The notes beneath the pieces were generated by a model. The model was not told where the DNA came from and did no database searches. It saw only the letters and a list, made by a program, of their open reading frames with translations. A DNA stretch of 37,895 nt from a virus, in the IMG/VR virus record IMGVR_UViG_3300047444_000152, positions 1 to 37,895 of that record; one strand, written 5' to 3'. Within the stretch, counting starts at the first letter, position 1. Each line of letters begins with the position of its first letter. Positions 1 through 37,895 of this stretch are shown here, piece by piece. The position numbers and the translations under genes were made by a program.

Positions 1-27
1 AGATCCCAAGTGGCGCCCAAGGCATAT

Positions 28-56
28 TGTTAATATAGATATTTATATTGTTATGT
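28..56. other. AT-rich segment next to the iteron-like repeats
   Basis: About 29 bases with only four G and no C, in a genome that is otherwise clearly GC-rich. It abuts the first of three 32-bp-spaced repeats, with a DnaA box on the far side. This is the arrangement expected for a DNA unwinding element of an iteron origin. The composition is seen directly; the role is inferred. Confidence 0.45.
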
Positions 57-138
57 TCACCCCCGTGAACGCAAACGGTACTTTGCGTTCATCCCGGTGA
101 ACGCAAGACCCAAAATACGTTCATCCCAGTGAACGCAA
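55..138. repeat. Three 20-bp iteron-like direct repeats, 32-bp period
   Basis: Copies at 55-74, 87-106 and 119-138 follow GTTCAYCCCVGTGAACGCAA with one or two differences. Start-to-start spacing is exactly 32 bp, three helical turns, so all copies face the same side of the helix. Each copy is an inverted repeat (GTTCA..TGAAC). In the middle copy the dyad extends to nine bases per arm (83-106). A further half site GTTCAC lies at 153-158. Even spacing, an AT-rich flank and a DnaA box fit an iteron origin. Binding sites for a repressor or partition protein are the main alternative. Confidence 0.7.
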
Positions 139-158
139 TCGACCGGCGATTCGTTCAC

Positions 159-167
159 TTATCCACA
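159..167 (+). promoter_or_regulatory. DnaA box (TTATCCACA)
   Basis: A perfect match to the strong DnaA box TTATCCACA, 20 bp downstream of the last iteron-like repeat and overlapping a leftover half site. A single 9-mer could occur by chance, but its position beside evenly spaced repeats and an AT-rich segment makes a replication role plausible. Confidence 0.55.
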
Positions 168-196
168 GATTCTGTGCGCAACCCTGTTGAAAAGAA

Positions 197-412
197 ATGA
201 CTGATTGCACCCTTTACCGCGCCGTCTATTTGCCAGATCTCGGATATGTTGTCTACCGCCACCATGAGGGGGCGCCAACGATCGAAGAGAAGGCAAGAAA
301 TCACAAGGTAGCCATCTTTGTGACGCGCCTTGAGGCGCAGGATTACTGCGACTATCGCAACGAACAAACCGAGAAGAACGGTACAGACGCAGTTGAGGAA
401 ATCGAGCGCTAA
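197..412 (+). CDS. Small hypothetical protein (71 aa)
   Basis: First rightward gene after the iteron-like repeats, starting at ATG with a purine-rich AAAAGAA just upstream. The product is soluble and acidic toward its C-terminus (VEEIER), with no membrane segment and no family I recognise. It ends 18 bp before the acyltransferase start, so the two are probably co-transcribed. Function unknown. Confidence 0.5.
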   Translation: MTDCTLYRAVYLPDLGYVVYRHHEGAPTIEEKARNHKVAIFVTRLEAQDYCDYRNEQTEKNGTDAVEEIER

Positions 413-430
413 TCAATATTATGTCAAACA

Positions 431-1507
431 ATGAAACTAAGATCGATTGAGCTGCTACGGGGATTCGCCGCACTATGGGTTGTGCTTTATCACATCGATA
501 GCGTCTATAACCCGCTCGCCACCAACTTCGGCGGACCAGTCGCGCAATTTCTTGAAGTCGGGCATTCAGGCGTCGATCTGTTCTTTGTCATCAGCGGGTT
601 CGTCATCGCGTGGACGGTTTTTCTGCGCCCGGATGCCAGCCGCAGCCCGTTCCAATTCGTCGTGCGCCGGCTCTTTCGTGTCGTGCCGCTCTACTGGATG
701 GCGATTATTGCATGGGCGTTCTTTCACCCGGACGGCGTGACGCTAGAGGCGCTTGTGCGGTCGTTCGCGTTCGTGCCTGACGGTGCTGCGCCGGCCCCCT
801 TCTACGGCTTCCCGGTGCTCTATGTCGGCTGGTCGCTCAACTACGAGATGATGTTTTACGCCGTCGCGCTGGCGGCACTGCTGTTGCGCCAAGGCATTTA
901 TGCGCTGGTCGCGGCACTGCTCGTCATGGTGCTGGCTGGACCGTACTTTGAATCGATCATGACCAGCCGCCTGATTTGGGAATTCATCTTCGGCATTGGT
1001 GCCGCATGGATTTTCACTCGCACCGCGCGCATCAACGCGCCGACGTGGGCTTATTCTGCTCTGGCCGGCGCAGCAGTGCTCGTTTTCTTCGTCGCTCAGA
1101 TGTCGACGAGCGTGCATTTCAGCCTGATTCACCGGGGATTGTCGAGCGCGTTTCTGGTCTATGCGCTGGTCGAGGCAGAGCGACGCGGCGCGCTTCAGTT
1201 CGGAAAATTCTCTGAATGGGCGGGAAGCCAGTCATACGCGCTCTATCTGACGCACCCGTTCATAGTCGTCTATGCACAATATCACTGGTTCCTGCCGCCC
1301 AAGCAGCCGCATTTGACGGCGCTCGCCTATGTGGTGCTGCCTGCTGTCTCGCTCGCGCTGACGGCGCTAATACACCGCCGCGTCGAGCTTCCAATCGTTC
1401 AGTTCGGTATCCGCCTATCGCACGCGACGACAGCGAATAAGGCCGCGCGCCTGCGCCGTACTGACGGCGAATTGCGCGAATCCCGTCAAGTAGGCGGTAC
1501 CCGCTGA
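431..1507 (+). CDS. Membrane O-acyltransferase (acyltransferase-3 / OafA family)
   Basis: A 358-residue polytopic membrane protein of the acyltransferase-3 family, which moves acetyl or other acyl groups onto cell-surface sugars. It opens with IELLRGFAALWVVLYH, the family start, whose RG and final H are the conserved residues. Then come GVDLFFVISGFVI and the basic RRLFRVVPLYW. About ten hydrophobic segments follow, and the length is normal. Phage members often acetylate O-antigen and block related phages (seroconversion), so this is a likely lysogenic-conversion gene. The ATG has a weak ribosome site. The 3' end overlaps the convergent late gene by 93 bp. The substrate cannot be read from the sequence. 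Confidence 0.88.
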   Translation: MKLRSIELLRGFAALWVVLYHIDSVYNPLATNFGGPVAQFLEVGHSGVDLFFVISGFVIAWTVFLRPDASRSPFQFVVRRLFRVVPLYWMAIIAWAFFHPDGVTLEALVRSFAFVPDGAAPAPFYGFPVLYVGWSLNYEMMFYAVALAALLLRQGIYALVAALLVMVLAGPYFESIMTSRLIWEFIFGIGAAWIFTRTARINAPTWAYSALAGAAVLVFFVAQMSTSVHFSLIHRGLSSAFLVYALVEAERRGALQFGKFSEWAGSQSYALYLTHPFIVVYAQYHWFLPPKQPHLTALAYVVLPAVSLALTALIHRRVELPIVQFGIRLSHATTANKAARLRRTDGELRESRQVGGTR

Positions 1508-2113
1508 CGCAAGCGACACGCGTACCGTAGGCGTCTGCATCACCTGCTCATTTCCCGCTGGTCCCGCATATTCGAAGTAAGACGCGCTGCCGAACGGGGC
1601 CAGTGTCGCAGAGGCGGTATTGATGCCTTGAATCATCTGCGAGATCGTCGTCGTTCCAGCCGGCACATAGTCGACCGCGCCGCTGCAATCCCAATCGCCA
1701 GCAGTCAGCGCAACCGACGCAAAGTTCGTGACCGTGCCGGCTGTGATTGATGTAAGCGAAGTCGATGCGCTGGCGTATTCCCCGATGCTGCCCGCGTTCG
1801 CGTTATTGTTGGTCGTCGTGCCGACGATGCCTGACGTTTGACTAGGCGTGATCGCGCCGCTTGTCTGAAGCGTCGTGAATGCCCCGCTGCCCGGCGTCGT
1901 GCTGCCGATCGCACCAGGAGCGGCGAACGTCGCGCCGTTCAGCGTCGAGGCATTGACGCTACCCCATGCAGGCGCACCGGTGGGGCCGGTCGACACAATC
2001 GCCTGCCCTGCCGTCGAGCCGGTCGGGTTCAGCAGTTGGACGGGAACGGTTGTCGCTGCGAAGCTGAATGCAGCACAGAAAGCCAGCACGAGGCCGGCGA
2101 GAAGTCGTTTCAT
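1415..2113 (-). CDS. Secreted or virion beta-rich protein with signal peptide (232 aa)
   Basis: Last gene of the leftward late operon. The chosen ATG at 2113 gives a clear signal peptide: MKRLL, a hydrophobic LAGLVLAFCAAF core and a cleavage site near SFA-ATT. A longer start would bury it. Residues 20-100 are Thr/Ser/Gly-rich with GPTGAPAWG, as in phage fibre shafts. The rest looks like a beta-sandwich ending in CRRVR, a tail shared by many phage surface proteins. A signal peptide is unusual for a virion component, so export to the periplasm or outer membrane is possible. Function unknown. Confidence 0.7.
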   Translation of the reverse strand: MKRLLAGLVLAFCAAFSFAATTVPVQLLNPTGSTAGQAIVSTGPTGAPAWGSVNASTLNGATFAAPGAIGSTTPGSGAFTTLQTSGAITPSQTSGIVGTTTNNNANAGSIGEYASASTSLTSITAGTVTNFASVALTAGDWDCSGAVDYVPAGTTTISQMIQGINTASATLAPFGSASYFEYAGPAGNEQVMQTPTVRVSLASAGTAYLTGFAQFAVSTAQARGLIRCRRVR

Positions 2114-2138
2114 GTTTTGCCTTCGTTGAGTGAGAGAT

Positions 2139-2681
2139 TTAGCCGCGGTTGTCTGTATTGATTCGCGGATCTGCCTGCGCCTTCCCGCGAAAGAACGACG
2201 CCACACCTAGCACCGCACCAATGGTCAGAGTCATGTCTGCCGACAGCGTGACTGGCTGAACATGGAACAGCGGCAGGATGAACAGTGAGGCGACGTAGAG
2301 GCCGAACATGAAGCCAATGAACGGACGCCAGGTGTACGACGGCCAATGATCTGCCTTCGTTTCTGCCTGCATCGTCACGTTGACCGCGCCAATAGCGTCA
2401 GAAGCCGCGCCAATCTCTTTCTGATCGGTCGCCGCCTGGATCTGCGCCATCTGCACCTTGAAGTCGTTATCCGCCTTCTGAAGCGCTGCGATCGCGTCGG
2501 GCGATAGGCCGGCTTGAATCGCCTGCGTGACCTGATCCGTCGTACCCTGATCGTGGCCGAGTACCGCGCTGCTTACCGCGCGCAACGCTGCGCCCGCCAC
2601 CATACCGGCCGGGCCGCCAACAACAGACAAGGCCGTCGCCAGCGTTGGCGCGACGCCTCCAAGTACCTGCTTCCAATCCAT
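2139..2681 (-). CDS. Holin-like membrane protein (3TM holin family)
   Basis: A 180-residue protein resembling the three-segment holins found in phages and gene-transfer agents. The N-terminus has a Gly/Ala-rich hydrophobic stretch (residues 8-40). The middle is hydrophilic and helical (45-105). It is followed by WPSYTWRPFIGFMFGLYV, the family's WRP motif running into a membrane segment, and a last hydrophobic segment before FFRGK. It lies directly downstream of the lysozyme, one base from its stop codon. Likely role: a membrane pore or an accessory to lysis. Which of the two holin candidates sets lysis timing is unclear. Confidence 0.72.
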   Translation of the reverse strand: MDWKQVLGGVAPTLATALSVVGGPAGMVAGAALRAVSSAVLGHDQGTTDQVTQAIQAGLSPDAIAALQKADNDFKVQMAQIQAATDQKEIGAASDAIGAVNVTMQAETKADHWPSYTWRPFIGFMFGLYVASLFILPLFHVQPVTLSADMTLTIGAVLGVASFFRGKAQADPRINTDNRG

Positions 2682-2682
2682 A

Positions 2683-3135
2683 TCAGCACCCCCGGCGCAT
2701 CATGTCTGCAAGGCGTTGCGCCCTGCCCTTAACCTGCGTTGCCCAGGCCGACGCCAACATGCCGTCCGCCGCGGCGTCGTACTTGCCCTGGCGCATCGCG
2801 ACCAGCGTATTGCGGAAGCCGAGCAGTTTCGTGATTCCGAGATTGAACGCCATGTTACAAATCACGCGCTGGCGCACGTCGTTAAGATCCGTCCACCACG
2901 GCAAGTTGCGGTCGAGATCGTGGAACACGTCTTCGAGATCGTCGTCGAGCAGCGAATTAACCTGCGTGTCGTTGAGCGGATATTTCCAGCTGGCCGGCAG
3001 AGGATTCGCGCTCAGGTTGTGCCCGACGCCCACCGTGGGAATGCCCTTCGTGTCGTTGTACGGCGAATAACGAACGCCCTCGTCGCGACGCAGCTCGGCG
3101 ATCAGCTTTTGAAGGTTCTCGTTATTCATCGACAT
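2683..3135 (-). CDS. Endolysin, T4-type lysozyme (glycoside hydrolase 24)
   Basis: A 150-residue muramidase that cuts the peptidoglycan glycan chain. The catalytic triad is visible and keeps the T4 spacing: Glu19 in RRDEG, Asp28 in YND, and Thr34 in PTVGVGH. The C-terminal part has CNMAFNLG, also typical. The start at 3135 is preceded by AAGGAG at a 6-nt spacing, while a second ATG six bases inside is a possible alternative. There is no signal peptide or anchor, so export needs a holin. It overlaps the upstream small holin gene by 14 bp. Confidence 0.92.
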   Translation of the reverse strand: MSMNNENLQKLIAELRRDEGVRYSPYNDTKGIPTVGVGHNLSANPLPASWKYPLNDTQVNSLLDDDLEDVFHDLDRNLPWWTDLNDVRQRVICNMAFNLGITKLLGFRNTLVAMRQGKYDAAADGMLASAWATQVKGRAQRLADMMRRGC

Positions 3136-3313
3136 TCGCATCTCCTTTGCGCAGGCGCTTGATCGACGAGTAAATCTGTAAAGCGGTGTAGATGACGGAC
3201 AGCGTGAGCAGCACACGCGGGAAGTTCGCATCACTCCACGCGAGCGCCGTTGCGTACCACGGAGGCGCGATTTGCGCGACCGTCTGCGCGACGGCTGAAG
3301 CGGTATCTTTCAT
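3122..3313 (-). CDS. Small holin-like protein (63 aa)
   Basis: One hydrophobic segment (FPRVLLTLSVIYTALQIYSSI, about residues 31-50) followed by a basic tail KRLRKGD. Its place just before the lysozyme, overlapping the lysozyme start by 14 bp, is the classic holin position. Similar short proteins with IYTALQ are found in many Burkholderia phages. Together with the larger holin-like gene downstream this gives two candidate lysis pores. One may be an antiholin. Confidence 0.7.
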   Translation of the reverse strand: MKDTASAVAQTVAQIAPPWYATALAWSDANFPRVLLTLSVIYTALQIYSSIKRLRKGDANVDE

Positions 3314-3321
3314 GGGATCGG

Positions 3322-3346
3322 AAAATAAAAGCCGCCCGAAGGCGGC
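3322..3346 (-). terminator. Intrinsic terminator after the tailspike gene
   Basis: Read leftward: GCCGCC, TTCG tetraloop, GGCGGC, then TTTTATTTT. It lies between the tailspike stop and the small holin gene, so lysis genes need read-through, antitermination or a separate promoter. Confidence 0.9.
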
Positions 3347-3365
3347 TAGTGGTTACGGATGCGCG

Positions 3366-5378
3366 TTAGTTGGTCGCGCTCGCCTCAATGTCGAGCGTCA
3401 TCGATACGCCGTTGTTGTTGAAGATCGTTACGGACGTGGCAGACAGCGCCGTAATCCAAATGCCCGACGTGATGTTCCCGCTTGGACCGCGCGGAGACCA
3501 CTTAACGGAAGGGTTTGCGCTGAACGGATAAGGAAACGTCCACGTAACGCTGGCGCTTGCATTAACCGTCTGAGACGTGGTTTGTCGGCGGTTGTTGACG
3601 TGCGATGTTCCGCCCGCGTTATGGATCGCAAGATCTACGTCGTCATTCGCGTTCGGCACGCCGACGATCGAAGCAGACGTTGCGTTGTAGCAGTTGCCTC
3701 GCACTCGGTTGTTACCACCGTTGTAGTTCGTGAACGCGATGATGTTGTTTTCCTGCGCGATGAACTTACAATCGATATCGTTATCCGCGATGTAATCGCC
3801 CGCTGCGCTACCCATGATGATCCCGGACACCACCGGACGACCGGCAGAAGGGCCGTCCAAGACACCGCGAATCACATTGAGCGTTGCCGTCCTCCCCATG
3901 TAGATATTTACGCCATTCCACGCGGCGAAGTAGCGGCACGAATCACTGAAGATATTGCGCTGGCTGAAGATGCCGACGTTAGCGGCATAACCGCCTTCAA
4001 ACTGGCAATCGATGAACTCGCTTTGCGATCCCGGCTGGAGGTTCAACACGAACTGATGCCGCGCCGAATTCTGCCGGTTCCAGCCGTGCAGGCCGGTGCA
4101 ACGCGCGATGCCGTTGCTATCAAAGTAAAACGCGTCGTACGTGTTGCTTGCAGACTGCCCGGCGTCCACCACGATCACGTTATGAACAACGCTGTCATTC
4201 GGGCCGTTGAACCACCAGCCGCGCTGACCGCACGTGTCGATCTTGATGTTCTCGAAACACCCTTCGACGGTCGACGTATTCCACGCACCGCCACTCGGCG
4301 GATACTCAGTGCGCAGCGCATGACCGAACACGTTGCGGATATAAACATCGCGAATGACCGGGCCGGCGCCAAAGATAACAACACCGTTGCCTGCCGTGTT
4401 GCCTGCGCCCGCATTCCAGTTGCCGTCGATAATCAGGCGTTCGAGTGTGTAGCCATTCACATACGTTGCCGGGTCAGCTTGCCCCCAATTGGCCGTGCTG
4501 TTCGCGCCGTAGATGAAATCCTTATTCGAGCCAACAATCTGCTTAAGCACCGTGCCGGGACGATCGCCAGTCCAATAGCTGCCCGAGTTCACGACGAGTT
4601 GCGATGCCATATACGTGCCGGCCGGGAAATACAGCCTTGCGCCAACCGAGATCGCGTAGGTATCGGCCGCAGTAATTGCCGTCGTGTCGTCCGTCGCGCC
4701 GTCACCCTTGGCGCCGAAGTCCTTAACGCTTACAACATCCTGAAATTTATTCTTAACGGTGCGCGCGACAGACGAGGCTGCGCCGTGGCGATATGACAGC
4801 TTTGCGCCGTCGATCGCAGCATTGCTCGCCACCGTTGAGTTGTACACGGCGCCGTCGCTCGGCGTGCCAACCGATACCGTCGCGCCGATCTTGACCGTTA
4901 CCTTAGTCACACCGACAGGGATCGGCGATGAGAAAGTAAGCGTTGAGCCGCTAAGAGACGACTGGCTATCGTCCTGGAACGCGCCATCGAAGAACACCCA
5001 AAGGTTGTTCGCCGACAGAGGCGGAACGGAGAGCGTCAGGCTTGCCGTAACGCCCGGCGTGAAGTCGGTGCCAGCAACGAACGTATTGTCCGAAATGTTG
5101 CCGAGCAGACCCGCGCTGGAGTCCTTTACAAGCTGGTCCCAAAGTGTATTGCCTGCCGCATCCTTCAGAACTTGGCGAAATGTACCAGTGCCCCAAATAA
5201 TCGCTTGCCCGCGGCTATCCAACTGGATAGGATTTGTGTTCAGGGTAGCGCCGTTCGGGTCTTGATACGTGGGGACGGGGTTCGTCGTACCGGGCGCGTA
5301 GAAATACACCGAACCATTGGCGAGCGGAGCGCCGTTCTGGTCGAAGAATTGCTGCTTTCCGTTCTGCAGAAGCTGCAT
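3366..5378 (-). CDS. Tailspike with pectate-lyase-like beta-helix
   Basis: A 670-residue receptor-binding or depolymerase spike. Residues 1-85 form a typical spike head-binding domain (QNGKQQFFDQNGAPLANGSV, LDSRGQAIIWG). Residues 97-165 are a small beta domain shared with the gene at 11525-12130. From about 218 comes the pectate-lyase-3 signature VKDFGAKGDGATDDT and a long right-handed beta-helix region. Start chosen at 5378 because GAGG lies upstream. Upstream codons would run through a terminator. It sits at the end of the ejection gene block, as gene 9 does in P22. It probably cuts or binds host surface polysaccharide. Catalytic residues cannot be assigned by eye. Confidence 0.9.
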   Translation of the reverse strand: MQLLQNGKQQFFDQNGAPLANGSVYFYAPGTTNPVPTYQDPNGATLNTNPIQLDSRGQAIIWGTGTFRQVLKDAAGNTLWDQLVKDSSAGLLGNISDNTFVAGTDFTPGVTASLTLSVPPLSANNLWVFFDGAFQDDSQSSLSGSTLTFSSPIPVGVTKVTVKIGATVSVGTPSDGAVYNSTVASNAAIDGAKLSYRHGAASSVARTVKNKFQDVVSVKDFGAKGDGATDDTTAITAADTYAISVGARLYFPAGTYMASQLVVNSGSYWTGDRPGTVLKQIVGSNKDFIYGANSTANWGQADPATYVNGYTLERLIIDGNWNAGAGNTAGNGVVIFGAGPVIRDVYIRNVFGHALRTEYPPSGGAWNTSTVEGCFENIKIDTCGQRGWWFNGPNDSVVHNVIVVDAGQSASNTYDAFYFDSNGIARCTGLHGWNRQNSARHQFVLNLQPGSQSEFIDCQFEGGYAANVGIFSQRNIFSDSCRYFAAWNGVNIYMGRTATLNVIRGVLDGPSAGRPVVSGIIMGSAAGDYIADNDIDCKFIAQENNIIAFTNYNGGNNRVRGNCYNATSASIVGVPNANDDVDLAIHNAGGTSHVNNRRQTTSQTVNASASVTWTFPYPFSANPSVKWSPRGPSGNITSGIWITALSATSVTIFNNNGVSMTLDIEASATN

Positions 5379-5390
5379 GCGTGCCTCAAT

Positions 5391-5414
5391 AAAAAAACCC
5401 CGCACTAGGCGGGG
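5391..5414 (-). terminator. Intrinsic terminator before the tailspike gene
   Basis: Read leftward: CCCCGC, five-base loop, GCGGGG, then seven T. It lies 13 bp before the tailspike start codon, where it would stop transcripts coming from the ejection genes and isolate the tailspike. Confidence 0.88.
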
Positions 5415-5426
5415 TCGAGGGGAAAA

Positions 5427-5597
5427 ATGAAAACGATGAAATGGCTGCTTCAGGTGCTAGCACTTGTGCTGGTAATCGTCACACAGGCGTGGATTCCATT
5501 GATGATCTATGCCGCCGTGACCGACGACAACGAAAGCGGATGGGTTTGGGATTGGCTTTACAGCGTGATCGCGCCTATTGACCGCGCCTTGAGTTAG
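5427..5597 (+). CDS. Small single-pass membrane protein on the opposite strand (56 aa)
   Basis: A short rightward gene inside the leftward late region. The ATG is preceded by GAGGGG at a 4-5 nt spacing. The product starts MKTMKWLL and has one strong hydrophobic segment (about residues 6-29), then an acidic Trp-rich part (DDNESGWVWDW). It fills the 196-bp gap between the tailspike and ejection genes, and its last 23 bp overlap the ejection gene's 3' end. In P22 this same gap holds immI and sieA. A prophage-expressed superinfection-exclusion protein is the best guess, by position only. No clear promoter was found. Confidence 0.6.
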   Translation: MKTMKWLLQVLALVLVIVTQAWIPLMIYAAVTDDNESGWVWDWLYSVIAPIDRALS

Positions 5598-7962
5598 CGC
5601 GCATCGCCTCGATCAACTTGTTTGCCTCACCCTGAAGCCGACTCGATGCCGCACGAGCAGCCAACTTATTACCCGCCCATGCACCAGCGCCAGCACCAGC
5701 ACTCGCAGCAGCACCGCCGCTTATAGCGCCACCTAGGCCGCCACCAATCGACGCGCCCACCTTGCCGGCGTGCTTCTCGATCAGGCTTCCCTTGCTCAGT
5801 CGTTGCGACTGAAGTCCAGCCCCCTCATACGAGTGAACGCCCGGCATGATCTGACCGCCGTAGTTCAGCGTATGGAATCGCTCGACTTCATCAGGCGGGA
5901 AGGTTTGCAAGATCTTCTGCCCAACAACCGAGTTCAGCGTTTTATTCACACTGTTCTGATTCCAGACGCCCGCCTTGCCTGCGCCCTGCTCGTAGACCTC
6001 GCGAGCCAAAGCGCCGGACATTTCGTTTTTCGCCGCTTGTGCTGCTTGCTGCAACTCTGGTGGGATCGGCGGAGCGCCGTCAGGAGCACCAGCAACACGC
6101 CCTTTCGAGAGATCGTCGAACGTGTTGTAGATATGCCGCCACTGATCGAGCGGCATATTGTTCAATCGGCCCGGAATCTGCTCGACAGCCGCGCCCGACT
6201 TCACGCCGTTTGCGTCTGCGTCGCCGAAAATCTGCTTGAACCCGCGGGCGCCCATGATGGTTTGCTGCGCCTGGTGGATTGCGTCGCCGAGCTTGTACGC
6301 GTCAGATCCGGCCGCCGCGGCAATGTCCTGATCGATGGCGCGATTGATTTGGCCGATGATCCGAGCATTGCCCTCATTCCAGTCCATGTTGTTGCCCTTG
6401 CGGACAGCATCCCATGCAGCGACGCTACCTGGCGCCGCAGGAGCGCCGCTTGTGCGGTCCATGAAGCCGGTTGTGCGAGCAAGATTGATCAGGTCTGTCA
6501 CGCCGTCGACAACGCGAGAATTGCCGCTGCGACGCGCCTCCGCGACGAATTGCGGATCAGCAAGCAGCGCATCGACGTGGCTCGTCTGAATCGGGTTGTC
6601 GCCGGACTGAGCGCGCGCCTGATCGTAAATCTGCTGCTTTGCTTGCTGGAAGTACTCGGAAAGACCGCCCTCGCCATGCACCGCGTCATTGATTACCTGC
6701 CCGCGTTGCTCGTTGTTCGTCAGATTCGGACTCGCGCCGGTCGCATCGATGCGCTGCTGCGCGTAGTTCGAAAGCGCCTGCTGCTCGCGCGTGATCTGAT
6801 GACGCAAAGCGATTTGCTCAGGCGTATTGTCCGAGCTGCGCGACAACGTATGTTCGCTTCGCAGCGTGTCTTCGTTGCCGGTGATGACGCCAGTTCGTAC
6901 CGCGTCGTTGTCCTCACCGAGAATCTCGTTCGCAATCTTCGCGCGAACGGCTTGCTCTACCTCGGGAACGTCGCCCGCGTTCTTCGCCACCTTAACTTGC
7001 GGGAATGCCGAGCTTCCACCGCGCGCAGCTTCCTCACCCGTCATCTGCCCCGCATACGGGTTCTGATTCGCCTCAGCAGCACCGACACCGCGCAGCGTTG
7101 CGCCTTGCGGAGCGGAACCAGGAGGCGAGCCAGGCGAAGGGCCGCCAGAAGGGCCGCCAGAAGGAGCCGCGCCGGGTTGCCCGCCCATCGTCGGCTCTAC
7201 GCGCTCAACCGCCGCAGCAGGCTTGGCAGAAGATACGATGCCAGCCAGTCTGTTAGCACCAGCAGCCATTCCGGCGCCTGCCACGCCACCAGCAACGCCA
7301 CCAAGCAATCCAGCGCCCATCTGTGCTACCGGGCCTGCGCCAGCCTCTTGAGCGCCCTGTGATGCAGCGCCAGCGCCAGCGCCCGCCGCAATCTGAGTAG
7401 CAGGAGCGGCTGCCATCTGTGCCGCAAGCGCCTGCGTCAGCGGATTAGTCGATACGCTCGCCACCTTGCCAGCAACGCCAGCGCCGGTCGCTGCACCAGC
7501 CATCGCGGAAGCACCGGAATTCACCACACGTTCAAGCGCGTTCTTCGGTTCCGGGGTGATCGCGTCGACGCCAGCGCGGATCGCATCGCCCGGATTGTGC
7601 AGATGCGCGCCGAATAGCGTGTTAATCGTCGCATTCAGCGGAGCGCCGACGAGATCGACCGTATCCGCGAGGCCATGACCGGCAGCACGAGCTGTAAGCC
7701 CAAGCTGGCGCCCAATCTCGCCACCGAGAGACTGCTTAGGAGCGGGCCCGCGCTCCGGGCCGGTCACAACGATATTCGGAGTCCCGTCGTCGTTGACACT
7801 GCGATCAGATTTGCTGGCAGTCGCCGGCGTCGCGTCGAACTGATCTGCGAGCGAAGCCGGCGCAGCCGTTTTTTCCGGCGTAGGAGCCGAAGCCGGCGCA
7901 GCCGAATCTGCACCCTTCTTCGGAGCCGCACCGATTGCGTCGAAATCGTCGGCAAGACTCAT
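5575..7962 (-). CDS. Ejection (internal virion) protein, P22 gp16-like position
   Basis: A 795-residue protein with two copies of SLADxFDA near the N-terminus (residues 2-8 and 37-43), separated by Ala/Pro-rich linker. Residues about 150-250 are very Gly/Ala-rich and hydrophobic, as expected for a protein that crosses the cell envelope with the DNA. The middle is helical and polar. The end has another Gly/Ala segment. It overlaps the preceding gene by ATGA. Position and composition match the third P22 ejection protein (gp16). Sequence identity to gp16 itself is not evident by eye. Confidence 0.75.
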   Translation of the reverse strand: MSLADDFDAIGAAPKKGADSAAPASAPTPEKTAAPASLADQFDATPATASKSDRSVNDDGTPNIVVTGPERGPAPKQSLGGEIGRQLGLTARAAGHGLADTVDLVGAPLNATINTLFGAHLHNPGDAIRAGVDAITPEPKNALERVVNSGASAMAGAATGAGVAGKVASVSTNPLTQALAAQMAAAPATQIAAGAGAGAASQGAQEAGAGPVAQMGAGLLGGVAGGVAGAGMAAGANRLAGIVSSAKPAAAVERVEPTMGGQPGAAPSGGPSGGPSPGSPPGSAPQGATLRGVGAAEANQNPYAGQMTGEEAARGGSSAFPQVKVAKNAGDVPEVEQAVRAKIANEILGEDNDAVRTGVITGNEDTLRSEHTLSRSSDNTPEQIALRHQITREQQALSNYAQQRIDATGASPNLTNNEQRGQVINDAVHGEGGLSEYFQQAKQQIYDQARAQSGDNPIQTSHVDALLADPQFVAEARRSGNSRVVDGVTDLINLARTTGFMDRTSGAPAAPGSVAAWDAVRKGNNMDWNEGNARIIGQINRAIDQDIAAAAGSDAYKLGDAIHQAQQTIMGARGFKQIFGDADANGVKSGAAVEQIPGRLNNMPLDQWRHIYNTFDDLSKGRVAGAPDGAPPIPPELQQAAQAAKNEMSGALAREVYEQGAGKAGVWNQNSVNKTLNSVVGQKILQTFPPDEVERFHTLNYGGQIMPGVHSYEGAGLQSQRLSKGSLIEKHAGKVGASIGGGLGGAISGGAAASAGAGAGAWAGNKLAARAASSRLQGEANKLIEAMRANSRRGQ

Positions 7963-9461
7963 TGAATAGCACCTATCCCTTCAAGTGTGCGGATCTTGTT
8001 GCTGAACGCCTTTTGATCCGCTGGACTCATGCTTGCTTTGAACTTCGCGCGCTGCTGCGCATCCATTCCCTGGAACTGCCACACGCGAGGATCGGCCGCC
8101 TGGTTGAACTTCGAGAGCGCCGTTTGATAGCCAGCAACATCGTTATTCAGCTTGTACGGCTGGAGCAGTTGCTGCTGCGCAATCGCCATCTTCTGCGCGC
8201 CGATAACCTGATCCGCCGCATCCTTGATCGCCTCAGCCGTCATCGTGCCGTGCGGGTTCGCAGCGGTAGCCAGAGCACCGGCTGCATCCGTTCCGCCCGC
8301 GCCTTGGCGCGATGTGAGCGACAGACGGGCCATGTTCTTTTGGAGCAGGTCGGTTGCCGTTGAAATGTCGGTTTGACCGCCCTGCCCAAAGATCGAGAGG
8401 ATGCCGTTCACGGCCGCGAGTTTGTCGCTCTGCTTGCCGGTGAGAGCCTTATCCGCATACGCCTTGATGTTCTGCGCGATGCCGATGTTCGTCTGAGCGT
8501 TATTCGCGTCGTTGCCGACCGAAGCCCAATGCTTGTTGACCGTATCGACGTTTCCGGCGTTCGAGTCAGCGACGCCCATCGGCGTACCGGTCGCGACGAA
8601 GTGAGCCGGGCCGGACGGAGGCGGCGCTTGTCCAGGCAGATATGTCTTGTCCGGGCCATTCGGAGTCGTTGGCCCGGAAGACGGCAGCGGGGGAGCATTC
8701 CACATTTCGCCGCGGGGGACTACGCCCGGCGTGTTGCCCGGCCCCATGACGCTGACGGGCGCGGTCGCGGATTCCGGTGACAATTGGTTTTGAACCGTCG
8801 TTCCAACGATGCCGGGATTCGTTATCGCATTCTTATCGAGGTAACGCTTCGTCATTCCGTCGTCGACCTGCGTCGGCTTGGCAGTGATCGATTCGAGCTG
8901 GCCCGCAGCATCTTTCGCCGCCGCGATGCCACGCTGCAACCATGCAGCACGACCGGCCGCATCGGGCGGAACATTGCTGAGGCTGCTGATAACGACCTTC
9001 GGATCGACGTGACCGAACTCGACCGTATCAGACGCCACCTTAAGCAGCTTCGACTCGAACTGCGGGTCGCTAGGATCAAGCTTGCCAAACTGCTGCGCCG
9101 TGTACGTGTACGCCTTTCTTGCGTTGTCGATTTGGTCATTATTCAGGCCGATCTGACCGCGGTCATACGTCTGCTGCGCCTGGCGCGCATCCATGACGCT
9201 TTTCATCGTGGCGCCATAGTTAAACGCCGCGTCAGGCTCGGACGCGAGTGCGGAAGACAACTTGTTTGTGTCAAGCTGCCCTGTAGTCGGGTCTACTGAA
9301 GCCTGATAGGCGCGCGAAGTCGCCATGTTCGCGTTAAGCTGCTGCTGCGCGGCCAAACCATTCGCGTTATACGCGCGGAACTGCGCCGCCTGAAGCGCCA
9401 TTTGCAGCGGGTTGAACTGCGGCGCCTGCGCCTGAAGCGCGATCGATGTGTCGAGAGGCAT
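7959..9461 (-). CDS. Ejection (internal virion) protein, P22 gp20-like position
   Basis: A 500-residue, Gln/Ala/Asn-rich, mostly helical protein, starting PLDTSIALQAQAPQFNPLQ. The PQFNPL-type N-terminus and the MALQAAQFR repeat pattern are common in phage DNA-transfer proteins. A Pro/Gly-rich region (about residues 240-300) separates two helical halves. It lies between the gp7-like and gp16-like genes. Likely packaged in the head and injected with DNA. No enzymatic motif is visible. Confidence 0.72.
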   Translation of the reverse strand: MPLDTSIALQAQAPQFNPLQMALQAAQFRAYNANGLAAQQQLNANMATSRAYQASVDPTTGQLDTNKLSSALASEPDAAFNYGATMKSVMDARQAQQTYDRGQIGLNNDQIDNARKAYTYTAQQFGKLDPSDPQFESKLLKVASDTVEFGHVDPKVVISSLSNVPPDAAGRAAWLQRGIAAAKDAAGQLESITAKPTQVDDGMTKRYLDKNAITNPGIVGTTVQNQLSPESATAPVSVMGPGNTPGVVPRGEMWNAPPLPSSGPTTPNGPDKTYLPGQAPPPSGPAHFVATGTPMGVADSNAGNVDTVNKHWASVGNDANNAQTNIGIAQNIKAYADKALTGKQSDKLAAVNGILSIFGQGGQTDISTATDLLQKNMARLSLTSRQGAGGTDAAGALATAANPHGTMTAEAIKDAADQVIGAQKMAIAQQQLLQPYKLNNDVAGYQTALSKFNQAADPRVWQFQGMDAQQRAKFKASMSPADQKAFSNKIRTLEGIGAIQ

Positions 9462-9480
9462 CTAATGTGTCCGTGTTTCG

Positions 9481-10320
9481 TTAGACAACAAGTCCGTTTG
9501 CGCCAGCGCCAGCACTGCCCGAAGGAGTCCAGCCGGGAACGCCAGACGATGAGGACGCACCGCCAGCGTTGTTATTCATCAGGCCGGATACGTACTGCAT
9601 ATTTGCGTAGTTGTTCAGCGCACCGCTCAGCGCATTGGCCGTTCCGACCGTTCCGGCCGCTGACGCATTCGCCGAGCCCGTCAGCGTATTTCCAATGCTG
9701 TTCGCCGTAGCAGCGCCGAGCGATCCGGTCGTTGCCGCCGCGTTCTGGCCGTTGCCGACTAACCCTTGCAGGCGGTTGACGTTGTTCGCCGCGACGTTGT
9801 AGTTCGTATTAAACGTGTTTGCGTTCGCGTTGTACGTCTGGAGCGCGCGGTTGTAGACATCGTTATACGTAGAGTCGGCAAGGCCCGTTGCATACGTCGA
9901 CGCGCCCTTGAGTGCCGCGCCAGAAGTGCCAAGCCCGCGAGCAGCCGCGCTGTTCTGCGTCGCCTTCAATCCCTGCTGAAGCGTGAACTGATAGCCAGGC
10001 GTCGCCTGCGCATCTGCCGCTGTCGGCGCGGTGAAATTCCCATACTTCTGTTGAAGAATGTTCGATGAATCAGTACCGTTGATCGTGTACGTTCCGTCGT
10101 CATTCTTCGTGTAGTTGTAGCCCATCGCGGTAAGCAGCGGATTAATCGCTGCATTACCAAGATTCATGTACGGCGCAAGATTATCCTGCGTCGTTTGCCA
10201 TTGAGCAGTCTGAAGATCGGTCGCTTTGTTTGCCGCGCCCGCCTGCTTACCTGCGGCCATATTCGAGGCGACGCCGCCGATTACTGCGCCGCCGACGATT
10301 GCGGTTGCTATCCCTGACAT
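9481..10320 (-). CDS. Ejection protein, P22 gp7-like
   Basis: A 279-residue protein with a hydrophobic glycine-rich N-terminus (GIATAIVGGAVIGGVASNMAA), then the DNA-transfer pattern of QWQTTQDNLAPYMNLGNAA and PGYQFTLQQGLKATQNSAAARG. The latter motif is widespread in gp7-type proteins. The C-terminus is Gly/Ser/Asn-rich and low in complexity. It is the first of three consecutive ejection genes in transcription order, as in P22. Its first 13 bp overlap the cupin-SET gene. Confidence 0.8.
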   Translation of the reverse strand: MSGIATAIVGGAVIGGVASNMAAGKQAGAANKATDLQTAQWQTTQDNLAPYMNLGNAAINPLLTAMGYNYTKNDDGTYTINGTDSSNILQQKYGNFTAPTAADAQATPGYQFTLQQGLKATQNSAAARGLGTSGAALKGASTYATGLADSTYNDVYNRALQTYNANANTFNTNYNVAANNVNRLQGLVGNGQNAAATTGSLGAATANSIGNTLTGSANASAAGTVGTANALSGALNNYANMQYVSGLMNNNAGGASSSSGVPGWTPSGSAGAGANGLVV

Positions 10321-11186
10321 GCGAGCCTCTTAGATTGAATGCCAGACAGCGCAAGCGCCTGGCGGTAGTCGATCGTTATTTCTTCGCCGTCTTGCCCGCC
10401 GTGACAGCCAGCTATGCGCTTCACTGCGACAAGGTTGATGTCGCCGTTCGGCAGAAGCACCATTTCAGCGTTAGGCGACTTCGAGTGATTCGTAAAACGG
10501 CCGGCCGGCGTGCGCTTACCATCGATGCGCGCAGGCGCTATCAATTCGCCCTCACCTATTGGCGCTGTCGCGAACAGGCCAGATCCTTCGATCGCTGATG
10601 CGCCCGTTTTGACGCGCCATGCGCCGAACGGGAACGCGCACTGATCGGCTTCGTTCTCGGACTGCGAACGCGCCGTCGCATGATCGAAGCCGGTTTCGTT
10701 CAGCATCGCCCGATAGTCTTCGCGATCACCCTCATGCGCCGCCGAACGCTCTGCCGATTGCGCTGCCTGATGCGCGCTGAACTCGTCGCTTTTCACGAGA
10801 AACATGCGTTCTAGCTTTTCGATGTTCGTCTCGTCAGTCGCATAGATGTTCTGCCAGACAACGTCTTCTAGAACGTATCCGGCTTTCTTTCCCGGCTTGC
10901 CAACGAACATCATCGGTGCGACGAGATCAGTTGTCGTGCCGTCATCGTTGAGCATCCGAACGCGGCCCCTCAGAAACACATTCAAATGCGCGAATCGCTG
11001 CGCATGCCCGATAGCGAGGATGCCGGCCGGCATATGGACTTCGCGAACGTAAAGGCCGGGGCCAAAGTGATGAATGACCGAGCATTCCGCCTGCGGCAGT
11101 TGAAGCATCGAGCTTTCCGCCTTCGCAATGTCGCGCGACTGCAACGCGGTGATGATCTCGTGATGCGCCTCAACAAGTTCACTCAT
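10308..11186 (-). CDS. Cupin-SET domain fusion protein (putative protein methyltransferase)
   Basis: A 292-residue protein with two recognisable halves. Residues about 33-130 look like a cupin beta-barrel: a Gly/Pro turn pattern PAGILAIGHAQRFAHLNVFLRG with His61 and His67. Residues about 188-275 carry SET-domain signatures: GSGLFA (201-206, cofactor loop), NHSKSPN (233-239) and GEEITIDY (267-274). SET domains use S-adenosylmethionine to methylate lysines. A charged helical linker joins the halves. It is translationally coupled to its neighbours and sits in the tail/ejection block, so it may be in the virion or modify virion or host proteins. Target and activity are unknown. Confidence 0.8.
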   Translation of the reverse strand: MSELVEAHHEIITALQSRDIAKAESSMLQLPQAECSVIHHFGPGLYVREVHMPAGILAIGHAQRFAHLNVFLRGRVRMLNDDGTTTDLVAPMMFVGKPGKKAGYVLEDVVWQNIYATDETNIEKLERMFLVKSDEFSAHQAAQSAERSAAHEGDREDYRAMLNETGFDHATARSQSENEADQCAFPFGAWRVKTGASAIEGSGLFATAPIGEGELIAPARIDGKRTPAGRFTNHSKSPNAEMVLLPNGDINLVAVKRIAGCHGGQDGEEITIDYRQALALSGIQSKRLACQG

Positions 11187-11521
11187 GCACTATCCTTTAC
11201 GTATTCGATGCCGCTGATACTGATCGAGCAGCCGTTACCGTCCGCGTAAAGCTGCGTGCCTGGCTCCAGCTTGTGATTCACCAGCTCGGGGAACTGCGCC
11301 GTCGCGCCGGCCGCGACGTTCTTAGCCGCAATGCGCGTCGTGCCATCAGCAACACGGCCACTAGGCACCTTGAACACTTCGATCGTCACCACGCCCGCAG
11401 TCGGGTTGTTCGCGCTCGCGGCCTGAATCGACGCAGACGTTGCGGACGGCGCGGTATAAATGCTGGCGACCATCGCGGTCAGCGAAGCGCCCTTGACCAT
11501 TTCTTTGTAAGTCGTCGTCAT
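11183..11521 (-). CDS. Hypothetical virion-associated beta protein (112 aa)
   Basis: A compact, beta-rich protein with alternating hydrophobic residues (VVTIEVFKVPSG; GTQLYADGNG), starting MTTTYKEMVKGASLTAMVASIYTAP. Proteins of this type occur next to tail genes of many phages, often without a name. The ATGA overlap with the cupin-SET gene means coupled translation. It occupies roughly the place of P22 gp14. Function is not known. Confidence 0.65.
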   Translation of the reverse strand: MTTTYKEMVKGASLTAMVASIYTAPSATSASIQAASANNPTAGVVTIEVFKVPSGRVADGTTRIAAKNVAAGATAQFPELVNHKLEPGTQLYADGNGCSISISGIEYVKDSA

Positions 11522-11524
11522 GCA

Positions 11525-12130
11525 TTACCCTCGTGCGTAGACGTTTTGCGTTCCGACCGGAATCGCTGATGTGAAGGTGATCGTGTTGCCGCTGATCGTG
11601 TATTGGTCGCTCGCCTGGAACGTGCCGTCGAAATGCACCAGCACCGCCGCCTTGCTCGCGTAAGCCTTCGAGAGCGTCAGGCTCGTCGTCGAGCCGGGGG
11701 TAAAGTGCGTTCCAGACACGAACTTGTCTTCAACCGTCGCGGATAGGCCATCCAGCTTCGCCTTGTCCGCGCTCGACATAAAGCCGGCAGCGGAACTCGT
11801 CGCCAGCGCGTGCAAGTCAGGCGCATCCTGAATGCCGTGCGTTGGCACGAACGATTCAGGCTCAGGATCACGCAGCGCAGTAGCAAGCGCAGAGAGCGCA
11901 GCTTCAACGTCAGAGATTTGGTGCGACAGTTCCGGCGCGTATGCTGGCGCGACGAGCGATTGAAGCAGTTGCAATACTTCGCCTACGCTTTCTGAGCCGG
12001 TAGAACCTGATGCGCCGCCCGTTCGGTTAAACAACGCGAGCAATAGCTGAAACCATGCCATCGAAACCCGCCCCGTCTTCGGGTCGGTCATCGGCGCGCC
12101 AACATCGGGGAAGTTCGCCTGATTGTTCAT
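11525..12130 (-). CDS. Tail protein in the needle (gp26) position
   Basis: A 201-residue protein. The start at 12130 gives an ATGA overlap with the upstream gene. Residues 7-35 (FPDVGAPMTDPKTGRVS.AWFQLLLALF) are a common N-terminal module of phage tail and attachment proteins. Residues 40-130 are helical and Ala/Ser-rich, compatible with a coiled-coil shaft. Residues 135-200 form a beta domain closely matching part of the tailspike. A trimeric needle or plug closing the portal is plausible from position, but the sequence does not prove it. Confidence 0.6.
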   Translation of the reverse strand: MNNQANFPDVGAPMTDPKTGRVSMAWFQLLLALFNRTGGASGSTGSESVGEVLQLLQSLVAPAYAPELSHQISDVEAALSALATALRDPEPESFVPTHGIQDAPDLHALATSSAAGFMSSADKAKLDGLSATVEDKFVSGTHFTPGSTTSLTLSKAYASKAAVLVHFDGTFQASDQYTISGNTITFTSAIPVGTQNVYARG

Positions 12131-13551
12131 GTGCGCGCTCGCGTTACGTCGACCCATGCGCCGTTAAGCGCGGTCTTGACTGGCGCAGACCATGACAGTT
12201 CGAACACCCTATCGCGCGCATACCCAAGACGCTGATACTGAATCGACGTCAGGTATTCGCCAGCCTTCCCGAGCGATCCAGCGACAGCGTTGCCCCACGA
12301 TGCGCCGCGGTCATCTGACCAACGCAAGCGAATCTCAGGCGGGGCGCTGTCGTCAGGCAGGCCGTTGCCGACTTCCATGTCGGCCACAAACTGGCGGAAC
12401 AAAACGCGGTTTCCGTCTGCTCCGCTGATGTGCGGGAAGCTGCGGACGCGCAGAATCGGGTTTCCGTTGTCCGTATAGGCGTTCGGATCGAGCGCATAGA
12501 CGTTTCCAGTCTGCCAGTCACCAACAAGATTTCGGCCGGCGTTGAATGAATGGCAGTTCATGCGATGGCGACTCAGAGAGCCATCCGCTTCCAGATAGGC
12601 GCGCTGATGCCATTGCCCGGTGGCCGCATCGAAGCACCAAGTCTTGTTCGCGGCCGGGAACGTCAGCACATAGAACGCGTGACCGCCTTGCAGGTACGAA
12701 AAGCCGATCGCGTCGTCTATCCGGCTGTAGGTTAGAAACTCAGCTTCCAGCGCGTGCGTCGAGATGCGCTCTGCCGCGTAGTTCTTGCCAGCGAACACGA
12801 TGCCCTGCCCTTGCAGATCCTTGCCAAGCCAGAACAGCGCGAGATCGATCTTTGCAACCGAGTGTTTCGCCGCGCAACCATGCTCGATGTAGACGCCAGG
12901 CATGCGGCCGAACGTGAAATCCGATGCGCCGGTGTTGTACCAAACTTCAGTCGTCTGCTCGCCAAACAGCCATATTTCTCGGTGCATGACCGCGAGCGTC
13001 ACAAGGTTGTCTGAATACGTCGATTTGCTGGCAATATCGAGCGAATCGAACGATATGTCTTGGTACTTCGAGATATAGAAATGCTGTGTGCCGGGCTGAT
13101 TAAAGACGAAGTAACCGTCGACGTAATCAACCGTATCCGATCCGTAGTACGCGGAGTCGGTGACGGGCGACAGCTTGTTCTTCGCCAGATCGATCGTGAA
13201 GCCATACGTCGAGCCGTCAACGATGAACACGCTGGTTCCGTTGTCCTTCATGGCGACAGGGCCAGAATCCGTTGTCAACTGACCGAGCAGGGTATAAACG
13301 CCCTTCGCATCGACGGAATAGATCGACTCACTGACGATGTCATATCGATTGCCGTTCGACGCGGTATATATAGCGCGACATTCGCCGGCTTCAGGCGGCG
13401 TCGACACGAGCGTCAGGCCGGGCGTCGGGTAATACGTGAATGGCGCCGTGGCGTCTTGCGGGTTTTGCTCGCCATATAGATTGACTTGGCGCTGAGCATC
13501 CGCAATCAGGCTTTTCGCGGCGTATGCACCGCCAGTCAGAGGAATCCGCAT
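12127..13551 (-). CDS. Packaged-DNA stabilisation protein, P22 gp10-like
   Basis: A 474-residue, beta-rich protein beginning RIPLTGGAYAAKSLIADAQRQVNLYGE, the recognisable start of gp10-type tail hub proteins. Repeated blade-like segments (MHREIWLFGEQTTEVWYNTG; FWLGKDLQGQG) fit a beta-propeller. P22 gp10 joins gp4 to the tail needle and tailspikes and keeps packaged DNA inside. Length agrees with P22 gp10 (about 472). It follows the gp4-like gene with a one-base TGATG overlap. Confidence 0.9.
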   Translation of the reverse strand: MRIPLTGGAYAAKSLIADAQRQVNLYGEQNPQDATAPFTYYPTPGLTLVSTPPEAGECRAIYTASNGNRYDIVSESIYSVDAKGVYTLLGQLTTDSGPVAMKDNGTSVFIVDGSTYGFTIDLAKNKLSPVTDSAYYGSDTVDYVDGYFVFNQPGTQHFYISKYQDISFDSLDIASKSTYSDNLVTLAVMHREIWLFGEQTTEVWYNTGASDFTFGRMPGVYIEHGCAAKHSVAKIDLALFWLGKDLQGQGIVFAGKNYAAERISTHALEAEFLTYSRIDDAIGFSYLQGGHAFYVLTFPAANKTWCFDAATGQWHQRAYLEADGSLSRHRMNCHSFNAGRNLVGDWQTGNVYALDPNAYTDNGNPILRVRSFPHISGADGNRVLFRQFVADMEVGNGLPDDSAPPEIRLRWSDDRGASWGNAVAGSLGKAGEYLTSIQYQRLGYARDRVFELSWSAPVKTALNGAWVDVTRART

Positions 13552-14291
13552 CAGTAATTAGAGCCGCTGTAGATGTTGTAACGCTGCTTCGAGCCGAGGC
13601 CGCGCGGCATCGTCATGGACGGAATCTGCGAGTTCATGCGCTTCACAACACGCTTGGCATTCAGCGCGAGGCCGACCAGCGATCGTTGCGGATCAAGCTG
13701 GTACGACGGCGCGAGATACAGCCCGAGGTTGTAGCGAATGGCTGCCATGTATTCAGGCGGCAGGTTGACGACTTGCGCCGGCGCCGTGAACTGCGGAAGC
13801 GCCTCCATCGTGACGATGTGAAGCTGAAACGTGCTGTCCGGGATCGGGTAATACGTAAGGTTCCCGAGCGGGAAAGCCGGGTCGTAATAGGCCCACGCAG
13901 GGAACGATTGCAGCCCCTTCAACGCCAGGCGCGAATAGTCCTCCATCGATTCGATAATCCGAACCGGATAATCGATCGGCGTCGAGCTGCCCGCGTTGAG
14001 CCGCGCATATGCTGCGTTGATCTTGATCGGCCGCTGAACGTTGAAATCGCCGCCAGTGCCGACCGTGTACGTCTGCGCTCCGGTCGATTGAATCGCCGTG
14101 TCGACAAGGTGATAAACCGAAAGACGCTCGCCCTGCCACTGACCGAGCATCATATTCAGCGTAGCGAGCGCATCGGCGGTATCTTCAGCGCTTGCTGCCT
14201 GCCCGATACCAAGCGCGCCAATGTCTTTCAAGGCGAGCGTAATCAAGTCGAGCGCGGTAGTCGCGCCGACCTGCTGGATTGTGATTGACAT
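13551..14291 (-). CDS. Head-tail adaptor, P22 gp4-like
   Basis: A 246-residue protein with LDLITLALKDIGALGIGQAASAEDTADALATLNMMLGQW, the conserved opening of gp4-type tail accessory factors, then a Tyr/Pro-rich middle and a basic C-terminus (KRVVKRMNSQIP). The adaptor forms a ring under the portal and starts tail assembly. P22 gp4 is shorter (166 residues) and can also cut peptidoglycan. No catalytic motif is evident here. The gene directly precedes the gp10-like gene. Confidence 0.85.
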   Translation of the reverse strand: MSITIQQVGATTALDLITLALKDIGALGIGQAASAEDTADALATLNMMLGQWQGERLSVYHLVDTAIQSTGAQTYTVGTGGDFNVQRPIKINAAYARLNAGSSTPIDYPVRIIESMEDYSRLALKGLQSFPAWAYYDPAFPLGNLTYYPIPDSTFQLHIVTMEALPQFTAPAQVVNLPPEYMAAIRYNLGLYLAPSYQLDPQRSLVGLALNAKRVVKRMNSQIPSMTMPRGLGSKQRYNIYSGSNY

Positions 14292-14331
14292 TAGTTTGTG
14301 CCGATTCTATGAAGGCTGGAGCTATTCGAGG

Positions 14332-16323
14332 TCAGGCAAGCGTGAGGCTTGCACTCCGAACCACGCCGTCTGAACCTTTGACTTTGATGGTCAATTGCGT
14401 ATCGCTGGTAAGTTGGAACGACATGCTCCCGTTTGCGCTTGGCGTTACCGATGCGGGCGGCGTTATCTCGATGTTTCGGCTATAGACGTTCGCCCATCGA
14501 TACGATGACTGGCCTAGCGAGTAGGTGTTATCGGCACCTGGGCGCACGGTGTTCTGCGCAAGATTGGTTCGCAGCATGATGGTCGAGCCGATCATCATGT
14601 CGAGCGAAGCAGAACCCGCCGAATACTGGAGCGATGCGGCATTATTGGCCGCAGGCGTTGCGAACAGCAGCGCCGAATAGCCTGTCGAACTCGTTTCGAG
14701 TGTCACGCCCGCGCTCGAACTACCTTCAACGAGTAGGCCGGGAAACTTGGGCGCAAGAGTCGATCCGGTATCGGATTCGTGCACATGCAGGCGAGCACGA
14801 ACCAACTCTGGAAGGATGTTCACCCCGGCAAATCCTTTCGAAAAATCACCAGAAACCAGCGGAGCTTTCGATGTGCTTTTGTCGTTGGCGATGATGAGCT
14901 TGGCGCTCAAGGCGGTCGGATGCGAGTTGCCCGCGTTGTGACCAATAATCACCGAATCATTGACGACGTTGACGCCACCAGCCGCATAAGCACCGATGAT
15001 CGTGGTGTTGATCGCGGCCTGCGATTCGCGCCCCGACGCCTTCCCGACGAAAACCGCGTTTTGTGCATCGAGACAGTTCCGGCCGGCTTCATCACCGACC
15101 GCGGTGTTGTAATCGCCGAAGATCATGTTGCCGAGCGCGAGCGCACCTACTGCGGTGTTGTAGGTGCCCGCATACGTATTGCTGCCAGCCTGATTACCGA
15201 CGAACGTATTGCGAATGCCGGTGACGAGGTGATTGCCGGCGTCGCGGCCGACTGCCACCGTGTAGGCGTTCTGCTCTGGATCAGTCGAGTAGCCCGTGAA
15301 GGCTGCGATTCGCGCTCCGATCCCCGGAAAGAGCGTCTCCAGTCCGTTCAGATTCCACCCAGCCTCGCCGGGCAGGTATGGATTGTTTGAAGGCTTGCGC
15401 CAGAAGTCATGTTTGTATGTGATGACCCAATTCGCATCAGGTGCGCCATACCATGCAAGCGCCTCCGACCCAAGTGCTGTAACTCGATGGACATTTCCGG
15501 CATACGCCATCGTATCGCCGCCGAAGGCGTCAATGTATTGCCATTCGAGAGGCGCGCTGCCAACCCAATTCCCGTAAGCACACACGTTCTGAATGTGCTT
15601 CGTGTAGTCTTTGAGTTTGCTTCCTTGGGAGAAAATCGTGTTGTACGAACTTCCGTCAAGCCCCGGTCCATAGCGCGTCGGATAGGTCTGCCCCTGAAAC
15701 TCGCGCTGATAGGTGGATGGCGCAAAAAAGATGCTTTCGCGCGCAGGGTTATAACTGAGCACCGCACCGCCAGACTGAATGCCGCCCGATGTGATTCGGC
15801 CAGGCCCATGCACATCGTAGTCGGGAGCGGCTGCGCCGACAGAAAAGGAGCCTGCCGGAAGATATGCGTCACCGGCCGTCTGCGCCGAGACGATGGCCGC
15901 CGTATCGTCGGTCGTGCCGTCGCCCTTCGCTCCGAGGCCCCTGACGTTCGCGGAAATCCACTGCGCAATCTTCGCGATAGTCGTTTGTGCGATTGATCCA
16001 GACTGCTTGATATTGGCGCTTTCCGTGCCATCGAGCGCCGCAGCAGCCGGAATATTTGCGCTAGAACCAGACGAGTCGAGCGCAATTCCAGAGACAGTTC
16101 GCGTCACATGGCTAGTCGCGCTGATGACGAGCGAGTAGTTACCATCGGCAGCGTAAAACGAGAACTGACCGTTAGCGCCTGCTTTGATCGGATTCGCGGC
16201 CACGGTCACGCCGTTGTCGCTGTAGATCGTGGCCTGTGCGCCGGCCGCCGTCAGAACGCGAATGCTTGCGCCTGCAACGGGCGTTCCGTTGTCGTGCGTT
16301 ACGCTGTCTTGGTATTGCTGCAT
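14332..16323 (-). CDS. Second receptor-binding fibre (663 aa) with YadA-like head repeats
   Basis: An extra fibre or spike gene placed between the coat and gp4-like genes rather than with the tailspike. Residues 1-75 look like a carboxypeptidase-regulatory-like beta fold (GTPVAGASIRVLTAAG). Around 130 lies a pectate-lyase-3 style VRGLGAKGDGTTDDT. Roughly residues 370-470 contain repeats of the NTAVGxxAxG type (NTFVGNQAG, NTAVGALALG, NTAVGDEAG), as in trimeric YadA-like heads. The end has SLGQSSYRWANVYS, common in fibre tips. Likely a trimer binding a host surface target. There is no self-cleaving chaperone domain. Confidence 0.82.
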   Translation of the reverse strand: MQQYQDSVTHDNGTPVAGASIRVLTAAGAQATIYSDNGVTVAANPIKAGANGQFSFYAADGNYSLVISATSHVTRTVSGIALDSSGSSANIPAAAALDGTESANIKQSGSIAQTTIAKIAQWISANVRGLGAKGDGTTDDTAAIVSAQTAGDAYLPAGSFSVGAAAPDYDVHGPGRITSGGIQSGGAVLSYNPARESIFFAPSTYQREFQGQTYPTRYGPGLDGSSYNTIFSQGSKLKDYTKHIQNVCAYGNWVGSAPLEWQYIDAFGGDTMAYAGNVHRVTALGSEALAWYGAPDANWVITYKHDFWRKPSNNPYLPGEAGWNLNGLETLFPGIGARIAAFTGYSTDPEQNAYTVAVGRDAGNHLVTGIRNTFVGNQAGSNTYAGTYNTAVGALALGNMIFGDYNTAVGDEAGRNCLDAQNAVFVGKASGRESQAAINTTIIGAYAAGGVNVVNDSVIIGHNAGNSHPTALSAKLIIANDKSTSKAPLVSGDFSKGFAGVNILPELVRARLHVHESDTGSTLAPKFPGLLVEGSSSAGVTLETSSTGYSALLFATPAANNAASLQYSAGSASLDMMIGSTIMLRTNLAQNTVRPGADNTYSLGQSSYRWANVYSRNIEITPPASVTPSANGSMSFQLTSDTQLTIKVKGSDGVVRSASLTLA

Positions 16324-16652
16324 CAGCTAGCCTCTAGTGCGGCCCGAATCTTGTCATCGGACCATCGTTTGTCGATCTTCACGCCCTTCTCTGCGGCGAT
16401 TTGCAGCAAGGCTTCGCGCGTGTCCACGTCGTCAGAGCCGAGCAGCGCGGATTCTTCTTCCGCGTTCTGCACGAGCTGATCGCCAATCCATTTCGGATAT
16501 GCGACGAATTCCGGCTTCTGCTCGCGCGGCACAGGCGGCACGTATTCAGGCACCGTGTAACCGGGCAGAGCGTATAGCTCGTCCTGGCTGTTGACGATGC
16601 GTTGCGCACCATCGGGGCCAGTCGCCCATGCGGGGAATTTTTCGTATGCCAT
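16323..16652 (-). CDS. Hypothetical protein (109 aa) between coat and fibre
   Basis: Starts MAYEKFPAWATGPDG. The ATG at 16652 is chosen because a longer frame would run through a terminator hairpin. The C-terminal part (DVDTREALLQIAAEKGVKIDKRWSDDKIRAALE) resembles the short helical module that binds other head or tail proteins in several phages. The centre is Pro-rich. It overlaps the fibre start by one base (TGATG). Probably a small virion or assembly protein. Function unknown. Confidence 0.65.
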   Translation of the reverse strand: MAYEKFPAWATGPDGAQRIVNSQDELYALPGYTVPEYVPPVPREQKPEFVAYPKWIGDQLVQNAEEESALLGSDDVDTREALLQIAAEKGVKIDKRWSDDKIRAALEAS

Positions 16653-16667
16653 CGGCTCGTCAGAATG

Positions 16668-16690
16668 AAAAACCCCCGCCGAAGCGGGGG
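16668..16690 (-). terminator. Intrinsic terminator after the coat gene
   Basis: Read leftward: CCCCCGC, TTCG loop, GCGGGGG, then TTTTT. It stands 22 bp past the coat stop codon and would uncouple high coat expression from the tail genes. Confidence 0.92.
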
Positions 16691-16711
16691 CCGATTGCTG
16701 GATCAAAGGCA

Positions 16712-17920
16712 TCAGCGGACGATACGGCAGGCCAGTTCCGGGTAGATCGGAGCGTAGCCATACAGCACGTCAATACGGCAAGGCACCGTGTCCGTGCCGA
16801 TCGCGTACTGGCGCGAGATACGCATCGAAATGCCCTTGTGCATGCGACGTGCGCCCCATGCACCGTACTGCGACACGTCTTCCAAGTCAGCGGTCACGAG
16901 TGCGAAAGCATCCTTGTGATACGCGAGGTTCGCGCTGTACTGCGTCGACGGAGCAACGTCCCACGTCACGACAGCAGCGTTCGCGGGACCAGCCGAAACC
17001 GTCTGGTACTGCTGGTTCGATGCCGCGGTGTTGATCGGCGGGAAGATCGAGAGCGTCGCGTTGCCCGAACCGTCAGCCGTAGCCGGCGCGGTCACGGTGA
17101 ACTGACGGAGAACGCCGGTCGTCTGGCGGTTCTGCGGGTTCACGCCGTACACGCCAGCGATGTAGAACGTGTCACCCTTCGCCACCGTTGCGGCAGCGCC
17201 GAGGCCGGTAACAGTCAGCGTCGATCCGGTTTGGCCAGCGCCGGAAACGGTGCCGTTCGTGCGCGTGCCAGACGTGAACACGTTCACGTTCTGATCCATG
17301 CCGATATCGAAGCCGAGGCCGGACGGCGAGAAGATGCCCGACTCGTACTGCGCGCCGATCTTGTTCGACGGGTTGAACAGGCCAGCGGCAGCCTTGACCA
17401 TCGAGCCGTTCGTCGCCGGATCCCAAACAACAGTACGCTGACCATCGCGCGGGGTCGCTTCGTTGTCCAGCTTCGTGCCGGCATCGAGCAGAACCTTGAT
17501 ATCGTTCGGAACCGAGCCGACCGTACCAACGTTGTTTGCGACGTTTGCAGCCAGCGCCAGACCGTCGAAGTCGATCTTGTTGGCGATGGTCGCCATTGCC
17601 GGCTTGATGTAGCGGTCAGCGAACTCGTCGACAACCAGCGTCAGTTCTTGCGAGCTGAACGTAAAGTCGACGTGGAACTGCGTCGTCAGGCTGACAGGCA
17701 CCGACGATTCGTTCACGTTTTCGAGGTTCAGGTTCGGGCCGGTCGTACCGACGAAGCGGTTCGGCTTGCGCGCGTTGACGGTCGAGCCGATCTTCGCGCC
17801 GCTGACGGCGAATTCCTTGCTGTATTCGCGGTTGATGCGCGACGAGAACGTGAGGTTGTTCTCCAAGATCATCAGCGATTCGTCGAGGATCTTGGTCGGG
17901 GTAAGAAGCGTATTTGCCAT
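16712..17920 (-). CDS. Major capsid protein (P22 coat-like)
   Basis: A 402-residue protein of the P22 coat type (HK97-related fold with an inserted domain). It begins MANTLLTPTKILDESLMILENNLTF and continues NREYSKEFAVSGAKIGSTVNARKP, both typical of this family. The central Gly/Thr/Asn-rich region (about residues 215-300) corresponds to the inserted beta domain. Length is close to P22 gp5 (430). It is preceded by the scaffold gene and followed by a strong terminator, which fits its need for high expression. Confidence 0.93.
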   Translation of the reverse strand: MANTLLTPTKILDESLMILENNLTFSSRINREYSKEFAVSGAKIGSTVNARKPNRFVGTTGPNLNLENVNESSVPVSLTTQFHVDFTFSSQELTLVVDEFADRYIKPAMATIANKIDFDGLALAANVANNVGTVGSVPNDIKVLLDAGTKLDNEATPRDGQRTVVWDPATNGSMVKAAAGLFNPSNKIGAQYESGIFSPSGLGFDIGMDQNVNVFTSGTRTNGTVSGAGQTGSTLTVTGLGAAATVAKGDTFYIAGVYGVNPQNRQTTGVLRQFTVTAPATADGSGNATLSIFPPINTAASNQQYQTVSAGPANAAVVTWDVAPSTQYSANLAYHKDAFALVTADLEDVSQYGAWGARRMHKGISMRISRQYAIGTDTVPCRIDVLYGYAPIYPELACRIVR

Positions 17921-17928
17921 CTAAGTAA

Positions 17929-18651
17929 TCAGCCTTTGTTTCGTTTCTTCCAAGCGATGTATTCCGCGGTCGAGGCGAACTCAGCCGGCTCGACAGGCGC
18001 AGACTTCCCGCCGACCGGAGTAATCGGTGCGGGCGCTTTGGAAACAGGTTTCGGGGTAGGTGCGCTCGCGCTGACCTTCGCTTCGAGGCGAGCCAGTTCG
18101 AGAGCCATTCGCAACGGGGGAAGGGAAAGCAGGCGTTCGGCGTTCTCCGGGTCTTGACCGAGTGCGTGAAGCACCTTATGGCCGTGATCCATCGACGTGA
18201 TGGCTTGCAGGAAGTCGGGCGATGCGCCGCCGAGCATTTGGAACGTGCGCAGGGACGAATCCCACTCCGCCCCAAAGTCACCTTTGCCCGCGTCGAATAC
18301 CTTGTTGCAAGCCTCGTCGAATCGCTCTTGCTCGATCAGTCGCTTGGCTTCGGAACGGATCTGTTCGGCCGTCATCGGCTGTCCAGTCGCCTCCTGCTGC
18401 GGCTGAAGCTCGCGCAATCGCGCTTCGAGTGCTTCTCGCTGGCGTTTCTCTTCGTGTTTCTCGCGCGTCAGTTGGTCGATGCGTCGTTGAACCCAATCGT
18501 TTTTGGGCTTTTGCTGCTCTTGCGACTGCTCGACTACTTCAGCGGTTTGCTCGGCGCCCGGTTCCGTGCTGACCTCGGCGGGCTGTTGCGCCTGTTCCAA
18601 CTCCGTAGGCGTGACGTTTTCTTGCGGCAATGCGTTTTCTTCGATTTGCAT
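17929..18651 (-). CDS. Scaffolding protein
   Basis: A 240-residue, highly charged, Gln/Glu-rich helical protein between portal and coat, the usual place of the scaffold. The N-terminus is acidic. Residues about 45-85 are basic and coiled-coil-like (QRRIDQLTREKHEEKRQREALEARL). The C-terminus ends YIAWKKRNKG, a short basic helix like the coat-binding tail of P22 scaffold. Start taken at the ATG at 18651, although an in-frame TTG four codons upstream is possible. Not part of the mature virion if it acts as in P22. Confidence 0.85.
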   Translation of the reverse strand: MQIEENALPQENVTPTELEQAQQPAEVSTEPGAEQTAEVVEQSQEQQKPKNDWVQRRIDQLTREKHEEKRQREALEARLRELQPQQEATGQPMTAEQIRSEAKRLIEQERFDEACNKVFDAGKGDFGAEWDSSLRTFQMLGGASPDFLQAITSMDHGHKVLHALGQDPENAERLLSLPPLRMALELARLEAKVSASAPTPKPVSKAPAPITPVGGKSAPVEPAEFASTAEYIAWKKRNKG

Positions 18652-18698
18652 GGACAAGTCCAAGAGGATTTAGCCCGGTGATGCCGCACCGGTACGGT

Positions 18699-20813
18699 TT
18701 ATTGCTGTTGAGCGGGCAACAAAAAACCGCCCGAAGGCGGTTGTTGTTGTGTGGGGTCTTGCGTTTGCGGTGGACTGCCCTCTGGCGCGCCGGTCTGCAT
18801 CATCTGCATGACGACTTGCGTAGCGACGTGCGCGACGAGCTCAGGATCAAGCGGCTGACCGAGTGCTTGCAGGCGCTTGGTTTCAGCTTCGTAACTCTTG
18901 ATGTTCGTATCCTGCTGCTCCTTGCCCTGCTGCGCCTGTTGAAGCTGCTGCGTCAAGTGCTCGATCATCTGGCCCATGTGCTGCATCTTCTGCGTGGCAT
19001 CCTGCATTTCAGGCGTCGGGCCTTCGCCCAAGATTGCGGGCGGGATCGTGCGGTGCAGACGCTCGGCAACCTCGTCGGCCATCGGGAAGTCTGCAGCCTT
19101 GAACAGCAGGTCGCCGGCAACCTTCATCAACTCCTGATCCTGGCTCATGATCTGCGTGAGCGCGTTAAACGCTTCCTGCCGTCGCGTCTCGTAGTTCGGG
19201 CCAACCTCAACGGTCACGTCATAGCGGCCGATGCCAGGGTTGTAGATCAGTTGCACGTCTTTCAGATGGTCGCGCTGGTCCTGCGGCGGTGCGGGCTGTC
19301 CATCAGGCGTTGAAACCGGATGCGGCTGATTCGGATCGAACTGAGCAAAAGTCTCTGTGCCGTCCTCGCCCAAGATCCGAACGACGCGCGCCGTGTCGTA
19401 AATCTTCGGGATCAGGTCAATCAGCACGCGGCCGGTGTATCGAATCGAGCGAGCAACGTTGTCGATGAAGTGATACGTCGCGCGATCGCCCTGACGCTGC
19501 CGAGCCTGAATCGCGACGCCGGCCTGAGCATTCGATTGCTGCCCGAACTGCTCTTGGTATTGACCGGACGACATCATTAGCTCTTGCTGCGCCGTCTGCA
19601 TGCCTTGCAAGTACGCAGAAGCGCCTACAGGGGGCTGCGAACGTTCCGGGCGGGGGATCTCTGATCCATCCTCGCGCAGAGCGTTGTAGGGCAGATACGG
19701 CAGGTTGTCTTTGTTCGCCTGCGCCCACTCGTTCTCATATCCTTCGAACGCCTCTTTCGGCCCGATGTAAGGCGTCTTCGTCTGCAGCGCGATGTACTCG
19801 ACGTTTGCCGACGACATGTAGTTGTACATGCGCTGCGCATCTTTCATGCTGCGCGTGTGGCCCTTGCGCTCAACCTTGCCGTCGATGACGATTTCCTCGC
19901 CGATGACGCGCACAATCGGGATATACCGACCAGGCCACGGCTTTTCGTCGATGATCGTGTCACCAGCGAGCAGATACCAGGTCATCTGCGGCGTGCTGAC
20001 CGTGCGACGCTGGATTGAAGCGTCACCCTCAACCCTCTTCTGCTCATCAGGCGGCAGATCGGACAGCATGACCGCGCCAAGCTTAGGATGAGCAACAAGC
20101 GTGTCGCTCTTGCTCGTCTTGCGGAAGTACTCGCAGACACGGATCTTGTCTTTGCCGATCCAATCGCCCTTCGACGAGTCATCGCCGAACTGCACATCGG
20201 CGGCCTTCTCGCCCGGATACGTCGCCTCGAACTCGGCTTTCGTCATCTGCTCGAAAACGAAGCCATACTTCGCGTCTGAGCCGTCTGCGGATTCGATATC
20301 CGGGTCAAGATAGACCGTTAGCGGGTTCTTTACTCGCCGAAGGAAAATTTCCTGATCAAAGCTGCCGTCGTGAGCGTACTCTGTGACGACGCGCCAATAA
20401 CCAATACCTCCTTGGACAGCGAATTCGGTAGCAGTGTCATAGACGATCTCGGCGTGCGAGTTGTACTCGATATGCCGGATGATTCCATCAAGGATCTTAG
20501 CAATCTCGATATCCGCATCGCCGTCCACCGGTAACGTCTTGACGCTAGGCTTGTTCTGCTTCGCATCGTTGATGATCTGTAGATTGTGCTGACGCGTCTT
20601 GTTGATCGTCAGGCACGGGCGCTGATCGCCTTCGCGTGCGTTGCGGATCTGATCGGGCCATTGCCAACCGTTGTCGGCGTCGCCATTGGCGAACTTCAGG
20701 TCTTCAACGAAGCGCTTGCGAAACTCGCTCTCGGCTTCCTCGCAGCGCGCAAAGCGCTCTTTCGCTTCGGCAACGATCTTTGCCTTGGGGTCTTCCTGTT
20801 TTTTGCGTGCCAT
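18699..20813 (-). CDS. Portal protein (P22 portal-like)
   Basis: A 704-residue portal, close to P22 gp1 (725). It begins with a charged helix (FARCEEAESEFRKRFVEDLKFANGD), followed by RPCLTINKTRQ and IGYWRVVTEYA, both conserved in this family. The C-terminal third is helical and Gln-rich (HLTQQLQQAQQG), fitting the P22 barrel. Twelve copies would form the DNA channel. The last 14 codons double as an intrinsic terminator. It follows large terminase directly, with no gap. Confidence 0.93.
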   Translation of the reverse strand: MARKKQEDPKAKIVAEAKERFARCEEAESEFRKRFVEDLKFANGDADNGWQWPDQIRNAREGDQRPCLTINKTRQHNLQIINDAKQNKPSVKTLPVDGDADIEIAKILDGIIRHIEYNSHAEIVYDTATEFAVQGGIGYWRVVTEYAHDGSFDQEIFLRRVKNPLTVYLDPDIESADGSDAKYGFVFEQMTKAEFEATYPGEKAADVQFGDDSSKGDWIGKDKIRVCEYFRKTSKSDTLVAHPKLGAVMLSDLPPDEQKRVEGDASIQRRTVSTPQMTWYLLAGDTIIDEKPWPGRYIPIVRVIGEEIVIDGKVERKGHTRSMKDAQRMYNYMSSANVEYIALQTKTPYIGPKEAFEGYENEWAQANKDNLPYLPYNALREDGSEIPRPERSQPPVGASAYLQGMQTAQQELMMSSGQYQEQFGQQSNAQAGVAIQARQRQGDRATYHFIDNVARSIRYTGRVLIDLIPKIYDTARVVRILGEDGTETFAQFDPNQPHPVSTPDGQPAPPQDQRDHLKDVQLIYNPGIGRYDVTVEVGPNYETRRQEAFNALTQIMSQDQELMKVAGDLLFKAADFPMADEVAERLHRTIPPAILGEGPTPEMQDATQKMQHMGQMIEHLTQQLQQAQQGKEQQDTNIKSYEAETKRLQALGQPLDPELVAHVATQVVMQMMQTGAPEGSPPQTQDPTQQQPPSGGFLLPAQQQ
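18719..18740 (-). terminator. Intrinsic terminator inside the 3' end of the portal gene
   Basis: Read leftward: CCGCC, TTCG loop, GGCGG, then TTTTTT. The hairpin and T-run are translated as PPSGGFLL near the portal C-terminus, so this terminator is coding DNA. Translating ribosomes may disturb it, giving partial read-through to scaffold and coat. Confidence 0.85.
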
Positions 20814-22049
20814 TTATGCGAGCCAGCCGCCAGCACCGACAATCGGGCGACGGACAACAGGTTTAGAGGGTTTAGGAGCCTTGCCGGCGCGTCGTGCGCC
20901 CTCACAGGCGTATCGCAGCGCGTCGATGACGTGGTTATCCTTGTCTTCGAGAATCGGCAGGATGGCGCCCGTCAACGGGTCTTCCTTGTACTTGTAGAGC
21001 GAGAGTTCATCGATCAGATGCTTGCACCGCGGATGAACGATGATGTCGAACGACTTCAGGAATTCAACGCCCTCTTCCAGCGACTTCGCGCCCTTGATGG
21101 CCGGCCGAATCTTCGGAAAGCCGTTCTTCTGCATGTGGCTGATCGTTTCCGGCCGCGCAGAGTCAGCCGTGATAGGCCACTTCTCAGCATCCGGCACGCT
21201 CATGAACAGTTCAGGCAGGTTCACGATCTCGCAGCCGACCATGTACGCCTCGTAATCGACGTACAGCAGGTTGCCTTCGATATCGCATCGAATCAGCACG
21301 GACGGATCGACCGAGAACCCCCAGTCCGCACCCAACCGATGAATGGTGCCCGCCGGCCGTTCGAATTCTTCAATGCGCCAGTTCTTGAATACGCGCGCTT
21401 CGCTGTTCTGCTGGTACTTACCGAGCCAGATATGCGCGTACTTGTCAGGATCACGGCGCTTGTCGTACTCCATTTCAATGCGCAGCTCCTCAGGGAGCCA
21501 CGGATTGTCCATGTAGTTCGCTTCGACAACGACAGCGCCAGGCGGCGGCTCTTCACCGCGCAGCAGCGCGTCTACCGGGTCAGTCGATTCGCGCGGGTTC
21601 CACGAGAACCACAGTTCCGATCCCGGCTTACGAATAGTCGGGCGCAGCAGATCAAGCGAGCGTTGGCTAAGCGACTGCGCTTCCTCGACCCACGCGATAT
21701 CGAAGCCTTCCAGCGACTTGATCGACTCCGCGGTATGGTTCTGCATACCCTGGAACATAATCAGACCGCCATGCGTCGACTTGATCTGCGCATCCTGGAC
21801 GTCGAAGTACGCGCCGGCATTCAACGACTCAATCTTGCCTTCGAGCAGTTTCTTGACAGACTGCTTGAGCGACTTCTGCACCTCACGAACACACACGGCG
21901 TCCGTCTTTTCCATCACAGAGCGCTCAATCAGCATCTCACCGAAGAAATGCGACTTGCCCGAGCCTCGGCCGCCGTGTCCGCCCTTGTAGCGCGCAGGCT
22001 CAAGTAGCGGAACGAACACCCGCGGGGTTTGAATTTGGAGTATCGACAA
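20814..22049 (-). CDS. Terminase large subunit
   Basis: A 411-residue packaging motor and nuclease. Walker A is GGRGSGKS (residues 26-33). Walker B is IAWVEEA, with the catalytic Glu. The nuclease half has GADWGFSVDP, TADSARPE and DKDNHVIDALRYA, supplying the metal-binding acidic residues of the RNase-H-like fold. The first codon is TTG. The QTPRVFVPLLEPARYKG lead matches related terminases, so this start is preferred to a later GTG. The gene begins 50 bp inside the upstream terminase-small-subunit-like gene. Confidence 0.93.
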   Translation of the reverse strand: MSILQIQTPRVFVPLLEPARYKGGHGGRGSGKSHFFGEMLIERSVMEKTDAVCVREVQKSLKQSVKKLLEGKIESLNAGAYFDVQDAQIKSTHGGLIMFQGMQNHTAESIKSLEGFDIAWVEEAQSLSQRSLDLLRPTIRKPGSELWFSWNPRESTDPVDALLRGEEPPPGAVVVEANYMDNPWLPEELRIEMEYDKRRDPDKYAHIWLGKYQQNSEARVFKNWRIEEFERPAGTIHRLGADWGFSVDPSVLIRCDIEGNLLYVDYEAYMVGCEIVNLPELFMSVPDAEKWPITADSARPETISHMQKNGFPKIRPAIKGAKSLEEGVEFLKSFDIIVHPRCKHLIDELSLYKYKEDPLTGAILPILEDKDNHVIDALRYACEGARRAGKAPKPSKPVVRRPIVGAGGWLA

Positions 22050-22311
22050 TTACGCGCTCGATCTTGGTAATGGCGATCGGGTCGCCGTCCTTGCCGGACA
22101 TTTCAACCGCCTGCGTGGACTTGCCATACCCGCGGTCAAGCAACTCTTTTGCCGCCGCGATACGGGCCGAATCGTTCTCGCTCGTCGTCAAGATCGTGGC
22201 GAGCATTGCGATTGCCTCCGGCGCATGGTTCTGAGCCAGCGCCCGAATATCGGCCGTGATCTTGTTCGGCGTTCCTCTGACTCGGCCGCCGGTTTTCACA
22301 CCTTTAGCCAT
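22000..22311 (-). CDS. Terminase small-subunit-like protein (103 aa)
   Basis: Starts MAKGVKTGGRVRGTPNKITADIR, a basic DNA-binding N-terminus seen in short phage proteins next to terminases (the GRxxGTPNK pattern). A helical part follows (APEAIAMLATILTTSENDSARIAAAKELLDRGYGK) and then a polar tail. It lies directly upstream of, and overlaps, the large terminase, so it probably recognises the packaging site. It is much shorter than P22 gp3 (162), so the name rests on position and the family pattern. Confidence 0.68.
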   Translation of the reverse strand: MAKGVKTGGRVRGTPNKITADIRALAQNHAPEAIAMLATILTTSENDSARIAAAKELLDRGYGKSTQAVEMSGKDGDPIAITKIERVIVDTPNSNPAGVRSAT

Positions 22312-22521
22312 GTGTCTATTTCCGTCTAAATCTATCTACTTTTGAGGTGCGCGCTCACCGGCCCGTATGTGTTGCCGCGGAGCCGATCCGCTGACCAGGA
22401 GCGCGCGAAAGAAGGATTGCCGCACCCGGCGCGCCCTAGAGTTCCCTTGCGGGCGGAGACAGAGCACTTCCATGACCTGCGCGGCTGACGCTGTTTTCCC
22501 ACCTGCGCCTGGGGTGATGAA

Positions 22522-22734
22522 CTAATGCGCCGTACTGGCGCGAGCAATGATCTGTATCGCCGTCTCAATCAGCCCGGCGTATTCGTCTTCGTCGTATTGC
22601 ATGGCGCGATTGGACAGCATCTCGAACGCGTCATCGCCCACCTCTACGACTCCCTCGTTAAGTAGATGGCCGATCACGATTGCGAACGCATCGGCTACCG
22701 TGTCTAGGTCTTCGTGCGGGGCGAGTGGTCGCAT
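22522..22734 (-). CDS. Small acidic hypothetical protein (70 aa)
   Basis: An acidic, helical protein (DEDEYAGLIETAIQIIARAS). Its start lies 31 bp inside the Cys-rich gene upstream, so translation may be coupled. No family recognised. Codon use fits its neighbours. The 210 bp between this gene and the terminase genes holds no gene I can support and could include the packaging recognition site, but no motif shows this. Confidence 0.5.
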   Translation of the reverse strand: MRPLAPHEDLDTVADAFAIVIGHLLNEGVVEVGDDAFEMLSNRAMQYDEDEYAGLIETAIQIIARASTAH

Positions 22735-22895
22735 ATGTCACCTGTAGGGCGGGCGCAATACCGAGCAAGAGCGGCGCGTATATGCTCCTGCTGCTCCGGC
22801 GTTATCGGAGGTTTTGGCGTGCCATCTGCGTTGAAGCAGTAGTAACCGCCCTCGCATCCAATATCTTGGCACCCGCCAGGTTTGCATTTGCTCAT
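22704..22895 (-). CDS. Small cysteine-rich protein (63 aa)
   Basis: The N-terminus is MSKCKPGGCQDIGCEGGYYC, four cysteines in seventeen residues, suggesting a zinc-binding knuckle or disulphide core. A helix follows (TPEQQEHIRAALARYC). The ATGA overlap with the phosphoesterase gene and a GGATGG ribosome site support it. Function unknown. Confidence 0.6.
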   Translation of the reverse strand: MSKCKPGGCQDIGCEGGYYCFNADGTPKPPITPEQQEHIRAALARYCARPTGDICDHSPRTKT

Positions 22896-23791
22896 GCCAT
22901 CCTCTGTCCACGGAAGTACGCCTTACCGTCATCCCGCACCGAGCAGAACTCTGGATGAAGCAATTCGCCATCACGCCACGTCAGCACCGCAAAGCCGCTT
23001 TGCCAGTTCGCGTTGCGGCCGGTCAGGTAGTGGAACTCGTCTTGCTCGGGATCGGCCAGCATTCCAGTTTCAATGCCGTATCGAAGTCGACCGAATCCAC
23101 GGAACTGCACAGCCTGGAGCCGGTGCGTATGACCCGTAATGACGTGATATCCAGCCCCTTTGACGACGTTGTTGTAGGCGGCATGCATACCGTTAGCCAC
23201 TGAATGGATGATGACTGTGTCGTCATTGACGTCGATCCTGTATGAGTCTTTCCACGCCGGCAGATGGTCGGCGAGCGCAAACCCTGCGATGCCTTCGTAT
23301 TCCGGCGCAGAGTGAGCCAGGCGGCTGTCGAATCTCACATCATGATTGCCGATCGTGCGCAGCAGCTTCATACCGCGCGCAGCGGCCTCGATCTCGCCTA
23401 AGCGGTCTTGCACCGCCTCTAGCTCGTCTTTGACGCTGTACGTCTTTTGCCAGCCAATGCGCGCGTGTTTGCTGATGCGTGCGCCGTCGAGCAAATCGCC
23501 GTTCAGAATCACCGCCTTGATATCGCTCGCGTGTTCCGCGATCACATTGCAGAACGCCTTGTGCGCGGTCGTGATGAGCTTCGGCGAGTAATGCGCGTCA
23601 GAGCCAACGACGATCGAGCCATTGCGAATCGCAAGCCGGTTCGTCAGCTTCTTTTCCGTCAGCGTCAGCACCACGTCTTGATGCTTCGCCGCCTTCATGC
23701 GATCGCGAAACGTCGTCTCCGCGATGCCGCTTGCCCGAGCTGCAGCCTTGATGCTGCCGTGCGTCTCAATGACTTTCTGGTAATCGATCAA
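22892..23791 (-). CDS. HTH-metallophosphoesterase
   Basis: A 299-residue protein. Residues 10-33 are a helix-turn-helix (GSIKAAARASGIAETTFRDRMK). The rest is a calcineurin-type phosphoesterase with all usual motifs in order: SDAHYS (D-x-H), NGDLLDG, TIGNHD, a later metal-binding His in IIHS, and GHTH. Such enzymes hydrolyse phosphoesters using two metals. Phage members may act on nucleic acid or nucleotides. The start appears to be TTG within a TTGA overlap with the upstream stop. A later start would cut the HTH. Confidence 0.87.
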   Translation of the reverse strand: MIDYQKVIETHGSIKAAARASGIAETTFRDRMKAAKHQDVVLTLTEKKLTNRLAIRNGSIVVGSDAHYSPKLITTAHKAFCNVIAEHASDIKAVILNGDLLDGARISKHARIGWQKTYSVKDELEAVQDRLGEIEAAARGMKLLRTIGNHDVRFDSRLAHSAPEYEGIAGFALADHLPAWKDSYRIDVNDDTVIIHSVANGMHAAYNNVVKGAGYHVITGHTHRLQAVQFRGFGRLRYGIETGMLADPEQDEFHYLTGRNANWQSGFAVLTWRDGELLHPEFCSVRDDGKAYFRGQRMA

Positions 23792-24033
23792 GCATCGCCC
23801 CCGATACGTTTTAGTGCCGCCTCGCGATCAGCCTTCATCGCGCCAGCAATCAGTCGATGCTTCTCGCTCTCTACGCTGCCCAGTAGCGCCCCGTGTGCGT
23901 TCTCTTGATCCAGGCACAGCGCCATTTCTTCAGCGTCCTCAGCGAAGTCCATTGCGAGCATCGCAACAGCCAACACGCCAAGCGCAGACAGCAGCAGCAC
24001 AAGCGCGACAACGACAAGCGAGACGAGAGACAT
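23788..24033 (-). CDS. Small N-terminally anchored membrane protein (81 aa)
   Basis: First gene of the leftward late operon. One long hydrophobic segment (about residues 3-28), then an acidic helical tail (EDAEEMALCLDQENAH) ending in a mixed-charge helix. TAGGAG stands upstream of the ATG. The shape resembles phage spanin or small inner-membrane proteins, but it is far from the lysis genes. No family assigned. Confidence 0.6.
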   Translation of the reverse strand: MSLVSLVVVALVLLLSALGVLAVAMLAMDFAEDAEEMALCLDQENAHGALLGSVESEKHRLIAGAMKADREAALKRIGGDA

Positions 24034-24057
24034 GGCGGCTCCTATAAGTCTGCGAAT

Positions 24058-24086
24058 GTATTAAATGTGGGCGAGCGAACGCGCAA
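24058..24086 (-). promoter_or_regulatory. Possible leftward late promoter
   Basis: Read leftward: TTGCGC (24081-24086), 17 bp, TAATAC (24058-24063), then 24 bp to the first late gene. The boxes are weak, as expected for a promoter needing a phage activator or antiterminator. It is back to back with a good rightward promoter at 24121. Low certainty. Confidence 0.3.
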
Positions 24087-24120
24087 AGCATCCACGGCGT
24101 CGACAGTTTGCAAACAAAAC

Positions 24121-24149
24121 TTGATGTTCTAATACTTACGACGTATTAT
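24121..24149 (+). promoter_or_regulatory. Rightward promoter with TAATAC-N7-GTATTA dyad
   Basis: TTGATG (24121-24126), 17 bp, TATTAT (24144-24149). A perfect dyad, TAATAC-N7-GTATTA, covers 24130-24148, between the boxes and into the -10. The same dyad at the same offset is found at two other promoters (30294 and 36226). Drives the three small rightward genes up to the terminator at 24708. Confidence 0.72.
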
Positions 24150-24176
24150 ATCTACACGCAAGCGCGGAGACCAACC

Positions 24177-24353
24177 ATGAGCAACTATGAAAATTACGTC
24201 CTGAAGCAAGCAGCCGAGACGATCGGCAAGCTGCGCGAGCTGGTGCAGTCCGGCCACATCACCATCGAGAGCGCATGCGCAATCGGCGAAGCGCGCGCCA
24301 TGCTGCAAATCCTCTCTGACGCACTGGAGGCTCGCAGTGAACGCGCGGTTTAA
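24177..24353 (+). CDS. Small helical hypothetical protein (58 aa)
   Basis: Starts MSNYENYVLKQAAETIGKLRELVQSGHITIESACAIGEARAMLQ. An amphipathic helical protein with no membrane segment. The start at 24177 follows GGAG and lies 28 bp after the promoter's -10 box. First of three small genes in a short rightward unit inside the control region. No family recognised. Confidence 0.6.
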   Translation: MSNYENYVLKQAAETIGKLRELVQSGHITIESACAIGEARAMLQILSDALEARSERAV

Positions 24354-24465
24354 GTGCAGCCACGATTTCTGGCTCGATCAGGAGGCTGACGCCTACTACA
24401 ACGAGACAGATGGCGAGGATGACGAAGAACCGGAGGATGATCCGGACGATGCAGATTTACAATAA
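24337..24465 (+). CDS. Very acidic small protein (42 aa, GTG start)
   Basis: GTG start preceded by GGAGG at an 8-nt spacing, overlapping the upstream gene by 17 bp. The second half is almost all Asp and Glu (ETDGEDDEEPEDDPDDAD), giving a strongly negative protein that could mimic DNA or bind a basic partner. That idea rests on composition only. There are two aromatic-rich patches at the start (HDFW, AYY). Confidence 0.55.
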   Translation: MNARFKCSHDFWLDQEADAYYNETDGEDDEEPEDDPDDADLQ

Positions 24466-24487
24466 ACAATCCACACACGGAGAAACC

Positions 24488-24703
24488 ATGAGCAACGAAC
24501 ACAAGACCCTTGCTATGCGAGCGCTGGAGAACATGCGGGGCGATGACCTCTACCGCGCGCGCGCAGCGTTCAGCAACCTGACCGATGCAGAGCTTGACCT
24601 GCAACATGGATACAGCGGCAAGACGCGCCGCGAAATTCTTGCCGAATACGAAGAGTACGAAGCGAAGATTAACGCGGCAATCGAATGGATGAAAACAAAG
24701 TAA
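24488..24703 (+). CDS. Small hypothetical protein (71 aa)
   Basis: Starts MSNEHKTLAMRALENMRGDDLYRARAAFSNLTDAELDLQHGYSGKTRREILAEYEEYEAK. Helical and charged. The ATG follows GGAGAAACC. Similar short proteins with DDLYRARAAF...EYGxSGxT occur in many phages and plasmids as unnamed genes. A strong terminator follows 5 bp after the stop. Confidence 0.65.
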   Translation: MSNEHKTLAMRALENMRGDDLYRARAAFSNLTDAELDLQHGYSGKTRREILAEYEEYEAKINAAIEWMKTK

Positions 24704-24707
24704 AACA

Positions 24708-24732
24708 AGCCCGCGCGATGCGGGCTTTTTTG
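24708..24732 (+). terminator. Rightward intrinsic terminator
   Basis: AGCCCGC, GCGAT loop, GCGGGCT, with a run of six T (24726-24731) and more T beyond. Ends the three-gene rightward unit that begins at the 24121 promoter. Confidence 0.93.
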
Positions 24733-24927
24733 TTTTTGAGAGCGGCCTCGTTCTCGCAACCCTACGCAGCGAACGGGACTTAACCCGCAAACCGCGCTTG
24801 ACTCTCACGATTGCGCCGGACCTAGATCGATTTTCAGGTCGACCGGCACCAGCCTGTTTTGTCAGTCGGGCGCATGCGTAAGAGCGCTGTCTTTCCAGCA
24901 GTCAGGCGCGGGGAGCGCCGGCGAAAA

Positions 24928-24961
24928 CGAAAAAGCCGCCGCTGATTGCTCTAGCGACGGC
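24928..24961 (-). terminator. Leftward intrinsic terminator (distal)
   Basis: Read leftward: GCCGTCGCT, nine-base loop, AGCGGCGGC (one mismatch), then TTTTTCGTTTTC. Second of two leftward terminators closing the repressor-side transcripts and the small-RNA cassette. Confidence 0.85.
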
Positions 24962-24969
24962 CTGCGTGT

Positions 24970-24999
24970 AAAAAGCCGCTCAACCCATCAGGGGAGCGG
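24970..24999 (-). terminator. Leftward intrinsic terminator (proximal)
   Basis: Read leftward: CCGCTC, then an inner CCC-tgat-GGG stem, GAGCGG, C, and five T. It stands about 50 bp downstream of the leftward promoter at 25053-25082 and would end a very short transcript. Confidence 0.82.
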
Positions 25000-25046
25000 A
25001 AACTGCTTTGCAGCAGAAGGAACCGGGAACGCATGAATCCCACGGT
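24970..25046 (-). ncRNA. Candidate leftward small RNA of about 77 nt
   Basis: A promoter (25053-25082) and a terminator (24970-24999) enclose too little DNA for a gene. The predicted RNA starts near 25046. It has a CUGCU-GCAA-AGCAG hairpin with a GNRA-type loop, then the terminator stem. Just before that hairpin it carries GGUUCCUUCUG, complementary to CAGAAGGAA. That string is the ribosome-binding leader of the genes at 30369 and 36304, so an antisense role is plausible. Read-through to the second terminator would give about 120 nt. Phage antisense RNAs such as P1 C4 are a possible parallel. I could not test this. Confidence 0.55.
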
Positions 25047-25081
25047 GACACAATCATATCAAAACAGTCCAAGTTGTGTCA
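25046..25081. repeat. Inverted repeat TGACACAA / TTGTGTCA around the small-RNA promoter
   Basis: Perfect 8-bp arms at 25046-25053 and 25074-25081, separated by 20 bp. One arm overlaps the -35 box, the other the -10 and predicted start of the leftward promoter. A likely operator pair for a dimeric regulator. Confidence 0.55.
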
Positions 25082-25082
25082 A
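25053..25082 (-). promoter_or_regulatory. Strong leftward promoter for the small RNA
   Basis: Read leftward: TTGACA (perfect -35, 25077-25082), 18 bp, TATGAT (25053-25058, one mismatch). Best sigma-70 match in the control region. It points away from the gene at 25100-25282 and toward the two terminators. Confidence 0.75.
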
Positions 25083-25099
25083 CCAAAACTTAGCGAGTA

Positions 25100-25282
25100 T
25101 TAGTGCGGTCGTCCGACGATCGACAGGAGCGCGGCAATCGCCTCCTGACGCATGTGAACGGGGATGGCGGCGCAGGCCGCATTGATGAATTCGTGGTCAG
25201 TCCAGGCGTGAGGCGATAACTCGCCCTCGAACACCGGCAAAACATTCGTACCACTCGTAGCGACAACTTGCGCACCGGTCAT
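25100..25282 (-). CDS. Small hypothetical protein (60 aa)
   Basis: Starts MTGAQVVATSGTNVLPVFEGELSPHAW. The ATG follows AAAGGCGGG at a good distance. A mixed helical protein without membrane segment or DNA-binding motif I can name. It lies downstream of the repressor on the same strand, with its own promoter at 25447-25474. Possibly an immunity accessory. Function unknown. Confidence 0.55.
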   Translation of the reverse strand: MTGAQVVATSGTNVLPVFEGELSPHAWTDHEFINAACAAIPVHMRQEAIAALLSIVGRPH

Positions 25283-25446
25283 AATTACCCGCCTTTCTAA
25301 TCGTTTGGGGAGGCGCTTTCAACTAAGCGTCCACGTAACGATAAGGCATATCATAAGGGTACGCAACAAATCCTTGTATTGCTTTGTTGCATTTTCGCTG
25401 TATTAGAAGTCAAAATTACTTTGGTAGGACGAAAATTGTTAGCGCT

Positions 25447-25474
25447 GTAATACTTTTGTCTGACCCGCTGTCAA
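25447..25474 (-). promoter_or_regulatory. Leftward promoter for the 60-aa gene
   Basis: Read leftward: TTGACA (25469-25474), 16 bp, TATTAC (25447-25452). The sequence around 25436-25452 contains AGCGCTGTAA, related to two sites at the early promoter (26116-26129 and 26149-26164), so the same repressor may act on both. Confidence 0.55.
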
Positions 25475-25489
25475 CCGTTTGCGAGCAGC

Positions 25490-25939
25490 TTATTTTGCGT
25501 GCTCTTTCTCGACGATCGTCTCTATCGGCTTTCCTGTGACGATAGCGCCCATCACCTTTATCAGTGCGGCGCGCGTTGCTTCAGGTGAATGCTCGTAGAG
25601 GCCGCGGACAGTGTTTAGAACGTCTGCCAGCCCCTCGTCCTGGACTTCTGCCGGCGCCTGATGGTTTGTGTCGAGCCAGCCTTCCGGGAGGTTCAGAGCG
25701 CTCTCTATGCGACGCGCGAGCTGCGGGCCGATGATGCGACCGTTGCCGCCCTCTTCCTTCTTCCCACCGTTCTTGATCTGCGACACGTAGATCTGATCCA
25801 TGCCGAGACGGTCGGCAAATCGTCTGAGCATTCCCCGATCTGGCTCGTTCGGCCAATCCTTCCTGAAGTCTTCCTTGAATTGGTCAAACAGCCAAAGGAA
25901 GTTTCTCTGACGGATGCGCTCGATTGTTTCTACGGTCAT
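25490..25939 (-). CDS. CI-like repressor, helix-turn-helix without protease domain
   Basis: A 149-residue transcription regulator. The HTH is around residues 38-60 (RRFADRLGMDQIYVSQIKNGG), followed by GPQLARRIESALNLPEGWLD, the usual continuation of phage XRE-type repressors. The C-terminal third is helical and has no Ser-Lys protease signature, so RecA-stimulated self-cleavage is not expected. It is transcribed divergently from the early operon. The small Cro-like gene stands on the other side of the operators. The long spacer between repressor and early genes carries candidate promoters for both directions. Confidence 0.8.
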   Translation of the reverse strand: MTVETIERIRQRNFLWLFDQFKEDFRKDWPNEPDRGMLRRFADRLGMDQIYVSQIKNGGKKEEGGNGRIIGPQLARRIESALNLPEGWLDTNHQAPAEVQDEGLADVLNTVRGLYEHSPEATRAALIKVMGAIVTGKPIETIVEKEHAK

Positions 25940-26050
25940 CTTTCGGTTCCTGTGTTTTAGTCGCGGGTTGGCCCCGTCGTGCGCACCTCATGCGCTTTTC
26001 ACCGGTACGGTCGTGTTCCCCTCGCCGCCCTGCTTTTCTCGTGTAACTGA

Positions 26051-26079
26051 ATATTGCGACATCGGGCGTCTGAATGCAA
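26051..26079 (-). promoter_or_regulatory. Probable repressor promoter (leftward)
   Basis: Read leftward: TTGCAT (26074-26079), 17 bp, CAATAT (26051-26056), giving a leader of about 105 bases before the repressor ATG. Weak-to-moderate match. A 14-bp near-palindrome AAAACT-AG-AGTTTT (26095-26108) lies just behind it and may be an operator. Confidence 0.45.
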
Positions 26080-26115
26080 GCGTGACCAAAGCAAAAAACT
26101 AGAGTTTTCACTAAC

Positions 26116-26164
26116 TTACAGCGCTTTACGCTTACAAATACTGGATACTTTTGGCGCTTTATAA
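26116..26164. promoter_or_regulatory. Candidate repressor operators at the early promoter
   Basis: Two imperfect dyads centred on GCGC: TTACAGCGCTTTAC (26116-26129) and TTTTGGCGCTTTATAA (26149-26164). The second covers the -10 of the early promoter. A third related site, around AGCGCTGTAA, lies at 25436-25452 over the leftward promoter there. Spacing and position fit CI/Cro control. No footprint evidence. Confidence 0.4.
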
Positions 26165-26165
26165 T
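26137..26165 (+). promoter_or_regulatory. Early rightward promoter
   Basis: A perfect -10 TATAAT at 26160-26165, 41 bp before the Cro-like gene. The -35 region (26137-26142) is a poor match. Position between divergent repressor and early genes, plus the overlapping GCGCTTTA site, makes this the main early promoter. Confidence 0.6.
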
Positions 26166-26206
26166 ACAATGAAAGCCTTAGATCAACAGGCGCGAGGAGC
26201 CGACAA

Positions 26207-26458
26207 ATGGATGCAAACGAGTTCCACCAAAAGCACGGCCGCAAGATCGTCGACCAGGTGCGCGAGAAGCTCGGCATGAGCCTGTGCTCTTGGTATCACA
26301 TCAAGAATTACGCCCGTCCTGTGACGCCTGACCGCGCTGTAAAGCTCGCTATGGCAAGCGACGAGATCACGGCTGGCGACGGTATGCAGATCGTCGACCT
26401 GCTGCGCCTGCGCGATCTGCCGGCGCGCGTCGTTGGCACCGGTAAGGACGAAGCATGA
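26207..26458 (+). CDS. Cro-like DNA-binding protein (83 aa)
   Basis: First gene of the early operon, with GAGGAG upstream of its ATG. Residues about 15-50 can form a helix-turn-helix (VREKLGMSLCSWYHIKNYARPVTPDRAVKLAMASD), the arrangement seen in Cro-type and other small antirepressors. Placed opposite the repressor gene, so a Cro role in the lytic/lysogenic switch is inferred. ATGA overlap couples it to the next gene. Confidence 0.65.
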   Translation: MDANEFHQKHGRKIVDQVREKLGMSLCSWYHIKNYARPVTPDRAVKLAMASDEITAGDGMQIVDLLRLRDLPARVVGTGKDEA

Positions 26459-26826
26459 GTTACGGATTCGTCTACATTCTCGGCAACAAATCAATGCCCG
26501 GGATCTACAAGCTCGGCATGACGTCCGGCAGCCCGCACAAGCGGGCAAAGGATCTCAGCGCGTCTACTGGCGTCGCAACCCCCTTCGTCGTTCTCTGCTA
26601 TGCGGAGTTCGAAAACGCGCTTCAGAAAGAGCGGGAGTGCCACGAAGCACTCGCAGAGTACCGGGTTTCGGACAGGCGAGAGTTCTTTGAGTGCCAACTG
26701 GAGCACATGCACGGGCCGCTTTACTGGGACTATGACTGGCTATCGTATTCCCCGGGCGTGTTCGAGGAATGGCGCCTTGAGCAGATTCACAACAAGCCGC
26801 GAACGCTCGAATTGGTGAAAGCATGA
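26455..26826 (+). CDS. GIY-YIG nuclease-like protein (T5orf172 / MUG113 type)
   Basis: A 123-residue protein. GFVYILGN and GIYKLGMTSGSPHKRAKDLSASTGVATPF match the short GIY-YIG variant found in T5orf172-type phage proteins, followed by the conserved YRVSDRREFFEC. The family is predicted to cut DNA, often as part of fused regulators. Here it stands alone between a Cro-like gene and the replication initiator. Could be a mobile or anti-competitor nuclease. Activity is unproven. Confidence 0.82.
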   Translation: MSYGFVYILGNKSMPGIYKLGMTSGSPHKRAKDLSASTGVATPFVVLCYAEFENALQKERECHEALAEYRVSDRREFFECQLEHMHGPLYWDYDWLSYSPGVFEEWRLEQIHNKPRTLELVKA

Positions 26827-27524
26827 GCATTTGGACCTACAAGAAGGCGGTCATGCAGTCGAAATTATCGGCGTCGACCAAGCTCGTCTTGGTCGCGCTT
26901 GATATGCACGTCAATGACATGGGCGACCCCGCATTCCCCTCCTACGCCCGCCTCGCGGATCTTACGTCGCTTTCGGCCCGTAGCGTCATCGAGCATGTCG
27001 GAATCGCCGAGCAAGGCGGCTGGCTAAAACGCGAAAAGCGCTTCAACAAGGAAGGCCGGCAGCAATCCAATCTGTTCTACCTGCAAGTTCCGCATCACAT
27101 CGCTGTAGCAAGCAACGCAGGCGCGGAACCAGAACTCCCCTTATCCGGGGGTGCAGATGGTTCACCCATGGGTGCAGCAGGTTCACCCTCGGGGGTGCAG
27201 CAGGTTCACCCAGAATTAACCATAGGAAAGAACCAATCAAAGGAAACTAAAAGGGCTACCGCTCTGCCAGCGAATTTCGCCGTCACAGACGATCTGCGGA
27301 ACTGGGCTGCTGAACGGGGCTACACGTCGCCCGACGAGCTTCTGGAGGCATTCAAGCTCTATCACACCGCCAAGGGATCGACGTACAAGGATTGGAAAGC
27401 CGCCTTCCAGATGTGGATCAAGAACGACAAGCGTTTTTCTTCGCCCAAATCTAAAACATCTGGTGTATCATCTAGTAAAACAAAATCGCTTGCTGACATG
27501 GACTACAGCACGCCACTTTTCTAA
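26823..27524 (+). CDS. Replication initiator, lambda O-like (winged HTH)
   Basis: A 233-residue protein. The N-terminal half (about 5-80) is a HTH-36-type winged helix (STKLVLVALDMHVNDMGDPAFPSYARLADLTSLSARSVIEHV). The middle is a Gly/Ser/Pro linker encoded by three 19-bp repeats. The C-terminal part (ATALPANFAVTDDLRNWAAERGYTS, YKDWKAAFQMWIKND) resembles the loader-contacting end of phage O and DnaT-like proteins. Iterons inside the gene and the DnaC-like gene after it repeat the lambda O-P layout, so it likely opens the origin and recruits the loader. Confidence 0.85.
   Translation: MSIWTYKKAVMQSKLSASTKLVLVALDMHVNDMGDPAFPSYARLADLTSLSARSVIEHVGIAEQGGWLKREKRFNKEGRQQSNLFYLQVPHHIAVASNAGAEPELPLSGGADGSPMGAAGSPSGVQQVHPELTIGKNQSKETKRATALPANFAVTDDLRNWAAERGYTSPDELLEAFKLYHTAKGSTYKDWKAAFQMWIKNDKRFSSPKSKTSGVSSSKTKSLADMDYSTPLF
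27149..27211. repeat. Iterons inside the initiator gene (putative phage origin)
   Basis: Three 19-bp repeats GGGTGCAGNNGGTTCACCC at 27149-27167, 27170-27188 and 27193-27211, periods 21 and 23 bp. Each is a partial dyad (GGGTG..CACCC). Downstream, 27212-27252 is A/purine-rich on this strand, like the easily melted segment beside lambda's ori. The repeats encode the protein's GADGSPMGAAGSPSGVQQVH linker. The core GGTTCACCC recalls GTTCACCC of the 55-138 repeats. Confidence 0.72.
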
Positions 27525-27560
27525 CCAGAAGTGTTGTACAAAAACAAACGGGAACCGACG

Positions 27561-28358
27561 ATGCATGTTTTATCAACCACACTTCCAGACGAGGGATCGT
27601 GCGCAAAGCACGGTTCTTTCCCTATTCGACAGATCAATGTCGCTGAGTCTGTGATTCGAATTACGCGCTGCCCTGCCTGCTCGAAGGAAGACGCAGACCG
27701 CGAGGCAGCAGAGCGCGCAGAGAAGGAGCGCGCAGAGCGTCAGGCGAAGATCGAAGCGCGTCTGGAGCAAGCTGGTATCCCTGCTCTGTTCCGCGAACGC
27801 ACGTTTGACAATTACGAGTTCCCGACAAGCGAACAACTGCGCGCACGTAACCGTTTCTATACCTTCGCGCAAAACTTTGACCATCACCTGAAGCGCGGCA
27901 CCGTCCTAGTCGGCATCGGCAAAGTTGGTACCGGTAAATCTCACCTTGCATGCGCGGCTGCTAACTACCTGATGGCACGCGGTCACACCGTCTACTTTAC
28001 GTCCACCGCACGCTTGTTTACCAAGATTCGCGGAACATGGTCGCGCAACTCCGAGCTTACCGAAGAACAGATGCTTCGCCAGTTCGAGTCGATCGATTTG
28101 ATGATCCTCGACGAGATCGGATTGCAGCGCGGCACTGACGACGAGATCCGCACGCTGCACGAGCTGCTAGAGGCGCGCAGGCTCAATTGCAAGCCCACCA
28201 TCCTGCTGACGAACCTCGACGTACCGAGCCTGAAGGCGTATCTCGGCGAGCGCTTCATGGACCGCCTGAGCGAATCTGGCGTAAGCGTGAAGTTTGATTG
28301 GGAATCGCACCGTCGCCAATCGCGCGACGTTGGCGGCCTAGACGCGGAGGCAGCATGA
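27561..28358 (+). CDS. DnaC-like helicase loader ATPase
   Basis: A 265-residue AAA+ protein. Near the N-terminus a Cys/His set (CAKHG, CPACS) suggests a small zinc site, followed by a very charged coiled-coil (AERAEKERAERQAKIEARLEQ). Walker A is GKVGTGKS, Walker B LMILDEIG, then ILLTNLD, the sensor region of DnaC/IstB-type loaders. It should load the host replicative helicase at the phage origin with the O-like protein. The start at 27561 is preferred, with GGGAA just upstream. Confidence 0.9.
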   Translation: MHVLSTTLPDEGSCAKHGSFPIRQINVAESVIRITRCPACSKEDADREAAERAEKERAERQAKIEARLEQAGIPALFRERTFDNYEFPTSEQLRARNRFYTFAQNFDHHLKRGTVLVGIGKVGTGKSHLACAAANYLMARGHTVYFTSTARLFTKIRGTWSRNSELTEEQMLRQFESIDLMILDEIGLQRGTDDEIRTLHELLEARRLNCKPTILLTNLDVPSLKAYLGERFMDRLSESGVSVKFDWESHRRQSRDVGGLDAEAA

Positions 28359-28642
28359 TTCCAGCCCGCATCAGCGATTACCTCAGCACGCAGACCGAGG
28401 GCGCGACTGTTCAGCAGATCGCCGACAGCATCGACATTACGGCTCAGAAGGTGCGCCAGGCACTATCGCGACTTGAAACCAGCGGCAAGGTGAAATGCAA
28501 CGGCCGGCGCGACAGATTGGGCGCCTTGTGGCTCAGCATCCGCGAGGAAACGCCGCCAGTGTTCCGAGCGATGGAAACGCTCAGGGCGATGCAAGACGCT
28601 TGCAGGGCGCGACTGACGGCTAACCAGATGGAGGCGGCATGA
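28355..28642 (+). CDS. Small winged-helix protein (95 aa)
   Basis: Residues 1-55 form a winged helix (YLSTQTEGATVQQIADSIDITAQKVRQALSRLETSGKVKCNGR) as in small transcription regulators. The tail is helical (RAMETLRAMQDACRARL). The ATGA overlap with the loader gene shows co-translation. Target unknown. Confidence 0.7.
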   Translation: MIPARISDYLSTQTEGATVQQIADSIDITAQKVRQALSRLETSGKVKCNGRRDRLGALWLSIREETPPVFRAMETLRAMQDACRARLTANQMEAA

Positions 28643-28866
28643 CGAAGACTGAATGGTTCCCAATGAGCATCAAGCCGGTTCGTGATGGCGTCTACCAGAC
28701 TCTTTTGTGTCAAGGAGAGTCCTATAACCCGCCCTATCAGCGGTACGAGGATGGGAAATGGTTTTCCACGTGCGACACCGCATGGGAAGCTGAAGATTGC
28801 CCATTTGTGTCCGCCATATCCGATCTGCTGCACGCTTGGCGTGGCCTGACGGAGCCAGCAGCATGA
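28639..28866 (+). CDS. Small hypothetical protein, DUF551-like (75 aa)
   Basis: TEWFPMSIKPVRDGVYQTLL then YEDGKWF: the pattern W-x(5)-P-x(2)-x-G-V-Y ... W is seen in a widespread phage family of unknown role. A likely relative is the gene at 32296. ATGA overlaps at both ends. Confidence 0.6.
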   Translation: MTKTEWFPMSIKPVRDGVYQTLLCQGESYNPPYQRYEDGKWFSTCDTAWEAEDCPFVSAISDLLHAWRGLTEPAA

Positions 28867-28952
28867 GTCCCGCCCTGTACTGGTGGCTGTTCTTTGGCGT
28901 CATGGCGAAAGTATGGAATCCGCCGAAACGTGAGCATAAGGAGGAAGCGTGA
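28863..28952 (+). CDS. Short membrane peptide (29 aa)
   Basis: MSPALYWWLFFGVMAKVW then a charged tail KREHKEEA. It is linked by ATGA to the gene before and GTGA to the gene after, so it lies in a chain of coupled small genes. One hydrophobic segment. Function unknown. Confidence 0.45.
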   Translation: MSPALYWWLFFGVMAKVWNPPKREHKEEA

Positions 28953-29089
28953 AATTTCATCAGTTGATGTGCCTGTGCTCGGTGGTCATCCTCGCGCCAA
29001 AACTGGACGACAGCCACGCTCGATACTTGGCTATTTTTTGCCTCGCCGTATCGTTTGTGTCTGGCTTGATAAGCAAGCAGCCTGAATGA
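28949..29089 (+). CDS. Small membrane protein with GTG start (46 aa)
   Basis: GTG start with an ideal AAGGAGG ribosome site five bases upstream. Two short hydrophobic parts (LMCLCSVVIL, YLAIFCLAVSFVSGLI). Overlaps its neighbours by 4 bp on each side. Function unknown. Possibly an inner-membrane modifier of the host. Confidence 0.55.
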   Translation: MKFHQLMCLCSVVILAPKLDDSHARYLAIFCLAVSFVSGLISKQPE

Positions 29090-29322
29090 CCAAACCATTA
29101 CGCCAGCATGAGTACGGCGACCCACTAAAAATTCTAATAGCGCGCGAGGAACGAACATGCAAGGGCTGCGTTTATCAGATCGGGAAGATCAGTTTCGGAG
29201 AATCGGACTTACTCTGCGCTCGTCTACGGCCGATGACGAAGCGGTGCGAAGAATGGCGCTCTTTGGATCAATGGAGAGCGCACTGTCTTTCGCGTACACG
29301 TGGCGGGCAACGGCCGGCGTGA
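29086..29322 (+). CDS. Small Cys-motif protein (78 aa)
   Basis: Contains TCKGCVYQIG, LCARL and KRCEEW, a C-x2-C ... C ... C arrangement typical of short phage proteins with a putative zinc knuckle. The start ATGA overlaps the previous stop. Its last 70 bp overlap the next gene in another frame. Role unknown. Confidence 0.6.
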   Translation: MTKPLRQHEYGDPLKILIAREERTCKGCVYQIGKISFGESDLLCARLRPMTKRCEEWRSLDQWRAHCLSRTRGGQRPA

Positions 29323-29774
29323 AGATCGGCAAGATCGGCGAGTTCGTCGGCAAGGAAGGCGGCATGATCCTATCCGCGAGCGAGAAACGGGCTCAGGCAC
29401 GGCGCATTCTCGATGTGATCGAGTCGCATACCAACCTAGATCAACGAGCGCTCCTGGACGCGGAATTCGGCGGCGAGAACGGAGAGCGACACGCGGCGAT
29501 CGGTCGACTCGAACACCTGTTTGCCGGCATCGTGCGCAATCGGGCTGTCATTCGCCTGATGCTGATGCGCGAGTTCGTCTACGGCGCGCACTACTGCCCT
29601 TCTGCGCAAGAGATCGCGGACGAATGCGGAGTCAGCCGAAGCACGGCATATAACGCGGCGGCGAAGATCGGGCCGGCGATTGCAGAGCTGCGCCAGGCGA
29701 CGCACGAGAAGTTACGACCGGCGTTTTCCCGGCGCGGCTGGATTCCAAAAGAAGAGGACAACAAACATGTCTAA
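29253..29774 (+). CDS. Helix-turn-helix protein, possible late regulator (173 aa)
   Basis: The frame opens earlier (29157), but MALFGSMESALSFAYTW looks like the family start, so 29253 is chosen. 29271 is also possible. Near the end is a clear HTH (SAQEIADECGVSRSTAYNAAAKIGPAI), like region 4 of sigma factors or Q-type regulators. The late operon needs a regulator to pass its terminators, and this is one candidate, by fold and position only. The 3' end overlaps the HNH gene by 8 bp. Confidence 0.62.
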   Translation: MALFGSMESALSFAYTWRATAGVKIGKIGEFVGKEGGMILSASEKRAQARRILDVIESHTNLDQRALLDAEFGGENGERHAAIGRLEHLFAGIVRNRAVIRLMLMREFVYGAHYCPSAQEIADECGVSRSTAYNAAAKIGPAIAELRQATHEKLRPAFSRRGWIPKEEDNKHV

Positions 29775-30264
29775 GCGAAAAACACTTTCTCGCGAGTATG
29801 TCGCAAGCTTACTGGCTTACGACCCGGAGAGCGGCATGTTCACTTGGTCTAGGCCAAGACAGGCGATTAAGGTGGGTCAAAAAGCGGGGACGCGGGGATC
29901 GAACGGATATATCCAGATACGGATAGATGGGTTCCCATATCCGGCGCATAGGCTCGCATGGCTTCTAATGTACGGCGAGCATCCGGCAGCGCAGGTCGAC
30001 CACATCAATGGCATACCGACCGACAACCGAATCTGTAACCTACGGCTGGCTGACAACCATCAGAACCAATACAACCAAAAGCTACACCGGGACAACACAA
30101 GCGGCGTCAAGGGCGTTTGTAAGGTCTACGGCAAATGGAACGCGCGCATTTCTGTTGCGGGAAAACGCAAATCCCTCGGCCAATTCGAGACCATAGAAGA
30201 GGCAGCGTCCGCAATCATGGCCGCCCGCGAACAGTTCCACGGCGAGTTCTGCCGACATAGTTAG
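29767..30264 (+). CDS. HNH endonuclease with AP2 DNA-binding domain
   Basis: A 165-residue free-standing homing-type nuclease. Residues 60-105 carry the HNH core: HRLAWLLMYGEHP, QVDHINGIPTDNRICNLRLA, NQYNQK. Residues about 110-165 are an AP2 domain (SGVKGVCKVYGKWNARISVAGKRKSLGQFET). Such genes spread between phages by cutting genomes that lack them. It seems to be wedged in at the end of the upstream gene, which it overlaps by 8 bp. Confidence 0.93.
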   Translation: MSKRKTLSREYVASLLAYDPESGMFTWSRPRQAIKVGQKAGTRGSNGYIQIRIDGFPYPAHRLAWLLMYGEHPAAQVDHINGIPTDNRICNLRLADNHQNQYNQKLHRDNTSGVKGVCKVYGKWNARISVAGKRKSLGQFETIEEAASAIMAAREQFHGEFCRHS

Positions 30265-30293
30265 GCAGCACACAAAAAAGATGGATTTCCCGC

Positions 30294-30322
30294 TTGCCTA
30301 TCTAATACAGCGCAGGTATTAT
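30294..30322 (+). promoter_or_regulatory. Rightward promoter with TAATAC-N7-GTATTA dyad
   Basis: TTGCCT (30294-30299), 17 bp, TATTAT (30317-30322). Perfect dyad at 30303-30321 with the same geometry as the 24121 promoter. The leader that follows (GCAGCACACACAA then AGAAGGAAAC) is also repeated after the 36226 promoter. Confidence 0.75.
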
Positions 30323-30368
30323 GTTTCTCAGCAGCACACACAACAACAAACCAGAAGGAAACATCGAA

Positions 30369-30758
30369 ATGAAACCGCAAACCTTGGCCCGCAACGGCTT
30401 ATTACGCAGTATCGAAGCCTTCCGCCCGCAACAAGCTCCTGTTGCGCGTAAAAATTTGTCCGCAATGGATACACTGGCTGCTTCGATTCCTAAGTCAGTA
30501 TTCATGCAGGAACTGCGCAAGGCCGGCGACGAGCACCTTTGCCCTGTCGCCGAACTGATCGAACTCCATCGTCAGGTGCAGATCGCGGAGAAGGTGCCGG
30601 ACATGTACGCCCTTCTAATGAATTTCGATCTGGAATGGCGTCGCTTTTCATCGATGTTTCCTGAAGCCGCCGCCGATGGCTGGCTCTCACTCCTTGTGAA
30701 CCGTGCGCGCGTCCTGCGCGATGAAATCGACGAGATCAGCCATGCGGGCCGCAATTGA
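30369..30758 (+). CDS. Hypothetical protein (129 aa) from the duplicated promoter module
   Basis: Starts MKPQTLARNGLLRSIEAFRPQ. ATG preceded by AGAAGGAAAC. An upstream in-frame ATG lies in the promoter itself and is rejected. Helical and acidic in the middle (AELIELHRQVQIAEKVPDMYALL). The 5' coding end shares CTTATTACG and ATCGAAGCC with the short gene at 36304, suggesting duplication. No family recognised. Confidence 0.62.
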   Translation: MKPQTLARNGLLRSIEAFRPQQAPVARKNLSAMDTLAASIPKSVFMQELRKAGDEHLCPVAELIELHRQVQIAEKVPDMYALLMNFDLEWRRFSSMFPEAAADGWLSLLVNRARVLRDEIDEISHAGRN

Positions 30759-30834
30759 GTGGATTGGCGCGCTGATCGTCTGCTTCGGATACGGAGCGTG
30801 GGCGGCAGCGCAGAACCTAGGAGCCTTCCAATGA
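30742..30834 (+). CDS. Short membrane peptide (30 aa)
   Basis: MRAAIEWIGALIVCFGYGAWAAAQNL: one hydrophobic segment. It overlaps the gene before by 17 bp and the next by ATGA. Coupled translation is likely. Function unknown. Confidence 0.4.
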   Translation: MRAAIEWIGALIVCFGYGAWAAAQNLGAFQ

Positions 30835-31004
30835 CAGACGGCGCCGAGTGGTGGCAACAGCAAATTTCCGAAGAACACGAACAGCACGAACGAGAGAACA
30901 GTCATGAGCACAGCAACGCTAGTCATCGGTCAGAGCGGAACGGGCAAATCATCCTCCCTGCGCAATTTCGACCCGGCGCAGACCCTTTTGATTCAGATCG
31001 TTAA
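30831..31004 (+). CDS. Small charged hypothetical protein (57 aa)
   Basis: Starts MTDGAEWWQQQISEEHEQHERENSHEHSN, rich in Glu, His and Gln. GGAG stands upstream and the start overlaps the previous stop by ATGA. Its last 101 bp overlap the Sak4-like gene in another frame, which lowers confidence in the C-terminal part. Confidence 0.4.
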   Translation: MTDGAEWWQQQISEEHEQHERENSHEHSNASHRSERNGQIILPAQFRPGADPFDSDR

Positions 31005-31554
31005 GAAGCCGCTTCCCTTCCGGGCGAAAGGCTGGAGCTACCTGAGCAAAGAGAACCCGGACGGAAACATGTTCGTCACTGACGACGCCGCGCGCATCGT
31101 CAGTATTCTCGGAAAGACGCAGCGCAAGACGATCATCATCGACGACTTCCAGTACCTGCTTGCGAATGAGTTCATGCGCCGCAGCGGTGAGACGGGCTTC
31201 CAGAAGTTCACGGACATTGGAAAGCACGCATGGGACGTCCTGACGGCCGCTAACACGCTTCCTGACGACGTGCGCGTGTACATCCTCACGCACAGCGAAC
31301 AGCTCGATTCGGGACACACCAAGGCCAAGACGATCGGCAAGTTGCTCGACGAAAAGATCACCGTCGAAGGCTTGTTCACGATCGTCCTCAAGACCGATGT
31401 TGTCGACGGCGAATACACCTTCACGACACGCAACAGCGGGCGCGACACGGTTAAAAGCCCGATGGGGCTGTTCGGCCAAGAGCGCATTCCGAACGATCTA
31501 TATCTCGTCGACGACGCAATCGTTGATTACTACGGCATCGGGCAAGCCGCTTAA
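30904..31554 (+). CDS. Sak4-like RecA-fold recombination ATPase
   Basis: A 216-residue P-loop protein. Walker A GQSGTGKSS near the N-terminus (residues 9-17), Walker B TIIIDDFQYL, and the later ILTHSEQ sensor region. The size and order match AAA_24/Sak4 phage proteins, which anneal or pair single strands with an SSB partner. The SSB-like gene follows directly, as in many Sak4 phages. Likely used in recombination-dependent replication. Confidence 0.82.
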   Translation: MSTATLVIGQSGTGKSSSLRNFDPAQTLLIQIVKKPLPFRAKGWSYLSKENPDGNMFVTDDAARIVSILGKTQRKTIIIDDFQYLLANEFMRRSGETGFQKFTDIGKHAWDVLTAANTLPDDVRVYILTHSEQLDSGHTKAKTIGKLLDEKITVEGLFTIVLKTDVVDGEYTFTTRNSGRDTVKSPMGLFGQERIPNDLYLVDDAIVDYYGIGQAA

Positions 31555-31608
31555 TTGCCCTTCATCTGAGCCAAGAACAGCCAGATCAACCAGACCAAAG
31601 GAAACAGT

Positions 31609-32241
31609 ATGTACGCATTGAACCCGCAAGCAGCACGCCAGGCAGAACAACGCAGCGAGCGCATTACCGAAATCGGCAAGTACGTCGGCCAGTTCACGCG
31701 AGCCGAGGATATCGAAAGCTCGAAGGGAACGCGAGGCATCGACTTCGCCTTCGTGACGGAAGACAAGCAGACCGCGAACTTCACCCTCTGGACGTTCAAC
31801 ACGGCGAACAAGGAACTGTTCGGCTTCAAGCAACTGCAAGCGCTGATGACGTGCCTGCGCGTCAAGAACATCGCGCCGAGTGATGCGGTCGTGAAGAAAT
31901 GGGACCGCGACACGCAGCAGGTTCAAGAGTTCGACGCCCAAGTGTTCGCCGATCTAATGAACAAGCCTGTCGGCATCCTGTTCGAGACGGAGGACTATCA
32001 GAAGACGGACGGATCGATCGGAACCAAGGTTGTGCCGGCTGCGTTCTTCGAAGCATCGTCCGAACTGATGGCGTCCGAAATCCTGGACAAGAAAGCGGCC
32101 GCAAATCAACTTGCGAAGATGATCCCAAATCTGCGTCACCGCCCGATTCGCAACGGCCAAGCATCGACGCCCGCACCGACGCGCCAAGCATCGGCGCCCG
32201 CTGGCAGATTTGACGACATGGACGACGATATCCCGTTCTGA
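31609..32241 (+). CDS. Phage single-strand DNA-binding protein with acidic tail
   Basis: A 210-residue protein. The body is beta-rich with aromatic residues (GIDFAFVTEDKQTANFTLWTFN), consistent with an OB fold. After a Pro/Ala/Thr-rich linker it ends FDDMDDDIPF, the acidic tip used by bacterial SSB proteins to dock partner enzymes. AAAGGAAAC stands upstream. Placed right after the Sak4-like ATPase. The call rests on tail, composition and context rather than a strong body match. Confidence 0.75.
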   Translation: MYALNPQAARQAEQRSERITEIGKYVGQFTRAEDIESSKGTRGIDFAFVTEDKQTANFTLWTFNTANKELFGFKQLQALMTCLRVKNIAPSDAVVKKWDRDTQQVQEFDAQVFADLMNKPVGILFETEDYQKTDGSIGTKVVPAAFFEASSELMASEILDKKAAANQLAKMIPNLRHRPIRNGQASTPAPTRQASAPAGRFDDMDDDIPF

Positions 32242-32254
32242 AATTAACAACAAC

Positions 32255-32280
32255 GCGCCGCTAGCACGCTCTAGCGGCGC
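32255..32280. other. Perfect 10-bp-stem hairpin without T-run
   Basis: GCGCCGCTAG, CACGCT loop, CTAGCGGCGC. No T-run on the right and only AT-rich, interrupted sequence on the left, so it is not a standard terminator. It stands 15 bp before the next start codon and could stabilise mRNA ends or affect translation. Confidence 0.6.
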
Positions 32281-32295
32281 ACCAAGGGGAACAGC

Positions 32296-32535
32296 ATGGA
32301 GACATTGAGTGAGTGGCACCCGAGAGAAATTACGCCGGTTCATGTCGGCGTGTACGAAGTGCGAGTGAAGGCAAACGGCAAGATCGTGCGTTGGTTCAGC
32401 TACTGGGACGGGAGACGATGGTCGCTTTCCGCATCGACACCAGAGCAAGCGAGCATCTATATGTACACCCGCAGCGATGCAGCAGAGCACGCAGGCGGGT
32501 TTGAATGGCGCGGATTGAAGGAGAAAGCAGAATGA
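32296..32535 (+). CDS. Small hypothetical protein, DUF551-like (79 aa)
   Basis: SEWHPREITPVHVGVYEV followed by YWDGRRWS: the same layout as the gene at 28639 (W..P...GVY ... DGxW), so the two are probably diverged copies. GGGG ribosome site after the hairpin at 32255. Function unknown. Confidence 0.65.
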   Translation: METLSEWHPREITPVHVGVYEVRVKANGKIVRWFSYWDGRRWSLSASTPEQASIYMYTRSDAAEHAGGFEWRGLKEKAE

Positions 32536-32813
32536 AGCGAAGCAAAGAAGAAGACGCGATCATGAGCCGTATCGCGAACCTCAAAACCGAACTGAAACGC
32601 CAGAACAAGCTGCTCGAAGAAGAGCGCTATCGTAACGCGGGCATCGCGATAGGCGACATAGTGGTGTCTAAAGGCGAGCGGTTCCGCGTAGCACAGGTGA
32701 AGACGTTTAGCTACGGCTCGGTATGGGTAATCGGCAACGCAAAGAAGAAAGACGGATCTTGGGGCACGGCGCCGCGCCAACTTTATAACGACTGGACGAA
32801 GGAGCAAGCATGA
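32532..32813 (+). CDS. Coiled-coil hypothetical protein (93 aa)
   Basis: N-terminal coiled-coil (EEDAIMSRIANLKTELKRQNKLLEEERY), then a small beta part with GDIVVSKGERFRVAQVKTF, reminiscent of KOW/SH3-like folds. The start overlaps the previous gene by ATGA. Function unknown. Confidence 0.6.
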   Translation: MKRSKEEDAIMSRIANLKTELKRQNKLLEEERYRNAGIAIGDIVVSKGERFRVAQVKTFSYGSVWVIGNAKKKDGSWGTAPRQLYNDWTKEQA

Positions 32814-32998
32814 GCTTAGACAACAAGCAGCCCGTCACCGTCGTATCGATCGAGCATATCCGCGAACAGCTCCGCATTGCAGAGATCGACATTGCAGAGG
32901 CGACCTTCCGGCGCGATTCGCTGCGCCTGATCCTCGATTTGCGCGAGATCCCGCATCGTAATCGTACCGCCGCGATCATAGCGAAATTTTATGCGTGA
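32810..32998 (+). CDS. Small helical protein (62 aa)
   Basis: EHIREQLRIAEIDIAEATFRRDSLRLIL is a long amphipathic helix. The end is basic (PHRNRTAAIIAKFYA). ATGA overlap with the gene before. A weak copy of the TAATAC dyad (TAATAC-N7-GCTTTA) lies right after it at about 33000-33018. No family recognised. Confidence 0.55.
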   Translation: MSLDNKQPVTVVSIEHIREQLRIAEIDIAEATFRRDSLRLILDLREIPHRNRTAAIIAKFYA

Positions 32999-33089
32999 CT
33001 AATACACCCGACGCTTTATTTGCAGGTAATATAGCTAGAACCGATACGCAAGATGCTTTATGTCTGGCGATGACAACAAGGAGCCGGTA

Positions 33090-33587
33090 GTGAGCAATCT
33101 CTTCGAAATCGCGAGCGAGTACCGCGCAGATGCGGCGAAGCTCGAAGACCTGGATCTGGACGACCAGACGTTCGCTGACACGCTCGAAGCGATCAGCGGC
33201 GATCTGGAAACCAAATGCATGCAGACCGCTTTTGTGGCGAGAAATCTCGAGGCGACCGCAGCGCAGATCAAGGAAGCAGCCAAGGTCATGACAGAGCGCG
33301 CGAAGGCGCTTGAGAACCGAGCAGAGCGCATCCGAAAGTACCTGCTCGATGGCCTCACGCTGGCGCAGCGCGACAAGATCGATACGCCCTACTTCCGCAT
33401 CAAGATCGCGCTCAATCCGCCGAGCGTGCAGATTGCAGACGAATCGCTGATTCCGGATGCGTACAAAACGGAACCGGAGCCGCCCAAGCCGATGCCGGAC
33501 AAGAAGCTGATCGCGGCGGCGCTGAAAGATGGATTCGAAGTACCGGGTTGCTCGCTCGTTCGCGGGCGCCGTTTGGATATTAAGTGA
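33090..33587 (+). CDS. Gp157-family protein
   Basis: A 165-residue protein of the phage Gp157 family. The start is set at GTG 33090 because AAGGAG lies six bases upstream and MSNLFEIASEYRA matches the family's opening. An ATG 30 bp earlier has no ribosome site. Residues 5-100 are a long coiled-coil (ETKCMQTAFVARNLEATAAQIKEAAKVMTERAKALENRAERIRKYL). The C-terminal beta part has PYFRIKIALNPPSV and the closing VRGRRLDIK. Members have been linked to phage resistance in streptococci and recombination clusters. Its activity is unknown. Confidence 0.87.
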   Translation: MSNLFEIASEYRADAAKLEDLDLDDQTFADTLEAISGDLETKCMQTAFVARNLEATAAQIKEAAKVMTERAKALENRAERIRKYLLDGLTLAQRDKIDTPYFRIKIALNPPSVQIADESLIPDAYKTEPEPPKPMPDKKLIAAALKDGFEVPGCSLVRGRRLDIK

Positions 33588-33594
33588 GGAAACC

Positions 33595-33981
33595 ATGACG
33601 CCAGAACAAAAAATCAAGCACCTGATCCTTATTCGCTACGCGGAACTGAACAAGAAGCCTGCGCCGGAAAACGTCACCGCCGAGAACATCGACGAACTAT
33701 ACGACGAGACGAACGGCGACGACTACGAGCTTCAAGACGCAATCAGCGACGTGCGTTGCAGCGGCGAGGAAACCGGCCTTTCTTGCGACTGGTCGCGCCA
33801 CTACGAATCTGACGCTGTAGCAGCGAAAGCGCCGGATGGTTCATGGGTAGGCTGGACGTATTGGTACGGAGGCGGCAAGCACGGCGAGCCAGAGGCAATC
33901 GACTGGATCGAAGACGCCTACGACGTGACCTGCACAGAGGAAGAAAAGCTCGTTGTCGTTCGCACGTTCAAGCAAGTCTAA
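33595..33981 (+). CDS. Acidic hypothetical protein (128 aa)
   Basis: Starts MTPEQKIKHLILIRYAELNKKPAPENVTAENIDELYDE. Strongly acidic, with a Trp/Gly-rich centre (GSWVGWTYWYGGGKHG) and the metal-like pattern CSGEETGLSC. GAGGAAACC stands upstream. Similar unnamed proteins occur in Burkholderia phages. Role unknown. Confidence 0.62.
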   Translation: MTPEQKIKHLILIRYAELNKKPAPENVTAENIDELYDETNGDDYELQDAISDVRCSGEETGLSCDWSRHYESDAVAAKAPDGSWVGWTYWYGGGKHGEPEAIDWIEDAYDVTCTEEEKLVVVRTFKQV

Positions 33982-33993
33982 CCGAGAACAACC

Positions 33994-34125
33994 ATGTCTA
34001 CGTCAATCACCATCTTAGCCAACGGCTACATGGAAATCACCTGTGTAAATCCTGAAGCCGAGCCGTTGCGCAGGCATTACGTGATTCGGCGCACGGTCGA
34101 TTACCGGTCGATTCCTTGGTGCTAG
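33994..34125 (+). CDS. Small hypothetical protein (43 aa)
   Basis: MSTSITILANGYMEITCVNPEAEPLRRHYVIRRTVDYRSIPWC. A basic beta-type peptide. Starts 12 bp after the previous gene, with CGAGAACAACC upstream. Function unknown. Confidence 0.45.
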   Translation: MSTSITILANGYMEITCVNPEAEPLRRHYVIRRTVDYRSIPWC

Positions 34126-34127
34126 GC

Positions 34128-34307
34128 GTGGGCAGGGACGAATGCTTACACCGCTTCATGGCAGCAGCGAGAGACGGACGCCGAGGCGACTACAACGCAG
34201 CTAAGGCGATCGTCGAGAGCGTGAGACAGAGAAGCGGCAACGAGGCCGCAGAGACGGCAAAACGCGAACTGTGGGCGTATATCCGCAGCGAGAAGAAAAC
34301 AAAATGA
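34128..34307 (+). CDS. Small helical protein (59 aa)
   Basis: LHRFMAAARDGRRGDYNAAKAIVESVRQRSGNEAAETAKRELWAYIR, helical and basic. GTG at 34128 chosen (CTAGG upstream). A TTG at 34116 would make a small overlap instead. ATGA overlap with the RusA gene. Function unknown. Confidence 0.5.
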   Translation: MGRDECLHRFMAAARDGRRGDYNAAKAIVESVRQRSGNEAAETAKRELWAYIRSEKKTK

Positions 34308-34681
34308 CAGGCCAAAACGAGTTACAGGGCGTCTCACAATGCTTGACGCTCCCTCTGCCGCCTTCCGTCAATAACTACTGGCGGAAATCGCAGCGCGGAA
34401 TGTACATCACGAAGGAAGGCAAAGACTTCCGCCAGCGTGTAGCCGAGATCGTCGCCGAGCACAACGCGATCAAGTTCGGCACATCGCGCCTGTTCATGGC
34501 TGTTCGCCTGTCGATGCGCGATCGACGTGCGGCTGACCTTGACAACCGCCTCAAGGCACTCAATGACGCGCTGGAACATGCCGGCGTGTTCGACGATGAC
34601 GAGCAGATCGACGAGCTGCACGTTCACCGCGGGCCGATCGTCAAGGGTGGCGAATGTTTCGTGATGATCTCGGGGGTGTGA
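34304..34681 (+). CDS. rusA: RusA-family Holliday junction resolvase
   Basis: A 125-residue endonuclease. LPLPPSVNNYWR is the family opening, and DLDNRLKALNDALEHAGVFDDDEQID carries the catalytic Asp residues. RusA dimers cut four-way junctions made during recombination or packaging. It sits with NinB and YbcO-like genes, a common phage set. ATGA overlap in front, one base shared with the next start. Confidence 0.94.
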   Translation: MTGQNELQGVSQCLTLPLPPSVNNYWRKSQRGMYITKEGKDFRQRVAEIVAEHNAIKFGTSRLFMAVRLSMRDRRAADLDNRLKALNDALEHAGVFDDDEQIDELHVHRGPIVKGGECFVMISGV

Positions 34682-35094
34682 TGGACAAACTCACGATCTT
34701 CCTCAATCGCACGAATCGCCGCATGGCGGCAGATGCGATTCATGCGCGGCCCGATGGCCACATGCTGACCATCCAGGAGCCGACGCGCACGACGCGCCAG
34801 AACGCCCTACTCCATTCGTTGTTCAGCCAGATCGCGCGACAAGCCGAGTTTCACGGTCGGCGCCTCACAGCTGTCCAGTGGAAAACGCTGCTCGTATCCG
34901 CCCATTCGGTCGCGACCGGAATCGGCACTGACATGGTTCCGGGACTCGAAGGCGAATGGGTGAACATCCGCGAATCGACCGCGCAGATGGGCGTGAAGCG
35001 CCTAAATAGCCTGATCGAGTACACGCTTGCTTGGGCGGCCGACAACGACATTCGCATCGCAGCGGATCCGGGCATGGAGGAAATGGCAGCATGA
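34681..35094 (+). CDS. ninB: NinB-family recombination protein
   Basis: A 137-residue protein of the NinB (Orf) family, which binds single-stranded DNA and helps Red-type recombination. Seen: RTTRQNALLHSLFSQIARQ, WKTLLVSAHSVATG and IEYTLAWAADNDIRI, the conserved blocks. Length agrees with lambda NinB (146). Adjacent to RusA. Confidence 0.92.
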   Translation: MDKLTIFLNRTNRRMAADAIHARPDGHMLTIQEPTRTTRQNALLHSLFSQIARQAEFHGRRLTAVQWKTLLVSAHSVATGIGTDMVPGLEGEWVNIRESTAQMGVKRLNSLIEYTLAWAADNDIRIAADPGMEEMAA

Positions 35095-35456
35095 CAGGCA
35101 AAGAGCAGATCTTATCGCTCCTGCAATCGGGCGAATACACGCGCCACGAGATCCAGGCGATCGTCAAGATGACGACTGGCGGCACGAACAACGCGATCAA
35201 GCAGCTTCGAAACGAGGGGCTTGTCTATGTCGCCCGGTGGGAGCGCCAAGAATATTCGCGGGGCTTCACCGGCAATCAGCTCGCCGTCTACCGGGCCGGC
35301 ACGAAGCGCGACGCAAAGCGAATCGCGAAATTCACAAAGGCGGAAGTGTGCAAGGCATATCGGACCAAGTACGCCGCCATCCTGAAAGCGCGGTATGCAG
35401 CTAAGAACGGCCAGCAGATCAATCCGTTCGCGCAACTTCTGTGGAGCCAGCAATGA
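35091..35456 (+). CDS. Small winged-helix protein (121 aa)
   Basis: MTGKEQILSLLQSGEYTRHEIQAIVKMTTGGTNNAIKQLRNEGLVYVARW is a winged helix. A basic tail follows (AGTKRDAKRIAKFTKAEVCKAYRTKY). Likely binds DNA. ATGA overlaps at both ends. Target unknown. Confidence 0.68.
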   Translation: MTGKEQILSLLQSGEYTRHEIQAIVKMTTGGTNNAIKQLRNEGLVYVARWERQEYSRGFTGNQLAVYRAGTKRDAKRIAKFTKAEVCKAYRTKYAAILKARYAAKNGQQINPFAQLLWSQQ

Positions 35457-35857
35457 AGCGATCAGGATTCAAGCGCAAGGAGCCGAAGCCGTTCGAGCTT
35501 GCCGATCGCAAGACGACGCTCAAGCGCACGGCGATGAAGTCGCGCGTCAAAAAGCCGACCGTTGCTGAAGGCTCGAAATATCTTGCTGCGTGCCGCGGCG
35601 AGCGATGCTATCTCGGCGTGATCTGCGGCGGCGAAGCGTCGCCTGAAATTGTTGTCCCCTGCCACAGCAATCAAGGCAAGCACGGTAAAGGCATGGGGCT
35701 GAAGGCTGACCACACCTACACCGTTCCGGGCTGTCACTGGTGCCACCAATGGCTAGACGCTGGCAAGGCAAGTCGCGAAGAAAAGTTCTCAACATGGGAT
35801 CGCGCTTACGGCGAATGGAAGTTCGTGCGCGATGGAAAAATGGAAGCAGCAGCATGA
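35453..35857 (+). CDS. YbcO-like nuclease (DUF1364)
   Basis: A 134-residue protein. A basic N-terminus, then ACRGERCYLGVICGG, HSNQGKHGKGMGLKADHTYTVPGCHWCHQWLD, the Cys/His and GMGxKADH pattern of the DUF1364/YbcO nuclease family. E. coli YbcO is an HNH-type DNA nuclease. Its usual partners NinB and RusA are next to it. Confidence 0.85.
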   Translation: MKRSGFKRKEPKPFELADRKTTLKRTAMKSRVKKPTVAEGSKYLAACRGERCYLGVICGGEASPEIVVPCHSNQGKHGKGMGLKADHTYTVPGCHWCHQWLDAGKASREEKFSTWDRAYGEWKFVRDGKMEAAA

Positions 35858-36213
35858 AAAACACAATCAATATCGGCCAACAGCCCGAAACGATCTCCCC
35901 GCACGAGCTTGCAGACGCCATGCAGCCGGGCCGAGCGTACTCGCAGGAGGAAGTCGTTGCGCTGATGCCAGGGCGCCCGCGCGCCTGCGTGCGCGACACG
36001 CTGCATCTGATGGTCGCTAAGGGGATGGTCTGGAGGAACAACAGCAAGCGCGGCGCGATCACGTTCGAACTGCTGAGCGGTGAGCAGTTACGGGATGCCG
36101 TCGAGAGCAAGACGAAGCGCCTCGACGTGCCGGATTGGATGAAGAATAACTTGGTCGGATATGAGCGTTCGCAGAACGGCTTCCGCGATCTGTGTTTACT
36201 CGCGCGAAAATAA
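35854..36213 (+). CDS. Winged-helix-like hypothetical protein (119 aa)
   Basis: SPHELADAMQPGRAYSQEEVVALMPGRPRACVRDTLHLMVAKGMVWRNNSKRGAITFELL reads as a winged helix. The C-terminus has PDWMKNNLVGYERSQNGFRDLCLLARK, resembling a short segment seen in other phage replication-region proteins. ATGA overlap with the gene before. Function unknown. Confidence 0.62.
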   Translation: MKNTINIGQQPETISPHELADAMQPGRAYSQEEVVALMPGRPRACVRDTLHLMVAKGMVWRNNSKRGAITFELLSGEQLRDAVESKTKRLDVPDWMKNNLVGYERSQNGFRDLCLLARK

Positions 36214-36225
36214 TACGATAGGTGC

Positions 36226-36254
36226 TTGACGGACTGATACCGCGCAAGTATTAT
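36226..36254 (+). promoter_or_regulatory. Rightward promoter with TGATAC-N7-GTATTA dyad
   Basis: TTGACG (36226-36231), 17 bp, TATTAT (36249-36254). Dyad at 36235-36253 with one mismatch, same geometry as at 24121 and 30294. Followed by GCAGCACACACAA and AGAAGGAAAC, as after the 30294 promoter. Confidence 0.75.
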
Positions 36255-36303
36255 TCATCGCAATGCAGCACACACAATAACTACACAACAGAAGGAAACC
36301 AGC

Positions 36304-36387
36304 ATGTACAACTACTACCGCTTCGCCTTATTACGTCGCGTTCTCTGCGTGGCCGCCTTCTTCAAACACGATCGAAGCCCGTTATAG
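36304..36387 (+). CDS. 27-codon peptide gene after the duplicated promoter
   Basis: MYNYYRFALLRRVLCVAAFFKHDRSPL, basic and hydrophobic. The ATG follows AGAAGGAAACC at a good distance. The sequence shares CTTATTACG and ATCGAAGCC with the 5' end of the gene at 30369, so it may be a truncated copy or a leader peptide for the gene at 36462. Confidence 0.4.
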   Translation: MYNYYRFALLRRVLCVAAFFKHDRSPL

Positions 36388-36461
36388 CTCGGTCGTATCT
36401 AAAGCAGACAGACACTGGCGCGCGCATCGCCGCCTAGCCACCCTTCATTTTTGAGGAAAGC

Positions 36462-37388
36462 ATGACCCAAGAACTCATCCGCCAGTTGTTCAATACGGCG
36501 CGCAATGCAGACTCGCTTCAATCGTTCGAACGCGTCGCGGCTGAGATTCTCTCCGCGAGCATCGCCGACACAGCGGATTACAAGCGAATGTTTGAGGAAG
36601 CAGTTTCCGCGCTGGCGGCAATCGACAACGCGCTTGGGATCGATCCGGATGAGGCAGGAGGCGCGGCGCCTATCTTGGAGGCTATTGAACGGTTGCGTAA
36701 CGACGGCGAGTGCCGATCGTGCGTCGATGACAAGTGTGTGACCGGACCCGAATGCGTGACGCTTGGTCGAGACGCCGCCCCTACGCCTGAGCGTGCGGAC
36801 GCCGACACAGCGGGGGCACTGAGCGCAGAGCAAGAGCGGGAGCAGTTTGAAGCTGATTACGCGACCGTATGGAATGCGGCATTGAAAAACAATGGATGGA
36901 ACGGAGACCACGTAGCCGGTGATGTGAAAGACCTGCGCGAAGGCGATACCTATGGCGAAGGGCGCGATTACCTAAACGCGCGATGGGAAGGCTGGCAAGC
37001 CCGCGCTGCTTTGTCTGCCCCCGCCAGCATGAGCGCAGAGCCGACATGCACATGCTCAAGCAATCCGCACTATTACAACTGCCCGGTAACGGCGCACGTC
37101 AGAAGCATGCTTGCCCAATCGGGCGAATGCGCGCAAGGCATCGCCAATCCGAGCGACAAGCAAGAGGCGGACTGCCATCAAACCTGTAGCGCGTGTTGGG
37201 GCGAACAGGGCGAACGTTGGCCTTGCGCAAAGAAAGCCGCCGCCCCTCTCGCCCAGTCCGCAGAGCAAGACAGGATTGATGCGGAGCGGTGGCGGTGGCT
37301 CAAGAAAAATGACTTCTGGTTGCCTTGCTCACCCAGCGGGACGGAAACCGCCATCGACGCCGCTATCGCCAAGGGAGCGAGCAAATGA
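36462..37388 (+). CDS. Cys-rich modular hypothetical protein (308 aa)
   Basis: Residues 1-80 are helical. Around 84-98 lies CRSCVDDKCVTGPEC, and about 190-260 contains more cysteine pairs (CTCSSNPHYYNC, CHQTCSACWGEQGERWPC), suggesting zinc knuckles. The middle has FEADYATVWNAAL...YLNARWEGWQARAAL, and the end DRIDAERWRWLKK...ETAIDAAIAKG. The last module recurs in the next gene. Such mosaic proteins are common in Burkholderiales phages. None has a known role to my knowledge. GAGGAAAGC upstream. Confidence 0.7.
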   Translation: MTQELIRQLFNTARNADSLQSFERVAAEILSASIADTADYKRMFEEAVSALAAIDNALGIDPDEAGGAAPILEAIERLRNDGECRSCVDDKCVTGPECVTLGRDAAPTPERADADTAGALSAEQEREQFEADYATVWNAALKNNGWNGDHVAGDVKDLREGDTYGEGRDYLNARWEGWQARAALSAPASMSAEPTCTCSSNPHYYNCPVTAHVRSMLAQSGECAQGIANPSDKQEADCHQTCSACWGEQGERWPCAKKAAAPLAQSAEQDRIDAERWRWLKKNDFWLPCSPSGTETAIDAAIAKGASK

Positions 37389-37819
37389 CTGGAGAACAAA
37401 AAGCCGCGCTCGATCTGGCTATCCTGAATCTCAGGACTCACGGTGACGATCAATTGCTGAGCGCCGTGCAACCGCTGATCGAGTTTTACGAATCCCGCGT
37501 ATTGGCGGAGAGGAAGGAGCCGGTTGCGTGGGTCCGCTATCGCAGCGACGGCGGATTCGAAGGCCCGATCATGGACAGCGACGCGCGGATGTGTGACACG
37601 CGCAGGAGCTTTTGGACGCCGCTGTTCGCCCACCCCACGCCGGATGATGCGAAGGACGCAGCGCGGTATCGGTTCATCAAGTCAAAGGTCAAAACTTTCT
37701 CGCTCGATATGGGCGGAAACCACACCTATGTGATGGACTATTCAATCGCTCGCGTGCGCGGCCCCTCTCTCGACGCCGCCATCGACCGAGCAAGGCAATC
37801 CGGAGAGGAAGGGAAATGA
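37385..37819 (+). CDS. Modular hypothetical protein (144 aa)
   Basis: PVAWVRYRSDGGFEGPI...WTPLFAHP is a frequent phage module, and the end DAARYRFIKSKVKTFS...SLDAAIDRARQSG repeats the C-terminal module of the gene before. ATGA overlaps at both ends. Function unknown. Confidence 0.65.
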   Translation: MTGEQKAALDLAILNLRTHGDDQLLSAVQPLIEFYESRVLAERKEPVAWVRYRSDGGFEGPIMDSDARMCDTRRSFWTPLFAHPTPDDAKDAARYRFIKSKVKTFSLDMGGNHTYVMDYSIARVRGPSLDAAIDRARQSGEEGK

Positions 37820-37895
37820 GAAAGCGAACAGTACGGAAATACGTCGCCACAAAAGACGTAATCAGCACCCTTTTCAACGGTGACTTACCGCTACA
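37816..37895 (+). CDS. Partial hypothetical gene cut by the window end
   Basis: MRKRTVRKYVATKDVISTLF, basic N-terminus, start overlapping the previous stop by ATGA. It has no stop before the window ends. If the molecule is circular the frame would continue from base 1 to TGA at 97-99, giving a protein of about 59 residues. This is a hint, not proof. Confidence 0.5.
   Translation, partial: MRKRTVRKYVATKDVISTLFNGDLPL

Follow-up and report, generated by a model that had tools for sequence, protein, structure and literature searches.

A cupin–SET protein encoded directly before the first ejection-protein gene of a phage

Introduction

The closest described counterpart of the SET domain reported here is vSET (A612L) of the algal virus PBCV-1, a stand-alone 119-aa histone methyltransferase acting on H3K27 that combines a minimal SET fold with GxG, NHSxPN and ExTxDY motifs. 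Known SET enzymes of bacteria and giant viruses target basic nucleic-acid-binding proteins. For SET proteins of phage tails, the literature searched yielded only a 'SET domain protein (ORF62)' of Stenotrophomonas phage Ps15, mentioned without being studied, and two further matches proved to be immunoglobulin 'I-set/C2-set' text and were set aside. By sequence, the protein described below belongs to the same cupin–SET family as PHROG 34170, and in fold and size it resembles entries in BFVD from uncultured Caudovirales named 'SET domain containing protein' (e.g., A0A6J5PTS6, 263 aa). Both kinds of entry are automatic annotations, for which the literature searched gives no function, context or mechanism.

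A second set of relevant systems is defined by gene position. In T7 (gene order 12-13-14) and P22 (10-26-14-7), the slot immediately ahead of the gene for the first ejection protein is held by gp13 (PF11090) and gp14 (DUF2824), respectively. T7 gp13 is required for incorporating other proteins into the virion (PMC5592923), and a link to GNAT acetyltransferases has been proposed for gp13, but not for gp14 (PMC6775973). The same genomic slot also harbours SET-less cupins of PHROG 12032 and PHROG 24280, homologous to the cupin studied here and labelled 'short tail fiber' and 'tail fiber adhesin'.

Here we describe a cupin–SET gene in a 37,895-nucleotide stretch of DNA of a short-tailed phage (IMG/VR record IMGVR_UViG_3300047444_000152, positions 1 to 37,895; hereafter the window). 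Because a 68%-identical cupin–SET protein (L087) lies within a 369-kb Paraburkholderia MAG contig, the host of the window phage is probably a member of the Burkholderiaceae. Neither the cupin–SET architecture nor the modification slot that it appears to occupy is described in the literature searched.

Results

The gene encodes a cupin fused to a compact SET domain

A first-pass annotation made from the sequence alone had placed an open reading frame at exactly the position found here, leaving unsaid that it lies on the minus strand (Table 1). Its product matches PHROG 34170 (E 1.4e-98), a family of unknown function, and the Pfam SET match (E = 9e-7) exceeds the gathering cut-off. The structure prediction that the annotation had called for was run in AlphaFold2 with a 48-sequence alignment, producing a model with a mean pLDDT of 92.6 and a pTM of 0.87 that comprises N-terminal helices (residues 2-27), a barrel (36-116), a second helical stretch (122-176) and the strands and helices of a SET domain (188-280). 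When the model was compared with the PDB in Foldseek, PBCV-1 vSET (3kma) was the first match (E 5e-5, TM 0.65 normalised to vSET), and the SET domains of MLL1, SETD8 and EZH2 followed, interspersed with many cupins; the SET fold is thus assigned by model match, and the strands of residues 36-116, with their numerous cupin matches, form the RmlC-like beta barrel of the cupin superfamily. Among viral models the matches were cupin-only phage proteins, one 'SET domain containing protein' from an uncultured phage and giant-virus SET proteins. An alignment profile was needed to reach SET chains in the PDB, as a single-sequence phmmer search of the PDB returned a chance match only. Pfam, the model and Foldseek all bear out the earlier proposal that a cupin and a SET domain share one polypeptide, and we conclude that the cupin–SET protein is real and that its domain family, though known, is here a variant with an unusual location.

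Table 1 Features of the cupin–SET gene and its neighbours in the window
Feature	Position	Strand	Basis
Cupin–SET gene	10308..11186	minus	ORF, 292 aa, ATG start; Pfam SET; PHROG 34170
Cupin (RmlC-like) barrel, residues 36-116	10839..11081	minus	AF2 strands; Foldseek cupins; PHROG 12032 / 24280
Helical linker, residues 122-176	10659..10823	minus	AF2 helices
Compact SET domain, residues 188-280	10347..10625	minus	AF2, Foldseek, alignment
GxG cofactor motif (G201-S-G203)	10578..10586	minus	G201, G203 invariant in 48 sequences
NHSKSPN cofactor/catalytic motif, residues 233-239	10470..10490	minus	N233, H234, P238 invariant
GEEITIDY, residues 267-274, putative catalytic Y274	10365..10388	minus	G267, E269, T271, Y274 invariant
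gp7-type DNA ejection protein, next gene	9481..10320	minus	PHROG 598 DNA ejection E 1.8e-26; weak Pfam P22_gp7
Small protein, preceding gene	11183..11521	minus	PHROG 20100, unknown function
Needle/fibre-like protein	11525..12157	minus	partial PHROG tail fibre matches
Head closure Hc3 (P22 gp10-like)	12127..13551	minus	PHROG 578 E 2.3e-114
Head-tail adaptor (P22 gp4-like / SU10 adaptor)	13551..14291	minus	Pfam SU10_adaptor 1.2e-6, PHROG 637

All three motifs named in the first-pass annotation are present, with GSGLFA at residues 201-206 followed by NHSKSPN and GEEITIDY, and they conform to the GxG, NHSxxPN and ExTxDY signatures of the SET family (PF00856), including the tyrosine. Residues S197, I199, G201, G203, R225, T226, N233, H234, P238, E269, T271 and Y274 are invariant in 48 aligned homologues, and over a range of 38-100% identity no residues of the domain are better conserved than those of the cofactor and tyrosine motifs. 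Because of this invariance and the Pfam score, the motifs are not a chance occurrence, and their loss in homologues, named beforehand as grounds for doubt, is seen in neither close nor distant family members. The SET-I segment, located between SET-N and SET-C, is the length-variable part of SET proteins, and membership in the family does not depend on it. In the window protein a short loop is all that separates GELIAPA from NHS, and the alignment places a short conserved loop around RTPxGR (PARIDGKRTPAGR) at the position of the insert. Membership therefore stands and the domain is a compact variant, which differs from vSET in its shorter SET-I region, its fusion to a cupin and its location in a phage assembly operon.

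In the cupin half, the candidate metal-ligand positions are occupied by Q63, H67, L106 and Y115 and thus include a single histidine, whereas most SET-less cupins of PHROG 12032 and PHROG 24280 have three candidate metal-binding histidines; cupin-only relatives mostly carry them at 63, 67 and 115, where they could form a metal site. SET-bearing cupins mostly have Q/H, H and Y at these three positions, a difference that could reflect clade history and not SET itself. A separate feature of many cupin–SET proteins is a short cysteine tail (ACQG, CLE or CQQ; 10311-10331 in the window). A cysteine falls within the last eight residues of 45 of the 74 distinct tails, compared with an overall cysteine content of 1.5%, and the same type of ending occurs in SET-less cupins of the BA3 clade.

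The SET domain is maintained by purifying selection

Comparison of the window gene with three near relatives (L009, L008 and L010) yielded, where estimable, dN/dS values of 0.02-0.06 for SET, 0.04-0.09 for the cupin part and 0.08-0.16 for the linker, and SET lay below the linker in every pair in which both could be estimated. The SET domain is therefore under purifying selection and maintained. Together with the motifs, this makes lysine methyltransferase activity of the intact-looking domain probable. A non-catalytic SET fold that senses SAM, or that serves a tail or assembly protein only as a structural part, would be consistent with the short loop in place of SET-I, which shapes the substrate groove, with the absent post-SET zinc motif and with the loss of candidate metal ligands from the cupin half. 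We consider it very unlikely, given that the cofactor and tyrosine motifs are the part best conserved over the whole identity range, that SET dN/dS is low, and that the identical motif set is retained where SET is a separate gene.

The gene sits between virion genes, directly before an ejection protein

On the minus strand the genes are transcribed in the order adaptor, Hc3, needle-like protein, small protein, cupin–SET, gp7-type ejection protein. The ATG of cupin–SET overlaps the upstream stop codon by 4 bp (ATGA, 11186-11183) and its 3' end is overlapped by 13 bp by the gp7-type gene, in agreement with the translational coupling to virion genes proposed earlier. The accompanying description of a tail operon can be made more precise, the gene's place being the slot immediately ahead of the first gene for an ejection protein. 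The window further contains a tailspike-like gene (14332-16323) within the head-tail cassette, between the adaptor and coat genes, and a second spike-like gene at 3366-5405.

This placement recurs across the family. By HMM, a gene for a gp7-type ejection protein follows the cupin or cupin–SET gene in 155 of 186 testable cases (87/94 with SET, 68/92 without), and most HMM-negative genes share the same Gly/Ala-rich, MSWxAVG-like N-terminus. In the T7-like Sphaerotilus phage SnaP-R1, the gene after the cupin is a Pfam T7_gp14. The position of cupin–SET matches the T7 gene 13 / P22 gene 14 slot. The likeness to T7 gp13 and P22 gp14, which have no sequence similarity to cupin or SET, is one of slot and not of family membership, and the window protein gave no match to PHROG 308, PHROG 651, PF11090 or PF11039.

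The matches of the cupin to PHROG 12032 ('short tail fiber protein', E 3e-31) and PHROG 24280 ('tail fiber adhesin', E 9e-27), echoed by several record labels, would place the protein among short tail fibres or adhesins and reduce SET to a passenger. We found no source for these labels other than annotation and judge them unsupported. The gene adjoins ejection proteins across P22-like and T7-like phages, at the position that T7 fills with gp13 and P22 with gp14, two proteins that carry no fibre annotation, and the cupins are compact, with lengths of 140-300 aa, all of which renders a fibre role highly implausible.

SET has been gained or lost repeatedly and also occurs as a separate gene

In IMG/VR, relatives of the cupin–SET protein are encoded at 102 or more loci, the best 80 of which all have cupin–SET fusions. 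Among 50,697 phage records the whole protein matches 55, mostly via the cupin alone, and the SET segment matches 10, two of them at E 0.3 only. Cultured phages with SET include Rhodoferax phage P26218 and Pseudoalteromonas phage PH1. Of the first-pass statement that SET domains are mainly eukaryotic and rare in phages, the rarity fits cultured phages; against it stand the IMG/VR loci, and bacterial genomes also carry SET domains. The SET-less cupin is widespread in podoviruses, occurring in Vibrio, Shewanella, Thalassomonas and Dickeya phages as well as in SnaP-R1. Mapped onto a tree of 101 cupins, the presence of SET requires nine changes, with at least 7-8 of them forced by well supported branches, although the count is approximate, as the tree rests on 114 columns and some rows scored as lacking SET (L232, L233) are truncated at contig ends. 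SET has therefore been gained or lost repeatedly. Thalassomonas phage BA3 (without SET) and contig L221 (with SET) are syntenic, with virion genes 47-82% identical, which makes SET a module that an orthologous protein has either acquired or shed. Since close relatives lack it, SET is not strictly required for assembly in general.

The two parts can likewise be encoded by separate genes that overlap, with the cupin first in L100 and SET first in L190 and L192. Two cupin-less proteins retain SET together with the C-terminal part of the same linker, one encoded two genes before an ejection-like gene (L097) and the other with no ejection genes nearby (L099). Such a pattern of fusion, splitting, swapping and loss is expected of two parts sharing a job. 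Elsewhere, a 1,878-aa phage ORF (L109:2126-7759) combines SET with HNH endonuclease and cytidylyltransferase-like domains, and a 290-aa gene without a Pfam family (L016:6399-7268), glycosyltransferase-like by eye and one of a cluster of four, directly precedes a cupin–SET gene.

Repeated gain and loss resembles the behaviour of an accessory, host-related trait, and the gene is grouped with ejection genes in the slot of T7 gp13, which is annotated as an internal virion protein. Cupin–SET could thus be packaged with or beside the ejection proteins, enter the host with the DNA and methylate a host protein early, for instance in defence, transcription or translation. We regard this as unlikely, since no ejection signature is seen in cupin–SET and P22 gp14 is annotated as a head morphogenesis protein, not as an ejected one.

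Unrelated protein-modifying enzymes occupy the same slot

We surveyed the slot in phages with a related Hc3 (Pam1, PfAn1, PAE2, vB_PspP-H6/1, ctn9Y15, PBR31 and L317). A GNAT protein of PHROG 1249 is found in Pam1 (2e-11), separated from the injectosome gene by a needle gene, and in PfAn1 (3e-9; Pfam 0.003), and a weak GNAT match in PAE2 (0.027). The slot holds DUF2824 in vB_PspP-H6/1 and a cupin in ctn9Y15, and GNAT-like motifs were recognised by eye only in PBR31 orf030 and L317 6716-7087. A third enzyme is an aspartyl/asparaginyl beta-hydroxylase (PF05118), which uses 2OG oxygenase chemistry and is unrelated to SET but likewise modifies proteins and swaps with cupin–SET in relatives. In L107, SET, this hydroxylase (Pfam 2e-13) and a cupin precede an ejection-like gene in that order; in PfAn1, a homologue of the L107 hydroxylase (35% identity, E 3e-27), the GNAT gene and the ejection protein directly adjoin; and in podovirus ctXG1253 the hydroxylase stands immediately before the ejection-like gene, where the related ct1fd225, with the two genes following the ejection-like gene 32% and 54% identical, has cupin–SET. 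We therefore conclude that three protein-modifying chemistries (SET, GNAT and hydroxylase) exchange in one place. The rule is not universal, because the annotated records of Pam5 and ctNMl277 contain no such slot gene.

The GNAT calls for the slot genes of P22 (gp14), PBR31, cta1H496, DC33 and L154 come from motif inspection or weak scores. A structure-based GNAT assignment of P22 gp14 was discarded (shallow alignment, model pLDDT 43), and PDB profiles gave no match for PBR31 orf030 or the cta1H496 gene. L154:5547-5990, GNAT-like by eye and directly before a cupin gene, has 2aj6 as its best PDB match (E 0.12). In Xanthomonas phage PBR31, orf028 (L114:8072-8440), annotated as an acetyltransferase, by eye resembles the small protein preceding cupin–SET in the window and not an enzyme, so that its label is probably a misannotation and orf030 the GNAT-like gene. 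In Limnohabitans phage DC33 (L322; 39 kb), a GNAT-like gene comes after a beta-hydroxylase gene, an arrangement like that of podovirus slots, and the phage's classification in the Inoviridae looks wrong. Two genes annotated 'putative terL' (L003:11186-13024 and L321:6280-7516) are by eye P22-type portal-like and likely misannotated.

The late operon location implies late expression, and the stand-alone SET of L099 has no ejection genes nearby. With the basic nucleic-acid-binding targets of bacterial and giant-virus SET enzymes in mind, one could picture a late intracellular enzyme acting on a host protein (e.g., of the nucleoid or translation), with the cupin contributing only dosage or oligomerisation. 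The near-constant adjacency to the ejection gene and the replacement by other enzymes in the slot point instead to a virion-linked role, and we deem a late host-directed enzyme quite unlikely, somewhat more so than an ejected effector.

Candidate methylation sites in virion proteins

Across 77 aligned gp7-type proteins encoded by SET phages, no lysine is invariant, so a fixed gp7 methylation site is not indicated. The largest ejection gene has five homologues, too few for lysine conservation to be informative, and the other virion proteins yielded one adaptor lysine that is shared with SET-less phages, and no clean candidate. The residue at about position 326 of the coat protein (window gene 16712-17920) is lysine in 34/41 SET-plus and 9/31 SET-minus phages, the alternative being mostly arginine, a contrast confounded by relatedness.

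Discussion

Sequence context favours the ejection/virion module as the methylation target. We therefore hypothesise that cupin–SET acts late in morphogenesis as a factor of the DNA-ejection module, a reading to which we assign a probability of roughly 47%. The widespread and conserved cupin barrel would link cupin–SET to the step at which the first ejection protein (gp7/gp14 type) is assembled, and the appended SET domain, a predicted SAM-dependent lysine methyltransferase that appears catalytically competent, would modify a phage protein during assembly, the likeliest substrates being the ejection proteins and neighbouring tail or head proteins. Methylation may then serve the loading or delivery of the ejection proteins.

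On a wider scale, SET would be one of several interchangeable enzymes, with GNAT and the Asp/Asn beta-hydroxylase, in a podovirus slot, an indication that part of the apparatus with which these phages inject their DNA is chemically modified by them. More tentatively, we propose a general modification slot in which unrelated enzymes exchange and through which ejected proteins might be post-translationally modified inside the cell that makes the virions, either as a prerequisite for packaging and genome delivery or as a way to tune them; we hold this to be possible, at odds of clearly less than even. The idea is directly testable, as it predicts methyl-lysine, acetyl-lysine or hydroxy-Asp/Asn on virion proteins.

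How ejection proteins of short-tailed phages are loaded and passed through the narrow tail is an open problem, and a slot that repeatedly holds protein-modifying enzymes, with the chemistry swapped between relatives, bears on the unclear role of T7 gp13 and P22 gp14. This wider pattern is the more interesting claim than the cupin–SET protein by itself. If true, it would mean that phages make use of SET lysine methylation, a chemistry studied mainly on eukaryotic chromatin.
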